A stretch of DNA of 64,000 nt from Roseobacter sp. MH60115 (GTDB lineage Bacteria > Pseudomonadota > Alphaproteobacteria > Rhodobacterales > Rhodobacteraceae), in assembly GCF_015644665.1 (NCBI RefSeq), contig NZ_JADOBQ010000004.1:131501-195500 (forward strand). Direction: 5' to 3'. Of this stretch, positions 1-64,000 are shown in pieces; positions within the stretch are counted from its first letter, which is position 1; every line of letters starts with the position of its first letter. The translations under genes were made by a program, and so were the position numbers. The notes beneath the pieces were generated by a model. The model did not search any database and was not told the DNA's origin. It worked only from the letters and a program-made list of their open reading frames with translations.

Positions 1-1
1 C

Positions 2-967
2 TTCGAGGTCACCCTCAAGGCAGCCGACGGGATGCAGCTTGAACATCCGGATCTGCCCGAACGGCTGCGCCATGTCATGGTGATCGACGACTTCGAACCA
101 AATCGCGAAGTGCTCTCCCTGCAATTGCAGCAATTGGGGCTCAAGGTCACTTCCTGCGCCGACGCCGCCTCGGCTCTGGCGCTCCTGGATCGCAGCGTGG
201 ATCTTGTGCTGGCGGACCACATCATGCCCGAGATGAACGGGCTCGAATTTGCCAAGACCGCGCGGGATGCCGGACACAACATGCCGATACATCTGCTCAG
301 TTCAAACGTTGGCTACGCGCAGGCAGATGCAGCAAGAGAAAACGTGGATGTCATTTCGCAACGTCCCTATCCGCGCCGCGACATGCTGCACTGGCTCGCG
401 TCCTGGGAGGGGCGGCCCGATGCGCCGGGTAAGACGCAAGACTCTGTCGAGAACGATGGGGACCCAGCCTTTGCCCACCGTGATGCAGCTGCCGCAACGG
501 CGGACGACCCGGCACCGGCAATCGAGGAAGCACCCGCTGCCGAACCACGCAAGATGCGTGTATTGGCCGCAGAGGACAACAAGACCAACCAGCTGGTCCT
601 TCGCAAGATGCTCAAGGATTTCGACGTTGATCTGAAGTTTGCCAATGACGGGCTAGAGGCGGTGGAGGCCCATACCGCCTTCGACCCTGACTTGATCTTC
701 ATGGATATCTCCATGCCGCGCATGGATGGGAAGGAGGCGACCCAGAAAATTCGCAAAAAGGAAGAAGAGACAGGCCGGCACGTCCCGATCATCGCCCTGA
801 CCGCCCACGCGATGGAGGGGGACAACGTTGATATTCTTGCGGTGGGATTGGACCATTACATGTCGAAACCCGTGCGCAAGGCAGAGATGCATCAACACAT
901 TCTGGACTACTGCCCGGCGGGGGCAGTTCCGCCGCGCAGCGACGCGCCCAGTCAGGCAGCCGGGTAA
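2..967 (+). CDS. Hybrid sensor histidine kinase, C-terminal part (two receiver domains)
   Basis: The reading frame is open from the window edge. The first ten residues (FEVTLKAADG) resemble the end of a histidine-kinase ATPase domain, so this is the tail of a hybrid kinase and not a free response regulator beginning at the ATG at 32. Two receiver domains follow. REC1 (about residues 25-135) has the acidic pair IDDF and the phospho-acceptor Asp in LADHIMPEMNG, but Gln-Arg-Pro stands where Lys-Pro is expected. An Ala/Pro/Glu-rich linker leads to REC2 (about 185-305), which is canonical: AEDNKTN, the Asp in FMDISMPRMDG, Thr in ALTAH and the SKP lysine. Phosphorelay role follows from the family; the signal sensed lies outside the window. 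The 3' end overlaps yaaA by 16 bp, convergent. Confidence 0.85.
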   Translation, partial: FEVTLKAADGMQLEHPDLPERLRHVMVIDDFEPNREVLSLQLQQLGLKVTSCADAASALALLDRSVDLVLADHIMPEMNGLEFAKTARDAGHNMPIHLLSSNVGYAQADAARENVDVISQRPYPRRDMLHWLASWEGRPDAPGKTQDSVENDGDPAFAHRDAAAATADDPAPAIEEAPAAEPRKMRVLAAEDNKTNQLVLRKMLKDFDVDLKFANDGLEAVEAHTAFDPDLIFMDISMPRMDGKEATQKIRKKEEETGRHVPIIALTAHAMEGDNVDILAVGLDHYMSKPVRKAEMHQHILDYCPAGAVPPRSDAPSQAAG

Positions 968-1731
968 TCGCGGATAAAAACCGGCGCATCAGAGGCCGAT
1001 AGATCAGCGCGATAGCGATATCCCTCCCAGTCAAAACCCTGAAGATCTTGGTCGTCTGTCAATTGGTTCTGGATCACGTATCGCGCCATGGCGCCCCGTG
1101 CTTTCTTGGCAAAGAAGCTGACGATTTTCGGGCCTTTGCCGTCTTTCCTGTCTTCCATGAAGGAGGGTGTAATCACGCACAGTTTCAGGGCCTTGGGCGC
1201 AACCGCCCCAAAGTACTCCTGGCTCGCGCAATTGATCAAAACCTCTGCCCCCACCGCCTCAGCTTGCGCATTCAACGCCTTGGACAATCCATCGCGCCAA
1301 TAATCGTACAGGGTTTGGCCCCGGCGGGTTTTCATCCGGCTGCCCATTTCCAGCCGGTAGGGCTGGATGGCATCCAGCGGTCGCAGCAATCCATAGAGCC
1401 CGGAGAGAATGCGCAAATGATCCTGCGCCCAATTCATATCATCTGTGGACAGAGACCCGGCCTGAAGCCCCTGATAGGTATCGCCCGCAAAGGCAAGCGC
1501 GGCAGGGCGCGTGCGTTCCGCGTCCGGAACCTCCTCGAAAGCCGCAAACCGGTCCCGATTGAGCCGCGCCAGATCATCCGATAAGTCCATCAGCCCTTTC
1601 AGCTTTCCGAGCGTCAGATTGCGCGCGGTCTTTACCAGGCGGATTGCATCCTCCTGAAAATCGGGCGCGGTTGCCCGAACGTCCCGCTTCGCCCAATCCA
1701 GCCGCTTGGCCGGTGAAATGACCACCAACAT
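952..1731 (-). CDS. yaaA: Peroxide stress protein YaaA (DUF328/UPF0246)
   Basis: A 259-residue protein beginning MLVVISPAKRLDW, the conserved YaaA opening, with the family blocks SGLYGLLRPLDAIQPYRLEMG (read from about residue 112) and INCASQEYFGAV. Length matches the family. In Escherichia coli YaaA lowers free iron and limits Fenton damage during hydrogen peroxide stress; that role is carried over by family. It is transcribed toward the hybrid-kinase gene and their ends overlap by 16 bp. recQ ends about 50 bp upstream on the same strand, so the two may share a transcript. Confidence 0.9.
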   Translation of the reverse strand: MLVVISPAKRLDWAKRDVRATAPDFQEDAIRLVKTARNLTLGKLKGLMDLSDDLARLNRDRFAAFEEVPDAERTRPAALAFAGDTYQGLQAGSLSTDDMNWAQDHLRILSGLYGLLRPLDAIQPYRLEMGSRMKTRRGQTLYDYWRDGLSKALNAQAEAVGAEVLINCASQEYFGAVAPKALKLCVITPSFMEDRKDGKGPKIVSFFAKKARGAMARYVIQNQLTDDQDLQGFDWEGYRYRADLSASDAPVFIRDYPAA

Positions 1732-1781
1732 CTTTTATCCCCCATCGCGTGTCCACGCACCCACATTGCCTGACGCGCGAT

Positions 1782-3827
1782 CTAGCTCGCCTGCCGCAAC
1801 ACGTCCAGAAAAGCAGGCCCAAATCTTTCCGCGCGTCGGTCACCCAGCAACCGTTCAAGCGCGGACGGATCCGCGGTACGCAATTGCGCCACCTTCGCCA
1901 GCAGGGACGCGGAGCAGCTCAGCGGTTTTTCCACCCCATCCGCGCCGCGTGCCAGATCCGCCTGCACCGCCAGCAACCGGTCGTAGACCGACCCGGCCGT
2001 GTGTCCGGCCAATTTGCGGCGGCTGGGGTGCATCTGCTGCGCCTCCCCGACGATGACCTCCAGAAACGCATCACCGTAGCGTTCAAGCTTCTTGGCACCG
2101 ACCCCACCGACGCGCGCCATTTCATCCAACGACTGAGGGCGCATCTCCGCCATTTCAATCAGCGTCCGATCATTAAAGATCACATAGGCCGGAACCTTGG
2201 CCGCTTCGGCAAAGGCGCGGCGTTTTGCTTTCAATGCCGAGAGCAAAGGCGCATCTTCCTCGGACACCATCGCCTTGACCGCCGGACGCCGGGTGGCTGC
2301 CGCGGCACGAATACTGTCGCGCCGCAAGGTAATCTCAGCCTCTGCGCGCAGAATTGGCAGAGCGGCGTCCGTCATGCGCAGCGCGCCGTGCCGCTCCGGA
2401 TCGGGTCGCACCAGATCATGCCCCATCATCTGCCGGAAAATCGCCTGCCATTGCCGCCGGTCGTACTCGGTGCCAACCCCAAATGTCGGCAGGTCCTGAT
2501 GTCCACGCTGACGTATCTTGTCCGTCTCATTGCCGATCAGAATGTCGATCAGATGACCGGCGCCAAACCATTCCTCCGTGCGCAAAATGGCCGAAAGCGC
2601 CTTGCGCACCGCAGTGGTGCCGTCAAACACCTCCGCCTGGCGATCACACAGATCGCAATGGCCACAGCTGACATTGCTTTCGTCAAAGTACCCCAGCAAG
2701 GTCTTGCGGCGGCATTCCAAGGCCTCGGCCAGTCCCAAGAGCGCATTCAAGCGCGCATGATCCGCCGCACGACGTTCCGGCGGGGCCAGCCCCTCATCGA
2801 TCTGCGCGCGCCGCAGGCGAATGTCCTCTGAACCAAAAAGCGTCAGCGTCTCCGCATGCGCCCCGTCCCGCCCCGCGCGCCCGATCTCCTGATAGTAGGC
2901 CTCTATCGACTTCGGCAGATCCGCATGCGCGACCCAGCGGATGTCCGGCTTGTCTATGCCCATGCCGAACGCCACCGTAGCGACAACGATCAGACCATCC
3001 TCGCGCTGGAATCGGGTCTCGGCATTGCGCCGATCCTCGGCCTCCATCCCGCCATGGTAATGCAGCGCGGCATGCCCCGCCTCCCGCAACGCCCCTGCCA
3101 GCGCCTCTGTCTTGGCGCGGGTGCCGCAATAGACGATGCCGGACTGCCCTTTGCGCGCGGCGGCAAAATCCAGGATCTGACGGCGCGGGCCATCCTTGGC
3201 CGCAAAAGCCAGATGAATGTTGGGGCGGTCAAATCCGCGAAGGAAGGCGCGCGGCGCGTCCCCGTCAAAAAGCTTCTCGACAATCTCCGCTCGGGTTTCC
3301 GCATCCGCCGTTGCGGTGAAAGCTGCAAGCGGCACCCCCAGATCGCGCCGCAAAGCACCGATCCGCAAATAGTCAGGACGAAAGTCGTGACCCCACTGGC
3401 TCACACAATGCGCCTCATCCACGGCAATCAACGATACACCGACCCGTCGCAACAAACCGATGGCCGACCCCGCCGCCAGCCGTTCCGGCGCCATGTACAA
3501 AAGCTTCAGCCGGCGCGCCTCCAGGGCCTCGAACACCGCATCGGTTTCTTCGGGCGTGTTACCGGACGTCAATGCCCCAGCAGCCACTCCGGCTTCCTGC
3601 AACGCCCGCACCTGATCGCGCATCAAGGCAATCAACGGAGAAATCACCACGGTGACTCCCTCACGCAGCAAGGCAGGCAATTGAAAACACAAGGATTTGC
3701 CGCCACCGGTCGGCATGATCGCAAGTACGTTTTCGCCGGCGGTCACCGCCTCGACAATCTCCCCCTGACCGGGGCGAAAATCATCAAATCCAAAGACGTC
3801 CTGTAACAGTCTGGCGGCGCCTGACAT
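1782..3827 (-). CDS. recQ: ATP-dependent DNA helicase RecQ
   Basis: A 681-residue 3'-5' superfamily 2 helicase for recombination and fork repair. Walker A is MPTGGGKS at residues 38-45 and the DEAH box is VDEAHC near 137. The helicase C-domain includes GMGIDKPDIRWVAH and the arginine-finger region QEIGRAGRDG. The zinc-binding RQC region shows CGHCDLC. An HRDC domain follows (about 525-600, PQSLDEMARVGGVGAKKLERYG). A further 75 or so residues at the C-terminus (ending AERFGPAFLDVLRQAS) look like a second, degenerate HRDC-like unit, making it longer than the E. coli protein (about 610). The ATG at 3827 precedes the family-typical opening LLQDVFGFDDFRPGQ. Confidence 0.96.
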   Translation of the reverse strand: MSGAARLLQDVFGFDDFRPGQGEIVEAVTAGENVLAIMPTGGGKSLCFQLPALLREGVTVVISPLIALMRDQVRALQEAGVAAGALTSGNTPEETDAVFEALEARRLKLLYMAPERLAAGSAIGLLRRVGVSLIAVDEAHCVSQWGHDFRPDYLRIGALRRDLGVPLAAFTATADAETRAEIVEKLFDGDAPRAFLRGFDRPNIHLAFAAKDGPRRQILDFAAARKGQSGIVYCGTRAKTEALAGALREAGHAALHYHGGMEAEDRRNAETRFQREDGLIVVATVAFGMGIDKPDIRWVAHADLPKSIEAYYQEIGRAGRDGAHAETLTLFGSEDIRLRRAQIDEGLAPPERRAADHARLNALLGLAEALECRRKTLLGYFDESNVSCGHCDLCDRQAEVFDGTTAVRKALSAILRTEEWFGAGHLIDILIGNETDKIRQRGHQDLPTFGVGTEYDRRQWQAIFRQMMGHDLVRPDPERHGALRMTDAALPILRAEAEITLRRDSIRAAAATRRPAVKAMVSEEDAPLLSALKAKRRAFAEAAKVPAYVIFNDRTLIEMAEMRPQSLDEMARVGGVGAKKLERYGDAFLEVIVGEAQQMHPSRRKLAGHTAGSVYDRLLAVQADLARGADGVEKPLSCSASLLAKVAQLRTADPSALERLLGDRRAERFGPAFLDVLRQAS

Positions 3828-3900
3828 CCAAGTCCCTTTATGCGTTCTCTGCTCTTTCTTGCAGAGTCACATACTAAGGATTCGTGAACAAGCCCCAAGC

Positions 3901-3921
3901 TTCATTGTTCCAAAAATATGC
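3901..3921 (-). repeat. Dispersed 21-bp element, copy A
   Basis: On the minus strand this is GC followed by ATATTTTTGGAACAATGAA, identical to copies at 8251, 13346 and 19881. It lies 17 bp downstream of the yggT stop codon, in the direction of yggT transcription, and is preceded by a GC-rich stretch (GCCTCCGGCGG). That placement is terminator-like, although the T-run is only five bases. recQ begins about 75 bp further on. Confidence 0.75.
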
Positions 3922-3938
3922 CCGCCGGAGGCAAGAAA

Positions 3939-4226
3939 TCAGAGGAAAAGCCCCGCGTTATTGATCAGCACGATGCGCAACACCGCAACCCCCAGCAGAA
4001 CCGCCAAAGGCGCCAAATCTATCCCCCCCATGGCCGGCAGAATTCGCCGGACCGGGCCATAGATCGGTTCAAGCAAACGGTTCAACCCGTACCAGATCTG
4101 CGCAACCAGTTGCTGCCGCGTATTCAGCACCTGAAAGTTGATCAGCCAACTCATGATCACATGCGCGATGATGATGAACCACAGCACGTCCAGCAGCAGC
4201 ATCACGATTTGGAACAGCGATTGCAT
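3939..4226 (-). CDS. YggT family integral membrane protein
   Basis: A 95-residue protein with two hydrophobic segments: LFQIVMLLLDVLWFIIIAHVIMSWLI near the N-terminus and LAPLAVLLGVAVLRIVLI near the C-terminus. The YggT signature sits between and around them (NRLLEPIYGPVRRILPAMGGIDLAP). The ATG at 4226 was chosen because AGAGGT lies at Shine-Dalgarno distance and the hydrophobic segment then starts at once; a start 14 codons upstream has no such support. YggT proteins are linked to osmotic-shock tolerance and cell division or membrane organisation in various bacteria, but the molecular role is not settled. It is divergent from the MFS gene at 4380. Confidence 0.88.
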   Translation of the reverse strand: MQSLFQIVMLLLDVLWFIIIAHVIMSWLINFQVLNTRQQLVAQIWYGLNRLLEPIYGPVRRILPAMGGIDLAPLAVLLGVAVLRIVLINNAGLFL

Positions 4227-4379
4227 GGGCAAACCTCTCTTTGTGTCTGCTCCAGTTAAGCAAGCCACCCGCGATACGCAAGGCTGCGCGCCATCTGTTG
4301 GTTGATGAAGCCCAAAGCTTTACTTGCCTGATCGCTACCGGGCTGATCTACCTTGCGCAAGGCAGGAACGGGCACAGCA

Positions 4380-5711
4380 ATGATCAGCGCGCGCAAACGC
4401 ATCTGGGGGTGGTACTCCTTTGACTGGGCCAGCCAGCCCTACAATACGCTGCTCATCACCTTCATCTTCGCCCCCTATGTGGGAGAACTGATGCAGGACG
4501 GCGCCCGCGCACAGGCCGCCTGGGGGTTTGGAATCAGCGCGGCAGGGATCACGATCGCACTGCTGGCACCCATTCTCGGGGCGCTGGCGGATTCCTCCGG
4601 CAATCGACTGCGCTATATCTGGCTTTTCTCCGCGCTCTATGTCGTTGGTAGTTTCGGCCTGTGGTGGGCAAGCCCCGAGGGCTTCAATCTGCCGCTCACG
4701 CTTTTTCTCTTTGCGCTCGGGCTCGTCGGCATGGAATTTGCCACCATCTTCACCAATGCGATGCTGCCCGATCTGGGACCACGCGACCAGATCGGACGGC
4801 TGTCCGGCACCGGCTGGGCCATTGGCTATCTGGGCGGGCTGGTCACCCTTGTGATCATGCTGTTTTTCTTTGCGGAGAGTGCGGCCACCGGCAAGACCTT
4901 CATCGGGATTCCCCCGGTCTTCGGGCTTGATCCCGACCTGCGGGAGGGGACGCGGTTTGTCGGCCCTCTGACCGCACTCTGGTACATCCTTTTCATGATT
5001 CCGTTTTTTGTCTGGGTGCGCGATCCAAAGCCCGTGAAAAGCGCGAAGGGTGCTGTGGGGAAGGCACTCAAGGGTCTTGCCGCCACGCTGCGCCGCCTAC
5101 CCAAAACCCCGTCACTCTTCTCATATCTCGGCGCCTCAATGTTCTATCGCGACGCGCTGAACGGCATGTATGCCTTCGGCGGCATCTACGCGCAGGGCGT
5201 GCTGGGGTGGTCCGTCGTCGACACCGGCGTCTTTGGCATCATTGCGATTATCACCGGCGCGCTCTTCGCCTGGCTGGGCGGCAAGGCGGACGTCCGTTTT
5301 GGCCCAAATGCGGTGATCAAAACCTCCATCACCGTCTTGCTTGGAGTGGCCATCGCAATTGTCTTTGTATCCCGCGACAGCGTCTTTGGCATCGCGCTGG
5401 AGGCCGGCAGCCGCACCCCCGATATCGCCTTCTATGTCCTAGGTGCCCTCATCGGCGCGGCGGGCGGCACATTGCAGTCGGCCAGCCGGTCGATGATGGT
5501 GCATCAGGCAAATCCGGACCGCATGACCGAAGCCTTTGGTCTTTACGCGCTGTCCGGCAAGGCCACGAGCTTTCTCGCACCCTTATTGATCGGCACCGTC
5601 ACCGCCATCAGCGGATCACAGCAAATCGGCGTCACGCCGATAATCGGGCTGTTCATCCTAGGGTTGATCCTGTTAGCGTGGGTCAAGCCAAAAGGAGATT
5701 TCAGCACATGA
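4380..5711 (+). CDS. UMF1/Atg22-type MFS transporter
   Basis: A 443-residue polytopic membrane protein with about 12 hydrophobic segments. The N-terminal motif WGWYSFDWASQPYNTLLITF is characteristic of the bacterial UMF1 (Atg22-like) branch of the major facilitator superfamily, as is ISAAGITIALLAPILGALADSSGNR. Substrates of bacterial UMF1 proteins are largely unknown; eukaryotic Atg22 exports amino acids from vacuoles. The ATG at 4380 is preferred over an in-frame TTG at 4353 because AGGAA lies upstream and the family motif follows closely. A weak promoter (TTGCCT at 4324, TCTACC at 4347, 17-bp spacer) lies upstream. The stop overlaps the mepA start by 4 bp (ATGA), implying translational coupling. 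Confidence 0.85.
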   Translation: MISARKRIWGWYSFDWASQPYNTLLITFIFAPYVGELMQDGARAQAAWGFGISAAGITIALLAPILGALADSSGNRLRYIWLFSALYVVGSFGLWWASPEGFNLPLTLFLFALGLVGMEFATIFTNAMLPDLGPRDQIGRLSGTGWAIGYLGGLVTLVIMLFFFAESAATGKTFIGIPPVFGLDPDLREGTRFVGPLTALWYILFMIPFFVWVRDPKPVKSAKGAVGKALKGLAATLRRLPKTPSLFSYLGASMFYRDALNGMYAFGGIYAQGVLGWSVVDTGVFGIIAIITGALFAWLGGKADVRFGPNAVIKTSITVLLGVAIAIVFVSRDSVFGIALEAGSRTPDIAFYVLGALIGAAGGTLQSASRSMMVHQANPDRMTEAFGLYALSGKATSFLAPLLIGTVTAISGSQQIGVTPIIGLFILGLILLAWVKPKGDFST

Positions 5712-6637
5712 CCCTCCGCCCTTTTGCCATGCTTGCACTCCTGCTGTTGGGACTGGCCGCTTGCTCGGATGGCACGCCGCAATCGACACCACAGGCCTCT
5801 GCGATCCTGCCGACCATCGGCACATCCGGCCACGCGAAAAGCAATCAACCGGCCAAGCAGCTTTTCGGCGCAAAGCGGAGCGGGTCGCCCGGCACGCCCG
5901 CGCCGTTCGGCAGCTATGCCAAGGGCTGTGTCGCAGGCGCCGCGCAACTGGCTGAAACCGGCCCCACGTGGCAAGCCATGCGCCTGTCGCGCAATCGCAA
6001 CTGGGCGCATCCTGCAACGGTCGACTACGTGATGGATCTCAGCCGCAAAGCGGCGCAACAACCAGGCTGGAACGGCCTTTACGTGGGCGATCTGAGCCAG
6101 CCGCGCGGGGGGCCCATGCTGTCGGGTCATGCCAGTCACCAGATTGGTCTGGACGCCGATATCTGGCTGCGCCCGGCAGATAATCTCGCACTTTCCGTCG
6201 CCCAGCGTGAGAGCATTTCGTCCATCTCCCTGCGCCGTAACAAGGGAGCCTTCGTGAACGAGAACTGGACCCGCCAGCACCACGAAATTCTGAAAGCTGC
6301 CGCCTCGGACCCGCGCGTGGCCCGGATTTTCATCTTTCCCGGGGCCAAGGTGCAAATGTGCAAGGATGCCACGGGCGACCGCAGCTGGCTGCGCAAAATC
6401 CGGCCTTGGTACGGCCACCACTACCACTTCCACGTCCGGCTTGCCTGTCCCTCCGGCGCGAAAGGCTGCATTGATCAGGCCGCGCCCCCGGCAGGCGACG
6501 GCTGTGCCGATGCGCAGGCCTGGGTGAACAACATTCTGAACCCGCCCCCGCCTGATCCCAACGCGCCACCTCCCAGACCCAAGCGGCAGATATTGCTCGC
6601 CGATTTGCCCCAACAATGCGCACAAGTCTTGCAGTAG
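5708..6637 (+). CDS. mepA: Penicillin-insensitive murein endopeptidase MepA (lipoprotein)
   Basis: A 309-residue protein. A lipobox (LLLLGLAAC) near residue 20 predicts a lipid-anchored envelope protein. The metallo-endopeptidase (LAS family) zinc motifs are visible: MLSGHASHQIGLDADIWL supplies the first His and Asp, and the HHYHFHVRL block supplies the C-terminal histidines. MepA-type enzymes cleave D-Ala to meso-diaminopimelate cross-links in peptidoglycan. The C-terminus carries a proline-rich stretch (PPPPDPNAPPPRPKRQ). The gene overlaps the MFS gene by 4 bp and the next gene by 22 bp, so the three probably form one operon. Confidence 0.92.
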   Translation: MTLRPFAMLALLLLGLAACSDGTPQSTPQASAILPTIGTSGHAKSNQPAKQLFGAKRSGSPGTPAPFGSYAKGCVAGAAQLAETGPTWQAMRLSRNRNWAHPATVDYVMDLSRKAAQQPGWNGLYVGDLSQPRGGPMLSGHASHQIGLDADIWLRPADNLALSVAQRESISSISLRRNKGAFVNENWTRQHHEILKAAASDPRVARIFIFPGAKVQMCKDATGDRSWLRKIRPWYGHHYHFHVRLACPSGAKGCIDQAAPPAGDGCADAQAWVNNILNPPPPDPNAPPPRPKRQILLADLPQQCAQVLQ

Positions 6638-7533
6638 TCGCCCTTTGCCTTCTGGGCGTCACGCTGCTGTTCTTCACCCTGCCGCCCCCCGGTCCGCCGG
6701 TGGTGGCACCTGAGGATCAGCCTGCGCAGCATGTCTCGACCCATCGCTGGACGCATGAGGCCGATTGGTTCGGCGGGTTTTCCGGCATCGAGATTACCGA
6801 TGACGGGCAGATGTTCTATGCCGCGACCGATAAGGGCTATCTTGTGCAGGGGCGCCTGCAACGGACAAGCGGCCAGATCACGCAGACAGAGATCGCAGCC
6901 CACAAACCACTCGTAGGCCCGGAGGATGTAATACCCGGGGCCACCCACAACGATGCCGAGGGGCTGGCCCTGAACGCCGACGGACATCTGTTTGTCTCTT
7001 TCGAGGGCGCACAACGGGTCGTGGAATATCCGGCGTGGGACGCGGGTCCAGAGCCACCGTCCTCCACGCGGGCGTGGGGCGCTTTGCATGTGAACAGAGG
7101 TCTGGAAGCACTGGCCATTGACGGGCGAAATGTCCTCTTCACCCTGCCGGAGGGTGTGCAATACGGGGCGACGGACGCATTGGTCTATCGCCGCACGCCA
7201 AACGAAGACTGGCGCCAGCCGTTCACGCTACCGGTCGATGGTGATTACCACCCCGTTGGCGGTGACTTTGGCCCCGATGGCCGGTTCTACCTTCTGGAGC
7301 GCGCGTTTCACTGGCTGGGGTTCCGCAGTCGGGTTCGGGTTATGACGATCACGGCCACCGGCATCGAAGACATAGAAACCGTGCTGGAGACACCGCAGCG
7401 CAGGCATGGTAACCTCGAAGGGCTGGCCGTCTGGGCGGATCAGACCGGTCGCATCCATCTCACGATGATCTCCGACGACAATTTCCTGTGGATCCTGCCC
7501 ACCGAGATTACCGAGTACAGGCTCAACGATTGA
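6616..7533 (+). CDS. Exported phytase-like esterase-family beta-propeller protein
   Basis: A 305-residue protein with an N-terminal hydrophobic segment (LAVVALCLLGVTLLFFTL) that is a signal peptide or anchor. The rest matches the pattern of the phytase-like esterase family (PF13449): FGGFSGIEITDDGQMFYAATDKG, then HNDAEGLALNADGHLFVSFEG, then GGDFGPDGRFYLLERAF, then HGNLEGLAVWAD, which read like successive propeller blades. The substrate is not known for most members. The ATG lies inside the mepA coding region (22-bp overlap), consistent with coupling. Function beyond the fold is not assignable. Confidence 0.78.
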   Translation: MRTSLAVVALCLLGVTLLFFTLPPPGPPVVAPEDQPAQHVSTHRWTHEADWFGGFSGIEITDDGQMFYAATDKGYLVQGRLQRTSGQITQTEIAAHKPLVGPEDVIPGATHNDAEGLALNADGHLFVSFEGAQRVVEYPAWDAGPEPPSSTRAWGALHVNRGLEALAIDGRNVLFTLPEGVQYGATDALVYRRTPNEDWRQPFTLPVDGDYHPVGGDFGPDGRFYLLERAFHWLGFRSRVRVMTITATGIEDIETVLETPQRRHGNLEGLAVWADQTGRIHLTMISDDNFLWILPTEITEYRLND

Positions 7534-7623
7534 CTTGCGCGCCTGCGCCTTTGCGCCTAAAGACCGCCCGTCGGCCATAAGGTCCGACCAAGTGCCGCAC
7601 CCTTGTCAAAACGGATACATCAA

Positions 7624-8244
7624 ATGACACGCGCTCACCTCCCCGGCATTCTCGCCATGGCCGCCATCGTGGTTGCCTCCAACATCCTCGTTCAGTTTCT
7701 CTTTGGCCAATGGCTGACCTGGGGCGCGTTCACCTATCCGCTCGCCTTTCTGGTGACGGATGTGATGAACCGCGTTTATGGGGCGGGACCCGCGCGCCGC
7801 GTGGTCCTTGTAGGCTTCATCGTCGGGCTGGTCTGTTCGCTCATTGGCACTCAGATCATGGGCGAATTCGGCCCGCTGGTGACCCTGCGCATCGCCCTTG
7901 GCTCCGGTATCGCATTCCTGGCCGCGCAACTGCTGGACGTGGCGATCTTCTCGGCCCTGCGCGACGGGCGTTGGTGGCGCGCGCCGCTGGCCTCCACCCT
8001 GATCGGCAGCACTGTGGACACGGCTCTTTTCTTCACCATCGCTTTCTCAGCCAGCCTCGTCTTCATCGAACCCGCCAATGACGTCAGCTGGGCCGGAGAG
8101 GTCCTGCCGATCCTCGGGCTTGGTCCTGCAGCGCCGCTCTGGGTGTCGCTCACCGTGGCGGACTGGATGGTGAAACTGTCTCTGGCCTTACTTGCGCTGG
8201 TTCCGTTCCGCATGATTACGACGCGCCTGACAGCTGCGGCCTGA
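7624..8244 (+). CDS. Queuosine precursor transporter (VUT/YhhQ family)
   Basis: A 206-residue membrane protein with about six hydrophobic segments. The family motif is clear: WGAFTYPLAFLVTDVMNRVYG. YhhQ imports queuosine precursors (preQ0/preQ1 in E. coli) for tRNA modification. The ATG at 7624 follows an AC-rich stretch; an in-frame TTG at 7603 is the alternative. The 90-bp leader was inspected for a preQ1 riboswitch, but the A-rich tail expected of class I was not seen. The stop codon is followed 7 bp later by copy B of the dispersed 21-bp element. Confidence 0.88.
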   Translation: MTRAHLPGILAMAAIVVASNILVQFLFGQWLTWGAFTYPLAFLVTDVMNRVYGAGPARRVVLVGFIVGLVCSLIGTQIMGEFGPLVTLRIALGSGIAFLAAQLLDVAIFSALRDGRWWRAPLASTLIGSTVDTALFFTIAFSASLVFIEPANDVSWAGEVLPILGLGPAAPLWVSLTVADWMVKLSLALLALVPFRMITTRLTAAA

Positions 8245-8250
8245 GGGTTT

Positions 8251-8271
8251 GCATATTTTTGGAACAATGAA
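8251..8271 (+). repeat. Dispersed 21-bp element, copy B
   Basis: Identical to copies A, C and D. Here it sits inside the loop of an inverted repeat: GCGGCCTG at 8236-8243 pairs with CAGGCCGC at 8277-8284, and GGTTTGC at 8246-8252 can alternatively pair with GCAAACC at 8283-8289. The left arm overlaps the last codons of the queuosine-precursor transporter gene, so the structure would form at the 3' end of that mRNA. Confidence 0.75.
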
Positions 8272-8386
8272 GCATGCAGGCCGCAAACCGGCGGCGGCGC
8301 GCCGTTAACGAAAAAACACTTGGTGATTTCCAAAACCTGTGCGACGATTCTGTCAACGTCAACAGATAGGTAAAGGAGGTGATCCA

Positions 8387-8443
8387 GTGTCAAGAAAGGT
8401 ATTGGAGCGAGGTGTCGGAACAGCTTTGGAGGTCGCCTGCTGA
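8387..8443 (+). CDS. 18-codon micro-ORF behind an extended Shine-Dalgarno
   Basis: A GTG start lies 7 nt after GGAGG, within the ideal window, and reads MSRKVLERGVGTALEVAC before TGA. The ribosome-binding site is the longest match to the anti-Shine-Dalgarno sequence seen in this window. The peptide has no recognisable domain. Translation is made plausible by the initiation signal alone. The stop codon sits in the loop and 3' arm of a small hairpin, so ribosome position could affect folding of the downstream hairpins. Whether the peptide or the act of translation matters cannot be told from sequence. Confidence 0.45.
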   Translation: MSRKVLERGVGTALEVAC

Positions 8444-8515
8444 GGCAGCCCTTGACGGGCAGAACTCCCGAGTGGACATCGGTCTAACCGATCCCCCTCC
8501 TGAAACCATTCGATT

Positions 8516-8544
8516 GGGCCGCACCGCAACGTGCGGCCCTTTTT
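8516..8544 (+). terminator. Rho-independent terminator
   Basis: A 9-bp GC stem (GGGCCGCAC with GTGCGGCCC), a 6-nt loop (CGCAAC) and five T residues at 8540-8544. It ends the candidate RNA and lies 27 bp before the VOC start codon. Confidence 0.88.
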
Positions 8545-8570
8545 CGTTCCGCTGATCCGAGGAGACCGCC

Positions 8571-8933
8571 ATGTCACCTATGCTTGCCAGCCTGATCCTC
8601 TACACCAAGGCCGTCGATGACATGGCCGCGTTCTATTGCGACCATTTCGACTACACGCGACGAGATAAGCCGGGCGACCGGATCGTCGAACTGCGCCCAA
8701 AATCGCAGGGCACCATCTTGCTGTTGCACCCGGCAGCCAAGGGCGCGCGGCAGGGTCAAGCCGCCGTGAAACTGGTCTTTACCGTGCCGGATGTCGCAGC
8801 CTTCTGCGAGGCGCGCGCCGCTGCGGGTCTGGACTTTGGCCCACTGCACACGGCAGATGGGTATGTATTTGCAAACGCCAAGGACCCCTCTGGCAATTCG
8901 GTCAGCGTGTCGGGTCGCTTGGCAAGGGAATGA
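8571..8933 (+). CDS. VOC (glyoxalase/bleomycin-resistance fold) protein
   Basis: A 120-residue single-module VOC protein. It starts LASLILYTKAVDDMAAFYCDHFDY and ends with the typical VFANAKDPSGNSVSVS strand. VOC proteins bind a metal with His/Glu residues from paired beta-alpha-beta-beta-beta units and act as lyases, dioxygenases or binding proteins; the substrate here cannot be assigned. The ATG is supported by GAGGAGA upstream. It is preceded immediately by the terminator at 8516-8544, so it needs read-through or a promoter in the 27-bp gap. It is followed by arfB after 7 bp. Confidence 0.8.
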   Translation: MSPMLASLILYTKAVDDMAAFYCDHFDYTRRDKPGDRIVELRPKSQGTILLLHPAAKGARQGQAAVKLVFTVPDVAAFCEARAAAGLDFGPLHTADGYVFANAKDPSGNSVSVSGRLARE

Positions 8934-8940
8934 CGCGCGC

Positions 8941-9363
8941 ATGCTGCAGATCACAGACGAGATCAGTATTCAGGACTGGGAACTGACGGAAACCTTCGTA
9001 CGGGCCTCGGGCCCCGGTGGCCAGAACGTCAACAAGGTCGCCACGGCAGTGGAGTTGCGGTTCGAGGCCGCGCGGTCCCCCTCCCTGCCGGGCCCGGTGA
9101 AAACGCGGCTGAAGCGTCTCGCCGGACGCCGCTGGACCATCGAAGGCGCGCTCATCATCCAATGTGACGAGACCCGCAGCCAAGCCCGAAACCGCGACAT
9201 CGCACGCCGGCGGCTGGCGGATCTCATTCAAAAGGCGTTGGTCCCGCCAAAGCGCCGTATCGCAACCAGACCGACGCTCGGCTCGAAGAAGCGCCGCCTG
9301 AAGGCCAAGAAAGTGCGTGGAGAGGTCAAGGCGCTGCGCGGCCCCGTTCGCGATCCGGAATAA
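8941..9363 (+). CDS. arfB: Alternative ribosome-rescue factor ArfB (YaeJ, GGQ hydrolase)
   Basis: A 140-residue class I release-factor-like protein. The catalytic GGQ motif is in ASGPGGQNVNKVATAVELRF (residues about 21-40), and the basic C-terminal tail (SKKRRLKAKKVRGEVKALRG) is the part that in YaeJ/ICT1 enters the empty mRNA channel of stalled ribosomes. It hydrolyses peptidyl-tRNA on stalled ribosomes independently of stop codons. Length matches the family (about 140). The ATG at 8941 gives the usual N-terminus LQITDEISI; a much earlier in-frame start would overlap the VOC gene. Confidence 0.93.
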   Translation: MLQITDEISIQDWELTETFVRASGPGGQNVNKVATAVELRFEAARSPSLPGPVKTRLKRLAGRRWTIEGALIIQCDETRSQARNRDIARRRLADLIQKALVPPKRRIATRPTLGSKKRRLKAKKVRGEVKALRGPVRDPE

Positions 9364-9518
9364 CACGTCCACAACGGCGTGGCCTCCGGATAGATTCGGT
9401 AAATTTCTGCGCCCGTACGGCAAGCGAAGGCGGCAAAACCGCACAAACCCACACGGAAAACCGGATGACCCTGTGCTGCCACAGGATGTGGCACAAAAGT
9501 TAATGTCTTATTGAATCA

Positions 9519-9582
9519 TTGACATAGGATATTTTTGAGGTACGCCCCTCAAAAATATGTCGACATGAGGTACGCCCCTCAA
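9519..9582 (+). promoter_or_regulatory. Twin palindromic operators over a putative promoter
   Basis: Two identical 17-bp sites, TGAGGTACGCCCCTCAA, start at 9536 and 9566, exactly 30 bp apart. Each is an inverted repeat (TGAGG-N6-CCTCA). The first lies inside a perfect 12-bp inverted repeat, ATATTTTTGAGG (9529-9540) with CCTCAAAAATAT (9547-9558). A consensus -35 hexamer TTGACA is at 9519-9524; the corresponding -10 region (about 9541-9547) falls within the first operator and is poor. The arrangement suggests a regulator controlling the sugar cluster that starts at 9652; the LacI-type protein at 17705 is the obvious candidate, by inference. Confidence 0.6.
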
Positions 9583-9651
9583 CTAGCGTTGGGGCGTCCG
9601 GAAACCGAATCGGCGAGGATCGATCGGGAAGGACCACTAGGGAGGTACCAC

Positions 9652-10971
9652 ATGACATATTCGAAACTGACGGCCGTCAGCGCCCTCAGCCTTGCCGCGG
9701 CAGGCTTCGGGGCATCCGCACAGGCCGAGGATCTGACACTCTGCTGGGCAGCCTGGGACCCGGCAAACGCATTGGTCGAACTCAGCAAGGAATTCGAAGC
9801 GCAATCCGGCCATAGCATGAACTTCGAGTTCATTCCCTGGCCCAACTTCGCCGACCGGATGCTGAACGAGCTGAACTCCGGCGGTAACCTCTGCGACCTG
9901 CTGATCGGCGACAGCCAGTGGATCGGCGGCGGCGCGGAGAACGGCCACTACGTCAAGCTGAACGACTTCTTTGACGCCGAAGGCATCTCCATGGGCGACT
10001 TTGCCGATGCCACCGTCTATGCCTATTCCACATGGCCCAAGGGGTCGGAAAACTACTACGCCCTGCCCGCCATGGGGGACGCCAACGGCTGGTTCTACCG
10101 CAAGGACTGGTTCGAACGTGACGATATCAAGGCGGCTTTCAAAGAGGCCACGGGTCGCGAATTGGCGGAACCCAAGACCCAGAAAGAGCTGCTCGAAATC
10201 GCGCAATTCTTCCAGGAACGCGAGATCGACGGCCAGACGGTCTATGGCGCCGCCATCTTCACCGAGCGTGGCTCGGAAGGCATCACCATGGGCGTGACCG
10301 GCGCGCTCTATCCCTGGGGTTTTAAATACGAAAACACCCCCGGATCCTACGATATGGAAGGGGCGGTGAATTCACCCGAAGCGGTTGAGGCGCTGGAATT
10401 CTACAAAGAATTCTACGAGACCGCGACACCGCCGGGTTACACAAACTCCTACATGGGCGAGTCGCTTGACGCGTTCAAATCGGGACAGGTCGCGATGGCG
10501 ATGAATTGGTTCGCCTTCTTCCCGGGCCTCTATGCCGACCCGAATACGGGCGGTGACAAGATCGACTTCTTCGTGAACCCGCCACAGAACCAGGCCGGCT
10601 CCACGCTGGGCGGTCAGGGCATCAGCGTGGTCGCCTACTCCGACAAGCAGGACGCCGCCCTTGAATACATCAAGTGGTTTGCCGATCCGGCGGTCCAGCA
10701 GAAGTGGTGGGATCTGGGCGGCTATTCGGCGCACAATGCCGTGCTCGAAAGCCCGACTTTCAAGGACAGCGCCCCCTTTGCGGGTGATTTCCTCGAAGCC
10801 ATGGGTGCTGTGCAGGACTTCTGGCAGGAACCGGCCTACGCTGAACTGCTGCTCGCCATGCAGAAACGCATCCACGATTACGTGGTCGCGGATCAGGGCA
10901 CGGCTAAGGAAGCCCTCGATAAGCTGATCGAGGACTGGACCGAAACCTTCGAAGACGAAGGCAAGCTCTGA
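9652..10971 (+). CDS. ABC transporter sugar-binding protein (family 1)
   Basis: A 439-residue periplasmic binding protein. A Sec signal peptide precedes a likely cut after ASAQA (about residue 25). The mature protein has the family 1 pattern: EFEAQSGHSMNFEFIPWPNFADRML, an aromatic-rich binding region (GWFYRKDWF), KSGQVAMAMNWFAFFPG and a C-terminal helix. The ATG at 9652 has GGGAGG upstream and begins the signal peptide directly. It heads the cluster whose permeases and ATPases follow. The partner genes (a ketose-type kinase, an isomerase, a dehydrogenase) suggest a small or modified sugar or polyol, but the ligand is not identifiable. Confidence 0.9.
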   Translation: MTYSKLTAVSALSLAAAGFGASAQAEDLTLCWAAWDPANALVELSKEFEAQSGHSMNFEFIPWPNFADRMLNELNSGGNLCDLLIGDSQWIGGGAENGHYVKLNDFFDAEGISMGDFADATVYAYSTWPKGSENYYALPAMGDANGWFYRKDWFERDDIKAAFKEATGRELAEPKTQKELLEIAQFFQEREIDGQTVYGAAIFTERGSEGITMGVTGALYPWGFKYENTPGSYDMEGAVNSPEAVEALEFYKEFYETATPPGYTNSYMGESLDAFKSGQVAMAMNWFAFFPGLYADPNTGGDKIDFFVNPPQNQAGSTLGGQGISVVAYSDKQDAALEYIKWFADPAVQQKWWDLGGYSAHNAVLESPTFKDSAPFAGDFLEAMGAVQDFWQEPAYAELLLAMQKRIHDYVVADQGTAKEALDKLIEDWTETFEDEGKL

Positions 10972-10978
10972 ACGCAGC

Positions 10979-11036
10979 GGTGGGCTGAAGCCCACCCTAC
11001 CCCTCAACCAGCAGGTAGGGTGGGCCTTCGGGCCAC
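10979..11036 (+). repeat. REP-like inverted palindrome pair
   Basis: Two inverted copies of one palindromic unit lie between the binding-protein and permease genes. GGTGGGCTGAAGCCCACC (10979-10996) continues into CTACC; its reverse-oriented partner GGTAGGGTGGGCC-TTCG-GGCCACC is at 11014-11036. Each can form a hairpin, and CCACCCTACC can pair with GGTAGGGTGG. A diverged third copy is at 48739. Such hairpins after a binding-protein gene often stabilise the upstream mRNA, raising its product over the permeases; that effect is inferred here. Confidence 0.7.
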
Positions 11037-11060
11037 CTTGCCCCGGGAAAGTCGTGCCAG

Positions 11061-12008
11061 ATGACCGAAACCCCCATCACCCGCGCCGCCCAGGCCACAC
11101 CGCCCCCGATGGCACGCAAGATTCGCGGCCTCAGCGACCGGGCGATTGCCTGGATTTTCGTGGGCCCCACGATCTTCCTGCTGTTGGCGATCAACATCTT
11201 CCCCCTGATCTGGACAATCAACCTCAGCTTCACCAACTTCCGTGCCAACCGCCCCAACCGCGAAGTCGACTACGTTGGCCTGCGCAACTACGAGCGCATC
11301 CTGACGGACAGCGACATCTGGCTGAACATGCAGGCCACCGCGCATTTCCTCTTCTGGACCATCCTTTTGCAGGTGCTGATCGGCTTCACCCTCGCCTATC
11401 TCATCAACAAGAAATTCAAGGGCAACGACCTCTGGACCACGATCATCGTGCTGCCAATGATGCTCTCGCCCGCCGTGGTCGGCAACTTCTGGAAATTCCT
11501 CTACCAGCCGCAAATTGGGCTTTTCAATTACATCGTAGCCTTCTTCACCGGCAAGGACCCCTCCAGCTTCGAGATGCTCGGCTCCGTCGATCTCGCACCG
11601 TGGTCCATCGTGATCGTGGACACCTGGATGTGGACACCTTTCGTGATGCTGATCTGCCTCGCCGGGCTGCGCTCCATCCCGGATTACATCTACGAAGCCG
11701 CCGAGATCGACCGCGCTTCCAAGCTGCGCCAGTTCTTCACCCTCACCATCCCCATGGTGCTGCCCTTCCTCATGCTCGCCGTGCTCTTCCGCGGCATCGA
11801 AAACTTCAAGATGTTCGACCTCGTCGTGCAACTCACCGGTGGAGGCCCCGGCTCCACCACCGAGCTCACCTCGATCAACCTCAAACGCGAAGCTTTTGAG
11901 AAGTGGCGCACTGGCTACGCCTCGGCCTATGCCATCATCCTCTTCGTGACGGTCTTCGGCCTGGCCAGCATTTACGTGAAAGCCCTCAACAAGGTGAAGG
12001 AGCGCTGA
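11061..12008 (+). CDS. Sugar ABC transporter permease 1 (MalF-like)
   Basis: A 315-residue inner-membrane permease with about six transmembrane segments (first: AIAWIFVGPTIFLLLAINIFPLIWTI). The cytoplasmic EAA loop that docks the ATPase is present: YEAAEIDRASKLRQFFTLTIP. It pairs with the permease at 12190 in a CUT1-type importer. The stop codon overlaps the ATG of the 61-residue ORF in TGATG, so downstream translation is probably coupled. Confidence 0.92.
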   Translation: MTETPITRAAQATPPPMARKIRGLSDRAIAWIFVGPTIFLLLAINIFPLIWTINLSFTNFRANRPNREVDYVGLRNYERILTDSDIWLNMQATAHFLFWTILLQVLIGFTLAYLINKKFKGNDLWTTIIVLPMMLSPAVVGNFWKFLYQPQIGLFNYIVAFFTGKDPSSFEMLGSVDLAPWSIVIVDTWMWTPFVMLICLAGLRSIPDYIYEAAEIDRASKLRQFFTLTIPMVLPFLMLAVLFRGIENFKMFDLVVQLTGGGPGSTTELTSINLKREAFEKWRTGYASAYAIILFVTVFGLASIYVKALNKVKER

Positions 12009-12193
12009 TGTCATTCTGTGAAATCCGCCTGCCCAAGGATGCCGACCTCTCGCGCTGGGCCGCCCCGCTGACGCCACTGGCATTAGCCTTCGCGTCTCTG
12101 GCCGATCACGCGAACACCAATTTGGCACCCGCCAAACTGGAGGCCATGCGCATCGCCGATCCACAGCCAGATGACACGGAAACTCCGTCATGA
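12008..12193 (+). CDS. Small unknown protein between the two permeases
   Basis: A 61-residue ORF starting MSFCEIRLPKDADLS and ending PQPDDTETPS. It has no recognised domain, no signal peptide and no convincing membrane segment, although there is a moderately hydrophobic stretch (WAAPLTPLALAFASLA). The support is positional: its ATG shares a base with the first permease stop (TGATG) and its TGA overlaps the second permease start (ATGA). It fills the gap exactly. It could be a real accessory subunit or simply a translated spacer that keeps ribosomes loaded. Confidence 0.5.
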   Translation: MSFCEIRLPKDADLSRWAAPLTPLALAFASLADHANTNLAPAKLEAMRIADPQPDDTETPS

Positions 12194-13128
12194 GCAGCTT
12201 CTCCGTCACCGAACCCAGCGCCCGCTCGAAATGGTTCGCCGGCAGCCTCGTGATCCTCTACGCGCTGATCACCTTGGTTCCGCTGGCCTGGATCATGCTG
12301 ACGGGGTTCAAATCCCCGGCCGATGCGATCAGCTACCCGCCCAAAGTGATCTTCGATCCCACGCTCGAAGGCTACGTGAACCTCTTCACCACCCGCACGC
12401 GGCAGACAGACGACTTCCTCGCCGCCAACCCGCCCGAGACCTGGTACGAAGAGATCGTGCGCCAATACGATATGGTCATCGCGGGCCCGTCCAAATTCGG
12501 CGAGCGGTTTCTGAACTCGGTCATCATCGGCTTCGGCTCAACCTTCCTCAGCATTTTCCTTGGTACCCTTGCCGCCTATGCTTTCAGCCGGTTCAAGATC
12601 CCTCTTGCGGATGACCTGCTGTTCTTCATCCTCAGCACGCGGATGATGCCACCCATCGCTGTCGCCATCCCGATCTTCCTGATGTACCGGCAACTGGGCC
12701 TCAGCGACACACACCTCGGCATGATCCTGCTCTACACCGCCGTCAACATCTCACTCGCGGTCTGGCTGCTCAAAGGCTTCATCGACGAAATCCCCCGCGA
12801 ATATGAAGAGGCCGCCCTCATCGACGGCTACACAAGGTTCCAGGCCTTCTACAAAGTCGTGCTGCCCCAGGCCGCGACCGGCATCGCTTCCACCGCGATC
12901 TTCTGCCTCATCTTCGCCTGGAACGAATACGCCTTCGCCGTGCTGCTCACCTCCGGCACCGCGCAAACAGCCCCGCCCTTCATCCCGACGATCATCGGCG
13001 TCGGTGGCCTCGACTGGCCCGCCGTGGCCGCAGGCGCCACGATCTTCCTGCTGCCGGTGATGATCTTCACCGTCGCCCTGCGCAAACACCTGCTGCGCGG
13101 CATAACCTTCGGAGCGGTACGCAAATGA
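12190..13128 (+). CDS. Sugar ABC transporter permease 2 (MalG-like)
   Basis: A 312-residue inner-membrane permease with about six transmembrane segments (first: WFAGSLVILYALITLVPLAWIMLTG). The EAA loop reads EYEEAALIDGYTRFQAFYKVVLP. It has a larger than usual periplasmic insert between the first two segments (FTTRTRQTDDFLAANPPETWYEEIVRQ region). The start overlaps the preceding small ORF by 4 bp. It forms the membrane dimer with the permease at 11061. Confidence 0.92.
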   Translation: MSSFSVTEPSARSKWFAGSLVILYALITLVPLAWIMLTGFKSPADAISYPPKVIFDPTLEGYVNLFTTRTRQTDDFLAANPPETWYEEIVRQYDMVIAGPSKFGERFLNSVIIGFGSTFLSIFLGTLAAYAFSRFKIPLADDLLFFILSTRMMPPIAVAIPIFLMYRQLGLSDTHLGMILLYTAVNISLAVWLLKGFIDEIPREYEEAALIDGYTRFQAFYKVVLPQAATGIASTAIFCLIFAWNEYAFAVLLTSGTAQTAPPFIPTIIGVGGLDWPAVAAGATIFLLPVMIFTVALRKHLLRGITFGAVRK

Positions 13129-13405
13129 CGGCTACATCCTGCCCACCCGTGCGTTGCCTCACCCGAGGCCCAACACAGGCGCCAAGCGATGGAACGCAGG
13201 CGACACACCAACGATCTTGGACGTTCAATACCGAACTCCTGCCCCGGCCCCTCACCCGGCTACGGCTTGCAAACCGACCCCGAAGAGACACAACCCGCCA
13301 CTGGCGAGGTGTTCAAGGCATTCAGGTCGCCCAGTACAAACCTCTTTCATTGTTCCAAAAATATGCAAACCGCTACCCCGCGTATTCAGCACCGGAGGCA
13401 GCCCC
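13129..13405. other. Non-coding gap inside the transporter operon
   Basis: These 277 bp separate permease 2 from the small membrane protein in an otherwise tightly packed operon. They hold copy C of the dispersed 21-bp element in reverse orientation. A 94-codon open frame (13125-13409) spans the gap, with ATGA overlaps at both ends, but its translation has unusual composition and runs through the repeat, so it is not annotated as a gene. No hairpin with a T-run was seen in the forward direction. Confidence 0.55.
13346..13366 (-). repeat. Dispersed 21-bp element, copy C
   Basis: Identical to the other three copies but oriented opposite to the surrounding operon. It shares three further bases (GGTTTGC in place of GC at the left end on the minus strand) with copy B. 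No minus-strand gene precedes it here, which argues against a simple transcription-terminator function for every copy. Confidence 0.75.
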
Positions 13406-13600
13406 ATGAGCAATTTCATCTCCGGCCTTCTCCGCCTCCGCCGCGGCCCATGGGAGATGGTCGCGACCATCCTCATCGCGCTCGGGGTCTTCATGCTGAT
13501 GCAGCCTTTCGTGATGTGGGGCTTCACCTACTCCTTCATCACCACCCTCATCGGCACGGTGATGTTCATCATCGTCAGCCACTTTCCGGAGGACGACTGA
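13406..13600 (+). CDS. Small membrane protein of the sugar transporter operon
   Basis: A 64-residue protein with two hydrophobic segments (MVATILIALGVFMLMQPF and YSFITTLIGTVMFIIVSHF) joined by a short turn, and an acidic C-terminal end (PEDD). The start is supported by CGGAGG upstream. Small membrane proteins occur between permease and ATPase genes in related importers, for example the DUF2160 protein of rhizobial glycerol transporters, but no clear DUF2160 signature is visible. The stop overlaps the next ATG (TGATG). Confidence 0.72.
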   Translation: MSNFISGLLRLRRGPWEMVATILIALGVFMLMQPFVMWGFTYSFITTLIGTVMFIIVSHFPEDD

Positions 13601-13971
13601 TGCTCCTTTCAACCTGCGCAATCCTGCCAAGCGCTGACATGGACCGAACAGTGGCTTTCTACAAAAAGCTGGGCTTCGACCTTCAGGGCCGATGGGATGA
13701 CTTCGGGGGATACCTGATCTTCGCGATAGACAAGGTCGAACTACACTTCGCCCATGACCCCGACCACAAGGCGGACACCTCGGATCATGCTGTCTACATC
13801 CGCAGCGACGACGTGGACGGATTTGGCGAGGCGGTTGCCGCTCTCGGTCTCTCCGACAAAGGTTTTCCCCGCATGGATGGACCAGAAGACCGCCACTGGG
13901 GCATGCGGGAGCTTCACATTCTCGACCCGGACGGACACCTTTTGCGCGTGGGACAATACCTCGATGGCTGA
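13600..13971 (+). CDS. VOC family protein resembling bleomycin-resistance proteins
   Basis: A 123-residue protein with the layout of the bleomycin-binding branch of the VOC superfamily: ILPSADMDRTVAFYKKLGFDLQGRW at the start, KVELHFAH in the middle, and FPRMDGPEDRHWGMRELHILDPDGHLLRVGQ (from about residue 87) at the end. Known relatives sequester glycopeptide antibiotics as dimers, but many family members bind or isomerise metabolites. The gene is embedded in a sugar importer operon, with its ATG in the TGATG overlap and its last 8 bp inside the ATPase gene, so a metabolic role is as likely as resistance. Confidence 0.78.
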   Translation: MLLSTCAILPSADMDRTVAFYKKLGFDLQGRWDDFGGYLIFAIDKVELHFAHDPDHKADTSDHAVYIRSDDVDGFGEAVAALGLSDKGFPRMDGPEDRHWGMRELHILDPDGHLLRVGQYLDG

Positions 13972-15061
13972 AATCCAGATCAAAAACGTGCGCAAGGAGT
14001 TTGGCGACTTCACCGCAGTGAAGGAATCAAGCTTTACCATTGAGGACGGCGAGTTTTTCATGCTGCTCGGCCCCTCGGGCTGCGGCAAGACGACGACCCT
14101 GCGCATGATTGCGGGGCTGGAACTGCCCACCTCGGGCGAGATCTACCTCGACGGTGAAGAGATCAGCCAGAAGCCGCCCAGCCAACGCGATATTGCCTTT
14201 GTCTTTCAGATGTTTGCGCTCTACCCGCATATGAACGTCTACAAAAACCTCAGCTACCCGCTGGTCAGCCAGGGCATGGCGCGGCGGGACGTGAAGGCCA
14301 AGGTCGAGGACGTGGCCACCATCCTCGGCATCCAGGACATCCTGAAAAAACCCGTGGGTGGCCTCTCGGGGGGGGACCGCCAGCGGGTGGCCCTTGGCCG
14401 CGCCATCGTGCGCGACCCCAAGGCCTTCATGATGGACGAACCGTTGGGCGCGCTGGATGCGGAGTTCCGTGAACACATGTCCGAAGAACTGCGCGCCCTG
14501 CACGACCGCATGGGGGCCACCACCGTCTATGTCACCCACGACCAGTTGGAGGCCATGCAGATGGGCGACAAGATCGTGGTGATGAACAACGCGGTGGTCG
14601 AACAGTTCGGCACCCCGCAGGAGATCTACGACAAGCCCGCGACCATGTTTGTCGCCGACTTCATCGGCTCCCCTTCCATGAACTTCCTCACGTTCGACGG
14701 GTCGGTGGCGGAAGGGGCGCAAAGCGTGGAGATGCAGAGCCACGCCATGACCGTCCCGCGACAAATGCAGGGGGCTTCCGGTAAACTCGTCTTCGGTGTC
14801 CGCCCTGAGCATGTGACGCTCAGCGACAGCGGTGCCTACCGCGGCGAGGTGCTGGCCACCGAATACCTTGGCACCACGCAAATCATCACGCTGGATACGC
14901 CGAACGGCGCGTTGAAAGCGCGCACGCCCGCAGGACAGGTGGCCACCGTTGGCGAGAAAATTGGTCTCAGCTTCAAGGGTGAGGCCGTCACGCTCTTTGA
15001 CGAAACCTCCGGCCGTGCGCTGCGCTCCGAGCTGAATGAAGGGATCGTGACCCATGGCTGA
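13964..15061 (+). CDS. Sugar ABC transporter ATP-binding protein 1 (MalK-like)
   Basis: A 365-residue ATPase: Walker A GPSGCGKTT, Q-loop FQMFALYPHM, signature LSGGDRQRV (Asp in place of the common Gln/Glu), Walker B KAFMMDEP, D-loop and H-loop VTHDQ. A C-terminal TOBE/regulatory domain follows (FGVRPEHVTLSDSG). It energises the permeases at 11061 and 12190. The start overlaps the VOC gene by 8 bp and the end overlaps ATPase 2 by 8 bp. Confidence 0.93.
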   Translation: MAEIQIKNVRKEFGDFTAVKESSFTIEDGEFFMLLGPSGCGKTTTLRMIAGLELPTSGEIYLDGEEISQKPPSQRDIAFVFQMFALYPHMNVYKNLSYPLVSQGMARRDVKAKVEDVATILGIQDILKKPVGGLSGGDRQRVALGRAIVRDPKAFMMDEPLGALDAEFREHMSEELRALHDRMGATTVYVTHDQLEAMQMGDKIVVMNNAVVEQFGTPQEIYDKPATMFVADFIGSPSMNFLTFDGSVAEGAQSVEMQSHAMTVPRQMQGASGKLVFGVRPEHVTLSDSGAYRGEVLATEYLGTTQIITLDTPNGALKARTPAGQVATVGEKIGLSFKGEAVTLFDETSGRALRSELNEGIVTHG

Positions 15062-16049
15062 AGTCATCCTGAAAGGCGTGTCGAAATCCTTCGGCGACAC
15101 AGTGGGCGTTGTGGGCATCGACATGACCATCCCCGACGGTGCCTTTGTCGTTCTGCTCGGCCCCACGGGCGCGGGCAAAACCACAACCCTGCGTCTGATA
15201 TCCGGGCTTGAAAAACTCGACGCGGGCGAGATCCGCATCGGAGGTCGGAATGTCGCTGACGAAACCCCCGCCCAGCGCGACGTGGCGATGGTGTTCCAGC
15301 AATACTCGCTCTATCCGCATCTGACCGTGCGCGAGAACCTCGAATTTCCGCTGAAATCCCCGATCCTGAACACACCCAAGAATGAAATCACACGCAAGGT
15401 GAATGAGGTCGCAGAGGTTCTGCAAATTTCGCACAAGCTCGACAACAAGGCGACGGCCCTCTCCGGCGGCGAGATGCAGCGGGTGTCGATTGGCCGCGCG
15501 CTGGTGCGTGATCCTCAGGTCTACCTGATGGACGAACCGCTCTCTTCGCTGGACGCCAAGCTGAGGACGGATCTCAGGATCGAACTCAAACGCATTCAAG
15601 CCAACCTCGGCGCGACCATCCTCTACGTGACCCACGACCAGATCGAGGCGATGACCATGGCCACCCATGTGGGCGTGCTGAACGAAGGGCGCCTGGTGCA
15701 ATACGGCACGCCCCGCGACATCTACGAGAACCCGAATTCCGTCTACGTCGCCTCGCGCCTCGGCCAGCCGCGCATCAATATCCTGCCCGCCGATCTCTTT
15801 GGTACCGCTCCGAAAGGCGCCCACCAGATTGGCCTGAGACCGGAACACGTCACGCAAGGCGAAGGCCGGGCCGCGCAAGTAGAGCGGGTGGAACATCTTG
15901 GCGATCACAGCCGCCTGCATCTGCACCTCGACGGGCATGACATCATCACGCTGGCCGACCCACACGCGGACTATGCCCCCGGCAGCGCCCTGCAGATCGC
16001 CCCAAAAGACCCGCTTTGCTTTGACGCGCAAGGCGACCGGATCTACTGA
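15054..16049 (+). CDS. Sugar ABC transporter ATP-binding protein 2 (MalK-like)
   Basis: A 331-residue ATPase with Walker A GPTGAGKTT, Q-loop FQQYSLYPHL, signature LSGGEMQRV, Walker B VYLMDEP, H-loop VTHDQ and a short TOBE domain (IGLRPEHVTQGEG). Having two different ATPase genes with two permeases suggests a heterodimeric motor, as in polyol and glycerol importers. The kinase gene follows after a 13-bp gap carrying AAGGAGAAG. Confidence 0.93.
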   Translation: MAEVILKGVSKSFGDTVGVVGIDMTIPDGAFVVLLGPTGAGKTTTLRLISGLEKLDAGEIRIGGRNVADETPAQRDVAMVFQQYSLYPHLTVRENLEFPLKSPILNTPKNEITRKVNEVAEVLQISHKLDNKATALSGGEMQRVSIGRALVRDPQVYLMDEPLSSLDAKLRTDLRIELKRIQANLGATILYVTHDQIEAMTMATHVGVLNEGRLVQYGTPRDIYENPNSVYVASRLGQPRINILPADLFGTAPKGAHQIGLRPEHVTQGEGRAAQVERVEHLGDHSRLHLHLDGHDIITLADPHADYAPGSALQIAPKDPLCFDAQGDRIY

Positions 16050-16062
16050 AAAGGAGAAGACG

Positions 16063-17694
16063 ATGGCACAGTTTATCAACGGCAAGGACAGGCTTGTCAC
16101 CGATGCAATCGACGGTCTCCTCGCGACGTCAGGAGGCAGACTCCACCGTCTCGATGGCTATCCGCACATCAAGGTGGTCTGCCGCACCGATTGGGACAAA
16201 TCGAAGGTTGCGCTGATCTCGGGGGGCGGCTCGGGGCACGAACCAGCACATGCCGGGTTCGTGGGAGAGGGCATGCTGACCGCCGCCGTCTGCGGTGAGG
16301 TCTTTGCCTCCCCGTCGGTGGACGCTGTGCTCGCCGGTATTCTCGCCGTCACCGGCGAAGCGGGCTGCCTGCTGATCGTCAAGAACTACACCGGCGACCG
16401 GCTGAATTTCGGTCTCGCCGCAGAACGTGCGCGTGCGTATGGTTTGAAGGTGGCGATGGTCATTGTCGACGACGACATCGCCTTGCCCGATCTGCCACAG
16501 GCACGCGGCGTGGCAGGCACCCTCTTTGTGCACAAGATCGCGGGCCACCTCGCGGAGGACGGTGCAGATCTGGAGACAGTGGCCAAGGCGGCGGAAGACG
16601 CGGTCCGCGATATGGCCTCCATCGGGAAGTCGCTGGACACCTGCACACTGCCCGGATCGACAAAAGAAGATCGGATCGCTGCGGGCATGGCGGAACTGGG
16701 CCTCGGGATACATGGGGAGGCCGGCGTGCAACAGGTCGCCTTTGACGGTGCCATTTCGGCCATGGATATGGTGCTGGACAAGCTCCTGCCCCATGTGAAG
16801 GGGCAGGAGTGTGTTGCGCTCCTGAACAATCTGGGCTCCACAACGCCGCTGGAAATGGCAGTGCTTGCCCATGCGTTGACGTCATCGGACAAGGCAAAAA
16901 ACGTGACGGCAATGATCGGGCCTGCCCCCCTGATGACCTCGCTGGACATGCACGGGTTCTCCGTCTCGCTGCTCCCGCTGACAGCGGACCGCACTGCCGC
17001 GCTTGGCCGTAATGTCCCCTTGCCCGACTGGCCGGGGATGACCATGCTCTCCCCCGTCACTGTCAAACCCCTGCCGGATGGGTTGAGCCCGATCCAGCCG
17101 ATACCGTCGGACAGTCCCGCAACACGTGCATTGATCGAGACATGCTGCGATTTGCTGATCGCGGCGGAGGCGGACCTCAATGGCCTCGATGCCAAGTCAG
17201 GCGATGGCGACACCGGCAGCACCCTGGCCACGGCGGCGCGCGCGCTCAAAGGTTCGATGGATCGCATGCCCTTGGCCGATCTGACCCAGCTTTTTCGCGC
17301 GGTTGGCAATGAGTTGAGCCAGACCATGGGCGGCTCCTCCGGTGTGATCCTTGCGATTTTCTTCGGCGCAACGGGGGATGCCTGTGCCAACGGCAAACCC
17401 ACCGCCGAGGCCTTGCAGACCGGCTTGCAGCGGATCAGTGAGGTGGGCGGCGCGGGGCTTGGCGATCGCACGATGATCGACGCCCTGCAACCGGCGCTGC
17501 AAGCCCTGAGCGACGGCGTTGGCGCCGCTGCGCAAGCTGCCCGTACGGGAGCGGATGGTACTGCCGCGATGGGTCAAGCCAAGGCAGGTCGGGCATCCTA
17601 TGTGCCCGAAGAGAACCTCATCGGCCACAATGATCCCGGCGCAGAAGCTGTGGCCAGGCTCTTCGAAGGGCTGGCAGTTGCACTAAAAGGATAG
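16063..17694 (+). CDS. Fused DhaK-DhaL dihydroxyacetone/ketose kinase
   Basis: A 543-residue ATP-dependent kinase in which both halves of the Dha system lie on one chain. The DhaK part (about 1-325) has the glycine-rich GGGSGHEPAHAGFVGEGML and the substrate-binding His217 in LGIHGEAG, which forms a hemiaminal with a ketone. The DhaL part (about 350-543) has the Mg-ATP aspartates near 381-385 (KSGDGDTG) and the loop TMGGSSG. Such single-chain kinases use ATP, not the PTS. Known members phosphorylate dihydroxyacetone, erythruloses or apulose; which applies here is not visible. AAGGAG upstream supports the ATG. Confidence 0.9.
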   Translation: MAQFINGKDRLVTDAIDGLLATSGGRLHRLDGYPHIKVVCRTDWDKSKVALISGGGSGHEPAHAGFVGEGMLTAAVCGEVFASPSVDAVLAGILAVTGEAGCLLIVKNYTGDRLNFGLAAERARAYGLKVAMVIVDDDIALPDLPQARGVAGTLFVHKIAGHLAEDGADLETVAKAAEDAVRDMASIGKSLDTCTLPGSTKEDRIAAGMAELGLGIHGEAGVQQVAFDGAISAMDMVLDKLLPHVKGQECVALLNNLGSTTPLEMAVLAHALTSSDKAKNVTAMIGPAPLMTSLDMHGFSVSLLPLTADRTAALGRNVPLPDWPGMTMLSPVTVKPLPDGLSPIQPIPSDSPATRALIETCCDLLIAAEADLNGLDAKSGDGDTGSTLATAARALKGSMDRMPLADLTQLFRAVGNELSQTMGGSSGVILAIFFGATGDACANGKPTAEALQTGLQRISEVGGAGLGDRTMIDALQPALQALSDGVGAAAQAARTGADGTAAMGQAKAGRASYVPEENLIGHNDPGAEAVARLFEGLAVALKG

Positions 17695-17704
17695 ACATCG
17701 GACC

Positions 17705-18781
17705 ATGAAGGTCAGCCGCGACGCCCCTTTGAACCCAACAGTGAACGACATCGCCCGTGTCGCGCAGGTTAGCCTTGCGACCGTGGACAGGGTGCTGAAC
17801 GAACGTCCGGGCGTGCGCAAGGTGACCGTCGAAAAGGTCAATCGCGCCATCGCCGATCTGGGATATGTGCGGGATACCGCAGCGGCCAATCTGGCGCGCG
17901 GGCGCGTCTATCGGTTTCTCTTCATTCTGCCGGCCACCAACAATGAATTCGTCGCGCTGATCGAACGGCAGATCACCGATTTGTCGGGCGGATTAAAACG
18001 GGAACGCACACAGGTTGCCTGCACCCGCGTACCTGCTTTTGACCCCATGGCGCTGGCCGAGGCGATCAACGCGCTGGATCCGGCGCAGGTCGATGGGGTT
18101 GCGATTTTCGGTCCCGAGACACCCTCCGTACGGGACAGTATCTCGCGGCTGCGCGCGCATGGTGTGTCGGTCGTTTCGCTGGTCTCCGACATCCCGAGTT
18201 CCGAACGCAACGCCTATGTCGGCATCGACAACATCGCAGCGGGGCGCACGGCGGCACAGCTGATGGGCCGCTTTCTGGGTCCGGTATCGGGAAAGGTTCT
18301 GGTTGTGACCGGATCGATGCTGGCCCGCGATCACCTGGAACGGCGCCTTGGCTTTGACGAGGTCATGGCGCGGGATTTCCCGAACCTTGCCGTGCTTGCC
18401 TCGCTCGAAGGGCGGGACGACCCCGATCTGATCGAACGGCTGCTGCCGCAAGCGCTGGCAGGCACTAGGGACATCGTGGGCATCTATTCCTCGGCGGCTG
18501 GCAATGCCGGGTTGATCCGACACTTTGACCAGCAACAGGGTGTCGCGCCTCCTGTGATCATAGCGCATGAGCTGACACCGCTCTCTCGTGCGGCGCTGGC
18601 GGATGGGCTCTTTGACGCCGTGATCAGCCAGGATTCGGGTCATCTGGTGCGCAGCGCCATCCGCATCATGCGCGCCCACAGCGACAGCGCGCCGATCAAC
18701 CTGGCGCAGGAGCGCATTCGCATCGACGTTTATCTGAAGGAAAACATGCCGCCCGATCCGGACGGCACATTGGGAGGATGA
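17705..18781 (+). CDS. LacI-family transcriptional regulator
   Basis: A 358-residue regulator. The N-terminal helix-turn-helix and hinge are typical: TVNDIARVAQVSLATVDRVLNERPGVRKVTVEKVNRAIADLGYVRD (from about residue 12). A periplasmic-binding-protein-like sensor domain follows, of the RbsB-like type (VDGVAIFGPETPSV, YVGIDNIAAGRTAAQLMG). It probably senses the imported sugar or its product. The palindromic operators at 9536 and 9566 are candidate sites, by inference. It is embedded in the catabolic operon between kinase and isomerase, so autoregulation is likely. Confidence 0.9.
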   Translation: MKVSRDAPLNPTVNDIARVAQVSLATVDRVLNERPGVRKVTVEKVNRAIADLGYVRDTAAANLARGRVYRFLFILPATNNEFVALIERQITDLSGGLKRERTQVACTRVPAFDPMALAEAINALDPAQVDGVAIFGPETPSVRDSISRLRAHGVSVVSLVSDIPSSERNAYVGIDNIAAGRTAAQLMGRFLGPVSGKVLVVTGSMLARDHLERRLGFDEVMARDFPNLAVLASLEGRDDPDLIERLLPQALAGTRDIVGIYSSAAGNAGLIRHFDQQQGVAPPVIIAHELTPLSRAALADGLFDAVISQDSGHLVRSAIRIMRAHSDSAPINLAQERIRIDVYLKENMPPDPDGTLGG

Positions 18782-18782
18782 C

Positions 18783-19838
18783 ATGAAAACCATCAAGGGA
18801 CCGGCGCTGTTTCTGGCGCAATTCGCAGGGGATGACGCGCCTTTCAACTCGTGGGATGCCATCACGAAATGGGCGGCCGACTGTGGCTACAAAGGTGTAC
18901 AGGTGCCCAGCTGGGACGCGCGGCTTTTCGATCTGGAGAAAGCGGCGACAAGCAAGGACTATTGCGACGCATTCAAAGGCCAGGCCGCGGCAAACGGCGT
19001 GGAGGTGACGGAGCTCTCCACGCATCTGCAGGGACAGCTGGTGGCAGTCCACCCTGCCTATGACACAGCTTTTGACGGTTTTGCCGACCCGTCGGTGCAC
19101 GGCAATCCGCAGGCCCGCCAGGAATGGGCTGTGGATCAGGTGATGAAAGCGATCAGCGCCTCGGCCAATATGGGCATCAAGAACCATGTCTCCTTCTCAG
19201 GCGCGCTCGCCTGGCCCTACGTCTATCCCTGGCCGCAGCGGCCTGCGGGGCTGATTGAGACAGCCTTTGACGAGCTGGCCAAGCGGTGGCGTCCGATCCT
19301 GGATCATGCGGACGCCAATGACGTGAACATCTGCTACGAAATCCACCCGGGCGAGGACCTGCACGACGGTGTGACCTTCGAGATGTTCCTTGAGCGGGTC
19401 GACAATCACGCCCGCTGCAACATGCTTTACGATCCGTCGCATTTCGTGCTGCAGTGTCTCGATTATCTGGACCACATCGACATCTACGCCGAGCGGATCA
19501 AGATGTTCCACGTCAAGGATGCGGAGTTCAATCCAACGGGTCGGCAGGGGGTCTATTCAGGATATCAGCCCTGGGTGGACCGCGCCGGGCGCTTCCGGTC
19601 GCTGGGCGATGGTCAGGTCGATTTTGCGGGCATCTTTTCCAAGTTGGCGGCAAATGATTTTGAGGGATGGGCGGTGGTCGAGTGGGAATGCTGCCTGAAG
19701 CATCCCGAAGACGGAGCCCGCGAGGGAGCGCAATTCGTCAAGGATCATATTATTCGCGTCACGGAACGCGCCTTTGACGATTTTGCAGATGGGGGCACGG
19801 ATGAGGCAGCCAATCGCAAGATGCTTGGGATCGGCTAA
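18783..19838 (+). CDS. Sugar phosphate isomerase/epimerase (AP-endonuclease 2 fold)
   Basis: A 351-residue TIM-barrel protein of the xylose-isomerase-like superfamily. Candidate metal ligands are the Glu in INICYEIHPGED (written NICYEIHPGED, near residue 182), the Asp/His in MLYDPSHF, the His in MFHVKDAEF and the Glu in VVEWECCL. Members isomerise or epimerise sugars or inosose-like ketones, and some take part in oxidative glycoside cleavage beside a Gfo/Idh partner. GGAGG lies just upstream of the ATG. The next gene is such a Gfo/Idh dehydrogenase, so the two may act in sequence. Confidence 0.86.
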   Translation: MKTIKGPALFLAQFAGDDAPFNSWDAITKWAADCGYKGVQVPSWDARLFDLEKAATSKDYCDAFKGQAAANGVEVTELSTHLQGQLVAVHPAYDTAFDGFADPSVHGNPQARQEWAVDQVMKAISASANMGIKNHVSFSGALAWPYVYPWPQRPAGLIETAFDELAKRWRPILDHADANDVNICYEIHPGEDLHDGVTFEMFLERVDNHARCNMLYDPSHFVLQCLDYLDHIDIYAERIKMFHVKDAEFNPTGRQGVYSGYQPWVDRAGRFRSLGDGQVDFAGIFSKLAANDFEGWAVVEWECCLKHPEDGAREGAQFVKDHIIRVTERAFDDFADGGTDEAANRKMLGIG

Positions 19839-19880
19839 GCGTACCACCGGAAGGTCTCGCCTGGCCGGGCCGTTGTGTAT

Positions 19881-19901
19881 GCATATTTTTGGAACAATGA
19901 A
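19881..19901 (+). repeat. Dispersed 21-bp element, copy D
   Basis: Identical to copies A to C. It lies 42 bp after the isomerase stop and 29 bp before the Gfo/Idh start codon, in the direction of transcription. If it ended transcripts, it would separate the last gene of the cluster from the rest. Confidence 0.75.
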
Positions 19902-19930
19902 GGCGGGGCGGGGCCTCGGGAGGAAACGAG

Positions 19931-21067
19931 ATGTCACGGATCAGACTTGGGATGGTGGGCGGCGGCAATGACGCCTTTATTGGCGCGGTACACCGTATCG
20001 CCGCGCGGATCGACGACCGGTATGAACTGGTTGCGGGCGCGCTGTCGTCTACGGCGGAGAAAGCGCAGGCCTCGGGGGCCGCACTCGGGTTGGACCCGGC
20101 ACGCACCTATGATGACTTCAGACAGATGGCTATCCGTGAGGCGCGGCTAAAGAACGGCATCGAGGCGGTGTCTATTGTCACGCCGAACCATGTGCATTTT
20201 GCCGCGGCGCGCGAGTTCCTGAAACGCGGTATTCACGTGATCTGTGACAAGCCCCTCACCTCGACCATGGCGGATGCGCGCAAGATGGCAAAGGCGGTTG
20301 AACGGGCCGACGCGTTGTTTTTCCTGACCCACAACTACACGGGCTATCCAATGGTGCGGCAGGCGCGCGAGATGGTTGCCAAGGGTGACATTGGTGAAAT
20401 CCGCGTGGTGCAGGTGGAATACCCGCAAGACTGGCTCACCAAGCACGAGGATTTCAAGCAGGCGGTATGGCGCACCGATCCCGCGCAATCCGGGGCCGGT
20501 GGGTCAACCGGCGACATTGGCACCCACGCGCACAATCTTGCCTGTTTTGTGACCGGGCTCCGCGTCGAGAGCCTTGCCGCTGATTTGCAGGCTTTCGTCT
20601 CTGGTCGTCAGCTGGACGACAATGCGCATGTGATGCTGCGGTTTGAGGGTGGCGCGCGCGGCATGCTGTGGTCCAGTCAGGTCGCACCAGGCAATGAAAA
20701 CGCATTGCGCATCCGGGTCTACGGCGAGACGGGCGGTCTGGAATGGGCGCAGGAGCACCCCAACCACCTTTGGTATACTCCCTTCGGCGAACCCAAGCGG
20801 CTGATCACACGTAACGGGGCCGGGGCCGGAGGCGCAGCGGCACGGATGAGCCGCATCCCCCCGGGTCACCCGGAAGGATATCTGGAAGGTTTTGCCAATA
20901 TCTATAGCGAAGCGGCGGAGGCCATCGTCGCCCATCGCCGCGGTCAGCAACCCGATGCTGCAGTCACCTATCCAACCGTGCTGGACGGGGTGCGTGGCAT
21001 GCAGTTCGTGGACGCCTGTGTGCGGTCCTCGGCGCGCAATGCCGCATGGGTCACCCTGCCGGACTAG
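19931..21067 (+). CDS. Gfo/Idh/MocA family NAD(P)-dependent oxidoreductase
   Basis: A 378-residue dehydrogenase. The N-terminal Rossmann motif is RLGMVGGGNDAFIGAVH (a variant of GxGxxG), the family EKP motif appears as CDKPLTSTMADA (Asp replacing Glu), and the C-terminal catalytic domain contains GGSTGDIGTHAHNLACFVTG with the conserved Asp and His. Family members oxidise or reduce hydroxyls on sugars, inositols and glycosides. GGGAGG upstream supports the ATG. It closes the sugar cluster and probably works with the isomerase at 18783. Confidence 0.88.
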   Translation: MSRIRLGMVGGGNDAFIGAVHRIAARIDDRYELVAGALSSTAEKAQASGAALGLDPARTYDDFRQMAIREARLKNGIEAVSIVTPNHVHFAAAREFLKRGIHVICDKPLTSTMADARKMAKAVERADALFFLTHNYTGYPMVRQAREMVAKGDIGEIRVVQVEYPQDWLTKHEDFKQAVWRTDPAQSGAGGSTGDIGTHAHNLACFVTGLRVESLAADLQAFVSGRQLDDNAHVMLRFEGGARGMLWSSQVAPGNENALRIRVYGETGGLEWAQEHPNHLWYTPFGEPKRLITRNGAGAGGAAARMSRIPPGHPEGYLEGFANIYSEAAEAIVAHRRGQQPDAAVTYPTVLDGVRGMQFVDACVRSSARNAAWVTLPD

Positions 21068-21296
21068 GCCGCCCTTGACCGTGAACAGATTGTTTACGAT
21101 TTTTTGAAAAGCACTCGCTGGCGCTACAAGCTGGCGGGTAGCGCCTTGATCTGGATAGGATTTCAGGATGCAAAGTTTGCCGCGCCTTCTTTGCAGATGC
21201 AGCATTTTGGAAAATGCCTAAAAAGCGCCTGTTTTCTGAAACCTCTTGGTAAGCAATTTGCGCGAGTCTTCCGACTTGTTAATTTTGAGAGAGAAA
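21068..21296. other. AT-rich intergenic region with an inverted repeat
   Basis: The region between the sugar cluster and the PAS gene is visibly richer in A and T than its surroundings. It holds a perfect 8-bp inverted repeat, GGCGCTAC (21120-21127) with GTAGCGCC (21138-21145), which could be a hairpin at the end of the sugar operon; no T-run follows. A promoter for the PAS gene probably lies in the remaining stretch, but no convincing hexamer pair was found. Confidence 0.45.
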
Positions 21297-21992
21297 ATGT
21301 TAGATACAAGTTCCGCAGATCATCTTGCGGCGATTTTTGACCAGTTCACAGTCCCGATGTTCGCGGCTGATCGTCCATCCACACAAAGCGAATTTAAAAT
21401 TATTTGTACCAATCAGGCTCATGCAGAGGCGACAGGGTTTCAACAGGACGCTTTGCGCAATGTCGCCTTGCGTGATCTGTTGCCTGAAAGTGAAGCAGCC
21501 TTCGTCATCGCGCGCTACACCGAATGTGCCAACCGACGGAAAAACATCCGCTATCTGGAAACGCTGACCCTGCCCGATGGCGTGCAGCGGTGGGATACGT
21601 CGATCCAGCATGTTCCGCTGGCAGGTGGCGGGGATCGTGTGATCGGCACCGGTTTCAGGATTACCGATGACCGGCACGCCGAAGGCACACGCATGACTTT
21701 CGACAACATCCGGTTCTTTTCATCGCTGGCGGATATGCATCTGCAAAATCTCGTCTCCATGTTCGAAGCTGCGCGGGACCAGGGGCTGTTTCATAACGAC
21801 AGTGCCAACAGGGTGGCACAACTGTGCAGTGTCTGTCGCTCTGTACAGCGATCGGTTGAAGACATCCGGGAAACCGTGCGCCGCGCGCATCCGGAGACTG
21901 CCGCGACGGAAAACAACGCGCGGGCCATGCTGAACGATCTTGGGTCCAGCACTTTGCGTGCGCTGTATAAGAGTGCGGAGGAAGTATCGTGA
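21297..21992 (+). CDS. PAS-domain protein of unknown role
   Basis: A 231-residue protein with one PAS-type domain in the first half (LAAIFDQFTVPMFAADRP, then CTNQAHAEATGFQQDALRNVALRDLLPE, then the closing strand DRVIGTGFRITDD). The second half is helical and Cys-containing (VAQLCSVCRSVQRSVEDIRETV) with no recognised output domain: no kinase, GGDEF or helix-turn-helix. The ATG at 21297 follows GAGAGAG; a TTG at 21246 is an unlikely alternative. It may sense a ligand or redox state and act through protein contacts. Its neighbours do not define its job. Confidence 0.65.
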   Translation: MLDTSSADHLAAIFDQFTVPMFAADRPSTQSEFKIICTNQAHAEATGFQQDALRNVALRDLLPESEAAFVIARYTECANRRKNIRYLETLTLPDGVQRWDTSIQHVPLAGGGDRVIGTGFRITDDRHAEGTRMTFDNIRFFSSLADMHLQNLVSMFEAARDQGLFHNDSANRVAQLCSVCRSVQRSVEDIRETVRRAHPETAATENNARAMLNDLGSSTLRALYKSAEEVS

Positions 21993-22098
21993 CACTTCCA
22001 AAGCGTTACACAAATTTGAATTTTTGCACCAGTCCGTAACATTTTGATTGAACCGAATCCGCACCTGACGTAGGTTCCTCTCTCAACGGGAGGATTCT

Positions 22099-23301
22099 AT
22101 GCAGGCTTACATCTGTGACGCGCAGCGTACGCCCATCGGGCGCTATGGCGGAAGCCTGTCGATGGTGCGCGCGGATGATCTGGCCGCCGCGCCGATTGCG
22201 GCCCTCATCACCCGCAACCCGTCGGTCGACTGGTCGCGCGTGGATGATGTGATTTACGGCTGCGCCAACCAGGCCGGCGAAGATAACCGCAACGTAGCAC
22301 GGATGGCCGCGCTTCTGGCGGGTTTGCCGGTGGACGTCCCCGGATCGACAATAAACCGCCTCTGCGCATCCGGCATGGATGCTGTTGGGTCGGCGGCACG
22401 GGCAATCCGTGCGGGCGACATCGACTTGGCAATCGCAGGGGGTGTCGAAAGCATGAGCCGCGCGCCCTTTGTGATGCCCAAGGCCGAAACCGCGTTTTCG
22501 CGCACAGGTCAGGTCTATGACACGACCATCGGCTGGCGCTTTGTGAACCCGAAGATGAAAGCCGAGTATGGTATCGATTCCATGCCGCAGACCGCAGACA
22601 ATGTGGCGGAGGACTATGGGATCAGCCGCGCGGATCAGGATGCGTTTGCCGCGCGCAGCCAGGCTCGGTGGGCCAAAGCCCATGCGGCGGGCGTGTTTGC
22701 CGAAGAAATCACTCCTGTCACCATCCCCCAGCGCAAAGGCGAGGCCATTGTCGTCGATAGGGATGAACATCCGCGCCCAGATACGACAGCAGAAAAACTA
22801 GGCAAGCTGCGGGGGATCAATGGCGCTGAGCTGACCGTGACCGCTGGGAATGCCTCCGGCGTCAACGACGGCGCCGCCGCTTTGCTCATCGCGTCGGAGC
22901 AAGCCGCCGAGACCCACGGCCTGACGCCAATGGCCCGCGTGGTGGCCATGTCCGCAGCGGGTGTCGCGCCACGGATCATGGGCATTGGCCCGATCCCGGC
23001 CTGTGAAAAAGTCCTGAAACGCGCGGGGCTGAGCATTGAGCAGATGGATGTGATAGAATTGAACGAGGCGTTTGCCTCACAGGGGCTCGCCACCTTGCGC
23101 GCGCTGGGTGTGGCGGATGACGCGCCCCATGTGAACGCAAACGGCGGCGCCATCGCGATCGGGCATCCGTTGGGCATGTCCGGCGCGCGGCTGGTGATGA
23201 CGGCGGCCTATCAACTCAAACGCACCGACGGGCGCTATGCGCTTTGCACGATGTGCGTGGGGGTCGGTCAAGGCGTGGCGCTTATACTTGAAAGGGTTTG
23301 A
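22099..23301 (+). CDS. paaJ: 3-oxoadipyl-CoA/3-oxo-5,6-dehydrosuberyl-CoA thiolase
   Basis: A 400-residue degradative thiolase. The nucleophilic Cys is in NRLCASGMDAV (near residue 91), the catalytic His in GGAIAIGHPLGMSGARL and the second Cys in CTMCVGVGQG. PaaJ and PcaF thiolases are near-identical in sequence type, so both symbols fit; position at the head of the phenylacetate genes favours paaJ, which catalyses the two thiolytic steps of the pathway. A GGGAGG site precedes the ATG. The leader has the imperfect palindrome GATTGAACCGAATC (22046-22059), a speculative PaaX site. Confidence 0.88.
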   Translation: MQAYICDAQRTPIGRYGGSLSMVRADDLAAAPIAALITRNPSVDWSRVDDVIYGCANQAGEDNRNVARMAALLAGLPVDVPGSTINRLCASGMDAVGSAARAIRAGDIDLAIAGGVESMSRAPFVMPKAETAFSRTGQVYDTTIGWRFVNPKMKAEYGIDSMPQTADNVAEDYGISRADQDAFAARSQARWAKAHAAGVFAEEITPVTIPQRKGEAIVVDRDEHPRPDTTAEKLGKLRGINGAELTVTAGNASGVNDGAAALLIASEQAAETHGLTPMARVVAMSAAGVAPRIMGIGPIPACEKVLKRAGLSIEQMDVIELNEAFASQGLATLRALGVADDAPHVNANGGAIAIGHPLGMSGARLVMTAAYQLKRTDGRYALCTMCVGVGQGVALILERV

Positions 23302-23304
23302 ACG

Positions 23305-24297
23305 ATGTATGCACAGATGATCAAATCGACCGGCAAGGGCGTCAAATCGCTCGACGAGATGGACCCTGAAGAACGCGCCTTTCAGGAGCGGATCAACGCA
23401 GGCGGCAAGATCGAACCCAAGGACTGGATGCCCGACGGCTACCGCAAGACGCTGATCCGCCAGATCGGCCAGCACGCGCATTCCGAAATCGTCGGCCAGC
23501 TGCCCGAGGGCAACTGGATCACCCGCGCCCCCACGCTGGAGCGCAAAGCAATCCTGCTGGCGAAGGTGCAGGACGAGGCGGGACACGGGCTCTACCTCTA
23601 TTGCGCTGCCGAAACGCTGGGGGTGAGCCGCGATCAGCTGACGCGCGACCTTCTCTCAGGCAAGATGAAATACTCCTCCATCTTCAACTATCCGACCCTG
23701 ACATGGGCGGATATGGGTGCGGTCGGCTGGCTGGTCGATGGCGCGGCAATCATGAACCAGGTGCCGCTGCAGCGCACCTCCTATGGGCCCTATGCCCGCG
23801 CCATGGTGCGCATCTGCAAGGAGGAATCCTTCCACCAGCGGCAGGGTTTCGACATCATGATGAAGATGGCGAATGGCAACGAGGCGCAGCGCAAGATGGC
23901 GCAGGATGCGCTCAACCGCTTCTGGTATCCTTCGCTGATGATGTTTGGCCCGTCCGACAAGGAGTCGGTGCATTCCGCCCAGTCGATGGCGTGGAAAATC
24001 AAGATGAACACCAATGACGAACTGCGCCAGAAATTCGTCGATCAAACAGCACCGCAGGCCGCTTATCTGGGCCTGACCATCCCGGATGAGCATCTGGAGT
24101 GGAACGAAGAGCGCGGATCCTATGATTTCTCGGAACCCGATTGGGAGGAGTTCTTTGACGTGCTGCAAGGTAACGGCCCGTGTTCGGTTGACCGCATGGA
24201 AGCGCGCAACAAGGCCTGGGATGACGGGCGCTGGGTGCGCGAGGGCCTCCTGGCCCACGCGGAGAAGAAACGCGCACGCAAAATGGCAGCGGAGTAA
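23305..24297 (+). CDS. paaA: Phenylacetyl-CoA 1,2-epoxidase subunit PaaA (catalytic)
   Basis: The 330-residue catalytic di-iron subunit of the multicomponent monooxygenase that epoxidises the ring of phenylacetyl-CoA. The ferritin-like ExxH ligands are seen in [11 protein letters not shown] and [35 protein letters not shown] is typical PaaA. It lies 3 bp after the thiolase stop and 5 bp before paaB. In some Roseobacter-group bacteria the paa genes also feed tropodithietic acid synthesis; nothing in this window shows the dedicated tda genes. Confidence 0.97.
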
Positions 24298-24302
24298 CTG
24301 AT

Positions 24303-24647
24303 ATGAGCAGCCCTGAATCCGGATCCTATGACGCCACCGAAGCCGCCCCGCATGGCAAGCCCCGCGCCACCGAATGGCCCCTGTGGGAGGTGTTTATCCG
24401 GGGTCAGCACGGCCTCAGCCACCGGCATGTCGGCTCGCTGCATGCAGCGGACGCCGAAAGCGCGATCAAGAACGCCCGCGATGTCTATACCCGTCGCAAC
24501 GAGGGCGTTAGCATCTGGGTGGTCGAAGCCGCCGCCATCGCCGCCTCCTCCCCCGAGGAAAAAGGCCCGCTCTACGAGCCATCCAATGACAAGGTGTACC
24601 GCCACCCGACCTTCTTCGACATCCCAGACGACGTAGGTGCGATGTGA
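24303..24647 (+). CDS. paaB: Phenylacetyl-CoA 1,2-epoxidase subunit PaaB
   Basis: A 114-residue subunit that bridges PaaAC units in the epoxidase complex. The recognisable core is WPLWEVFIRGQHGLSHRHVGSLHAADAE followed by ARDVYTRRNEGVSIWVV. The C-terminus overlaps the paaC start by 4 bp. It has a slightly longer N-terminus than the E. coli protein (about 95 residues), starting MSSPESGSYDATEA. Confidence 0.96.
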   Translation: MSSPESGSYDATEAAPHGKPRATEWPLWEVFIRGQHGLSHRHVGSLHAADAESAIKNARDVYTRRNEGVSIWVVEAAAIAASSPEEKGPLYEPSNDKVYRHPTFFDIPDDVGAM

Positions 24648-25399
24648 GTGAACCGCTTTTCGAATTCCTGTGCCGCATGGGGGACAACACGCTGGTGCTG
24701 GGGCACCGTGTGTCGGAGTGGTGCGGCGTGGCGCCTGTGTTGGAAGAAGACATCGCACTGGCCAATACCGCGCTGGATTTGATCGGGCAGACGACGCTCT
24801 GGCTGAATCTCGCGGGCGAGGTCGAGGGCAAAGGCCGCGATGCCGATGCGCTCGCTTTTCGCCGGGACGTCTGGGAGTTTCGCAATGTGCTTCTGGTCGA
24901 ACAACCCAACGGTGATTTCGGCCAGACCATGATGCGGCAATTCCTGTTCGACCTCTGGCACAAGGGCATGCTAACCGCTTTGCAGGACAGCAGCCACGAC
25001 CAGATTGCCGCGATTGCGGAGAAGTCGCTCAAGGAGGTGACCTATCATCTGGAACGCACCACCGACACGGTGGTGGGGCTGGGCGACGGGACGGATGAAA
25101 GCCATGATCGCATGCAAAACGCCCTTGATAGGCTCTATCCATTTGTCGGAGAGATGTTTGTCTCTGACGCCATCGATACCGCGATGATGGCCGAGGGTAT
25201 CGCGCCCGATCCCGCAGATTTGCGCCCGGCTTTCGATGCGAGACTGGACGAGGTTCTCTCTGATGCGACGCTGATCAGACCCACGAGTGATTTTGCGCAT
25301 AAGGGCGGAAAATCAGGGCAGCGACACTCGGAACATCTGGGCCATATGCTCAGCCAGATGCAATGGTTGCAGCGTGCCTACCCGGATGCGACATGGTGA
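24644..25399 (+). CDS. paaC: Phenylacetyl-CoA 1,2-epoxidase subunit PaaC (structural)
   Basis: A 251-residue ferritin-like structural partner of PaaA. Family blocks include LVLGHRVSEWCGVAPVLEEDIALANTALDLIGQ (from about residue 17) and KEVTYHLERTTDTVVGLGDGTDES. The GTG start lies in the 4-bp overlap with paaB. Its stop overlaps paaD by 7 bp, in line with a tightly coupled complex operon. Confidence 0.96.
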   Translation: MSEPLFEFLCRMGDNTLVLGHRVSEWCGVAPVLEEDIALANTALDLIGQTTLWLNLAGEVEGKGRDADALAFRRDVWEFRNVLLVEQPNGDFGQTMMRQFLFDLWHKGMLTALQDSSHDQIAAIAEKSLKEVTYHLERTTDTVVGLGDGTDESHDRMQNALDRLYPFVGEMFVSDAIDTAMMAEGIAPDPADLRPAFDARLDEVLSDATLIRPTSDFAHKGGKSGQRHSEHLGHMLSQMQWLQRAYPDATW

Positions 25400-25860
25400 C
25401 CGATAAACCCACGACCGAGGTGATCTGGGAATGGCTGGATGCCGTGCCCGACCCGGAGATTCCGGCGATCAGCCTGACCGATCTGGGCATCATTCGGAAT
25501 GTCGAATGGGTGGGTGATACGCTAGAGGTGACCGTAACGCCGACCTATTCCGGCTGCCCCGCCACACGCATCATCACTCTCGACATCGAAACTGCCTTGC
25601 GCGACCGCGGTATCGAAAAACTGACGCTGAAAACGCAGCTTTCCCCGGCCTGGACCACCGATTGGCTGACGGAACGCGGCAAAGAGCGGCTTGAGGGGTA
25701 TGGGATTGCGCCACCACAACCGGCAGGTGGCCCGCAGCACTGCCCGCTTTGCAAATCAAGTCATGTCGAACGGATCAGCCAGTTCGGCTCCACCCCCTGC
25801 AAGGCCCAGTGGCGCTGCCAGAGCTGCCTGGAACCCTTCGACTATTTCAAGTGTATCTGA
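25393..25860 (+). CDS. paaD: PaaD, iron-sulfur/di-iron maturation factor
   Basis: A 155-residue protein with an N-terminal DUF59 (MIP18-like) domain (VPDPEIPAISLTDLGIIRNVEW) and a C-terminal zinc-ribbon-like region with paired cysteines (CPLCKSSHVERISQFGSTPCKAQWRCQSC, from about 119). PaaD is required for epoxidase activity and is thought to help cofactor assembly. The ATG at 25393 overlaps paaC by 7 bp; an earlier in-frame start at 25363 would overlap more and precede the conserved region by ten odd residues. The stop forms TGATG with paaE. Confidence 0.94.
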   Translation: MVTDKPTTEVIWEWLDAVPDPEIPAISLTDLGIIRNVEWVGDTLEVTVTPTYSGCPATRIITLDIETALRDRGIEKLTLKTQLSPAWTTDWLTERGKERLEGYGIAPPQPAGGPQHCPLCKSSHVERISQFGSTPCKAQWRCQSCLEPFDYFKCI

Positions 25861-26924
25861 TGCCCCAATTTCATCCCCTCACCGTGACAGACATCCACCA
25901 CACCATCCGCGATGCGGTGGTGCTGACGTTGAAACCGGACAGCCCGGAGGCGTTCAAATTCACCCAAGGCCAATACCTGACCTTCAAGCAGGATTTCGAC
26001 GGCACGGAGGTGCGGCGCAACTATTCGATCTGCGCCGGGCTTGACGACGGCGTGCTGCAGGTCGGGATCAAACGGGTCGACGGCGGGGCGTTCTCCACCT
26101 TTGCGAACACACAGCTGAAAGTTGGTGACACCCTGCAGGCCATGCCGCCTTCGGGATCGTTTTTTACCCGGTTAGAGCCTGATACCGCGAAATCATACCT
26201 CGGGTTTGCCGGTGGTTCCGGCATCACGCCGGTCTTGTCGATCCTGAAAACCGTGCTGCACCGGGAGCCGCACGCGACTTTCACGCTGGTCTATGCGAAC
26301 CGCGCGGTGAACACGATCATGTTCCGCGAGGAGCTGGAAGATTTGAAAAACCGCTATATGGGGCGGCTGACGATCATCCACATTCTCGAATCCGGTCAAG
26401 ACATGGAGCTTTTCACTGGGCGTGTCGATCAAGAGAAGTGCGACAAGCTGTTCCAGCATTGGATCGACGTCACATCGGTTGATACCGCCTTCATCTGCGG
26501 ACCCGAACCGATGATGCTGGCCATTGCCGATAGCCTGAAAACCCACGGGTTAGAGCCTGATCAGATCAAATTCGAGCTTTTCACCGAGAGCCAGCAGGGA
26601 CGTCTGGCAAAGCAGGAAATCGCAGCGCGTGCCGCCGACCAGAAAGGCACCGAGGCGCAGGTTACCGTCGAAGGTGTGACGCGCCGTTTCACCATGCCAA
26701 AGGATCAATCGGTGCTCGAAGCCGCGCTCGACAATGCGCTGGACGCACCTTTTGCCTGCAAGGCGGGCGTCTGTTCCACCTGCAAGGCGCGGGTGCTGGA
26801 GGGCGAGTACGAGATGCTCTCAAACCACGCGCTGGAAGATTACGAGGTGGAACAGGGCATGGTGCTGACCTGCCAGTGCTACCCGCTGAGTGACAAAATC
26901 GTCGTGGAATACGACACCCATTAA
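25860..26924 (+). CDS. paaE: Phenylacetyl-CoA 1,2-epoxidase reductase PaaE
   Basis: A 354-residue NADPH-dependent reductase passing electrons to PaaA. The N-terminal FAD domain has RRNYSICAG, the nucleotide domain has LGFAGGSGITPVLSILKT and FICGPEPMM, and the C-terminal plant-type 2Fe-2S ferredoxin domain has CKAGVCSTCKARVLEG plus a distal CQC. Starting at the TGATG overlap with paaD gives the family-typical N-terminus MPQFHPLTV. Confidence 0.96.
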   Translation: MPQFHPLTVTDIHHTIRDAVVLTLKPDSPEAFKFTQGQYLTFKQDFDGTEVRRNYSICAGLDDGVLQVGIKRVDGGAFSTFANTQLKVGDTLQAMPPSGSFFTRLEPDTAKSYLGFAGGSGITPVLSILKTVLHREPHATFTLVYANRAVNTIMFREELEDLKNRYMGRLTIIHILESGQDMELFTGRVDQEKCDKLFQHWIDVTSVDTAFICGPEPMMLAIADSLKTHGLEPDQIKFELFTESQQGRLAKQEIAARAADQKGTEAQVTVEGVTRRFTMPKDQSVLEAALDNALDAPFACKAGVCSTCKARVLEGEYEMLSNHALEDYEVEQGMVLTCQCYPLSDKIVVEYDTH

Positions 26925-26933
26925 GGAGCCCCC

Positions 26934-28976
26934 ATGCCCAAGGATATGAACCTGCGCGATGTCATGAGCTTTGCCGCCGGGCAGTGGATTGGTCCAGGCG
27001 CGGGCGCGCGGTCGATCGCAAGCGCCATCACGGGCGAGGTCATCGCAACTGCGGGCAATGATGCGCTGGATGTGCAGGCCATGCTTGGTTACGCCCGCGA
27101 CGTTGGTGGGCCAGGCTTGCGCAAGCTCACCTTTCACGACCGCGCGCGCATGCTCAAGGCGCTGGCGCTGTATTTGAAGGACCACAGACAAACCCTCTAT
27201 GACCTCAGCTTTGACACCGGGGCCACGCAATCGGATCACATGATCGACGTTGACGGCGGGATCGGTACGATGCTGGTCTTTGCCTCCAAGGGGCGCCGCG
27301 AGATGCCGGACGCGCGGGTCTATCTCGACGGGCCGGTCGAGCAGCTGGGCCGTCACGGGCAATTCGTTGGCCGCCATATCGCAACCCCGCTGCAGGGCGT
27401 CGCAGTGCACATCAACGCCTTCAACTTCCCCGTCTGGGGCATGCTGGAGAAACTGGCCCCCACCCTGCTGGCAGGGGTTCCCGCCATCGTCAAACCGGCC
27501 ACCGCAACCTGCTATGTGACGGAACGCTGCGTACGTCTGATGCTCGACAGTGGTCTGTTGCCTGAGGGGGCGGTGCAACTGGTCACGGGGGGCTTGGGCG
27601 ACATGCTGGACCATCTTGATTGTCAGGATGCGGTCAGCTTCACCGGGTCGGCGGAGACGGCGCTGAAACTGCGCGCCAACCCGCATCTGCTGGAGCGTTC
27701 CGTGCGCTTCATGGCGGAGCAGGACAGTCTCAACGCCTCGGTTCTGTGCCCGGATGCCACGCCCGGCACCCCTGAATTCGACCTCTTCGTGAAAGAGGTG
27801 CACCGCGAAATGACCGCCAAGGCCGGGCAGAAATGCACTGCCATCCGGCGCATCATGGTCCCGCAACCACAGGTCGATGCCGTCATCGCTGCCCTTTCCA
27901 ACAAACTGGCCAAAACCACGATTGGCGATCCGCGCCTGGAGACCTCGCGCATGGGCGCTTTGGTCTCTAACGCGCAGAAACGGGACGTTCTGGAGAAGGC
28001 GGAGGTGATCGCGCAGGAAGCCGAACGCGTCTTTGGTGACCCGACGGATTTCGAGGTACAGGGCGCGGACCCGGACAAGGGTGCCTTCCTGCCGCCCATG
28101 CTGTTTCACTGCGCAGACCCGGACAGCGCGCAACGGCTGCACGATACCGAAGCCTTCGGACCAGTCTCGACCATCATGGGCTACCGCGACCCGGGCCACG
28201 CCACCCATCTGCTCAACCGCGGCAAAGGCTCACTTGTGGCCTCTGTCATCACCAACGACCCGGAGGTCGCGACAGAGATCACGATGGGTGCCGCCGCCTT
28301 CCACGGGCGGCTCTATTTCAACAATCGGACATCGATGAAAGAAGCGACCGGTCACGGCTCCCCGCTGCCCCATATGGTGCATGGCGGGCCGGGCCGCGCT
28401 GGTGGCGGCGAAGAGCTGGGCGGCATTCGCGGCGTCATGCATTACATGCAGCGCACGGCGATACAGGGCAGCCCGGATGTGCTGTCGGCGATCACCGGGC
28501 AATGGGTGCCCGGGGCGGCGGAAAACCAGAACGCCGCGCATCCCTTCACCCGTCGCTTTGGCGCCCTGCAGATCGGCGACACCCTGAACGCCGGGCCGCG
28601 CGAGATCACGCTTGAGGATATCGAGACATTCGCCCATTTCACCGGCGATACCTTTTACGCCCATATGGACGACGACGCGGCGGCGGCGAACCCTTTCTTT
28701 CCAGGGCGCGTTGCCCACGGCTATCTGCTGCTCAGCTTTGCGGCGGGCATGTTCGTGCAACCCGATCCCGGCCCGGTGCTGGCCAACACCGGCCTCGACA
28801 GCCTGCGTTTCATGGCGCCGGTGCAGCCGGGGGACAGCATCAACGTGCGATTGACCGTCAAGGCCAAGACCCCGCGCAACGAAGACTACGGCGAAATACG
28901 CTGGCACGTGACCCTGACCAATCAGGACGACGAAGCCGTTGCCGAGTATGAATTGCTGACGATGAATGCTTTCTGA
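26934..28976 (+). CDS. paaZ: PaaZ, bifunctional oxepin-CoA hydrolase/semialdehyde dehydrogenase
   Basis: A 680-residue fusion. The aldehyde dehydrogenase domain (about 1-520) carries FTGSAETALKLRANP, MAEQDSLN and the nucleophilic Cys in AGQKCTAIRRIM. The MaoC-type hydratase domain (about 540-680) carries HFTGDTFYAHMDDDAAAANPFFPGRVAHGYLLLS with the catalytic Asp/His pair. It opens the oxepin ring and oxidises the resulting semialdehyde. AAGGAG precedes the ATG. Its end overlaps paaX by 11 bp. Confidence 0.96.
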   Translation: MPKDMNLRDVMSFAAGQWIGPGAGARSIASAITGEVIATAGNDALDVQAMLGYARDVGGPGLRKLTFHDRARMLKALALYLKDHRQTLYDLSFDTGATQSDHMIDVDGGIGTMLVFASKGRREMPDARVYLDGPVEQLGRHGQFVGRHIATPLQGVAVHINAFNFPVWGMLEKLAPTLLAGVPAIVKPATATCYVTERCVRLMLDSGLLPEGAVQLVTGGLGDMLDHLDCQDAVSFTGSAETALKLRANPHLLERSVRFMAEQDSLNASVLCPDATPGTPEFDLFVKEVHREMTAKAGQKCTAIRRIMVPQPQVDAVIAALSNKLAKTTIGDPRLETSRMGALVSNAQKRDVLEKAEVIAQEAERVFGDPTDFEVQGADPDKGAFLPPMLFHCADPDSAQRLHDTEAFGPVSTIMGYRDPGHATHLLNRGKGSLVASVITNDPEVATEITMGAAAFHGRLYFNNRTSMKEATGHGSPLPHMVHGGPGRAGGGEELGGIRGVMHYMQRTAIQGSPDVLSAITGQWVPGAAENQNAAHPFTRRFGALQIGDTLNAGPREITLEDIETFAHFTGDTFYAHMDDDAAAANPFFPGRVAHGYLLLSFAAGMFVQPDPGPVLANTGLDSLRFMAPVQPGDSINVRLTVKAKTPRNEDYGEIRWHVTLTNQDDEAVAEYELLTMNAF

Positions 28977-29742
28977 TCCATTGGACCACCTAACAACCGC
29001 CCTGACCGACCTAGGGGGCCAGCGGGTCTGGTCCCTGCTGGTGACCGTCTTCGGTGATCTTGTGCCGGACGCGGGCGCAGGCATCGACGGGCCGGTGCTG
29101 TCCACGCTCATGGGGCGGATGAACGTCCGGGCGGAAGCAACGCGCGTGGCCCTGCACCGGCTGCGCAACGACGGCTGGATCACCTCCGCCAAATCGGGAC
29201 GCACCAGCCGCCACAGCCTGACGGAACACGGGCGCCGCGAAACCATTCAGGCCAGCCGCCGCATCTATGCCGCACCAGATGACATGCCCGGCGGATGGGT
29301 GGTTCTGCTGACCGAAGAGGCAAATGGCGACCGGCGCAACCTGCTGGAAACTGCGGGGTTCACGCAGATGATGCCGCGGGTCTACATCGGCCCCGCCGGG
29401 CGCACAGTGCCGGATAACACGCTGGCGCTGAGCGGTGATGCGGTGCCGGATTGGCTGCGCCGGCAGCTGACACCCGAGACGCTTTGCGCGGATTACAGCA
29501 AGCTGCACCGTATCCTGACCGAGATCGACAGCGCCTTGCCAAACGGTGCCGATCTGTCGCCGGTTGACTGTGCCGTGCTGCGCTGCCTGATCGTGCACAA
29601 CTGGCGGCGGCTGGTGTTGAAACACCCCGACCTGCCCGCCGCCCTCTACACCGATGACTGGCGCGAACAAGAGTGTCGCGCGCTGGTGACCGCGCTGCTG
29701 CACAGATTTCCACGGCCAGACCTCGCCGATCTCGCCGCGTAA
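28966..29742 (+). CDS. paaX: PaaX-family transcriptional regulator
   Basis: A 258-residue regulator with an N-terminal winged helix (MNVRAEATRVALHRLRNDGWITSAKSGRTSRHSLTEHGRR, from about 47), a central PaaX domain with GWVVLLTE, and a C-terminal domain containing LRCLIVHNWRRLVLKHPDLPAALYTDDWRE. PaaX proteins repress paa genes and release DNA on binding phenylacetyl-CoA. Here it is the last gene of the operon, not divergent as in E. coli, which implies that it is repressed along with its targets. Confidence 0.9.
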   Translation: MLSDPLDHLTTALTDLGGQRVWSLLVTVFGDLVPDAGAGIDGPVLSTLMGRMNVRAEATRVALHRLRNDGWITSAKSGRTSRHSLTEHGRRETIQASRRIYAAPDDMPGGWVVLLTEEANGDRRNLLETAGFTQMMPRVYIGPAGRTVPDNTLALSGDAVPDWLRRQLTPETLCADYSKLHRILTEIDSALPNGADLSPVDCAVLRCLIVHNWRRLVLKHPDLPAALYTDDWREQECRALVTALLHRFPRPDLADLAA

Positions 29743-29784
29743 CCTGTGCTTTCCCAAGCCAATAAGGCAGGCTATAGGGAGCAC

Positions 29785-30399
29785 ATGACACATAGCGTAT
29801 ATAAAAATGACCTTCCGGACGGGCTTGATCTGGGGCCTGTTGTTGCCATCGATTGCGAAACGATGGGCCTCAATCCACACCGTGACCGGCTCTGCGTCGT
29901 GCAGCTGTCAGGCGGCGACGGCAAAGCGCATCTGGTGCAGATCGCCATGGGCCAGACCGACGCACCGAACCTCTGCGCCTTGCTGGAAAATCCGGCTGTG
30001 CTCAAACTCTTTCACTTCGGGCGCTTCGATATCGCCGCGATGCTGAACACCTTCGGCGCGACCGCATCACCGGTTTATTGCACCAAGATCGCCAGCCGCC
30101 TCGTGCGGACTTTCACCGACCGGCACGGGCTGGCCAAGCTGCTGCAGGAATTGCTGAACATCGACATCTCTAAACAACAGCAATCCAGCGACTGGGGTGC
30201 GGACACGCTGACAGATGCGCAGGTCGACTATGCAGCCTCTGACGTGCTTTACCTGCACCGGCTGCGGGAGGCGCTGAACGTGATGTTGGAACGGGAAGGG
30301 CGTATGGAGCTGGCGCAATCCTGCTTTGATTTCCTGCCGATCCGGGCGCGGCTGGACCTCGAAGGCTGGCCCGACACGGACATCTTTGCACATTCATGA
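29785..30399 (+). CDS. Short ribonuclease D-type 3'-5' exonuclease
   Basis: A 204-residue DEDDy exonuclease: motif I VAIDCETMGL, motif II LFHFGRFDIAAM and motif III (Y...D) YAASDVLYLHRL. It contains only the exonuclease module; the two HRDC domains of full RNase D (about 375 residues) are absent. Such short proteins are common in alphaproteobacteria and presumably trim structured RNA 3' ends. The ATG at 29785 follows GGGAG. It overlaps kdsD by 4 bp (ATGA), tying it to the LPS block. Confidence 0.9.
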   Translation: MTHSVYKNDLPDGLDLGPVVAIDCETMGLNPHRDRLCVVQLSGGDGKAHLVQIAMGQTDAPNLCALLENPAVLKLFHFGRFDIAAMLNTFGATASPVYCTKIASRLVRTFTDRHGLAKLLQELLNIDISKQQQSSDWGADTLTDAQVDYAASDVLYLHRLREALNVMLEREGRMELAQSCFDFLPIRARLDLEGWPDTDIFAHS

Positions 30400-31358
30400 G
30401 CACGCCCTTTCTTGATACGGCCCGCCGGGTGATCCGGACCGAGGCCGATGCGCTCACCACGCTGGCCGAGGGGCTGGATGCGCGGTTTCGCGACGCCATC
30501 GACCTGCTGCTGAACAGCAAGGGCCGCGTGATCGTCACCGGCATTGGCAAATCCGGCCATATCGCGCGCAAGATCGCCGCCACCATGGCCAGCACCGGCA
30601 CGCCCGCGCAATTCGTGCACCCGGCAGAGGCGAGCCACGGCGATCTCGGCATGATCACCAGCGCCGATGTGGTGCTGGCGATCTCCAATTCGGGCGAGGC
30701 GCCGGAGCTTGCCAACCTGCTGGCCTACGCGCGCCGGTTTGACATTCCGTTGCTCGGGATCACCAGCGCCGAAGGCTCCAGCCTTGGCCGTGAATGCGAT
30801 GTGGTGCTGTTGCTGCCAAAACTGGGGGAAGCTTGCGGCACCGGCGTTGTCCCCTCCTCCTCGACAACGATGACGCTGGCACTGGGCGATGCGCTGGCCA
30901 TCGCGCTGATGGAGCACCGCGCCTTTACACCCGAAAACTTTCGCGACTTTCACCCCGGCGGCAAACTGGGCGCCCAGCTCAGCCGGGTGTCGGATTTGAT
31001 GCACAGCGGGGATCAGCTGCCCCTGGTCCACCCGGAAACGCCGATGTCGGACGCGCTAATCGAGATCAGCCAGAAGGGGTTTGGCGTTGTCGGTGTGACC
31101 GATCAGGCGGGGTTGCTCGCAGGGATCATCACCGACGGCGACCTGCGGCGCCATATGGAGGGGCTTTTGTCGTTGAACGCCCAAGACGTCATGACGCCCT
31201 CGCCCGTGACCATCGAACCGAGTGCACTGGCCGAAAAGGCCGTCGCCATGATGCAGGCCCGCCAGATCACCAGCCTCTTTGTGGTCGACGCCAGCGGGCC
31301 AGCCACACCGCTTGGCCTGATCCGCATCCATGATTGTCTGCGCGTCGGTCTGGGATAG
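30396..31358 (+). CDS. kdsD: D-arabinose 5-phosphate isomerase (KpsF/GutQ/KdsD)
   Basis: A 320-residue enzyme making arabinose 5-phosphate, the first step to Kdo. The SIS domain is in the first 200 residues (VIVTGIGKSGHIARKIAATMASTGTPAQFVHPAEASHGDLGMI, from about 45) and two CBS domains follow (DLMHSGDQLPLV and DVMTPSPVTIEPSALAEKA). Length matches the family (about 320-330). It starts inside the RNase D stop and precedes lptC by 6 bp, grouping Kdo synthesis with LPS transport. Confidence 0.94.
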   Translation: MSTPFLDTARRVIRTEADALTTLAEGLDARFRDAIDLLLNSKGRVIVTGIGKSGHIARKIAATMASTGTPAQFVHPAEASHGDLGMITSADVVLAISNSGEAPELANLLAYARRFDIPLLGITSAEGSSLGRECDVVLLLPKLGEACGTGVVPSSSTTMTLALGDALAIALMEHRAFTPENFRDFHPGGKLGAQLSRVSDLMHSGDQLPLVHPETPMSDALIEISQKGFGVVGVTDQAGLLAGIITDGDLRRHMEGLLSLNAQDVMTPSPVTIEPSALAEKAVAMMQARQITSLFVVDASGPATPLGLIRIHDCLRVGLG

Positions 31359-31364
31359 GCCGGG

Positions 31365-31973
31365 ATGCGCGGAGATCGGTATTCACGCATGGTGGCCTGG
31401 CTGAAAGTGGCCCTGCCCCTTGCAGCCCTTGGCCTGCTGTCGACCCTGTTTCTGTTGTCGCGCGTGGTCGATCCCACGGAATCGATCCCCTTTGCCGACA
31501 CCGAAGTGCAGGACCGTCTGCTGAACCAGCAGATCTCCGGCCCCTACTATTCGGGCACGACGGCGAACGGCGACCAGATCGCCTTTGTCGCGGAGAAAGT
31601 CTTGACGCCGAACGGCCTGGGCGGTGCCAACCGGGCCGAAGATGTCTTTGTGAAAATCGAGATGGTCAGCGGCACCACGGTAAACGTCACGTCGAACAAG
31701 GCACGGGTCAACATAGGTCAGGATGTCGCGGACTTGACCGGCAATGTGGTGATCACCACGTCCCAAGGGTACATCATCACCAGCGAAGCGCTGATAGCGA
31801 GAATTGCCGCCTTGGACCTGCGTTCCCCCGATACGGTTTTTGCAACCACCCCCGCAGGCGAGCTAACTGCGGGGTCCATGCGGCTGATGTCCCCCGAACC
31901 GGACGCACCGGCGCAATTGGTTTTCACAAATGGCGTGAAACTGATATATCAGCCCAAACAGGCGAAAGACTGA
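31365..31973 (+). CDS. lptC: LPS export periplasmic/inner-membrane protein LptC
   Basis: A 202-residue bitopic protein: one N-terminal transmembrane helix (WLKVALPLAALGLLSTLFLLS) and a periplasmic beta-jellyroll with LptC-type strands (ISGPYYSGTTANGDQIAFVAEKV, then DVADLTGNVVITTSQGYIITSEAL). It links the LptBFG motor to LptA. An in-frame ATG at 31389 is a possible alternative start. It lies between kdsD and lptA with gaps of only 3 to 6 bp. Confidence 0.88.
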   Translation: MRGDRYSRMVAWLKVALPLAALGLLSTLFLLSRVVDPTESIPFADTEVQDRLLNQQISGPYYSGTTANGDQIAFVAEKVLTPNGLGGANRAEDVFVKIEMVSGTTVNVTSNKARVNIGQDVADLTGNVVITTSQGYIITSEALIARIAALDLRSPDTVFATTPAGELTAGSMRLMSPEPDAPAQLVFTNGVKLIYQPKQAKD

Positions 31974-31976
31974 TCC

Positions 31977-32468
31977 GTGACATTGTTAAGAATATTTATC
32001 CTGCCCCTGTTCCTTCTGGCCACCGCCCCGGCATTGCTTGCGCAGGGAACCCAGGTCGCCTTCGGCAGCCTGCAACAAGACACCGGCCTGCCAGTGGAAG
32101 TCACCGCGGACAATCTCGCGGTTGATCAGGGCACCGGAGAGGCCGTGTTCACAGGCAATGTCGTGGTCGGTCAGGGTGCGATGCGGCTGTCTGCCAAACG
32201 GCTGCTTGTCGTCTACCGCGAAGACACCGAAGGGATCGAACGGATGGAGGCCACCGGCGATGTGGTACTGGTGTCCGGTCCGGATGCGGCCGAATCGGAA
32301 CGCGCAGATTACAATATTGACGATGGCACGATCGTGATGACCGGCAACGTGCTGCTGACCCAGGGACCCTCTGCCCTGACGGCGGACAAAATGACCGTGC
32401 AGCTCGACACTGGCACCGCCCAGATGGCCGGGTCGGTAAAGACCATTTTGCAGACCGGCGACAATTAA
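31977..32468 (+). CDS. lptA: LPS transport periplasmic bridge protein LptA
   Basis: A 163-residue exported protein. A signal peptide (LLRIFILPLFLLATAPALLAQG) precedes the OstA-like jellyroll: LPVEVTADNLAVDQGTGEAVFTGNVVVGQGAMRLSAKRLLV and GTIVMTGNVLLTQGPSALTADKMTVQLDTG. LptA oligomers shuttle LPS across the periplasm. The start is GTG at 31977, giving the signal peptide at once. It abuts lptB with no gap (TAAATG). Confidence 0.93.
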   Translation: MTLLRIFILPLFLLATAPALLAQGTQVAFGSLQQDTGLPVEVTADNLAVDQGTGEAVFTGNVVVGQGAMRLSAKRLLVVYREDTEGIERMEATGDVVLVSGPDAAESERADYNIDDGTIVMTGNVLLTQGPSALTADKMTVQLDTGTAQMAGSVKTILQTGDN

Positions 32469-33227
32469 ATGGCACGACCCACCCTGACCGTCTCCGAAGG
32501 TTCCGCCGGGCTGCACGTAGAGCACCTGCGCAAATCCTACCGCAAGAAAACCGTGATCCGCGATTTTTCCATGTATCTGGAGCGCGGGGAAGTGGTGGCT
32601 CTGCTGGGCCCGAACGGCTCCGGCAAGACAACCACCTTTTACGCGGTGGCCGGGCTGGTCACGCCTGAAGGCGGCACCGTTCTGATTGATGGGCAGGATG
32701 TCACGGCCTTGCCGATGTATCGTCGCGCCCGGCTGGGCATCGGCTATCTCCCACAAGAGATGAGCATTTTCAGGGGCTTGTCCGTACAAGACAACATCAG
32801 CGCCATCCTCGACATCGCCGAGGCGGACCGTCACAAGCGCCGCGAACGGCTCGAAGAGCTGCTCAGCGAATTCTCCATTGAACATCTGCGACGTGCGCCT
32901 GCGCTGGCCCTGTCGGGGGGTGAACGGCGCCGGGTCGAAATCGCCCGCTGTCTCGCCGCCAATCCCAAATACCTGCTTCTGGATGAACCTTTTGCCGGGG
33001 TTGATCCGATCTCTGTCGGGGATATCCGGCACCTCGTCGCCGACCTGAAAAAACGCGGCATCGGCGTGCTGATCACCGATCACAACGTCCGCGAAACGCT
33101 CGAAATCGTCGACCGCGCCTATATTCTGCACGAGGGGCGTGTGCTGATGTCCGGCACCCCGGACGAGGTCGTCGAGAACGAAAACGTGCGCCGCGTCTAC
33201 CTCGGCGACAACTTCAAAATCTCCTGA
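32469..33227 (+). CDS. lptB: LPS export ABC transporter ATP-binding protein LptB
   Basis: A 252-residue cytoplasmic ATPase that extracts LPS from the inner membrane with LptFG. Walker A GPNGSGKTT, LptB-type Q-loop region GIGYLPQEMSIFRGLSVQDNI, signature LSGGERRRVEIARCLA, Walker B YLLLDEPFAGVDP and H-loop ITDHNVRETL. The C-terminus YLGDNFKIS is close to typical LptB. After it, the order lptB-rpoN-hpf common in other proteobacteria is broken: rpoN is missing. Confidence 0.96.
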   Translation: MARPTLTVSEGSAGLHVEHLRKSYRKKTVIRDFSMYLERGEVVALLGPNGSGKTTTFYAVAGLVTPEGGTVLIDGQDVTALPMYRRARLGIGYLPQEMSIFRGLSVQDNISAILDIAEADRHKRRERLEELLSEFSIEHLRRAPALALSGGERRRVEIARCLAANPKYLLLDEPFAGVDPISVGDIRHLVADLKKRGIGVLITDHNVRETLEIVDRAYILHEGRVLMSGTPDEVVENENVRRVYLGDNFKIS

Positions 33228-33478
33228 TCCAGCCGCGCGCGCGTTAACGCTTTTTTCCGCGCACGCGACCCGCTTTTGTTTGACTCTGGTGTCGGTTATC
33301 GGGCTCAATGAAGCCATGGCACGTACCAGTTTCTGTCTGACCGCGCATCAGCCTGCCTGCCAAGGCCCGGAAGACAATCATCATATGGAACGCCATTTTC
33401 CGTGATCCTCTGACCCGCTTCCCCGGCGTCTCTGCGCCCGGAAACCCGATGCAGGATCAACCATTCGAAGGAGAGACT

Positions 33479-34045
33479 ATGCGGTATCAAATCAGCGGCA
33501 AACAGATCGACATCGGCGAAGCGCTGCAAACCCACGTGAAAGAAGAATTGGGTGAAGCAGTGAAAAAATATGCCGAACGCCCAACCGAAGCGGTTGTGGT
33601 GTTTTCCAAGTCGGCGCACGAGTTTGTCTGCGAGGCGACCGTTCACCTGTCTACCGGCCTGACAGCACAGGCAAAAGCGCATCAGACCGAGATTTATGCC
33701 GCCTTTGATTCGTGCTGCGACAAAATGGAAAAACAACTGCGCCGCTACAAGCGTAGGTTGAAAGATCATCACAAAGATCGGGCCGAACCGGTTGAAATCT
33801 ACGGCGCGTCCTCCTATATCCTCGCATCAGATGCCGACTCAGAAGCGCAGGAACCAGAGACACTGCAACCGATCATCGTCGCCGAGATGGAAACCAAGAT
33901 TCCCTCTCTCTCCGTAGGTGAAGCCGTGATGCAGATGGAACTCGCTGGTGCACCGGTTCTGGTCTTTAGAAACGAGGGCAAAGAAGGCCTGAATGTCGTA
34001 TACCGCCGCGATGACGGGAACATTGGCTGGATAGACCCCCAGTAG
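33479..34045 (+). CDS. hpf: Long-form ribosome hibernation promoting factor
   Basis: A 188-residue protein: an N-terminal S30AE (HPF/RaiA) domain (MRYQISGKQIDIGEALQTHV to about residue 105, with the basic RRYKRRLKDHH end) and a C-terminal dimerisation domain (KIPSLSVGEAVMQMELAGAPVLVFRNEGKEGLNVVYRRDDGNIGWIDP, from about 140). Long HPF pairs ribosomes into 100S particles in stationary phase. GAAGGAGAG precedes the ATG at 33479. The 251-bp leader is the longest in this block and probably holds its own promoter; TTGACT at 33280 has no good -10 partner. Confidence 0.94.
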   Translation: MRYQISGKQIDIGEALQTHVKEELGEAVKKYAERPTEAVVVFSKSAHEFVCEATVHLSTGLTAQAKAHQTEIYAAFDSCCDKMEKQLRRYKRRLKDHHKDRAEPVEIYGASSYILASDADSEAQEPETLQPIIVAEMETKIPSLSVGEAVMQMELAGAPVLVFRNEGKEGLNVVYRRDDGNIGWIDPQ

Positions 34046-34087
34046 GATTTCTTCGAGGCGATTGAGCCTCCCGAAAGTGCGAGCAGA

Positions 34088-34552
34088 ATGGATTTTAACA
34101 AACTCCTCAAGCCTGAGGCCGTGAAGGTATTGACCTCCGCCTCAAGTAAAAAACGCCTCATGCAGGATCTTGGCGATCTTGCGGAACAGGCATATGGGCT
34201 GAAATCGGGCCACGTCCTCGACGCGCTGCTGGCGCGCGAGGCGCTGGGGCCCACCGGTGTTGGACATGGCATCGCCTTGCCCCATGCGCGGCTTGACGGG
34301 CTGGACACGGTTGTGGGCGCCTTCGTTCTGCTCGACAAACCCATCGACTTCAATGCGGTGGACCGGCAGCCGGTTGATGTCGCCTTTGCGCTCTTTGCCC
34401 CCGAGGATGCTGGTGTAGAGCACCTCAAGGCGCTCGCGCTGGTCTCACGGACCCTGCGTGATCCGGGTATTTGCGCAAAATTGCGGGCAAACCCGAACCC
34501 CAGCACGCTGCATACCATCCTGACGTCAGCGGAATCCGAACAGGCGGCCTGA
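34088..34552 (+). CDS. ptsN: PTS IIA-like nitrogen-regulatory protein PtsN
   Basis: A 154-residue EIIA-Ntr protein. The phosphorylated His is in TGVGHGIALPHARLDGLD (near residue 66). It also shows the family ARKRAM-like stretch SSKKRLMQDLGDLAEQAYGL. It takes phosphate from the PtsP-PtsO chain and modulates potassium transport and metabolic enzymes in other bacteria. It lies 42 bp after hpf, the usual neighbour, and ends 20 bp before the convergent glycosyltransferase. Confidence 0.94.
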   Translation: MDFNKLLKPEAVKVLTSASSKKRLMQDLGDLAEQAYGLKSGHVLDALLAREALGPTGVGHGIALPHARLDGLDTVVGAFVLLDKPIDFNAVDRQPVDVAFALFAPEDAGVEHLKALALVSRTLRDPGICAKLRANPNPSTLHTILTSAESEQAA

Positions 34553-34572
34553 GACGCTCTTGGGCGGCCCGC

Positions 34573-36273
34573 TCACCGGACCAGATAGGGTTTGCGCGGC
34601 CTGTCCCGGTCGACGACCGCGTCGCCCTGCTCCACCGGAAAATCCCCCATCAGATAGGGGTGCATGCCCTGGTTCTTGAGGTTCTGCAAGAATTGCCCAA
34701 AGCCGTTCAGATCCACCATGCGGGGCACTTCGGACAGGCGATGCTGGGCTGTCGGCCCGATCTCATCCAGTATTGTCTGCAGCGGCTCCATCGGCGCTTC
34801 GATGAAGTCGGCCATGGTCCAAATGCGCACGCGCGCCTTGATCCAGGTGGACCGCAAGACATCGAGATGCTCGCTTTCCGTGCGCTGCAGCTGCGCCGCT
34901 GCCTTGCGCAGATCAAGGAAGTTCGCATTTGACCGGAAGAGCGGCACGGCCCATGCCCCGCTGATGACGGAAATCTGAGCATTGGGGTCTGTTGCGATGC
35001 GCCAGTTGATCGCCTGGTTGTCACGCGGACCAAACTGAAAACACTGCCGCTCTCCCCGGGTGTTCCAGATCAGACTGGTCAGAAAACCATGCGGGTTGTA
35101 GTCGCGCAAGGTCGCACTGTTGCTCAGCGCGCCGTTCATCACGGTCTGATCCTCTGCAAAATAAGCCTGTTCCGGCGCAAAGAGATGGCCGTGCACCCGC
35201 GCGCCCGTTGCCTTGGCAAGCCATGGCTCGAAATTCTCGAAAAGCTCGGCGAACCCCTGAAACATGGAATAGGGCGCGGCGGTCACCTCGTTTTCCCAAT
35301 CCTCGCGCGGGAAACGGCTTTGCATGTAAAGACCGGCACGACCGCGGGTCCGGCGCTGCACCGCCTTGGCAAAAATGCGGTCAATCTTGCCCGGATTAGG
35401 CTCGCTCTTTTTCATTGCGCCGGACGGGTCGGTGAGGAATGCATCGTAAAGACGGTGCGCATGCGGCCATATCTTGCGCGCGACAAAACAGTCCGATCGG
35501 CGCAACAGCTGCAAATGATCATCGTAGAAAATATGCGGCTTGCCCTGAAAATCGAACTTCGACAACGTCAACGACCGGCTTTCGATCTTGATCGCGTATT
35601 GGCGCACCAGTGTTTGAAAGTAGCTCTCGTCCGGGATCCAGACGCGACGGAAGTAGCGATCATATTCTGCCCGCGCTGGGTCCTGCAGAATCGCCGACAG
35701 CGTTTGCCGGGTCAGGCACCACCATTGCGATCCCATATGCGGCAGCAAGCCACCGGGCACGCGTCGGTTCACGCGCAACCGCCGCTGCAGCGCCACATAG
35801 CAATCAAACAGAACCCGCTGCCGTTTCCAGGAAAAAGGGAACCGCAGGGTGAACCGTTCCGCGTCCAGACCACCCACCGTCCAGGGAACGTCAGCCGTTG
35901 TCGCGCTTTCAATGAAGTCGGTTTTCGGCCGGTCCGCCAGATAGTCGACCAACTCCTGCACCGGGCGCAGCGGCAGGCAGGACCCGGATGCAAGATAGAC
36001 ATGGCGCACATCCGGAAAGCTGGCCAGCATCTGTTCTGACGCCGTTTGCGTCGCGGCCACGATCCCCCATGTGCCCCATTCACATCTGTAGCGTTTGGAG
36101 AATGAGACGTCGGGCACATTTGCCAGCGATTGCCGGAACGCACCAAAGGCCTTGCGCGACACGTTCTTGTCAACGTGGATCACCACCGGACAACCCGCGG
36201 CCGACCAGTGACGCACGACCTGTTCCGCACGACCGAAGGCAGTGTGCACCAGCATGACAACCCCGACGCTCAC
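34573..36273 (-). CDS. Core-2/I-branching-type glycosyltransferase with DUF5928-like C-terminus
   Basis: A 566-residue protein with two parts. The N-terminal half (about 1-270) is a GT14-like (core-2/I-branching beta-1,6-N-acetylglucosaminyltransferase) domain: VVMLVHTAFGRAEQVVRHW, VIHVDKN, VYLASGSCLPLRPVQELVDYL, GSQWWCLTR and IPDESYFQTLV. The C-terminal half (about 300-566) resembles the DUF5928 extension found in Rhodobacterales. No signal peptide or membrane segment is visible, so it should act at the cytoplasmic face on a surface glycan. Its start overlaps the stop of the upstream glycosyltransferase by 4 bp. Confidence 0.82.
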   Translation of the reverse strand: MSVGVVMLVHTAFGRAEQVVRHWSAAGCPVVIHVDKNVSRKAFGAFRQSLANVPDVSFSKRYRCEWGTWGIVAATQTASEQMLASFPDVRHVYLASGSCLPLRPVQELVDYLADRPKTDFIESATTADVPWTVGGLDAERFTLRFPFSWKRQRVLFDCYVALQRRLRVNRRVPGGLLPHMGSQWWCLTRQTLSAILQDPARAEYDRYFRRVWIPDESYFQTLVRQYAIKIESRSLTLSKFDFQGKPHIFYDDHLQLLRRSDCFVARKIWPHAHRLYDAFLTDPSGAMKKSEPNPGKIDRIFAKAVQRRTRGRAGLYMQSRFPREDWENEVTAAPYSMFQGFAELFENFEPWLAKATGARVHGHLFAPEQAYFAEDQTVMNGALSNSATLRDYNPHGFLTSLIWNTRGERQCFQFGPRDNQAINWRIATDPNAQISVISGAWAVPLFRSNANFLDLRKAAAQLQRTESEHLDVLRSTWIKARVRIWTMADFIEAPMEPLQTILDEIGPTAQHRLSEVPRMVDLNGFGQFLQNLKNQGMHPYLMGDFPVEQGDAVVDRDRPRKPYLVR

Positions 36274-37280
36274 GCCCAGTTCCCCTTGGACATCAGACCC
36301 AGGATCTCCAGCTGTCGCCAGTTGATGTATTTCTCAGACCACTTGCACCAGAGCTCCGTGTCTTCCGTCAGACCCTGCGCATAGGCCCGATATTCGTAGG
36401 ATCCCGCATAGTGCTGCTGGCGTTCAATTTCTTCGCTGGCCTTATCCGCAAAAGTATCGAGGAATTTGGCATGCAGCAGAATGCCGGATGCTTTCTCCCC
36501 ACCTCTTTGATCATAGACAAGGTTCAATCCGCGCGGCAGCAGCATATGCGTTGAATTCACATAAGCGTAGCGCCGGTTCCATTTGACCAAAGGCACCTTG
36601 TTCAATGCAGGTGCGCGCGTCGGCTCCTTCGGGAAGAACACGCGGCTGCGCGGCCCGCCCTGAATCCACAGGTTACCGTAAAGAGGGTTGCGCGACATTG
36701 TATAGTTGCCGCTGTCAAACCAGCAGGCGATGTCGATCGGGTTCTGACCAGGCTGATATTGCTGATCTTCCAGCCGGCCCTTGGGGTACATATCCAGCAG
36801 CATGGCCGAAAAGGCGCGGATGGAGCAGCTGTCGAGCCAATCCGTCAGCGCCCGGAGCGGTCGTGTATCACAGAATGGATAAAGCAGAAATTCATCGGGG
36901 TCGACAACGACGCACCAATGTCCATGCGCGTATTTGCTTTGCAGATAGTTCAGCCAATCGACGCCATAGCGCGCATTCTTGTAGCTGCTTTTGGTGCGCC
37001 ACAGGGAGACATCCGGCTGATCGGCCAGGTAGTCCGCTGATCCGTCTGTGCTGTCATTGTCCACGATGAAAAAATGGGACACGCCCATGTCGCGGTAGTA
37101 TTCCAGAAAGTAGGGAAGGCGCACCTTCTCGTTCCGCTGCGTGGAAAACAGCAGAATATCATCGGTGCGCACCTGCGCGGTTCTGTCGGTAATCTGCTTT
37201 AGCTCAAAGCTCTTGCGGCGCGCGCGTATACGCAGACGCTTTCGCGCCAGACGCATCCGGTAAGATCCCAGAACACCCAA
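36270..37280 (-). CDS. Glycosyltransferase family 2 protein (copy 1)
   Basis: A 336-residue protein of the GT2_4/GT92-like group: ILLFSTQRNEKVRLPYFLEYYRDMGVSHFFIVDNDSTDGS, then the metal-binding DPDEF in HWCVVVDPDEFLLYPF. It is paralogous to the protein at 37461-38477: alignment by eye is continuous from residue 5 to the C-terminal WRQLEILGLMSKGNW versus WRQLVDMGLMFRGPW. The start is TTG at 37280, favoured by GGAGAGG upstream and by the paralogue; an ATG at 37256 is the alternative. It is followed by the GT14-like gene with a 4-bp overlap. Confidence 0.85.
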   Translation of the reverse strand: MGVLGSYRMRLARKRLRIRARRKSFELKQITDRTAQVRTDDILLFSTQRNEKVRLPYFLEYYRDMGVSHFFIVDNDSTDGSADYLADQPDVSLWRTKSSYKNARYGVDWLNYLQSKYAHGHWCVVVDPDEFLLYPFCDTRPLRALTDWLDSCSIRAFSAMLLDMYPKGRLEDQQYQPGQNPIDIACWFDSGNYTMSRNPLYGNLWIQGGPRSRVFFPKEPTRAPALNKVPLVKWNRRYAYVNSTHMLLPRGLNLVYDQRGGEKASGILLHAKFLDTFADKASEEIERQQHYAGSYEYRAYAQGLTEDTELWCKWSEKYINWRQLEILGLMSKGNWA

Positions 37281-37460
37281 GCTTCAGCCCTCTCCACCGC
37301 CCCACCGCCGGTGCTCAAAGGACCCCTGTCCCATCTTCCTGCGGTCGATCTTGTGTCGCTTCATTGGTTAATCGCGACTTATTGATATTTTATTGCTCAA
37401 AAACGTAGCCCTCACAACGAATTTGAATGGTTCTAAGTGATTTGGGCGATTTTCACCGGT

Positions 37461-38477
37461 TTACCAGGGCCCACGGAACATCAACCCCATGTCCACCAGC
37501 TGTCGCCATCCGGTGAATTTTATGGACTCGGGCACCCACAAGTCAGGCGCCTCCGCCAAAGCGTCGTAGTACGCATCATGTGCCGACCCGCGCGTGTATT
37601 GTTGGCCGCGCGCCTTCTCGGTTCTGGCCCGCGCTCCCGTTCCCGGCAAAAACTTTGTGTGCAACAAAACCCCTGTAAGCCGTTCCCTGCCGTCCAAATC
37701 ATGGTGCGCGTTCAGAAGCTGCGGCAAAGCCACATGGGTGGAACTGAAGTAGACATAGGACCGGTGCCACTTCACAAGTGGCACTTTGCTGAGCACCGGT
37801 GCGAACTCCGGAGCTCTCTGAAAGAACATGCGCGCCCGTACCCCCCCTAAAACCGAAACGGATTGATGTTGGCCGCGCCGCTCGCACCAATATCCGTGGC
37901 CATCAAACCAGGGCAGGATCGGGAGAGGGTCCTCGCCTGCATGGTACCGCTGGGAATCCGGTGACCCCTTGGGATAGAGGTCGAGCATAAGGGTTCCAAG
38001 GCTGCGGTGACCCTCCGATGTCAGTTGTGTCGTGAGCACGGTAAGGTCCCGGGTCTCCCACTGCGGATAGATCAGCAGTTCGTCCGCATCCACCGTCACG
38101 GTCCAGTGGCCATGTCCGTACCGCATGAGCAGCCAGGTGAGCCAGTCCATGCCGAAACGCGCTGATTTATAAGGCGCGTCCGTCTGCCACACAGAGACAT
38201 CCGATGCCGCTTTGAGCAGGTCCAGCGTGCCGTCATCGCTGCCGTTGTCCACGATCAGAAAATGGCGCACGCCCAGCGCTCTGTAGTGCTGCAGAAAATA
38301 GGGCAACCGCAGGGCCTCGTTGCGCACCGTCGCGAAGAGCAGGATGTCCGCCGGTGCAATCTGCCGCGTATGGTTCTGCACAGGGGTCAGCTTGTGGCGG
38401 CTGCGAAACCCGCGCCACAGCAGTCGTTTGCGCCGCAGCCGCAACTTATATCTGGACCAAAGCGTGGGCGGCGCCAT
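37461..38477 (-). CDS. Glycosyltransferase family 2 protein (copy 2)
   Basis: A 338-residue paralogue of the preceding gene: ILLFATVRNEALRLPYFLQHYRALGVRHFLIVDNGSDDGT and the DxD-type motif in TVTVDADELLIYPQW. The ATG at 38477 was chosen because AAAGG lies upstream and the length then matches the paralogue; a TTG 51 codons upstream falls in the T-run of the galU terminator. A 180-bp AT-rich gap separates the two copies, likely holding a promoter for copy 1. Sugar donor and acceptor are unknown. Confidence 0.85.
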   Translation of the reverse strand: MAPPTLWSRYKLRLRRKRLLWRGFRSRHKLTPVQNHTRQIAPADILLFATVRNEALRLPYFLQHYRALGVRHFLIVDNGSDDGTLDLLKAASDVSVWQTDAPYKSARFGMDWLTWLLMRYGHGHWTVTVDADELLIYPQWETRDLTVLTTQLTSEGHRSLGTLMLDLYPKGSPDSQRYHAGEDPLPILPWFDGHGYWCERRGQHQSVSVLGGVRARMFFQRAPEFAPVLSKVPLVKWHRSYVYFSSTHVALPQLLNAHHDLDGRERLTGVLLHTKFLPGTGARARTEKARGQQYTRGSAHDAYYDALAEAPDLWVPESIKFTGWRQLVDMGLMFRGPW

Positions 38478-38631
38478 CACGCGACCTTTCAGAACCGAGG
38501 GCCGTACGGGCAAAGCCGATACGATCTTCACGCCATATTGCCCGAATTGATCGCGCCGCCAAGCCTTTCCCCGATAGGCATTGGCTACTGCTGGCCTCGC
38601 TTTGGGCAACAACAGGTCCGCGCAGGGCAAA

Positions 38632-38661
38632 GAAAAACGGCGCAGAGATATCTCTGCGCCG
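38632..38661 (-). terminator. Rho-independent terminator after galU
   Basis: A 24-bp perfect palindrome (38638-38661; arms CGGCGCAGAGAT and ATCTCTGCGCCG) followed on the minus strand by five T residues. It ends the kdsB/galU-direction transcript 35 bp after the galU stop and separates it from the glycosyltransferase genes. Confidence 0.88.
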
Positions 38662-38695
38662 TCCCTAAGCCATTCTTGTCAACCGATGTGCGCCG

Positions 38696-39589
38696 CTACT
38701 CCGCAGCTTTGCCCATGCTGACCACATCGTGCAGATAGGCGGACAGATCTTCGCGCAGATCATCGCGGTCGAGACCAAAGGCCACCGTCGCCTGCAGGAA
38801 GCCGGATTTGGAGCCGCAATCGAAACGCTGCCCACGGAACCGGTATCCGAAGCCGTTGTCCTTTTTCTCGATGTCCTGTGCAATTGCATCGGTCAGTTGG
38901 ATTTCACCCCCGGCACCCGATTTCATCTTGTTCAGGTTTGTCAGCACCGACGGCGACAGGATATAGCGCCCGATCACCGCAAGGTTGGACGGCGATTCCT
39001 CAACCGCGGGCTTTTCGACCATACCTCTGACCTTGACCATCGAGCCCATGTCCTCGGAGACATCCAGCATGCCGTAGGAAGACGATTTCTCCGGTGCGAC
39101 CTCCATGGCCGCAACCATGTTGCCCCCGGTTTCGGCATAGGCCTCGACCATCTGCTGAAGGCAGGGTTTGTCGGCGGCAATCACATCATCCGGCAGGATG
39201 ACCGCAAAGGGCTCGTCGGCGATCAGACGGCGGGCACACCAGACAGCATGGCCCAGGCCCAGCGCCTTGTGCTGGCGGATATAGGCAATTGCACCGCTGT
39301 CCATATTCGTTGTTTCGAGCACTTCGAGAAGGTCGTCCTTGCCCTTCTTGCGCAACTCCTGCTCCAGTTGTGGCGCGTGGTCGAAGTAGTCTTCCAGGGC
39401 GCCCTTGCCACGGGACGTCACGAAAATGAATTCCTTGATGCCTGCAGCGCGCGCCTCGTCGATCGCATATTGAATCAACGGGCGATCCACCAGTGTCATG
39501 ATTTCCTTGGGAACCGATTTGGTCGCGGGAAGAAAGCGCGTACCCATGCCAGCCACGGGAAAAATCGCCTTGGTCACCTTGCGTTTCAT
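38696..39589 (-). CDS. galU: UTP-glucose-1-phosphate uridylyltransferase
   Basis: A 297-residue nucleotidyltransferase: IFPVAGMGTRFLPATKSVPKEIMTLVDRPLIQYAIDEA (from about residue 9) contains the nucleotide-binding GxGTRxLPxTK, and GLGHAVWCARRLI plus LPDDVI are typical GalU. It makes UDP-glucose for surface glycans. It stands next to three glycosyltransferases and kdsB. The 256-bp leader is AT-rich; no confident promoter was assigned. Confidence 0.95.
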   Translation of the reverse strand: MKRKVTKAIFPVAGMGTRFLPATKSVPKEIMTLVDRPLIQYAIDEARAAGIKEFIFVTSRGKGALEDYFDHAPQLEQELRKKGKDDLLEVLETTNMDSGAIAYIRQHKALGLGHAVWCARRLIADEPFAVILPDDVIAADKPCLQQMVEAYAETGGNMVAAMEVAPEKSSSYGMLDVSEDMGSMVKVRGMVEKPAVEESPSNLAVIGRYILSPSVLTNLNKMKSGAGGEIQLTDAIAQDIEKKDNGFGYRFRGQRFDCGSKSGFLQATVAFGLDRDDLREDLSAYLHDVVSMGKAAE

Positions 39590-39845
39590 ACTGTTGCCCT
39601 CACAATTAAAAAATCAATCGCACCCCACGAGCGCCAAGCTAGCACTCGAATGCGTCAAAAACACGACTTGCCCGTCAATTAAAGCTATTTTTGAGCATAA
39701 CTGGTTCCATTTTACGAAATATAGCGGAGTCTCGCCAGTCTGCGCATGCCCCAGACACAAAATTGAGCAATCCTGTAACCGGTTGCGCGTTTCCTCAATA
39801 TTTTCAGAGATTAAGATGATTTCTGAAATCCGCCTGACCCGAGGA

Positions 39846-40646
39846 TCAATCCAATCCCATGTGCATCATCATGTTTTCAATCTTTGCCACATCCTCGGGG
39901 TTGTTCAATTCCCAGAAATGACGCCCTTTTGCGGCAACCTCGACACAGAGCACGGCGCGGCCGTTTTCCATGAACCGCAGTTGTTCGAGACCTTCAAGCT
40001 GCTCCAGCGGACCGGCGGGCCAGGACGGGTAGGCAGCGAGCGCCTCGGGGCGGTAGGCATAGACACCGACATGGTGGAACACCGGTGTCTCTTCGTCATC
40101 ACCGTAGGTGCGGGAGGTGAAGGGGATCACCTCCTTGGAAAAGTAGAGCGCCTGACGGGTTGTATCGAAAACGGCGGTTGTCCCGCCGACGCGGCCCGCC
40201 TTGCGGTCAGACAGGAAGCCGTTCAGCGTGGCCCCGTCGCAGCACAGCACCGGCGTCGCGATTTCGGCCTGCGGCGCTGCCCGAAGCCCGGTGATCAGGT
40301 CTTCGATGAACCACTGCGGCGTCAGCGGCGCATCGCCCTGCAGGTTGACGACAATCTCATGACCGCCGCCCAGAATCTCGTGGGTCTCGGCGCAGCGTTC
40401 CGTGCCGTTCACCCAATTAGGTGAGGTCATGACCACCTCGGCACCAAAAGCCTCGGACGCCTCGCGGATGCGGTCGTCATCCGTCGCCACGACGACACGG
40501 GCAACACCTTCAACGCTCTGCGCGGCCAGCCAGCTGCGCTCGATCAGGCTGCGGGACTGACCCGACGCGCCTTTGAGACCCACAAGGGGTTTGCCCGGAT
40601 AGCGGCTGGACGCGTAGCGCGCCGGGATCACGATGAGAACGGACAT
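39846..40646 (-). CDS. kdsB: 3-deoxy-manno-octulosonate cytidylyltransferase
   Basis: A 266-residue CMP-Kdo synthetase: VLIVIPARYASSRYPGKPLVGLKG at the N-terminus, VVVATDDDRI, NLQGDAPLTPQWFIEDLI and HHVGVYAYRPEAL. It activates Kdo for lipid A core assembly or Kdo-containing capsule. Its ATG overlaps the cysQ stop by one base, so the two are coupled. Slightly longer than the E. coli enzyme (248). Confidence 0.95.
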   Translation of the reverse strand: MSVLIVIPARYASSRYPGKPLVGLKGASGQSRSLIERSWLAAQSVEGVARVVVATDDDRIREASEAFGAEVVMTSPNWVNGTERCAETHEILGGGHEIVVNLQGDAPLTPQWFIEDLITGLRAAPQAEIATPVLCCDGATLNGFLSDRKAGRVGGTTAVFDTTRQALYFSKEVIPFTSRTYGDDEETPVFHHVGVYAYRPEALAAYPSWPAGPLEQLEGLEQLRFMENGRAVLCVEVAAKGRHFWELNNPEDVAKIENMMMHMGLD

Positions 40647-41458
40647 CAGCTGTCCTTCAGATCAACAGCGGGCGCATAGGCAATGAAGAAAGGATTTGCA
40701 TATCCCTCCTTGCCATATCGCAGCGGTGTCAGATCGTCGAAACGCACAACCGAGCCGCCCGCACCCGACAGAACCGCGTGGCCTGCCGCCGTGTCCCATT
40801 CCATCGTGCGGCCCAGACGCGGATAAAGGTCCGCCTCGCCGGTCGCCACAAGGCAGAACTTGAGCGATGAGCCCGCGCTTTTCATGTCCTTCACGGCGTA
40901 TTTGTTGATGTAATCATCGGTGGCCTGATCCCGGTGCGATTTCGACGCCACCACCATCAGCGCGGCATTGTCGGCCTGCGACACCGACATGCGCGTCAGC
41001 GGGCCCACCTGATCCAGCGCCAGATCACCGGTTTCCTCGACGGATTGACCGTCAGCATCCGTGTAGAACATCCGGCCCTTGGCAGGCGCATAGACAACCC
41101 CACGTGTCGGCACGCCGCCTTCGACCAATGCGATGTTCACGGTAAAATCGCCGCGCCGGTGGATGAATTCCTTGGTGCCATCCAGTGGATCGACGATCAG
41201 GAAGGTATCGCCCGAAGTCTCGTGGGTGGCCGATTGCTCCTCCGTCACCAGCATCACATCGGGAAACGCCGCGCGCAGGCCCGCCGAAATCAACGCATCC
41301 GCGGCTTCGTCCGCTGCCGTGACCGGGCTGTCATCGGATTTCACCTTCACGTCGAAATCATCCGCCTGGTAGATCTCCATGATCTTCGCGCCCGCCTCGA
41401 TCGACAGGCGACGCATCACCTCAACCAGTTTCACATAATCCATGACGCTCTCATCCAT
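40646..41458 (-). CDS. cysQ: 3'(2'),5'-bisphosphate nucleotidase CysQ
   Basis: A 270-residue lithium-sensitive phosphatase of the inositol monophosphatase fold. Metal-binding motifs are EEQSA, DPLDGTKEFIHRRGDFTVNIAL and WDTAAGHAVL. It removes the 3'-phosphate of PAP, a by-product of sulfate assimilation or sulfation. Two starts are possible, ATG at 41458 and ATG at 41443; the first is given because it lies upstream with a weak CGTGGA site, but the second gives a length closer to the family. It is coupled to kdsB. Confidence 0.88.
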   Translation of the reverse strand: MDESVMDYVKLVEVMRRLSIEAGAKIMEIYQADDFDVKVKSDDSPVTAADEAADALISAGLRAAFPDVMLVTEEQSATHETSGDTFLIVDPLDGTKEFIHRRGDFTVNIALVEGGVPTRGVVYAPAKGRMFYTDADGQSVEETGDLALDQVGPLTRMSVSQADNAALMVVASKSHRDQATDDYINKYAVKDMKSAGSSLKFCLVATGEADLYPRLGRTMEWDTAAGHAVLSGAGGSVVRFDDLTPLRYGKEGYANPFFIAYAPAVDLKDS

Positions 41459-41546
41459 TCCACGATCATTGATGTTCAAAACGATGCCCCTTATGGTCAA
41501 GCTCTAACGGAACAGCAAGAATTCCGTGCGAAACTAGACACGATCA

Positions 41547-42386
41547 ATGGGCAAGGCGGTCATGTTTCAGGCGACAAAACGCACCGATGGCGGAATTTCC
41601 TCCGCCCTGACGCTTCTGGAGCTGATCTATCACTCCGTGGTCCGGTCCGTGCGCAAGACGCATAACAACGCCTTTGCCGCGATCTTCATCAACGTGCTGC
41701 AGATGCTGATCTTCGTGCTGGTCTTCTACCTGATGTTCTCCATCCTCGGGCTGCGCGGCTCCGCCATTCGGGGCGATTTCCTGCTCTACATCATGTCGGG
41801 CATCTTCCTCTTCATCACGCACACAAAATCCATGAGCGCGGTCGTCGGGTCGGAAGGGCCCGCCAGCCCGATGATGCAGCATGCGCCGATGAACACGATC
41901 ATTGCCATCGCCTCTGCCGCCATCGGCGCGCTCTATATTCAGGTGCTCTCGCTGGGCATCATCCTCTTTGGCTATCACGTGGCGATTGCCCCGGTGGTCA
42001 TAGAAGAACCGGCAGCGGCCTTTGGCATGCTGATCGTATCCTGGTTTACCGGGGTGGCTCTGGGCCTCGTGCTGCTCGCCTTGAAACCGTGGATGCCCCA
42101 GGTGGTAAGCATCTTTTCAACCATCTACCAGCGCGCCAATATGATTGCGTCGGGAAAGATGTTCGTGGCCAACAGCCTGCCCGGATTCATGCTGTCGATG
42201 TTCGACTGGAACCCGCTGTTTCACGCCATTGATCAGGCGCGGGGGTTTGTCTTCATCAACTACAACCCGCGCTATACGGATTGGCACTATGCCATGTGGG
42301 TCGGCATTGTGCTGGTGATGATCGGCCTGATGGGTGAGTTCTATACGCGGCGGCACGCCTCGCTCAGCTGGAGCGCGCGGCGCTGA
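41547..42386 (+). CDS. ABC-2 type polysaccharide export permease (KpsM/Wzm-like)
   Basis: A 279-residue inner-membrane protein with about six transmembrane segments, the first after a cytoplasmic LLELIYHSVVRSVRKTHNNAF stretch typical of polysaccharide exporters. The C-terminal NPLFHAIDQARGFVFINYNPRYTDWHYAMWVGIVLVMIGLMGEFY matches KpsM/RkpT-type permeases. These export capsule or O-antigen with a KpsT/Wzt ATPase, which is not in this window. An internal ATG at 41562 is an alternative start. It is divergent from cysQ and convergent with the next gene. Confidence 0.86.
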   Translation: MGKAVMFQATKRTDGGISSALTLLELIYHSVVRSVRKTHNNAFAAIFINVLQMLIFVLVFYLMFSILGLRGSAIRGDFLLYIMSGIFLFITHTKSMSAVVGSEGPASPMMQHAPMNTIIAIASAAIGALYIQVLSLGIILFGYHVAIAPVVIEEPAAAFGMLIVSWFTGVALGLVLLALKPWMPQVVSIFSTIYQRANMIASGKMFVANSLPGFMLSMFDWNPLFHAIDQARGFVFINYNPRYTDWHYAMWVGIVLVMIGLMGEFYTRRHASLSWSARR

Positions 42387-42389
42387 GGC

Positions 42390-43244
42390 TCAGGAGCCAG
42401 TATCGTCCTCATACGCAAACCGGATAAACGCCGCCGGATCCTCCTCGCCCAATCCAGCCGCGATGACCTCACCGCTCATCTGCGCAAAATTGTCCAGCAT
42501 CGGTGATGGCAGGCCAAAAGACTGCATGACCCGCCGGAAGACATCCGCGTCCTTGTAGGTCGCGTTGATCGTAAAGCCGATCTCCTTGTCCTGACCCAGC
42601 ACTTTTGGAATGCGGTCGGCGACCATCGGCATCCCCGCAGGCCCGCCACTAAGGATTTTCAGCACTGTCTCCAGCGGCAACCCGGCCCGTTTCGCCAAGG
42701 GCATGAAATCTGCGAGACCGTTGAAATAGGTCTGGATCATCCCGTTATTGATGACCTTCATCGCAAGACCGGCCCCCAGCGGACCCACGTGAAAGATGCG
42801 ACTGGAAAGCGCCGCAAGCGTATCTTGCGACCGCGCTGCCGCACTTTCCTCACCGCCGATGAAAATCCCGCATTTCCCAGCCGTGACCAGATCCGGCCCT
42901 CCGGATATCGGCGCATCAACCGCCATGGCACCGGCGGCAGTGATGGCTTCCAAGCGGCTCTTGAGGATGTCGGGCACCACAGTGCTGGTGTCGATGATCT
43001 GTTTGCCCGTCAGATCACAGGCCAAGAGCGCATCCAGCACCTCGGCCACCGCCGCGTCATCAAAAAGGCTAAGGACAAGGGTGTCGCCATGCGCCACCAG
43101 GCTCTGTAGATCCGGGGCGCTCTGGACACCGGCAACCTCGCGGCCACTGCGCGTCCACCCCTGCACGGCATGACCCATGGCGGACATGCGGCGCGCGATG
43201 GCACTGCCCATACGGCCCAATCCGACAACAGCTATTCGCTCCAT
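42390..43244 (-). CDS. Beta-hydroxyacid dehydrogenase (3-hydroxyisobutyrate dehydrogenase family)
   Basis: A 284-residue NAD(P)-dependent oxidoreductase: Rossmann motif IAVVGLGRMGSAIARRM, substrate-binding DAPISGGPDLVTAGKCGIFIGG and the catalytic Lys in LAMKVINNGMIQTYFNGLAD. The family includes 3-hydroxyisobutyrate, tartronate semialdehyde and succinic semialdehyde reductases. The substrate here is not assignable, and the neighbours (a permease gene and a caspase gene) do not help. Confidence 0.88.
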   Translation of the reverse strand: MERIAVVGLGRMGSAIARRMSAMGHAVQGWTRSGREVAGVQSAPDLQSLVAHGDTLVLSLFDDAAVAEVLDALLACDLTGKQIIDTSTVVPDILKSRLEAITAAGAMAVDAPISGGPDLVTAGKCGIFIGGEESAAARSQDTLAALSSRIFHVGPLGAGLAMKVINNGMIQTYFNGLADFMPLAKRAGLPLETVLKILSGGPAGMPMVADRIPKVLGQDKEIGFTINATYKDADVFRRVMQSFGLPSPMLDNFAQMSGEVIAAGLGEEDPAAFIRFAYEDDTGS

Positions 43245-43387
43245 TCAACACTCTCCTCCGCCCGCAGGCCCGAATTCAGGCGCCAAGCACATGTGCATGT
43301 CCCATACGCAGATTTGACCTGGCAGTCACGCCGACATCTCTGCGGAGTCGACACGGGCATCGCCCCACGCTCTGCCGCCGAACCGGT

Positions 43388-44674
43388 CTAAGGACACCCC
43401 ATCGCCCGTTCCTGCGCCTTGATCTGCGACACCGCGGCCCGTTCGGCAGAGCTCAACGGCACGTTTGCCGCGCTGAACCCGGGAATGCAGTTCTGGTTCG
43501 AAAATGCCGCTTGTCCCCGCGCCGACTGAAAGCAATATCCCCGCCGGTGGAAATACGCGTTGCGCTGCTGCCAAAGCGCCTCGCAGGTGGTTTGGGCGGC
43601 AGCGGTCTGGGCGCCGGTGAACCTGATCCAGTTGGAATGCGCCCACCCCTCCAGCCCGGTTTCCGTGCGCACATGGAACCATACGCCGTCCTGCCCCAGA
43701 AACTGCAGCCGCGTGCCTTCGGTCATTTTCGCCAGACGCACGGCGCCGGTGTAGGTGCCCGCACGCAGGGCCAGAAACCCATCGCCGTTCGGGTCGAGCC
43801 CTGACACCACATGCGTGAGCACCAGATCGGGCCGTTGTGGTTGCGGTTGAGCTGGCGCGGTGACCTCCGGTTGCGGCGCGGGTGTCGGCAGGCTCACCGG
43901 TTGTGCGCAATGGCCACCGGGTCGGGCAAGGCATATCTTTTTGAGCAGAGAGGAGCTTTCCCACGGAGTCTGCGCGCTGTTGGTTGCCTCGACGACATCA
44001 ATGCGCACCTTGCGCATCAACTCGTGCACGTCCTTGTCCGCATCGTTGATGTAACGCAGCAAGGCACCGGTAAAGGGGCTGTTCCTGCCCGCCCCGTCCG
44101 AAGCAGCCATGCCCGGTTCCGTCGCAAAGGCGATGAAAGTGCTGAGCCCGCCTTTGAGTTCTGCAAGACCGGTTGCAGCCATGCTCTGAAGCGGTTCATC
44201 GAGGCCTTGGGCAAACGGATTGTCCCGGCAGGCATCCATGATGACCACGTTCCGGCTTGCCCGTTGTTCGATATCCTCGATAATGGATTGCAGCCGGATC
44301 GCCGATTTCTGCACTTTCTCCTCGGTGGTGCCAGAGGCATCGACGGGCAGAATGTAGTTCTGGGACCCGAACTGAATCCCATGTCCGGCATAGTAAAAAA
44401 GGGCCAGATCGTCTTCGTCCAGCCGCGACATCACCCGCAACACCAGCCGCCCGATCTGCTTGCGCGTCAAATCGATGCCCTCAAAGACCTCGAACTCCAG
44501 CGCGCGCAGTGCATCGGAGACATCCTGCGCGTCCTGCGCCGCATTCGGCAGGTACCCCAGATGGGCATAGTCTGAGTTGCCAAGCACGAGCGCCACGCGA
44601 TCCTTTGCGGACAGGACGACAGGCAGGGACACCATCAGGAGAGCTGCAAGAAAAACGGAGCGGAGAAACAGCAT
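43388..44674 (-). CDS. Exported caspase-like protein with SH3 and YARHG domains
   Basis: A 428-residue protein from the ATG at 44674 (a GTG 13 codons upstream is possible). A signal peptide (LFLRSVFLAALLMVSLPVVLSA) comes first. The caspase p20-like domain (about 24-250) keeps both catalytic residues, His in FYYAGHGIQFG and Cys in VIMDACRDNPFA, and opens DRVALVLGNSDYAH. A Pro/Gln-rich linker leads to an SH3-like domain (GFLALRAGTYTGAVRLAKMTEGTRLQFLGQDGVWFHVRTETGLEGWAHSNWI, about 300-355), then a YARHG-like domain (CEALWQQRNAYFHRRGYCFQSARG). Export argues for a periplasmic or envelope protease; targets are unknown. Confidence 0.82.
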   Translation of the reverse strand: MLFLRSVFLAALLMVSLPVVLSAKDRVALVLGNSDYAHLGYLPNAAQDAQDVSDALRALEFEVFEGIDLTRKQIGRLVLRVMSRLDEDDLALFYYAGHGIQFGSQNYILPVDASGTTEEKVQKSAIRLQSIIEDIEQRASRNVVIMDACRDNPFAQGLDEPLQSMAATGLAELKGGLSTFIAFATEPGMAASDGAGRNSPFTGALLRYINDADKDVHELMRKVRIDVVEATNSAQTPWESSSLLKKICLARPGGHCAQPVSLPTPAPQPEVTAPAQPQPQRPDLVLTHVVSGLDPNGDGFLALRAGTYTGAVRLAKMTEGTRLQFLGQDGVWFHVRTETGLEGWAHSNWIRFTGAQTAAAQTTCEALWQQRNAYFHRRGYCFQSARGQAAFSNQNCIPGFSAANVPLSSAERAAVSQIKAQERAMGCP

Positions 44675-44748
44675 AAAAGAGACGCGCAGATTGAAAACGA
44701 TTGATGGTTGCACAGCCCCGGTATCATTTCAATTGTTCATGACCACCG

Positions 44749-45351
44749 CTATGTCGCCACCCGGAGCGTCAGGTTGATGCGCCCGCCCTTTGGCATCAAC
44801 GTGCTGGAGCCAAAGCGGATGCGGTCCACACCGTGATAGGCCAGCCGTGCGGCCCCGCCCATGACCACGACGTCCCCCGACTTCAGCCAGATCGATTGGG
44901 TCTTGCCACCACGCTGCGGCCCACCCATGCGGAAAAGCCCGTCGTCCCCCAGCGATATGGACACCACAGGCCAGTCATAGCTGGCCTCGTCCTTATCCTG
45001 ATGCAGACCCATGCGCGCGCCTTCGCCGTAGTAATTGATCAGGCAGCAATCCGGAATGCGCGCCAGCCCTGTCAGATCGCGCCAGATGTCCAGAACGCTT
45101 TCGGGAATGGCAGGCCATGGCGTCCCCTGGGGATGCTGCGGCGCGTATCGGTACCCCTGCCGGTCGGTGATCCAGCCGTATTGCCCCGCCGCGGTCATCC
45201 GCACCGACATCTTTTTACCGCTGGGGGTCACCGGATCGACAAGAGGCGCGGCCCGAACCACCTCCCGAAGGGCGTCCAGCAGCGCGCGTTGCGCGTCCGA
45301 CGTGAGGTAAGTGTCGTGGATTTCGAAGCCCGCAACCGTCAAATGTGCCAT
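44749..45351 (-). CDS. alkB: Alpha-ketoglutarate-dependent alkylated-DNA repair dioxygenase AlkB
   Basis: A 200-residue Fe(II)/2-oxoglutarate dioxygenase. Iron ligands are the HxD in MGLHQDKDEASYDW and the distal His in LAYHGVDRI; the 2-oxoglutarate-binding arginines are in GGRINLTLRVA. INYYGEGARMG is typical AlkB. It reverses 1-methyladenine and 3-methylcytosine. GGGAG precedes the ATG. It stands alone on the minus strand, divergent from dnaK across a 210-bp gap. Confidence 0.94.
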   Translation of the reverse strand: MAHLTVAGFEIHDTYLTSDAQRALLDALREVVRAAPLVDPVTPSGKKMSVRMTAAGQYGWITDRQGYRYAPQHPQGTPWPAIPESVLDIWRDLTGLARIPDCCLINYYGEGARMGLHQDKDEASYDWPVVSISLGDDGLFRMGGPQRGGKTQSIWLKSGDVVVMGGAARLAYHGVDRIRFGSSTLMPKGGRINLTLRVAT

Positions 45352-45421
45352 ACATCTCCCGCCGATGTGCCAATTGCGCAGAATTTGCCATAAGAATCCC
45401 CGAGGATGCCGCGCCTAAAGG

Positions 45422-45450
45422 TTGCAGCGCCCGAGACCCCTCCTTATATA
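45422..45450 (+). promoter_or_regulatory. Putative dnaK promoter
   Basis: TTGCAG (45422-45427) and TATATA (45445-45450) are separated by exactly 17 bp. The C-rich stretch just before the -10 (CCCCTCCTTATATA) also partly resembles a heat-shock sigma (RpoH) -10 element, as expected for dnaK in alphaproteobacteria. The predicted start is about 105 bp before the dnaK ATG. Confidence 0.55.
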
Positions 45451-45561
45451 CGCTGCGAACCGCACGAAGCGACCCGCTTCCTGTGTTATCCGATCGGGGC
45501 AACGGCGCCATAACGGGCCAATGCTCCGTGTCATCGCCTTGAGTAAATGAGGGATCTAAAA

Positions 45562-47472
45562 ATGGCCAAAGTGATTGGTATCGACCTAGGCACCACCAAC
45601 AGCTGCATTTCCATCATGGATGGCAGCCAACCCCGTGTCATCGAAAACTCCGAAGGCGCGCGGACGACCCCGTCCATCGTCGCTTTCACGGATGATGAGC
45701 GCCTCGTGGGTCAGCCCGCGAAACGACAAGCCGTCACCAACCCTGAAAACACCATCTTCGGCGTCAAGCGTCTGATCGGTCGTCGGTTCGACGATGCGGA
45801 TCTGGCCAAGGACAAGAAGAACATGCCGTTCAACGTCATCGATGGCGGCAACGGCGACGCCTGGGTGGAAGCCCGTGGTGAGAAATACTCGCCGTCGCAA
45901 ATCTCCGCCTTTATCCTTGGCAAGATGAAAGAGACCGCTGAGTCGTATCTCGGCGAAGACGTGACCCAGGCGGTCATCACCGTGCCTGCCTATTTCAACG
46001 ACGCCCAGCGTCAGGCCACCAAAGACGCCGGCAAGATCGCGGGCCTCGAAGTGCTGCGCATCATCAACGAGCCCACAGCGGCGGCGCTGGCCTACGGTCT
46101 CGACAAAGAGCAAACGCAAACTATCGCGGTCTACGACCTCGGCGGTGGTACCTTTGACGTGACGATCCTTGAGATCGACGATGGCCTCTTCGAAGTGAAA
46201 TCCACCAACGGCGACACGTTCCTCGGTGGGGAAGACTTCGACATGCGCATCGTGAACTACCTCGCGGATGAGTTCAAAAAAGAGCACCAGGTCGACCTGA
46301 CGCAGGACAAGATGGCTCTGCAGCGCCTGAAAGAGGCCGCTGAGAAAGCCAAGATCGAGCTGTCCTCCTCCAGCCAGACCGAGATCAACCAGCCGTTTAT
46401 CTCCATGGGCGCCACCGGTCAGCCGTTACACATGGTCATGAAGCTGACCCGCTCCAAGCTGGAAAGCCTCGTGAGCGATCTGATCAAGAATTCGATCAAG
46501 CCCTGCCAGGCGGCGCTGAAAGATGCTGGTCTTTCTGCTTCCGACATTGACGAGGTGGTGCTGGTTGGTGGTATGACCCGCATGCCGAAAGTGGTCGAAG
46601 AAGTGACCAAGTTCTTCGGCAAGGAGCCGCACAAGGGTGTGAACCCGGATGAAGTCGTCGCCATGGGCGCCGCCATCCAGGCCGGTGTTCTTCAGGGTGA
46701 CGTGAAGGACGTGGTCCTCTTGGACGTGACCCCGCTGTCGCTGGGCATCGAAACGCTGGGTGGTGTGTTTACCCGCCTGATCGACCGCAACACCACGATC
46801 CCAACCAAGAAGTCCCAGATCTTCTCCACCGCCGAAGATAACCAGAACGCGGTGACAATCCGGGTCTTCCAGGGTGAGCGTGAGATGGCGTCGGACAACA
46901 AGATCCTCGGGGCCTTCAACCTTGAGAACATCCCGCCCGCCCCGCGCGGCATGCCGCAGATCGAAGTGACCTTTGACATCGACGCCAACGGCATCGTGTC
47001 GGTGGGCGCGCTCGACAAGGGCACGATGAAAGAGCAGAAGATCACGATCCAGGCGTCGGGCGGTCTGTCGGACGAAGACATCGACAAAATGGTCAAGGAC
47101 GCCGAAGAGAACGCGGAAGCCGACAAGGAACGCCGCGAGCTCATCGAAGCCAAGAACCAGGCGGAAAGCCTCATCCATTCGACAGAGAAGTCGATGGAAG
47201 AGCATGCCGACAAGGTCGATCCGACCACCATCGAAGCCATCGAACTGGCGATTGCCGCGCTCAAGGATGAGCTGGAAACTGAAAATGCCGAGAAGATCAA
47301 ATCCGGCATCCAGAACGTGACCGAAGCGGCGATGAAACTGGGCGAGGCCATCTACAAGGCCGCGCAGGAAGAGGGTGAGGACGTGGCAGAGGCCGCGGAT
47401 GCCCCGCGCGGTGACGATGACGATATCGTCGATGCCGAGTTCGAAGATCTCGACGACGACAAGCGCGCATAA
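45562..47472 (+). CDS. dnaK: Molecular chaperone DnaK (Hsp70)
   Basis: A 636-residue Hsp70: [20 protein letters not shown] at the start, [36 protein letters not shown] (phosphate 2 loop), [12 protein letters not shown] and the linker [20 protein letters not shown]. The C-terminal tail is acidic ([19 protein letters not shown]). It folds and protects proteins with DnaJ and GrpE. The ATG at 45562 is the only start that gives the canonical N-terminus. dnaJ follows after a hairpin. Confidence 0.98.
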
Positions 47473-47499
47473 GTTGCGCGATACCCGGAACCACTGCAT

Positions 47500-47521
47500 A
47501 GGCCGACCTCCGGGTCGGCCT
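47500..47521 (+). terminator. Hairpin between dnaK and dnaJ
   Basis: A 9-bp perfect GC stem (AGGCCGACC with GGTCGGCCT) with a 4-base loop, 28 bp after the dnaK stop and 27 bp before dnaJ. No T-run follows, so it is more likely a partial terminator or a mRNA 3'-end stabiliser that sets dnaK above dnaJ than a full terminator. Confidence 0.55.
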
Positions 47522-47548
47522 CTCACGTTCCAGTAAGGGGACTATCGG

Positions 47549-48703
47549 ATGGCAAAACGTGACTATTACGACGTGCTTGGTGTCGCCAAAGGCGCTTCCG
47601 CGGACGAGATTAAAAAGGGGTATCGCCAGAAGGCGAAAGAACTCCACCCGGACCGCAACAAGGATAATCCAGAAGCTGAATCCCAGTTCAAAGAGGCCAA
47701 CGAGGCCTATGAAGTTCTGAAAGACGCCGACAAGAAAGCCGCCTACGACCGCTTTGGCCACGCTGCATTTGAAGGCGGCATGGGCGGCGGCGGTGGCCGT
47801 CCCGGTGGCGGGTTTGGCGGCGGCCAGGGCGATTTCGGCTCTGCCTTCTCGGACGTCTTCGACGATCTTTTTGGCGATTTCATGGGCGGCCAGCGTGGCG
47901 GCGGCGGACGCCGGGCGGCACGGGGATCGGATCTGCGCTACAATCTGCGCATTTCTCTCGAAGACGCCTACTCCGGCCTGCAAAAGACAATCAATGTGCC
48001 CGGCTCGGTCGGCTGCGACAGCTGTAACGGCTCCGGGGCCGAAGGCGGGGCCGAGCCGACCACCTGCCCGACCTGTTCCGGCATGGGCAAGGTGAGGGCA
48101 CAGCAGGGTTTCTTTACGGTAGAACGGACCTGCCCGACGTGTTCTGGCCTCGGTCAGCACATCAACAATCCCTGTAAATCCTGCAACGGCGCTGGCCGGA
48201 TCGAAAAAGAGCGGGCGCTGAACGTGAACATCCCTGCCGGGGTCGAAACCGGCACCCGCATCCGTCTTGCCGGTGAAGGTGAAGCGGGCATGCGGGGGGG
48301 GCCGTCGGGCGATCTCTATATCTTCATCGATGTGATCGAGCATGAGCTCTTCTCACGCGAAGGCGGGAACCTCTTCTGCCGCGTGCCGGTTTCCATGGCG
48401 AAAGCCGCGCTTGGCGGGTCTATCGAGGTGCCGACCATCGACGGCGGGCGTGGACGCGTGCAAATCCCGTCGGGCAGCCAATCCGGCCGCCAGATGCGTC
48501 TGCGCGGCAAGGGCATGCCCGCGCTGCGCGGGGCCGGATCGGGCGATATGTTCATCGAATTGGCGGTGGAGACCCCGGTGAACCTGACCGCCCGGCAAAA
48601 GGAACTGCTGGCTGAATTCGAGGATCTCTCTGAGAACAACAACCCGGAGACCTCCAGCTTCTTTTCCTCCGTGAAAACCTTCTGGGACTCCATGAAGGGG
48701 TGA
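47549..48703 (+). CDS. dnaJ: Chaperone protein DnaJ (Hsp40)
   Basis: A 384-residue type I DnaJ. The J domain (1-70) has the HPD motif in [15 protein letters not shown], followed by a Gly-rich linker ([19 protein letters not shown]). Four zinc-binding CxxCxGxG repeats are present: [32 protein letters not shown]. It stimulates DnaK ATPase and delivers substrates. GTAAGGGG lies upstream of the ATG. Confidence 0.98.
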
Positions 48704-48738
48704 CCTGACGGTCGGGACGTCCAATGGGACTTCACCCA

Positions 48739-48763
48739 GGGGTGGCCTAAAGCCCACCCTACC
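48739..48763 (+). repeat. REP-like palindrome, diverged copy
   Basis: GGTGGCCTAAAGCCCACC plus CTACC, differing by a few bases from the unit at 10979-11001. It lies 36 bp after dnaJ in the 177-bp gap before radC and can form one hairpin with a single mismatch. Confidence 0.6.
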
Positions 48764-48880
48764 TGTCAGCTCGCCGGTTGCCCCAGGGTCTGCCATCCTT
48801 GGTGCTGCGGGGCAGGCCCGATCACTATTTTGACGCTGGGGTTAACCAATCGGAAACCATGAGTCCGCACAGTCGGGTTC

Positions 48881-49642
48881 ATGAGTCGTGATCCGAATAC
48901 CTTCGCCGAATCCACCCTGCCCTTCCTGCTTGACGAAGCGGAGCCTGTGCCCCTTCCCAGCGGCACGACACCCTCCTACATCGCAGATCACCGCAAGCGT
49001 CTGCGCCTTCGTTTCACTGAAGGCGGCGCAGCCGCCATGCCGGATTACGAGATGTTGGAGTTGGTTCTGTTTCGGGCAATCCCACGGCGCGATGTAAAAC
49101 CACTGGCCCGCGCATTAATGGACCGGTTTGGGGATTTCAACCGTGTGCTGACCGCGCCTGCGGAACGGCTGCGCGATGTTGCCGGGGTCGGCAACGCGGT
49201 GATCACCGAACTGAAGATTGTCGAAGCAGCGGCGCACCGGATGGCCCGCGCCCGCGTGCTCGAGCAGAATGTTGTCAGCAGCTGGGACGCCTTGCTCGAC
49301 TATTGCCACACCACCATGGCCCACCGGGAGACCGAGCAATTCCGCGTGCTGTATCTGGACCGGAAGAACGTGGTGATCGCAGACGAAGAGCAGGCCCGGG
49401 GCACGGTCGACCATGTGCCGGTTTATCCGCGCGAAGTCGCCAAACGGGCGTTGGAGTTAAATGCCAGCGCCATGATCCTGGTGCATAATCATCCTTCCGG
49501 TGATCCGACCCCGTCTCAAACCGATATCGCCATGACGGATCAGATCAACGCCGCCTGTCAGGCCCTGGGGCTCACGCTGCATGACCATCTGATCATCGGA
49601 AAATCGCGCGAATTGAGTTTTCGCAGCGAAGGCTATCTCTGA
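48881..49642 (+). CDS. radC: RadC family JAB/MPN-domain protein
   Basis: A 253-residue protein with an N-terminal UPF0758/helix-hairpin-helix part (RLRDVAGVGNAVITELKIVEAA) and a C-terminal JAB domain carrying the metal motif VHNHPSGDPTPSQTDIAMTDQI. Despite its name, a direct repair role has not been established for RadC; a metal-dependent hydrolase role is inferred from the fold. It ends 3 bp before the convergent binding-protein gene. Confidence 0.92.
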   Translation: MSRDPNTFAESTLPFLLDEAEPVPLPSGTTPSYIADHRKRLRLRFTEGGAAAMPDYEMLELVLFRAIPRRDVKPLARALMDRFGDFNRVLTAPAERLRDVAGVGNAVITELKIVEAAAHRMARARVLEQNVVSSWDALLDYCHTTMAHRETEQFRVLYLDRKNVVIADEEQARGTVDHVPVYPREVAKRALELNASAMILVHNHPSGDPTPSQTDIAMTDQINAACQALGLTLHDHLIIGKSRELSFRSEGYL

Positions 49643-49645
49643 GCC

Positions 49646-51205
49646 TTAACGCACCCAGACCTCGACCCGGCGATTGGCCTGACGCCCCCAGGCGCTGCCA
49701 TCACAGGCCATCGGCATCGCCTCGCCGAAGGCATCCACATCCATCACCACCCGATCCAGATCGGCGGTTTCCGCGGCCTCGATGATGGCACTGCGCACCG
49801 CCTCTGCGCGCCGCAGGGCAATGCTGCGGTTGACCTCAGCTGGCCCTTCACCATCGCTGAAACCGACAAGCAGAAGCTTACGCGCGTCATAGCGGCCCTG
49901 TTCCAGCCCACGCGCCAACTGCTGGATGTTGGACCGCGATTGCGCATCCAGCCGAACCGATCCCGCCTCGAAGCGGAAAGACGTCGTCAACCGTTTCATC
50001 GACGACAACACAGAGACCATACGTTGCAATTCGGAGAGTGGCACCTCTGCGCCAGCCGAGGCAATTGCATTGACAAACCTGTTGCCCTGATCGTCCACCG
50101 GCACCTCTTCGGGGGCCTGATCCACGAACCCCGCACGCCGGATCACGATCTGGGCGGAGGGGCCGCGTGTATAGGCCAGAAACTCACGCGCGATCTTGGG
50201 CAGGCGGCGTGCGGGCAGGTAGATGAACATCGGGGCCGTAAGCGGGTAATCCTCTGTCTTGATCGTGCGCCGGGTGGCGCGTAACGCCCGCCCGCAGACA
50301 CCCGTCAGCGTCAGCGCCTGCGCATTTCCCACTTCGGCAAAACTTGCCACCCCCAGGGCAAAGGCATCCCGGGACACCTCACCCGCCAGGTCTGTCCCGC
50401 GCATGTGACGCATTATGTTGGGTGACATCTGCAATCCGGCAGGTGCGATGATTTCATCCTCGATGGCTTGCCCCAACCCGGTTTCGGGCGCGGGCGCGTG
50501 CAGGGTGATGGGCGCATCGGGCCCTCCCAGATCGGACCAGTTGGTGATCTGTCCTGCATAGGCCCGCGCAAGATTACCGGGCGAGATGTCCCGCACGGGA
50601 TTGTTCGGCGCCACGATGGGCACCACAGCATCGAGGGCCAGAACCCGGCTGCGGTTGGTGCCGGTCATATCGCCCATGCCCGCCTCGGCGGCACGCGACA
50701 GCTCATCTTCGCGAATTTCGCGCAGCGCCATGACGATATCCGCTTCATTGGCCAGCAAATCCGCAAAACCTTCATCCGTATTGGTCACGCGGAAAAAGAA
50801 AACAGCGGCGAGCTTGCCGGTCTGTTCATCCGTCAGGCTGTAGTTGAAATGGGTTTTATCCTCGACCATGCGCAGCGCGATGTACCCGTTGCGCAAGGCA
50901 AACCCTTCGATCAGCGCTGGCATCAGGACGGCACCCATGGTTGCCGATCCCGAAATGCTCAGCTCTGCAACATAGTCCTGCAGATTGGGACAGCCGGGCC
51001 CGTCACACAGAACGCCGGATCCATCGACCGTCAATTCACCGTAGAGCGTGTCGATCCGGTAAAACTCCCCGTCGAACCCGAGCAGGGTACCGGTCAGCTC
51101 AATCCGGCCATCACGCGACGTCAGCGTCACATCCTGCGCGACGGCAAAACGCCAGAATGCGCAAAGAAAAAGTGCAGCCCAAACCGCTGCACGTGTCAAT
51201 CTCAT
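49646..51205 (-). CDS. Phosphate-binding-like/OmpA fusion protein
   Basis: A 519-residue exported protein (signal peptide ending AFWRFAVAQ). A short N-terminal part with two Cys (LCDGPGCPNLQDYV) precedes a PstS-like solute-binding domain (about 85-365: LSISGSATMGAVLMPALIEGF, DAVVPIVAPNNPVRDISPGNLARAYAGQITNWSDLGG). The C-terminal OmpA-like peptidoglycan-binding domain (about 395-519) has FEAGSVRLDAQSRSNIQQLA, LVGFSDGEGPAEVNRSIALRRAEAV and the end GRQANRRVEVWVR. It may hold a ligand-binding domain at the cell wall. No pst transporter genes are nearby. Confidence 0.82.
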   Translation of the reverse strand: MRLTRAAVWAALFLCAFWRFAVAQDVTLTSRDGRIELTGTLLGFDGEFYRIDTLYGELTVDGSGVLCDGPGCPNLQDYVAELSISGSATMGAVLMPALIEGFALRNGYIALRMVEDKTHFNYSLTDEQTGKLAAVFFFRVTNTDEGFADLLANEADIVMALREIREDELSRAAEAGMGDMTGTNRSRVLALDAVVPIVAPNNPVRDISPGNLARAYAGQITNWSDLGGPDAPITLHAPAPETGLGQAIEDEIIAPAGLQMSPNIMRHMRGTDLAGEVSRDAFALGVASFAEVGNAQALTLTGVCGRALRATRRTIKTEDYPLTAPMFIYLPARRLPKIAREFLAYTRGPSAQIVIRRAGFVDQAPEEVPVDDQGNRFVNAIASAGAEVPLSELQRMVSVLSSMKRLTTSFRFEAGSVRLDAQSRSNIQQLARGLEQGRYDARKLLLVGFSDGEGPAEVNRSIALRRAEAVRSAIIEAAETADLDRVVMDVDAFGEAMPMACDGSAWGRQANRRVEVWVR

Positions 51206-51227
51206 CTGAAAGCGCCTCGTCGCAGTG

Positions 51228-52256
51228 TCAGTTCGCTGCGACTGTCAGGTCTTCGAGCGGATTATTCAACACCAGAAAATTGCCGACAGTGCTGCACCCC
51301 GGCACGTAAAGCGACACCGTGCCGGTCAACAGCGTGCTCCCGCCCATCAGCTTCAAGGCTGTTGCCTCTATCTCGCGTCCGCAGTTGGCCGGCGTCACTT
51401 CGGTTTCGATGCTGATTTCGATGGCGCCTTCGGTCTGCGCTGTTTGTGCCGGGGCGGTATAAACCTCGGTCATTCTGGCGTTGTGCGCGGCGCGGTCCCC
51501 GTGTCGCGTCAGAAACCCACCGGACCCATCCGCCACACTCGAGATGTCACGCGCGGCCCCCGCCCAGACGTGACCGTCCTCCCCATAATGCGCGCCAAAC
51601 TCACGCACGTGCAGTTGCACGACGTTGTTGCCTTCCCACTGAACGGCCACGCGGTCATAGAGTTTCACGCTTGGAACTTTCGCTTCGGCATGGGCGGTAT
51701 ATCCGTTGACGAAGGTAATGCCGAATGCCGCATCTTCTGCCAGAGCGGGCACGGTCATGTCCAACCCACCAAACGCAGAGGTCGTTTCGGTGAACTCCAG
51801 GCCTTCGTGACGGACGGTTACTCGCTCATTCTGCATGCAGGGAGCAGTCAGGCTCAAACTCACCATGGCGGCGGCAGAGGTCGTGGCGGACAGTTTTACC
51901 GGGCATATGTGTTTCGGATGGCTCTCGGGCGCGACTGGTTGATAAAGCGGGCTGGCAGCGGAGGCATAGATCAGAACCGGCTCGTGCAATGCCTGAGCAT
52001 TCAGCGGCGCCTCGACCCCGGCTGAGGTCAGGACAATGCCATTGATGTCCAGCACAGGTTCGGCTTCGAAGACCATCGCGCCGGGAACCTCGATGATGTC
52101 CGGCGGTGGGACGTTTCGGACCTGCAGGTTCTCCGCAGGGGGCGACGCAGACCCATAGCGGAGCTTGGCCGCCTCACCGCTCTGCATCACGAAACCGATG
52201 CCGACAGCGCAGGCCAAGGTGCCAGCAGCCGTCATGATCTCTTTCTTTTGCGACAT
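51228..52256 (-). CDS. Unknown exported protein next to secA
   Basis: A 342-residue protein with an N-terminal signal or anchor (MTAAGTLACAVGIGFVMQSGEAA). The remainder is predicted beta-rich, with a pair of Cys in the middle (HICPVKLSATTSAAAMVSLSLTAPCMQNERV) and two further Cys near the end (ANCGREIE, PGCSTVGNF). No named domain was recognised. It is downstream of secA on the same strand and upstream of the phosphate-binding/OmpA protein with a 22-bp gap, so it may work with the latter at the envelope. A role in translocation should not be assumed from proximity. Confidence 0.7.
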   Translation of the reverse strand: MSQKKEIMTAAGTLACAVGIGFVMQSGEAAKLRYGSASPPAENLQVRNVPPPDIIEVPGAMVFEAEPVLDINGIVLTSAGVEAPLNAQALHEPVLIYASAASPLYQPVAPESHPKHICPVKLSATTSAAAMVSLSLTAPCMQNERVTVRHEGLEFTETTSAFGGLDMTVPALAEDAAFGITFVNGYTAHAEAKVPSVKLYDRVAVQWEGNNVVQLHVREFGAHYGEDGHVWAGAARDISSVADGSGGFLTRHGDRAAHNARMTEVYTAPAQTAQTEGAIEISIETEVTPANCGREIEATALKLMGGSTLLTGTVSLYVPGCSTVGNFLVLNNPLEDLTVAAN

Positions 52257-52366
52257 CTACGTGTGATCCCTCTCCACCAGTCGGAACGAAAACCTTAATG
52301 AAAGGTAAACACGGCTGAGTTATGGCCGCCGAAGGGTGTAATTCGGGCAAGAAGATGGCGGAGGTG

Positions 52367-55078
52367 TCAGACGAGACGCCCGTGGCAGTGTTTGAACTTT
52401 TTCCCTGATCCACAAGGGCATTGCTCGTTCCGGCCCGGGTTTCCCCAGGTTGACGGATCGTCTTCCACAAAGCCCGCTGCCGCATCGCCGCCCGATTCCG
52501 CCGCTGGTGCGGCACCCGCCGGTGCAACGGCTGCCGCATTCTGGGCCGCTGCCTGTTGGGCCCGGATCTGTTCGAGCATTTCGCGTTGCTCATCCTCGGA
52601 GAGCGGACGGATCTGCGACAGCTTCTGTGTGACGTCGGCCCGCAGACTGTCCAGCATGCCTTCGAAAAGCTGGAAGGATTCGTTCTTGTATTCGTTCAAC
52701 GGGTCACGCTGCGCATATCCGCGAAAGCCCACAACCGACCGCAGGTGTTCCAGCGTCAGCAGATGCTCGCGCCACTTGCCGTCGATGGCCTGCAGCAAAA
52801 GCTGCTTTTCGATGTTGCGCATGTTCTCGGAACCGAACAGCTCGGCCTTGCTCGCCATGAACTCGTCGGTGGCCGCGACCAGACGATCCCGGATCGCCTC
52901 ATCATCAACGCCTTCCTCTTCGACCCAGTCCATGACCGCCACATCCACGCCGAGCTGCTCTTTCACCGCCTCATAAAGGCCTTCGGAGTCCCACTGATCG
53001 GCATAGGTGTTCGGCGGCAGATGCTGGTCGATCATGTCGTCGATCACCTGGTGGCGCATGTCGGTGGTGATCTCGCTAAGGTCAGCCGCTTCCATGATGT
53101 CGCGGCGCTGGGTGAAGACCACCTTGCGCTGTTCGTTCATCACGTCATCGAACTTTAAAAGCTGCTTGCGGATGTCGAAATTGCGCCCTTCGACCTTGGC
53201 CTGCGCCCGCTCCAGCGACTTGTTGACCCAAGGGTGAATAATGGCTTCCCCCTCCTTCAGGCCGAGCGTTGTCAGCACCTTTTCGAGACGCTCGGACCCA
53301 AAAATACGCATAAGATCGTCTTCGAGGCTCAGGTAAAATGACGACCGACCGGGGTCTCCCTGACGTCCTGAACGCCCACGCAGCTGGTTGTCGATCCGGC
53401 GGCTTTCGTGGCGCTCGGAGGCCAGAACATAGAGCCCGCCAGCCTCCAGCACCTTGGATTTCTCGCCCGCATGTTCGGCTTCGACCTTGGCGCGGATTTC
53501 CTCCGGATCGGCTTCGGGATCGGCGGCGATGGCGTTCATCACCTGCATGTCCACGTTGCCGCCCAGTTGGATGTCCGTCCCGCGGCCCGCCATGTTGGTC
53601 GCAATGGTCACCGCGCCGAATTTGCCCGCGTCCGCGACGATCTGCGCTTCCTGCTCGTGCTGGCGCGCGTTCAACACGTTGTGCTTGATCCCCGCATCCG
53701 TCAGCATCTTGCTCAGCACTTCGGACTTCTCGATCGAGGTGGTGCCGACCAGCGCGGGCTGGCCCTTGGCATTGCTCTCTTTAATCTGGTCCAGCATGGC
53801 GGAGTATTTCTCGCGCACGGTGCGGTAGACCTGATCGTCGTCGTCGATCCGGGCAATCGGCTTGTTGGTCGGCACTTCGACCACACCCAGCCCGTAGATT
53901 TCCTGGAACTCTTCCGCTTCGGTCAGCGCGGTCCCGGTCATGCCTGCCAGCTTGTCATAGAGGCGGAAATAATTCTGGAAGGTCACCGAGGCCAGCGTCA
54001 CGTTCTCGGGTTTGATGGGCACGTTTTCCTTGGCCTCGATGGCCTGATGCAGGCCGTCCGACAAGCGACGCCCGGTCATCATCCGACCAGTGAATTCATC
54101 GATCAGCACCACCTCGTCATCGCGGACGATATAGTCCTTGTCGCGCTGAAACAGCTTATGCGCCCGCAGACCCTGATTGACGTGGTGCACGATGGTCGTG
54201 CTTTCCGGATCGTAGAGGGTTTGCCCCTCTTCCAGCAGCTCGCGCGACCGCAGCAGGTCTTCCAGAAATTCGTTGCCCTCATCCGTGAAGGTCACGTTCC
54301 GGGTTTTTTCATCAAGTTCGAAATGGCTGTCGTCCAGTTCCGGGATCACCACGTCGACGGTCTTGTACATCTCGGATCGGTCCTGCGCGGGACCGGAAAT
54401 GATCAAGGGCGTGCGCGCTTCGTCGATCAGGATCGAATCCACCTCGTCCACAATCGCGAAGTTGTGATGCTTCTGGAAAATCTGGCTCAGCTCGGACTTC
54501 ATGTTGTCGCGCAGATAATCAAACCCAAGCTCGTTATTCGTCGCGTAGGTGATATCGCTGCCGTAAGCGTCGCGCTTGTCCTCCTCGGACATCTCGGAAT
54601 AGGCCACGCCGGTGGTCAGGCCCAGCGCGCCGAACACCTGCCCCATCCAGGCGGCATCGCGTTTGGCGAGGTATTCGTTCACGGTGACGATATGCACACC
54701 CTTGCCGGTCAGCCCGTTCAGGTAGGCCGCGAATGTGGCGGTCAGCGTCTTGCCTTCGCCGGTCTTCTGTTCCGCGATATTGCCCTGATGCAGGAACACC
54801 GCCCCCATGAGCTGCGTGTCAAAGGCGCGCAGGCCCAGGGCCCGGCGCGCGGCTTCACGGCAGTTGGCAAAGGCTTCGGGCAGCAGGTCGTCAAGGTTTT
54901 CGCCATCCAGCGCGCGCTTGCGCAGCTCTTCGGTCTTTTCCTTGATGCCGTCGTCACTCAGTTTTTCGAACTCTGGCTCAAGCGCGTTGATCTTCTCGAT
55001 CAGCGGGCGGGTCGCTTTGACTTTGCGGTCGTTTGGTGTCCCAAAGACCTTTTTTGCGAGTGTTCCGATGCCCAGCAT
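52367..55078 (-). CDS. secA: Preprotein translocase ATPase SecA
   Basis: A 903-residue motor. Walker A is [20 protein letters not shown] (near residue 105), the DEAD-type motif is [20 protein letters not shown], and the second motor domain contains [15 protein letters not shown] and [18 protein letters not shown]. The C-terminal zinc-binding SEC-C motif is intact ([14 protein letters not shown]). An Ala-rich linker precedes it. It drives proteins through SecYEG. It is divergent from the parvulin gene across 173 bp. Confidence 0.98.
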
Positions 55079-55251
55079 GCGTTCTCCAGCCGAAGTTTAG
55101 GGAATGGCGCCGATTTGCTTGCTCGTCTGCGGCACAGCCCATAGATAGAAAGGGAACGCAGCACTCTGGCCGCGCCCATAGGGCGATGTAAGGGTCACGC
55201 CAAACCGTGTCAATGTCGCGCCCTGCCGTGACGCAGCCCAAGGACCAATCC

Positions 55252-56121
55252 ATGCAAAAACACCTCACCCTCATGGCCGGCGCCGCCTTGCTGGTCACAT
55301 TGGCCGCGCCGTCCTGGGCCCAGACTTCAACGGACACAAACGCAGAGCCGCCCACCGCTGAAACGGTGGTGGCCACTGTGAACGGTGTTGAGATCACGCT
55401 GGGTCACATGATCGTCGCGCGCGCCAGCCTGCCGCAGCAATATCAGCAGTTGGAGGACGAGGTCCTCTATGACGGCATTCTGGAGCAGCTGGTGCAGCAA
55501 AGCGCCCTGGCACAGAACTTCGAGGGTGACGTGCCGCTGCGGATCACCAAGTCACTGGAAAACGAGGAGCGCTCACTGCTTGCCGGCGAAGTCGTCGAGG
55601 CGGTGTTGCAGGACGCGATCACCGAAGAGGCCCTTCAGGAGCTCTATGATCGGCAATTCGGGGATATCGATCCCGAAGAGGAATATAACGCCTCCCATAT
55701 TCTGGTGGAAACCGAAGAGGCCGCCTTGGCCGTCAAGGAAACCATTGACGGGGGTGCCGATTTCGGTGCCACGGCGCGGGAAAAATCGACGGGTCCGTCC
55801 GGTCCGAATGGCGGGGAGTTGGGATGGTTTGGCCCCGGTATGATGGTGCCTGCGTTCGAGGCCGCGACCATCGCGCTTGAGGTAGGTGAGGTTTCGGCCC
55901 CGGTGCAGACCCAGTTCGGCTGGCATATCATCAAGCTCAACGAAACGCGCAAGGCAGAGATTCCGACCTTGGAAGACGTGCGGGGAGATTTGACCCAGGA
56001 GCTCAGCCAGATTGCAGCGCAGGAAGCGATCCAGGACGCCACCGAAGCTGCAGACGTCCAGGTCCCTGCTGATCTCGAAATCGATCCGGCGGTGCTGAAA
56101 CAGACTGACCTTCTGGAATAA
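55252..56121 (+). CDS. Periplasmic parvulin-type peptidyl-prolyl isomerase
   Basis: A 289-residue exported protein. The signal peptide (KHLTLMAGAALLVTLAAPSWAQ) is followed by a helical N-domain and a parvulin domain (about 145-245: YNASHILVETEEAALAVKETIDGGADFGATAREKSTGPSGPNGGELGWFGPGMMVPAFEAA, then TQFGWHIIKLNET). It resembles PpiC/PrsA-type foldases that assist exported proteins. The ATG at 55252 was chosen because the signal peptide begins there. It is divergent from secA, which supports an export-linked role. Confidence 0.9.
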   Translation: MQKHLTLMAGAALLVTLAAPSWAQTSTDTNAEPPTAETVVATVNGVEITLGHMIVARASLPQQYQQLEDEVLYDGILEQLVQQSALAQNFEGDVPLRITKSLENEERSLLAGEVVEAVLQDAITEEALQELYDRQFGDIDPEEEYNASHILVETEEAALAVKETIDGGADFGATAREKSTGPSGPNGGELGWFGPGMMVPAFEAATIALEVGEVSAPVQTQFGWHIIKLNETRKAEIPTLEDVRGDLTQELSQIAAQEAIQDATEAADVQVPADLEIDPAVLKQTDLLE

Positions 56122-56127
56122 CGCACC

Positions 56128-57354
56128 ATGGCAAAGATTTCTGCGGTTTCGCCGCTGGCGCCAGAGGCGTTTCCGGCTTTGCCCATTGTCGAGGGTGTGA
56201 CATTTGCCACCATCGCCGCGGGCGTTCGGTATCAGGGGCGCGATGACGTCATGCTGGCGTGCATGACGCCTGGCACGGCGATTGCCGGGGTCTTCACCAC
56301 CTCGGCCACACGGGCTGCACCGGTGCTGGACTGTCAGGCCAAGCTGGGCGGAGCGTCCGGATCGGCAGCTGCGTTCCTTGTCAATTCGGGCAACGCAAAC
56401 GCCTTCACCGGACGCAATGGCGAAGATGCGGTGGGGGCCATCACCCTTGCCACCGCAACCGCCTGCGATATCCCGCAAGAGCGCGTTTTCACCTCGTCGA
56501 CCGGGGTGATCGGAGAGCCCTTGCCCTTCGACCGCATCACCGCGCACCTTAGGGCTCTGGCCGAGGCGCAGGATGCCGCAGGCATCGAAGCGGCGGCGCG
56601 TGCCATCATGACAACCGACACCTTCCCCAAGGGCGCCAGCGCCACCGTCGATATTGCGGGCAGGCGCGTGACCATCGCGGGCATCGCAAAGGGCTCCGGC
56701 ATGATCGCGCCGGACATGGCGACCATGCTGGTCTACATCTTTACGGATGCGAAAATTCCGCAGGCAGAACTTCAGGCAATGGTGTCGGGTCACAATGCCT
56801 GCACCTTCAATTGCATTACCGTCGACAGTGACACCTCGACCTCCGACACGCTTCTGGTCGCGGCGACGGGTGCGTCCGGCGTGGACGTCAGCGGTGACCT
56901 GGCGTTTTCCGACGCGCTGCATGGGGTCATGCTGGACCTTGCGCATCAGGTTGTCCGCGACGGCGAAGGCGCGACGAAGTTCGTGGAGATCAGCGTCACC
57001 GGTGCCGCAACAGATGCCGACGCCAAAACGCATGCCTTATCGGTTGCCAATTCCCCGCTGGTGAAAACCGCCATCGCGGGCGAGGATCCCAACTGGGGCC
57101 GCGTGGTTATGGCCGTGGGCAAATCCGGTGCCGCAGCAGATCGCGACCTGTTGTCTATCCGGTTCGGAGACGTGGTTGTGGCGGAAAAGGGATGGGTCAG
57201 CCCGGGGTACGACGAGGCGCAGGCCGCCGCACATATGAAGGACCACGAGCTTTTCATCGGTGTGGACATCGGTTTGGGGAACGGCCGGGCCACCGTCTGG
57301 ACCTGCGATCTGACCCATGGCTACATCGACATCAACGCCGATTACCGGTCCTGA
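56128..57354 (+). CDS. argJ: Bifunctional ornithine acetyltransferase/N-acetylglutamate synthase ArgJ
   Basis: A 408-residue Ntn-type enzyme of arginine synthesis. Self-cleavage occurs before the Thr in KGSGMIAPDMATMLVYIFTDA (near residue 200), making alpha and beta chains. Other family blocks: VFTTSATRAAPV, LVNSGNANAFTGRNGEDA, VFTSSTGVIGEPLPFD and the end DLTHGYIDINADYRS. Whether it also makes acetylglutamate from acetyl-CoA depends on subtle residues that were not judged. It follows the parvulin by 6 bp and precedes mutT by 5 bp. Confidence 0.97.
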   Translation: MAKISAVSPLAPEAFPALPIVEGVTFATIAAGVRYQGRDDVMLACMTPGTAIAGVFTTSATRAAPVLDCQAKLGGASGSAAAFLVNSGNANAFTGRNGEDAVGAITLATATACDIPQERVFTSSTGVIGEPLPFDRITAHLRALAEAQDAAGIEAAARAIMTTDTFPKGASATVDIAGRRVTIAGIAKGSGMIAPDMATMLVYIFTDAKIPQAELQAMVSGHNACTFNCITVDSDTSTSDTLLVAATGASGVDVSGDLAFSDALHGVMLDLAHQVVRDGEGATKFVEISVTGAATDADAKTHALSVANSPLVKTAIAGEDPNWGRVVMAVGKSGAAADRDLLSIRFGDVVVAEKGWVSPGYDEAQAAAHMKDHELFIGVDIGLGNGRATVWTCDLTHGYIDINADYRS

Positions 57355-57359
57355 CTTCC

Positions 57360-57758
57360 ATGAAAACTGTTCTCGTTTCCGCTGTTGCCCTGATTGATGT
57401 GGATGGGCGCGTCTTGCTGGCGCAACGGCCCGAAGGCAAATCCATGGCCGGTCTCTGGGAGTTCCCGGGTGGCAAGGTCGAGCCGGGCGAGACACCCGAA
57501 GTGGCCTTGATCCGCGAGCTGGAAGAAGAGCTGGGGATCAATACATGGGCCTCCTGCCTGGCCCCGCTCACTTTCGCCAGTCACAGCTACGATGACTTCC
57601 ATCTGCTGATGCCGCTCTTTGCCTGCCGCAAGTGGGAAGGCACCCCGATGTCACGTGAAAACCAGCTGCTGAAATGGGTGCGTCCGGCGGCGCTCAGGGA
57701 CTATCCGATGCCAGCCGCTGACGTTCCGTTGATTCCCATTTTGCGCGATTGGTTGTAG
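57360..57758 (+). CDS. mutT: 8-oxo-dGTP diphosphatase MutT (Nudix)
   Basis: A 132-residue Nudix hydrolase. The Nudix box GGKVEPGETPEVALIRELEEELGI is complete (Gx5Ex7REUxEExGU). The N-terminus VSAVALIDVDGRVLLAQRPEGKSMAGLWEFPG is typical of MutT. It removes oxidised dGTP from the nucleotide pool. The ATG at 57360 directly precedes this block. It is the last gene of the parvulin-argJ-mutT run. Confidence 0.92.
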   Translation: MKTVLVSAVALIDVDGRVLLAQRPEGKSMAGLWEFPGGKVEPGETPEVALIRELEEELGINTWASCLAPLTFASHSYDDFHLLMPLFACRKWEGTPMSRENQLLKWVRPAALRDYPMPAADVPLIPILRDWL

Positions 57759-57800
57759 CAGGTCACTTTTTAGGCGACGTCATCCGCGACTTTTCGCCTA

Positions 57801-57830
57801 TTGCACGAAATCGCTTTTTTTGTTTATGGT
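57801..57830 (+). promoter_or_regulatory. Weak putative promoter in AT-rich leader
   Basis: TTGCAC (57801-57806) and TATGGT (57825-57830) with an 18-bp spacer, in a locally very AT-rich stretch before the 44-residue ORF. Confidence 0.35.
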
Positions 57831-57887
57831 AATTTAATCAAATTACGATATTTTTTTTGATGTCACTATCCTGGGGAGGAGAACGAC

Positions 57888-58022
57888 ATGTTACGGACGA
57901 TCACTCTGGGGAGTGCTGTGTCGATTCAGGGACTTTACGTGCGGGCGTTGCCCGATGGGCGTATCGTCGTGAAAGTAGATGACACAAGCTATACTGGCGC
58001 GCCGGTCACCAAAGCCGCCTGA
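57888..58022 (+). CDS. Small 44-residue protein of unknown function
   Basis: A short ORF starting MLRTITLGSAVSIQGLYVRA and ending TGAPVTKAA. Strong support comes from its signals: GGGGAGGAG at ideal spacing before the ATG, its own AT-rich leader with a weak promoter, and a strong terminator right after it. The sequence alternates hydrophobic and polar residues (GLYVRALPDGRIVVKV), suggesting a small beta-structure. I have the impression of similar short ORFs in other Rhodobacterales, but this could not be checked. It converges on infB. Confidence 0.65.
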   Translation: MLRTITLGSAVSIQGLYVRALPDGRIVVKVDDTSYTGAPVTKAA

Positions 58023-58043
58023 TAGAGCACTCAAACACACACG

Positions 58044-58077
58044 AAAAAGGGAACAGCGTTCGCGCTGTTCCCTTTTT
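58044..58077 (+). terminator. Bidirectional Rho-independent terminator
   Basis: A 15-bp perfect stem (AAAAAGGGAACAGCG with CGCTGTTCCCTTTTT) closed by a TTCG tetraloop. The A-run on one side and T-run on the other let it work in both directions: for the 44-residue ORF on the plus strand and for the rimP-nusA-infB operon on the minus strand, whose last stop is 20 bp away. Confidence 0.95.
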
Positions 58078-58096
58078 TGTTTTATAAAGCTGATAC

Positions 58097-60568
58097 TTAG
58101 CTCAGGGTCCGCGTGATTTCCTCGCGCTCGAAAATCTCGATCACGTCGTCGGCACGGATATCGTCGTAGTTTTCGAACGCCATACCGCATTCCTGACCGG
58201 ACTGAACTTCCGCCACTTCGTCCTTGAAACGCTTGAGCGTTTTCAGCGTGCCTTCGTGGATCACCACGTTGTCGCGCAGCAAACGGACCCCGGCAGACCG
58301 GCGTGCAACGCCTTCCGTCACCAGACAACCGGCCACTTTACCGACGCCGGTCACCTTGAAGACTTCCTTGATCGTCGCATAGCCGATGAAGTTCTCGCGG
58401 ATTTCCGCGCTGAGTAGGCCAGAAGCCGCCGCTTTCACGTCATCCACAAGATCATAGATCACCGAGTAGTAGCGGATCTCCACACCCTTCTGATTCGCGG
58501 TGTTCCGCGCAGAGGCATTTGCCCGCACGTTGAAACCCATGATCGGAGCACCCGATGCTTCGGCCAGACCCACATCGGTTTCGGTGATGGCGCCGACACC
58601 CGAATGCAGCACGCGCACGCGCACCTCTTCGTTGCCGATTTTTTCCATCGCCTGGACGATCGCCTCGGCAGAGCCCTGCACATCGGCTTTGACCAGAATG
58701 GGCAACTCGTTGACGTTCTCATCCGCCTTGGCGTTTGCCATCAGCTGTTCGAGCGTCGTCGCCGCCCCAGCCGCCGCGCGTTTGTCCTTCGCGGCCTGCT
58801 CGCGATACTCAGCGATCTCGCGGGCCTGCGCTTCGGTCTCGGTCACGTTCAGCACGTCACCCGCTTCGGGCGTACCGTTCAGACCCAACACCTCGACAGG
58901 CACCGAAGGTCCGGCCTCTTTCACGCGGTCGCCCTGATCGTTGATCAGCGCACGGACCTTACCGTATTGCTCGCCCACGACGAAGATATCGCCCTGGCGC
59001 AACGTGCCGTTCTGAACCAGAACGGTGGCCACGGGCCCACGACCCACGTCCAGCTGCGCTTCGATCACCGCACCCTGTGCCGCACGATCCGGGTTCGCCT
59101 TCAGCTCAAGGATTTCCGCCTGAAGCGCGATGGCCTCCAGCAGTTCATCCAGACCCTGACCGGTGATCGCGGAAACTTCAACGTCCTGCACTTCACCAGA
59201 CATCTTCTCGACGATAACCTCGTGCTGCAGCAGGTCGGTCCGAACCCTGTCCGGATCAGCCGCCGGGCGGTCAATCTTGTTGATCGCCACGATCATCGGC
59301 ACTTCGGCTGCCTTCGCGTGGTTGATGGCCTCGATGGTCTGCGGCATCACGGCGTCATCCGCCGCCACAACCAGAACCACGATATCCGTCACCTGCGCCC
59401 CGCGGGACCGCATCGACGTAAAGGCCGCGTGGCCCGGCGTATCGAGGAAGCTCAGCAGCTGACCGCCATCGGTTTTCACCTGATAGGCGCCGATGTGCTG
59501 CGTGATCCCGCCCGCTTCACCGGCAACAACCTTGGCGTTGCGGATCGCATCGAGCAGCGAGGTTTTACCGTGGTCAACGTGGCCCATGATGGTGATGACC
59601 GGGGGCCGCGATTTGAGATCCTTGTCGTCGTCTTCGACTTCCTTGATCACGTCTTCCACGTCCGCATCGGACACGCGGACCACTTTGTGGCCGAATTCCT
59701 CGACAATCAGTTCGGCGGTATCCGCATCGATGGTCTGGTTCTGCGTGACCATCATGCCGTTGTTCATCAGCGCCTTGACGACCTCGCCAACCTTTTCGGA
59801 CATCCGGTTGGCCAGTTCGGAGACGACAATCGCCTCGGGCACCTGCACGTCGCGGACGACCTTTTCGCGCTCAACCGTGCCGCCCATCGCTTTCTGACGT
59901 GCCCGTTCCTGCTTGCGCTTCATCGCGGCCATGGAGCGTTGACGCCCGCCTTCACCGCCAGACAGCGCCTGGTTCAATGTCAGCTTGCCCGACCGGCGGT
60001 TGTCGTCGCCGCCCTTGCCGCGCTTGTTGTCGCGGTCGCGGTCCTGCTGCTTGCGCGGTGCCGCTTCCGGCGCCTTGGTGCTGGTGGGGCGGGCAACAAC
60101 GGGTTCTTCAACCGGCGCCGCAGCCGCCTTGGCCGCCGCTTCGGCTTCCTGCTTGCGGCGTTCGTCCTCTTCGGCCTTGGCCTTGAGGCTTTCCTCGCGC
60201 TCGCGTTCCTGCTGCTCTTTCGCTTCCTGTTCGGCACGGCGACGCTCGCGGTCTTCGGCGCGCGCCTTTTCTTCTGCTTCACGCGCCGCGGCCTCTTCGA
60301 CCTCACGCGCCTTGGCAGCCTGAACAGCCTTCAGGCGGCGGTCCATCTCCGCATCGGAAATACCCGCCGGACGCCGGGACGGATCACCTGTGGCAGCGCC
60401 GCCCGATCCGGTTTTACCCGCACCCGGTTTCGGCACCACAACGCGCTTGCGCTTGGTCTCCACCACGACGTTTTTGGTCCGTCCGTGGCTAAAGCTCTGC
60501 TTTACGTTGCCCGGACGCGCGCCACCGCCACGCAGACCCAATGTTTTCTTGCCGTCAGTATCGCTCAT
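58097..60568 (-). CDS. infB: Translation initiation factor IF-2
   Basis: An 823-residue GTPase. The N-terminal part (about 1-220) is charged and low complexity (repeated Ala/Glu/Lys/Arg, for example [20 protein letters not shown]). The G domain starts [20 protein letters not shown] (about 325-345) and has DTPGHAAF and NKIDRP. Domains II to IV follow to LSRTITEEREFIE-like end residues ([11 protein letters not shown]). It places initiator tRNA on the ribosome. It is the last gene of the rimP-nusA-ylxR operon and ends at the bidirectional terminator. Confidence 0.97.
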
Positions 60569-60577
60569 GAAGCTCGT

Positions 60578-61198
60578 CTATCCTTTCGAGTGGCCGTTGC
60601 CACCCTCGTTTTCGCGCACGCCTTTAAGTCGGTTGGCTTCCTCTACAACACGTTGCGTGAGTCCACCAGAGGCGAGCGCCCCATGTATCACAGTTTGACG
60701 TCCGAATGCCAAACCCAATTCGTCTGCCGTCAGCCAGCCGATGTAATGGCCATAGTGCGGCGTGCTCAATTTCGATTTCCCACGTCCCGATCCATCAACT
60801 GCCTGGATCAGAACTTCGGCCTCTTCCATCTGAAGCCAGCTTTTGACCTTTTCGTACCCGGCGACGGCCTTACCGGCCTTGCGTTGCAGAGAAATGAGGT
60901 CGATCACCCGGCGCGCCAGCTGCCGTTCCACTTCCCCCACCAAGTCCTCTGGCACCGTCACCGGTTGCTTTGCACCGCGGGCAAAGAGGCGCTTTTGAAC
61001 CGCTTTTTCAAGCGCGCCCCTGTCCGCCGCCACATAGATCCCGCGCCCGGGCAGTTTGCCCAGAACATCCGGCACAATCTGCCCCTCTGGACCGGCCACA
61101 AAGCGGATCAGCCCATATTTTGGCTGCACCTCGCCTGTGGCAATACACTTGCGATCCGGACCGTCCGTGCGGTCTTTTGGAGCGCCACCGCGACCCAT
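60578..61198 (-). CDS. YlxR-L7Ae fusion RNA-binding protein
   Basis: A 206-residue protein. The N-terminal YlxR (DUF448) domain has DRKCIATGEVQPKYGLIRFVAGPEGQIVPDVLGKLPGRGIYV (from about 17). The C-terminal part (about 100-206) resembles an L7Ae/L30e-type RNA-binding fold (LISLQRKAGKAVAGYEKVKSWLQ). In Gram-positive bacteria these are two separate genes of the same operon (ylxR and ylxQ); here they are fused. The ATG at 61198 was chosen because it directly precedes the conserved region; an open frame continues 38 codons upstream into nusA. It lies between nusA and infB. Confidence 0.88.
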   Translation of the reverse strand: MGRGGAPKDRTDGPDRKCIATGEVQPKYGLIRFVAGPEGQIVPDVLGKLPGRGIYVAADRGALEKAVQKRLFARGAKQPVTVPEDLVGEVERQLARRVIDLISLQRKAGKAVAGYEKVKSWLQMEEAEVLIQAVDGSGRGKSKLSTPHYGHYIGWLTADELGLAFGRQTVIHGALASGGLTQRVVEEANRLKGVRENEGGNGHSKG

Positions 61199-61220
61199 CA
61201 GCTGACCCCGAGGCCTGAGA

Positions 61221-62840
61221 TCAGGCCTCGGCCTCCTCGGCGTCTGCCGCTTCCAACTCTTCTTCGGCCTCGGCCTCCAGATCGGCCGGATCGACCCAGC
61301 CCAACATGACACGTGCGGTCATGATCAGATCCTGCGCCTCTTCCAGCGAGACATCAAAGGGCTCCAGAACACCGTCATCCTTGACACGCTCGCCGTCGAT
61401 GGTTGTCCATCCGCCAGCCAGCTCCCAGTCGGCGCAGGTGGCGAAGTCTTCCAGCGTCTTCACGTCATCCTTGGCAAGCGCCTCAATCATCTGGGGTGTG
61501 AGACCCTCGAATTCAACCAGGCTGTCCTCGACACCCATGCTGCGGGCATTCTCAAGGGCCGCCTTGTTCTGGGCTTCCAGCACATCGCGGGCACGGGCCT
61601 GCAACTCGTTCGCGGTGTCTTCGTCCACACCGTCGATGACAAGCAGCTCGTCGAGCTCGACATAGGCCACCTCTTCGAGGTTCGAGAAACCTTCCGACAC
61701 GAGAAGCTGTGCGAAGAATTCGTCCAGGTCCAGGTTATCGACAAAGAGCTTGGTGCGCAGTTCGAACTCGGCCTGACGGCGCGCGCTCTCCTGCTCCTCG
61801 GTCATGATGTCGATGTCGAGCCCGGTCAGCTGGCTGGCCAGACGCACGTTCTGACCGCGACGGCCAATAGCGAGGCTCAGCTGCTCTTCCGGAACCACAA
61901 CTTCGATCTTGCCCGCTTCCTCGTCGAGGACCACCTTGCTGACTTCCGCAGGCTGCAACGCATTCACCAGGAACGTGGGCTGGTCTTCGTTCCACGGAAT
62001 AATGTCGATTTTCTCGCCCTGCAGCTCGTTCACAACGGCCTGCACACGAGACCCCCGCATACCGACGCAGGCACCCACCGGGTCAATCGACCCGTCATAA
62101 GAAATCACTGCAATCTTCGCCCGGGACCCCGGATCACGGGCCACCGCCTTGATCTCGATGATGCCGTCGTAGATTTCGGGCACTTCCATCTTGAAGAGCT
62201 CCGCCATGAATTCCGGTGCCGTACGGCTGAGGAAAATCTGCGGGCCGCGCTGCTCGCGGCGCACGTCCTTGATGTAGACGCGGATGCGGTCATTGGGGCG
62301 GTAGCTTTCGCGGCCAATCTTCTCGTTGCGGCGCAGGATCGCCTCACCGGCGCCCACGTCGACGATGACGTTGCCGTATTCCTCGCGTTTGACGAGACCG
62401 TTGATGATGGTGCCCGCGCGGTCCTTGAATTCCTCGAACTGACGGTCCCGCTCGGCTTCGCGCACCTTCTGCAGGATCACCTGTTTCGCGGATTGCGCGG
62501 CGATGCGGCCCATCTCCACGGGCGGGACTTCCTCGATGAACTCCTGCCCGACTTCGGGGTTTTCCATGTACTGCTTGGCCTGCTCGACCGTGAATTCGGC
62601 CTGATAATTCTCCAGCTCTTCATCCTCGACCACGGTGCGCACGCGGGTGAACGTGGCGCGGCCGGTCTTGCGGTCGATGGAGACGCGAATATCCATCTCC
62701 GCGCCGTAGCGGGACTTGGCCGCGCGGGCGAGCGATTCTTCCATCGCCTCGACCACCAGACCGGGGTCGATCATCTTTTCGCGGGCCACGGCCTCAGCCG
62801 TTTGCAGCAGTTCAAGCTGGTTTGCAGAAGTAATTGCCAT
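61221..62840 (-). CDS. nusA: Transcription termination/antitermination factor NusA
   Basis: A 539-residue factor: N-terminal RNA polymerase-binding domain (residues 1-125), S1 domain ([29 protein letters not shown]), two KH domains ([29 protein letters not shown] and [18 protein letters not shown]), then two C-terminal acidic repeats ([31 protein letters not shown] and the [21 protein letters not shown] region) and an acidic tail. NusA modulates pausing and intrinsic termination, which matters for the terminator in its own operon leader. It begins right after rimP (0-bp gap). Confidence 0.97.
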
Positions 62841-63431
62841 TTATTGGTCTCCCTCAGCGGAATTCTCCGATGACACCTCATCGGAAATTTCGTCAAATTT
62901 CGTCTCGTCAATTGCGCCGCTTGCTTTGCGCTGGCGCAGCATTTCCTTGATCAGATCGTCCGTCAGCACCAGTTTCGCATCCGACAGCCAGTCGAATTTC
63001 AAACCGATGGTGCCTTCGGCGACATTGATCAGAACTTCGTCGTCCTCAATGCCTGCCAACTCGCCCTTGAAGCGGCGGCGGCCGTCAATCATCTCGCCCG
63101 TCTCGATCTTGGCCTCATAGCCTTCGAACATCTCGAAGTCCTTGAGCCGTGTCAGCGGACGGTCGATCCCGGGGCTGGACACCTCTAGCGTATATTCGTC
63201 GAGAATAGGGTCTTCGACATCGAGAATAGCGCTAACCGCCTGGCTGATCTCGGCGCAATCATCGACCTCGATACCGCCGTCGGGCTTGTCGGCCATAATC
63301 TGCAGGATCGTGGATTTCCCCGACATCAGGCGCACGCGCACCAGTTCAAACCCCATATCCTCGATCACCGGGGTGATGATCTCGGCCATGCGGCGATCAA
63401 TGGCAGCTTTTGCAATCAGGTCGTTTGTCAT
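62841..63431 (-). CDS. rimP: Ribosome maturation factor RimP
   Basis: A 196-residue protein for 30S subunit maturation: [59 protein letters not shown] (from about 17) and [21 protein letters not shown] are typical. The ATG at 63431 has GAAAG upstream; a GTG at 63446, five codons earlier, is an alternative and lies right after the T-run of the leader terminator. It is the first gene of the operon. Its last base abuts nusA. Confidence 0.95.
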
Positions 63432-63446
63432 CAGTCTTTCAGGCAC

Positions 63447-63469
63447 AAAAAAACGGGCGCGCGGCCCGT
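63447..63469 (-). terminator. Intrinsic terminator in the rimP leader (attenuator candidate)
   Basis: On the minus strand, ACGGGC-CGCGC-GCCCGT (63469 to 63453) followed by a run of seven T ending at 63447. It lies 15 bp before the rimP ATG and downstream of the promoter at 63525-63553, so transcripts from that promoter must pass it to reach rimP. It would also stop transcripts arriving from the binding-protein gene further upstream. Confidence 0.8.
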
Positions 63470-63524
63470 ATCGTGTTTCGGTGGTGCGTCTGGTTTGGAC
63501 CCGAACGCGCCGCTGTTACCGCAG

Positions 63525-63553
63525 GATATACGCGCGCGGACCTGAGTCTGCAA
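63525..63553 (-). promoter_or_regulatory. Putative promoter of the rimP-nusA-ylxR-infB operon
   Basis: On the minus strand, TTGCAG (63553-63548), a 17-bp spacer and TATATC (63530-63525). It closely resembles the putative dnaK promoter (TTGCAG-N17-TATATA). The expected start is near 63518, giving a leader of about 87 nt before the rimP ATG. The segment GGCGCG (63511-63506) in that leader could pair with CGCGCC in the terminator, an antiterminator candidate. Confidence 0.65.
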
Positions 63554-63565
63554 CCCCTGATCAGG

Positions 63566-64000
63566 TCAGCCCATCCACCACCGTTCCGCCGCGCGCAGAT
63601 TGTCCAGAGGCGCACGGCTGCCAACCATTTGCCGCATGTGCAGATTTAGGGCTGCGGCAGAGGTGATCTGTTTGGAGTCCGGCAGCAGGGCAACATCCGC
63701 CACACCCTCCAGCAGCCCCGCCTCGGCCAGATCGACCGCATCGACATAGCCGTCGCGCAAGGCTTCGGCACGCACCGGCTCGGCGGGCACGGAAACAAGC
63801 TCGACGCTGTCAAACCAGCCTGCCGCGCCGTCCTTGTAGTGCTGATCGACACGTCGGCCGATCAACTGCCGGCCGGGCAGAAACTTGTGCACCCGGTAGA
63901 GACCGGTGCCGATTCCGCCCACAATCGCCTCGGCCATGTGGTTTGACGGGTAGATCACCAGCTCAGGCGCGGACAGACGATATGGGAAGTCCGGATCAGG
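63566..64000 (-). CDS. ABC transporter substrate-binding protein, family 5 (C-terminal part)
   Basis: The frame is open to the window edge; 14 further codons precede the first GTG at 63958 and read PDPDFPYRLSAPELV. The visible C-terminal end (IGTGLYRVHKFLPGRQLIGRRVDQHYKDGAAGWFDSVELVSVPAEPVRAEALRDGYVDAVDLAE, ending AAERWWMG) matches the late part of peptide/nickel-type (family 5) periplasmic binding proteins: the GTGPYRV-like motif followed by the R-N-P-Y-like and DSV segments. The ligand is unknown. It is transcribed toward rimP and ends about 135 bp before it. Confidence 0.72.
   Translation of the reverse strand, partial: PDPDFPYRLSAPELVIYPSNHMAEAIVGGIGTGLYRVHKFLPGRQLIGRRVDQHYKDGAAGWFDSVELVSVPAEPVRAEALRDGYVDAVDLAEAGLLEGVADVALLPDSKQITSAAALNLHMRQMVGSRAPLDNLRAAERWWMG

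What the first reader, a model, noticed from the sequence alone, without database searches (positions are those of the whole stretch)
8320..8544. Structured RNA with an 18-codon ORF behind a 14-nt perfect anti-Shine-Dalgarno match
AAAGGAGGTGATCC at 8372-8385 is complementary to essentially the whole exposed 3' tail of 16S rRNA, far beyond normal sites. A GTG start follows at optimal spacing and opens an 18-codon ORF whose stop codon sits in a hairpin. Two further hairpins and a strong terminator follow within 100 nt. This could be a translated small RNA, a leader whose folding depends on ribosome occupancy, or an RNA that titrates or reports free 30S subunits. I have an impression of similar sequences in other Rhodobacterales but cannot verify it.
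Basis: partly seen in the sequence, partly recalled or inferred. Interest (0 to 1): 0.75.

Follow-up and report, generated by a model that had tools for sequence, protein, structure and literature searches.

The report
Tiny-ORF RNA with ribosome-tail mimic
A small RNA kept as a single copy in most sampled genomes of this bacterial family carries, in this window, the exact complement of the ribosome's exposed 16S tail in front of a tiny reading frame, plus its own imitation of that tail that can fold over the site, so it may be a switch opened by ribosomal subunits.

Summary
Window 8372-8385 is the exact complement of the exposed 16S tail, unique in the held assembly. A GTG ORF of 18 codons (8387-8443), a stop-codon stem, a small hairpin and a terminator follow. 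A model built from 44 copies finds one copy in 275 of 292 genomes. It is a divergent relative of Rfam RF01867 (CC2171 sRNA): 34.9 bits, cut-off 75.

The ORF is kept: in 30 genomes picked without regard to ORF, 29 have exactly 18 codons with mixed stops (16 TAG, 10 TGA, 4 TAA); the full 14-nt match is kept in only 17, its core GGAGGTG in all 30. Codons 13-18 show no amino-acid constraint, so translation, rather than the whole peptide, looks selected.

The 3' part carries an imitation of the 16S tail that closes the SD in the predicted fold. SD-mimic co-variation exists (p 0.002) but rests on five copies with one kind of change; without them p is 0.26.

Best reading: a stand-alone translated RNA whose start site opens when 30S displaces an internal tail mimic. 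Function as 30S sensor or buffer is inferred.

The parts
8320..8348 (+). Promoter-like region: TTGGTG (8320-8325), 17-nt spacer, GACGAT (8343-8348); predicted RNA start about 8355
   Evidence: 23 of 42 named relatives show an exact TTGACA 16-17 nt before a CANNCT/CANNTT-like hexamer; TTG[N][CGT] lies at -66..-40 from the SD in 40 of 42; best promoter score above shuffles in 34 of 42. Not an experimental start site.
8372..8387 (+). Extended Shine-Dalgarno site, exact complement of the 16S 3' tail (14 nt to 8385, 16 nt to 8387)
   Evidence: AAAGGAGGTGATCC intact in 17 of 30 relatives chosen without regard to it, core GGAGGTG in 30 of 30; 115 of 140 in a set partly chosen by the motif
8387..8443 (+). 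18-codon ORF MSRKVLERGVGTALEVAC, GTG start, TGA stop
   Evidence: 18 codons in 29 of 30 unselected relatives; starts GTG 27, ATG 2, TTG 1; stops TAG 16, TGA 10, TAA 4. Larger partly selected set: 131 of 140
8383..8406 (+). Start-codon hairpin: TCCAGT (8383-8388) with ATTGGA (8401-8406)
   Evidence: Pair probability 0.86-0.99 in the window RNA; TGGAG invariant in the 44-sequence alignment
8423..8473 (+). Stem-loop enclosing the stop codon (inner stem 8441-8445/8450-8454)
   Evidence: Minimum-energy fold; covarying outer pair at 8424-8471, C-G in 19 and T-A in 17 of 43 aligned copies
8479..8491 (+). Small hairpin just before the tail mimic
   Evidence: Folds
8495..8501 (+). 16S-tail mimic CCCTCCT; 8496-8501 pairs with SD 8374-8379
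   Evidence: Pair probability 0.98-1.0; CTCC near the model's 3' end in 68 of 79 non-redundant copies
8516..8544 (+). Intrinsic terminator GGGCCGCAC-loop-GTGCGGCCC + T5
   Evidence: Hairpin -20.3 kcal/mol; covarying stem pair at 8523-8532

Best explanation
A stand-alone RNA of about 190 nt, a divergent relative of Rfam CC2171, that works as a ribosome-gated switch. Without a ribosome its SD pairs with an imitation of the 16S tail in its own 3' part, and its start codon lies in a hairpin, so it is closed. A 30S subunit with an intact 3' tail can displace the mimic because its pairing is longer and stronger; the tiny ORF is then started, read and stopped inside a hairpin, which remodels the RNA. 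SHOWN by sequence and computation: the parts, their conservation, and selection on start, frame, ORF length and stop. SUPPORTED but not firm: SD-mimic pairing (predicted fold; better than shuffles in part of the copies; co-variation in one group of copies). INFERRED: that 30S binding opens it in cells. INFERRED, weaker: that the outcome is sensing or buffering of 30S, by holding subunits on an over-strong SD or by exposing the tail-like segment.
For: One copy each in 275 of 292 sampled genomes, 105 of 112 genera. ORF of exactly 18 codons in 29 of 30 relatives taken in list order without regard to ORF, with three stop codons and three start codons in use. Non-redundant set: codon-19 triplet TAG 35, TGA 23, TAA 14, TGG 0, other 7 of 79. 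Codons 13-18: 11 synonymous of 35 single-base neighbours, expected 11.0; codons 2-12: 17 of 42, expected 13.1. Downstream sequence pairs with the SD better than shuffles at p<0.05 in 42 of 117 loci holding the 18-mer, mean z -1.36. Copies with changed SD: own mimic -14.7 vs swapped -13.6 kcal/mol, n=22, p 0.002; best case L223, SD AGGAGGUGCUCU with mimic AGAGCACCUCCU. SD:16S duplex -28.1, window SD:own mimic -14.4 kcal/mol. Window fold: GGAGG unpaired probability 0.0, start 0.03.
Against: The co-variation rests on one group: without the five copies with GGUGCU the swap test gives p 0.26 (17 changed-SD copies) and 0.32 (74 of all 79). Of the 22 changed-SD copies 10 pair better with their own mimic than the median of others, 10 worse, 2 equal; relatedness is not removed. 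By group the SD-mimic shuffle test is passed by 18 of 42 Rhodobacteraceae-type, 19 of 45 MSH/MSD-type, 1 of 11 Bradyrhizobium-type, 2 of 6 other alpha and 2 of 13 non-alpha loci. The full 14-nt match is kept in only 17 of 30 unselected relatives. Window fold without terminator is not exceptional (z -1.07). No transcript or footprint seen. In Caulobacter, ribosome profiling was reported to show ncRNA regions not translated, stated for the class, CC2171 not named (PMC4117421, passages). 16 of 292 genomes give no match even with laxer filters.
Confidence: 0.42

Rival explanations
1. An ordinary tiny mRNA: a very strong SD gives high output of a short peptide that is itself the product, and the fold is only tuning.
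For: Start, frame, length and stop conserved; N-terminal MSR..LERGVGT kept in most copies, slight excess of synonymous change in codons 2-12.
Against: Codons 13-18 evolve without amino-acid constraint; the peptide differs between groups (MSRKVLERGVGT.., MSHCHQ.., MSYTKRCHLAGIAR) while the SD stays; a self-complementary tail mimic is not needed for high output.
Confidence: 0.25
2. A trans-acting antisense sRNA whose CCUCC segment binds SDs of other mRNAs; the ORF is secondary.
For: CTCC-type segment near the 3' end in 68 of 79 non-redundant copies; stand-alone unit; an sRNA with anti-SD loops is described in Bartonella (PMC7717549, passages).
Against: ORF start, length and stop are conserved more strictly than needed; the segment is paired with the own SD in the predicted ground state; in many Rhizobiales/Caulobacterales copies it lies inside the ORF.
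Confidence: 0.2
3. A transcription-attenuation leader of the downstream gene, in this family usually arfB (ribosome rescue).
For: An ArfB-like gene lies downstream on the same strand within 1.5 kb in 37 of 42 named copies, 21 of these starting 60 nt or less after the terminator.
Against: 4 of 37 arfB starts lie more than 500 nt from the terminator; arfB not found near any of the 75 other loci; elsewhere the downstream gene is on either strand; several arfB copies show a TANNNT close to the ATG that could be an own promoter (by eye); the terminator stem stays when SD and start are blocked.
Confidence: 0.1
4. Chance or an antisense relic of 16S rDNA.
For: The minus strand reads as the last 16 nt of 16S.
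Against: Single copy with ORF and terminator in 275 of 292 genomes; reversed-pattern control finds nothing where the 18-mer finds 41 of 398 genomes.
Confidence: 0.01

Closest known systems
Rfam RF01867 CC2171 (Caulobacter sRNA)
   Same: Same 5' block (CAACA..AAAGGAGGUGAUCCAGUGUC), intergenic, a tiny ORF after the SD, terminator at similar distance; best Rfam match of the window element (34.9 bits, E 3.9e-6) and the family's only match in the own genome at E<=0.001.
   Different: Below the cut-off of 75, and the aligned identity lies mainly in the ~30-nt 5' block and the terminator. Lacks the CAUUGUC:GACAAUGG helix; tail mimic in the 3' UTR, not in the ORF. Rfam types CC2171 as an sRNA gene; here the relative shows selection for translation.
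Dual-function sRNA rnTrpL of Sinorhizobium (PMC10117765, passages)
   Same: Small RNA with a translated 14-codon ORF.
   Different: Leaderless, tied to trp attenuation; no extended SD or tail mimic in the passages seen.
Extended-SD start sites of Staphylococcus aureus (PMC13009471, abstract and outline)
   Same: Long SD-anti-SD pairing that sets start choice; small ORFs.
   Different: A general property of that species' start sites; no internal copy of the 16S tail described in the abstract.
Bartonella BbsR14 with anti-SD loops (PMC7717549, passages)
   Same: Carries CCUCC-type sequence.
   Different: Loop-exposed; no SD and ORF of its own described in the passages seen.

Membership tests
Rfam RF01867 CC2171 | Score at or above the gathering score (75 bits) | tested here: not met
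   34.9 bits at 8363-8540
Rfam RF01867 CC2171 | Conserved 5' block CAACA + AAAGGAGGUGAUCCAGUGUC | tested here: met
   Model alignment (AAAGGAGGUGAUCCAGUGUC identical, upstream CAACA part only partly)
Rfam RF01867 CC2171 | Helix between codons 3-5 (CAUUGUC) and GACAAUGG before the terminator | tested here: not met
   Absent in the window; own-pair advantage in MSH/MSD type (p 0.02, 23 of 45 with a terminator found) but not in Rhodobacteraceae type (p 0.78, 39 of 42)
Rfam RF01867 CC2171 | Terminator hairpin closing the RNA | tested here: met
   8516-8544
Rfam RF01867 CC2171 | Expressed as a discrete small transcript | not testable with these tools
   No RNA-seq available
Leader-peptide attenuator | Regulated gene directly downstream on the same strand | tested here: inconclusive
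   arfB within 1.5 kb in 37 of 42 Rhodobacteraceae-type loci, 0 of 75 other loci
Leader-peptide attenuator | ORF enriched in codons of a sensed amino acid | tested here: not met
   No run of one amino acid in MSRKVLERGVGTALEVAC (sequence); codons 13-18 unconstrained
Leader-peptide attenuator | Mutually exclusive terminator and antiterminator | tested here: inconclusive
   Terminator stem unchanged when SD and start are blocked in the window's fold; other ribosome positions not modelled
Anti-SD-loop sRNA | CCUCC displayed in an unpaired loop | tested here: not met
   Segment 8496-8501 paired with the SD, probability 0.98-1.0, prediction only

The most novel reading that the evidence does not exclude
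A class of RNA switch that takes the 30S subunit itself as ligand: each RNA carries the complement of the 16S tail as landing site and an imitation of the 16S tail as its own lock, with the lock placed differently in different lineages (3' UTR in Rhodobacteraceae; inside the ORF in many Rhizobiales/Caulobacterales). The same layout may exist outside Alphaproteobacteria (Planctomycetota, Krumholzibacteriia, Myxococcales- and 'Deltaproteobacteria'-labelled contigs; 13 of the 117 loci are non-alpha). The cell would read or buffer free, tail-intact 30S through it.
Probability: 0.22. Interest if true: 0.9.

Novelty: new variant of a known kind. Interest (0 to 1): 0.62.

Why it matters
In Caulobacter, another alphaproteobacterium, 75.4% of genes are reported to lack an SD (PMC4117421, passages). 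A single-copy RNA kept in 275 of 292 genomes that joins a near-complete SD to a strictly conserved 18-codon ORF and its own imitation of the 16S tail is therefore unexpected. If it works as proposed it would be an RNA sensor or buffer for 30S subunits, making 'how does a bacterium sense free ribosomes' testable with one small gene. It also suggests that CC2171-type RNAs are translated, and that Rfam's cut-off misses this branch.

Tried and rejected
Leader of arfB or of the glyoxalase-fold gene: considered because of tight spacing, set lower because of the other loci. CC2171's start to pre-terminator helix: not supported in Rhodobacteraceae type (p 0.78). tRNA/tmRNA: none in the window. Rfam at gathering score: only Cis2_sRNA elsewhere in the window. 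RNAalifold structures placed few pairs; used for detection only. Peptide as conserved product: not supported for codons 13-18. The 18-mer alone as marker: rejected, because in viral contigs 7 of 12 hits precede ORFs of other kinds (15 to 435 codons) and the other 5 look like alphaproteobacterial copies. SD-mimic co-variation as general proof: withdrawn. Non-alpha hits: ORFs of 9-16 codons in 10 of 13 are not improbable by chance and only 2 of 13 pass the pairing test; a lead, not a result.

Literature: searches. None of the listed titles or abstract starts describes the SD, ORF or mimic of CC2171; I read only passages, an abstract or outlines of seven papers, not the rest. One search listed 17 papers holding 'CC2171' or 'RF01867'; two concern this RNA, each in a table row (PMC5596092; PMC11701678). 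PMC5521070 (passages) had nothing on it. The original Caulobacter sRNA paper (recalled) did not appear in these listings.

The 140-copy set mixes these, genus members, the best and the weakest model hits and 20 picked by place, so it over-represents exact SDs; one partial hit was dropped. The 30-genome check takes G059-G089 in list order but leaves out G066, which has no match. All 292 genomes are labelled own genus or own family; 'Rhodobacteraceae' is inferred from named relatives. Odds were lowered after (best explanation 0.50 to 0.42, novel case 0.27 to 0.22, interest 0.66 to 0.62) and those of the rivals raised (tiny mRNA 0.20 to 0.25, antisense sRNA 0.17 to 0.20, leader 0.08 to 0.10).

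Full report
CHECK. The sequence is as described. AAAGGAGGTGATCC occupies 8372-8385 and the complementarity to 16S continues to 8387. Two same-genus genomes show the 16S end as ...GCGGCTGGATCACCTCCTTTCTAAGG; the own assembly's 16S tail was not found by pattern. The 14-mer is unique in the held 4.76-Mb assembly; two sites have one mismatch, and the one at window ~40124 lies inside an ORF. The GTG ORF has 18 codons (8387-8443). The terminator ends at about 8544.

CONSERVATION. A DNA search of 59 genomes (own included) gave matches in 28: all 19 of the genus, and 9 others, two of which (G034, G046) matched only in the terminator. A covariance model found one copy in each of 275 of 292 genomes, 105 of 112 genera; all 292 are labelled own genus or own family. 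With laxer filters 16 of the 17 negatives stayed negative at E<=1 and one gave E 0.026. CC2171 matches the window element at 34.9 bits, below its cut-off of 75, with the identity mainly in the 5' block and the terminator. In a class-wide sample CC2171 reaches E<=0.001 in 61 of 289 genomes and its cut-off in 9. The 18-mer AAAGGAGGTGATCCARTG occurs once each in 22 of 278 genomes of the class, none for the reversed control pattern; comparing places by eye, 20 of these 22 lie on CC2171 matches. In a phylum sample it occurs in 41 of 398; all 41 are in the class (135 rows by my count) and none among the other 263.

HOW EXACT IS THE SITE? Not invariant. In 30 genomes taken in list order (all with a match), 17 keep AAAGGAGGTGATCC and 30 keep GGAGGTG. 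The 115 of 140 overstates it, since part of that set was found by the motif.

STAND-ALONE UNIT. 23 of 42 named copies show TTGACA 16-17 nt before a CANNCT/CANNTT-like hexamer upstream of the SD; the window has TTGGTG-17-GACGAT. In the 117 loci the downstream gene lies on either strand by crude ORF calling. In the 42 Rhodobacteraceae-type loci a Vut_1 (YhhQ-type) transporter gene lies upstream in 40 and arfB downstream in 37; neither was found near any of the 75 other loci.

TRANSLATION. In the 30-genome check 29 ORFs have exactly 18 codons and one 13; starts GTG 27, ATG 2, TTG 1; stops TAG 16, TGA 10, TAA 4. In the larger, partly selected set of 140: GTG 128, ATG 12; 18 codons in 131; TAG 65, TGA 45, TAA 30; in 79 non-redundant copies codon 19 is TAG 35, TGA 23, TAA 14, TGG 0, other 7. 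If the two purine positions varied independently, about 11 of 72 TGG would be expected (my arithmetic; copies are related). Synonymous excess is slight in codons 2-12 and absent in 13-18. Translation, or the place of start and stop, appears to be what is kept.

LOCK. The downstream sequence contains an imitation of the 16S tail: ACUGGCUCAUCUCCUU in Rhodobacter-like and CCACCUCC in Ruegeria-like copies (3' UTR), CCUGGAUC..GCCUC inside the ORF in many Rhizobiales/Caulobacterales copies. Against dinucleotide shuffles 42 of 117 loci pair better with the SD at p<0.05; by group 18 of 42, 19 of 45, 1 of 11, 2 of 6 and 2 of 13. Bradyrhizobium-type copies carry TCACCTCGC in 10 of 11, yet only 1 of 11 passes. 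In copies whose SD has drifted, own SD and own mimic fit better on average than swapped ones (n=22, p 0.002), but this comes from the five copies with GGUGCU, above all L223, L033, L224 and L232 (63-88% identical to one another); without the five p is 0.26, and 10 of 22 fit worse than the median of others. So co-variation supports the lock in that group only. In the window the mimic 8496-8501 pairs with 8374-8379 at probability 0.98-1.0 and the start codon lies in a hairpin. With SD and start blocked, as by a ribosome, the mimic moves to partners at 8417-8418 and 8470-8475 while the terminator stays.

MECHANISM. The 16S tail pairs with the SD at -28.1 kcal/mol, the window's own mimic at -14.4. 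A 30S subunit could therefore open the RNA by displacement; an unbound RNA would stay shut. This is inferred from predicted energies. What follows is open: holding 30S on an over-strong SD, exposing the tail-like segment to other mRNAs, or changing RNA stability. I rate the gated-switch reading at 0.42 and the 30S-sensing or buffering function within it lower.

KNOWN AND NEW. The kind is known as an sRNA family in Rfam (CC2171); in the two held papers that concern it I saw only table rows. Membership by cut-off and by the CC2171 helix fails; the 5' block, ORF layout and terminator agree. New here: this family branch, the evidence for translation, the tail mimic as a candidate lock, and the gene order with yhhQ and arfB. 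Against: Caulobacter ribosome profiling described ncRNA regions as untranslated, without naming CC2171 (PMC4117421, passages); a closed ground state would fit that, but this is a guess.

BEYOND ALPHAPROTEOBACTERIA. 13 of 117 loci with the 18-mer are in other groups, and several show a short ORF whose end pairs with downstream sequence before a terminator. No statistics support them as one family; they are a lead.

Noticed in passing
window 42129-42281 (-): Rfam RF02645 Cis2_sRNA, 92.7 bits, the only gathering-level RNA family in the window.
   Followed up: no
window 7624-9363: Gene order Vut_1/YhhQ-type transporter, RNA, glyoxalase-fold gene, arfB-like RF-1-domain gene; relatives of the first and last flank the RNA in 40 and 37 of 42 named loci, a relative of the window's glyoxalase-fold protein in 0 of 42.
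   Followed up: partly
L039, L043, L065, L127, L140, L142, L144: Between the RNA's terminator and the arfB start there is a TANNNT a few nt before ATG, as for a leaderless arfB transcript with a promoter overlapping the terminator (by eye).
   Followed up: no
L158, L159, L160, L162, L163, L164, L166: Viral contigs use the same 18-nt SD+GTG in front of other ORFs of 15 to 435 codons.
   Followed up: no
L047, L048, L050, L055, L056, L076, L089, L107, L118, L146: Planctomycetota, Krumholzibacteriia, Lujinxingiaceae, Myxococcales and 'Deltaproteobacteria' contigs with the full SD, a 9-16 codon ORF and downstream hairpins; L076 and L089 share a peptide ending (..YTAGEVV.F*).
   Followed up: partly
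L094, L125: SAR92/Cellvibrionales contigs carry the 18-mer followed within about 50 nt by a GGGAGCC..GGCTCCC-TTTT hairpin lying inside the reading frame.
   Followed up: no
window 40124-40137 (-): A one-mismatch copy CAAGGAGGTGATCC inside a reading frame.
   Followed up: no
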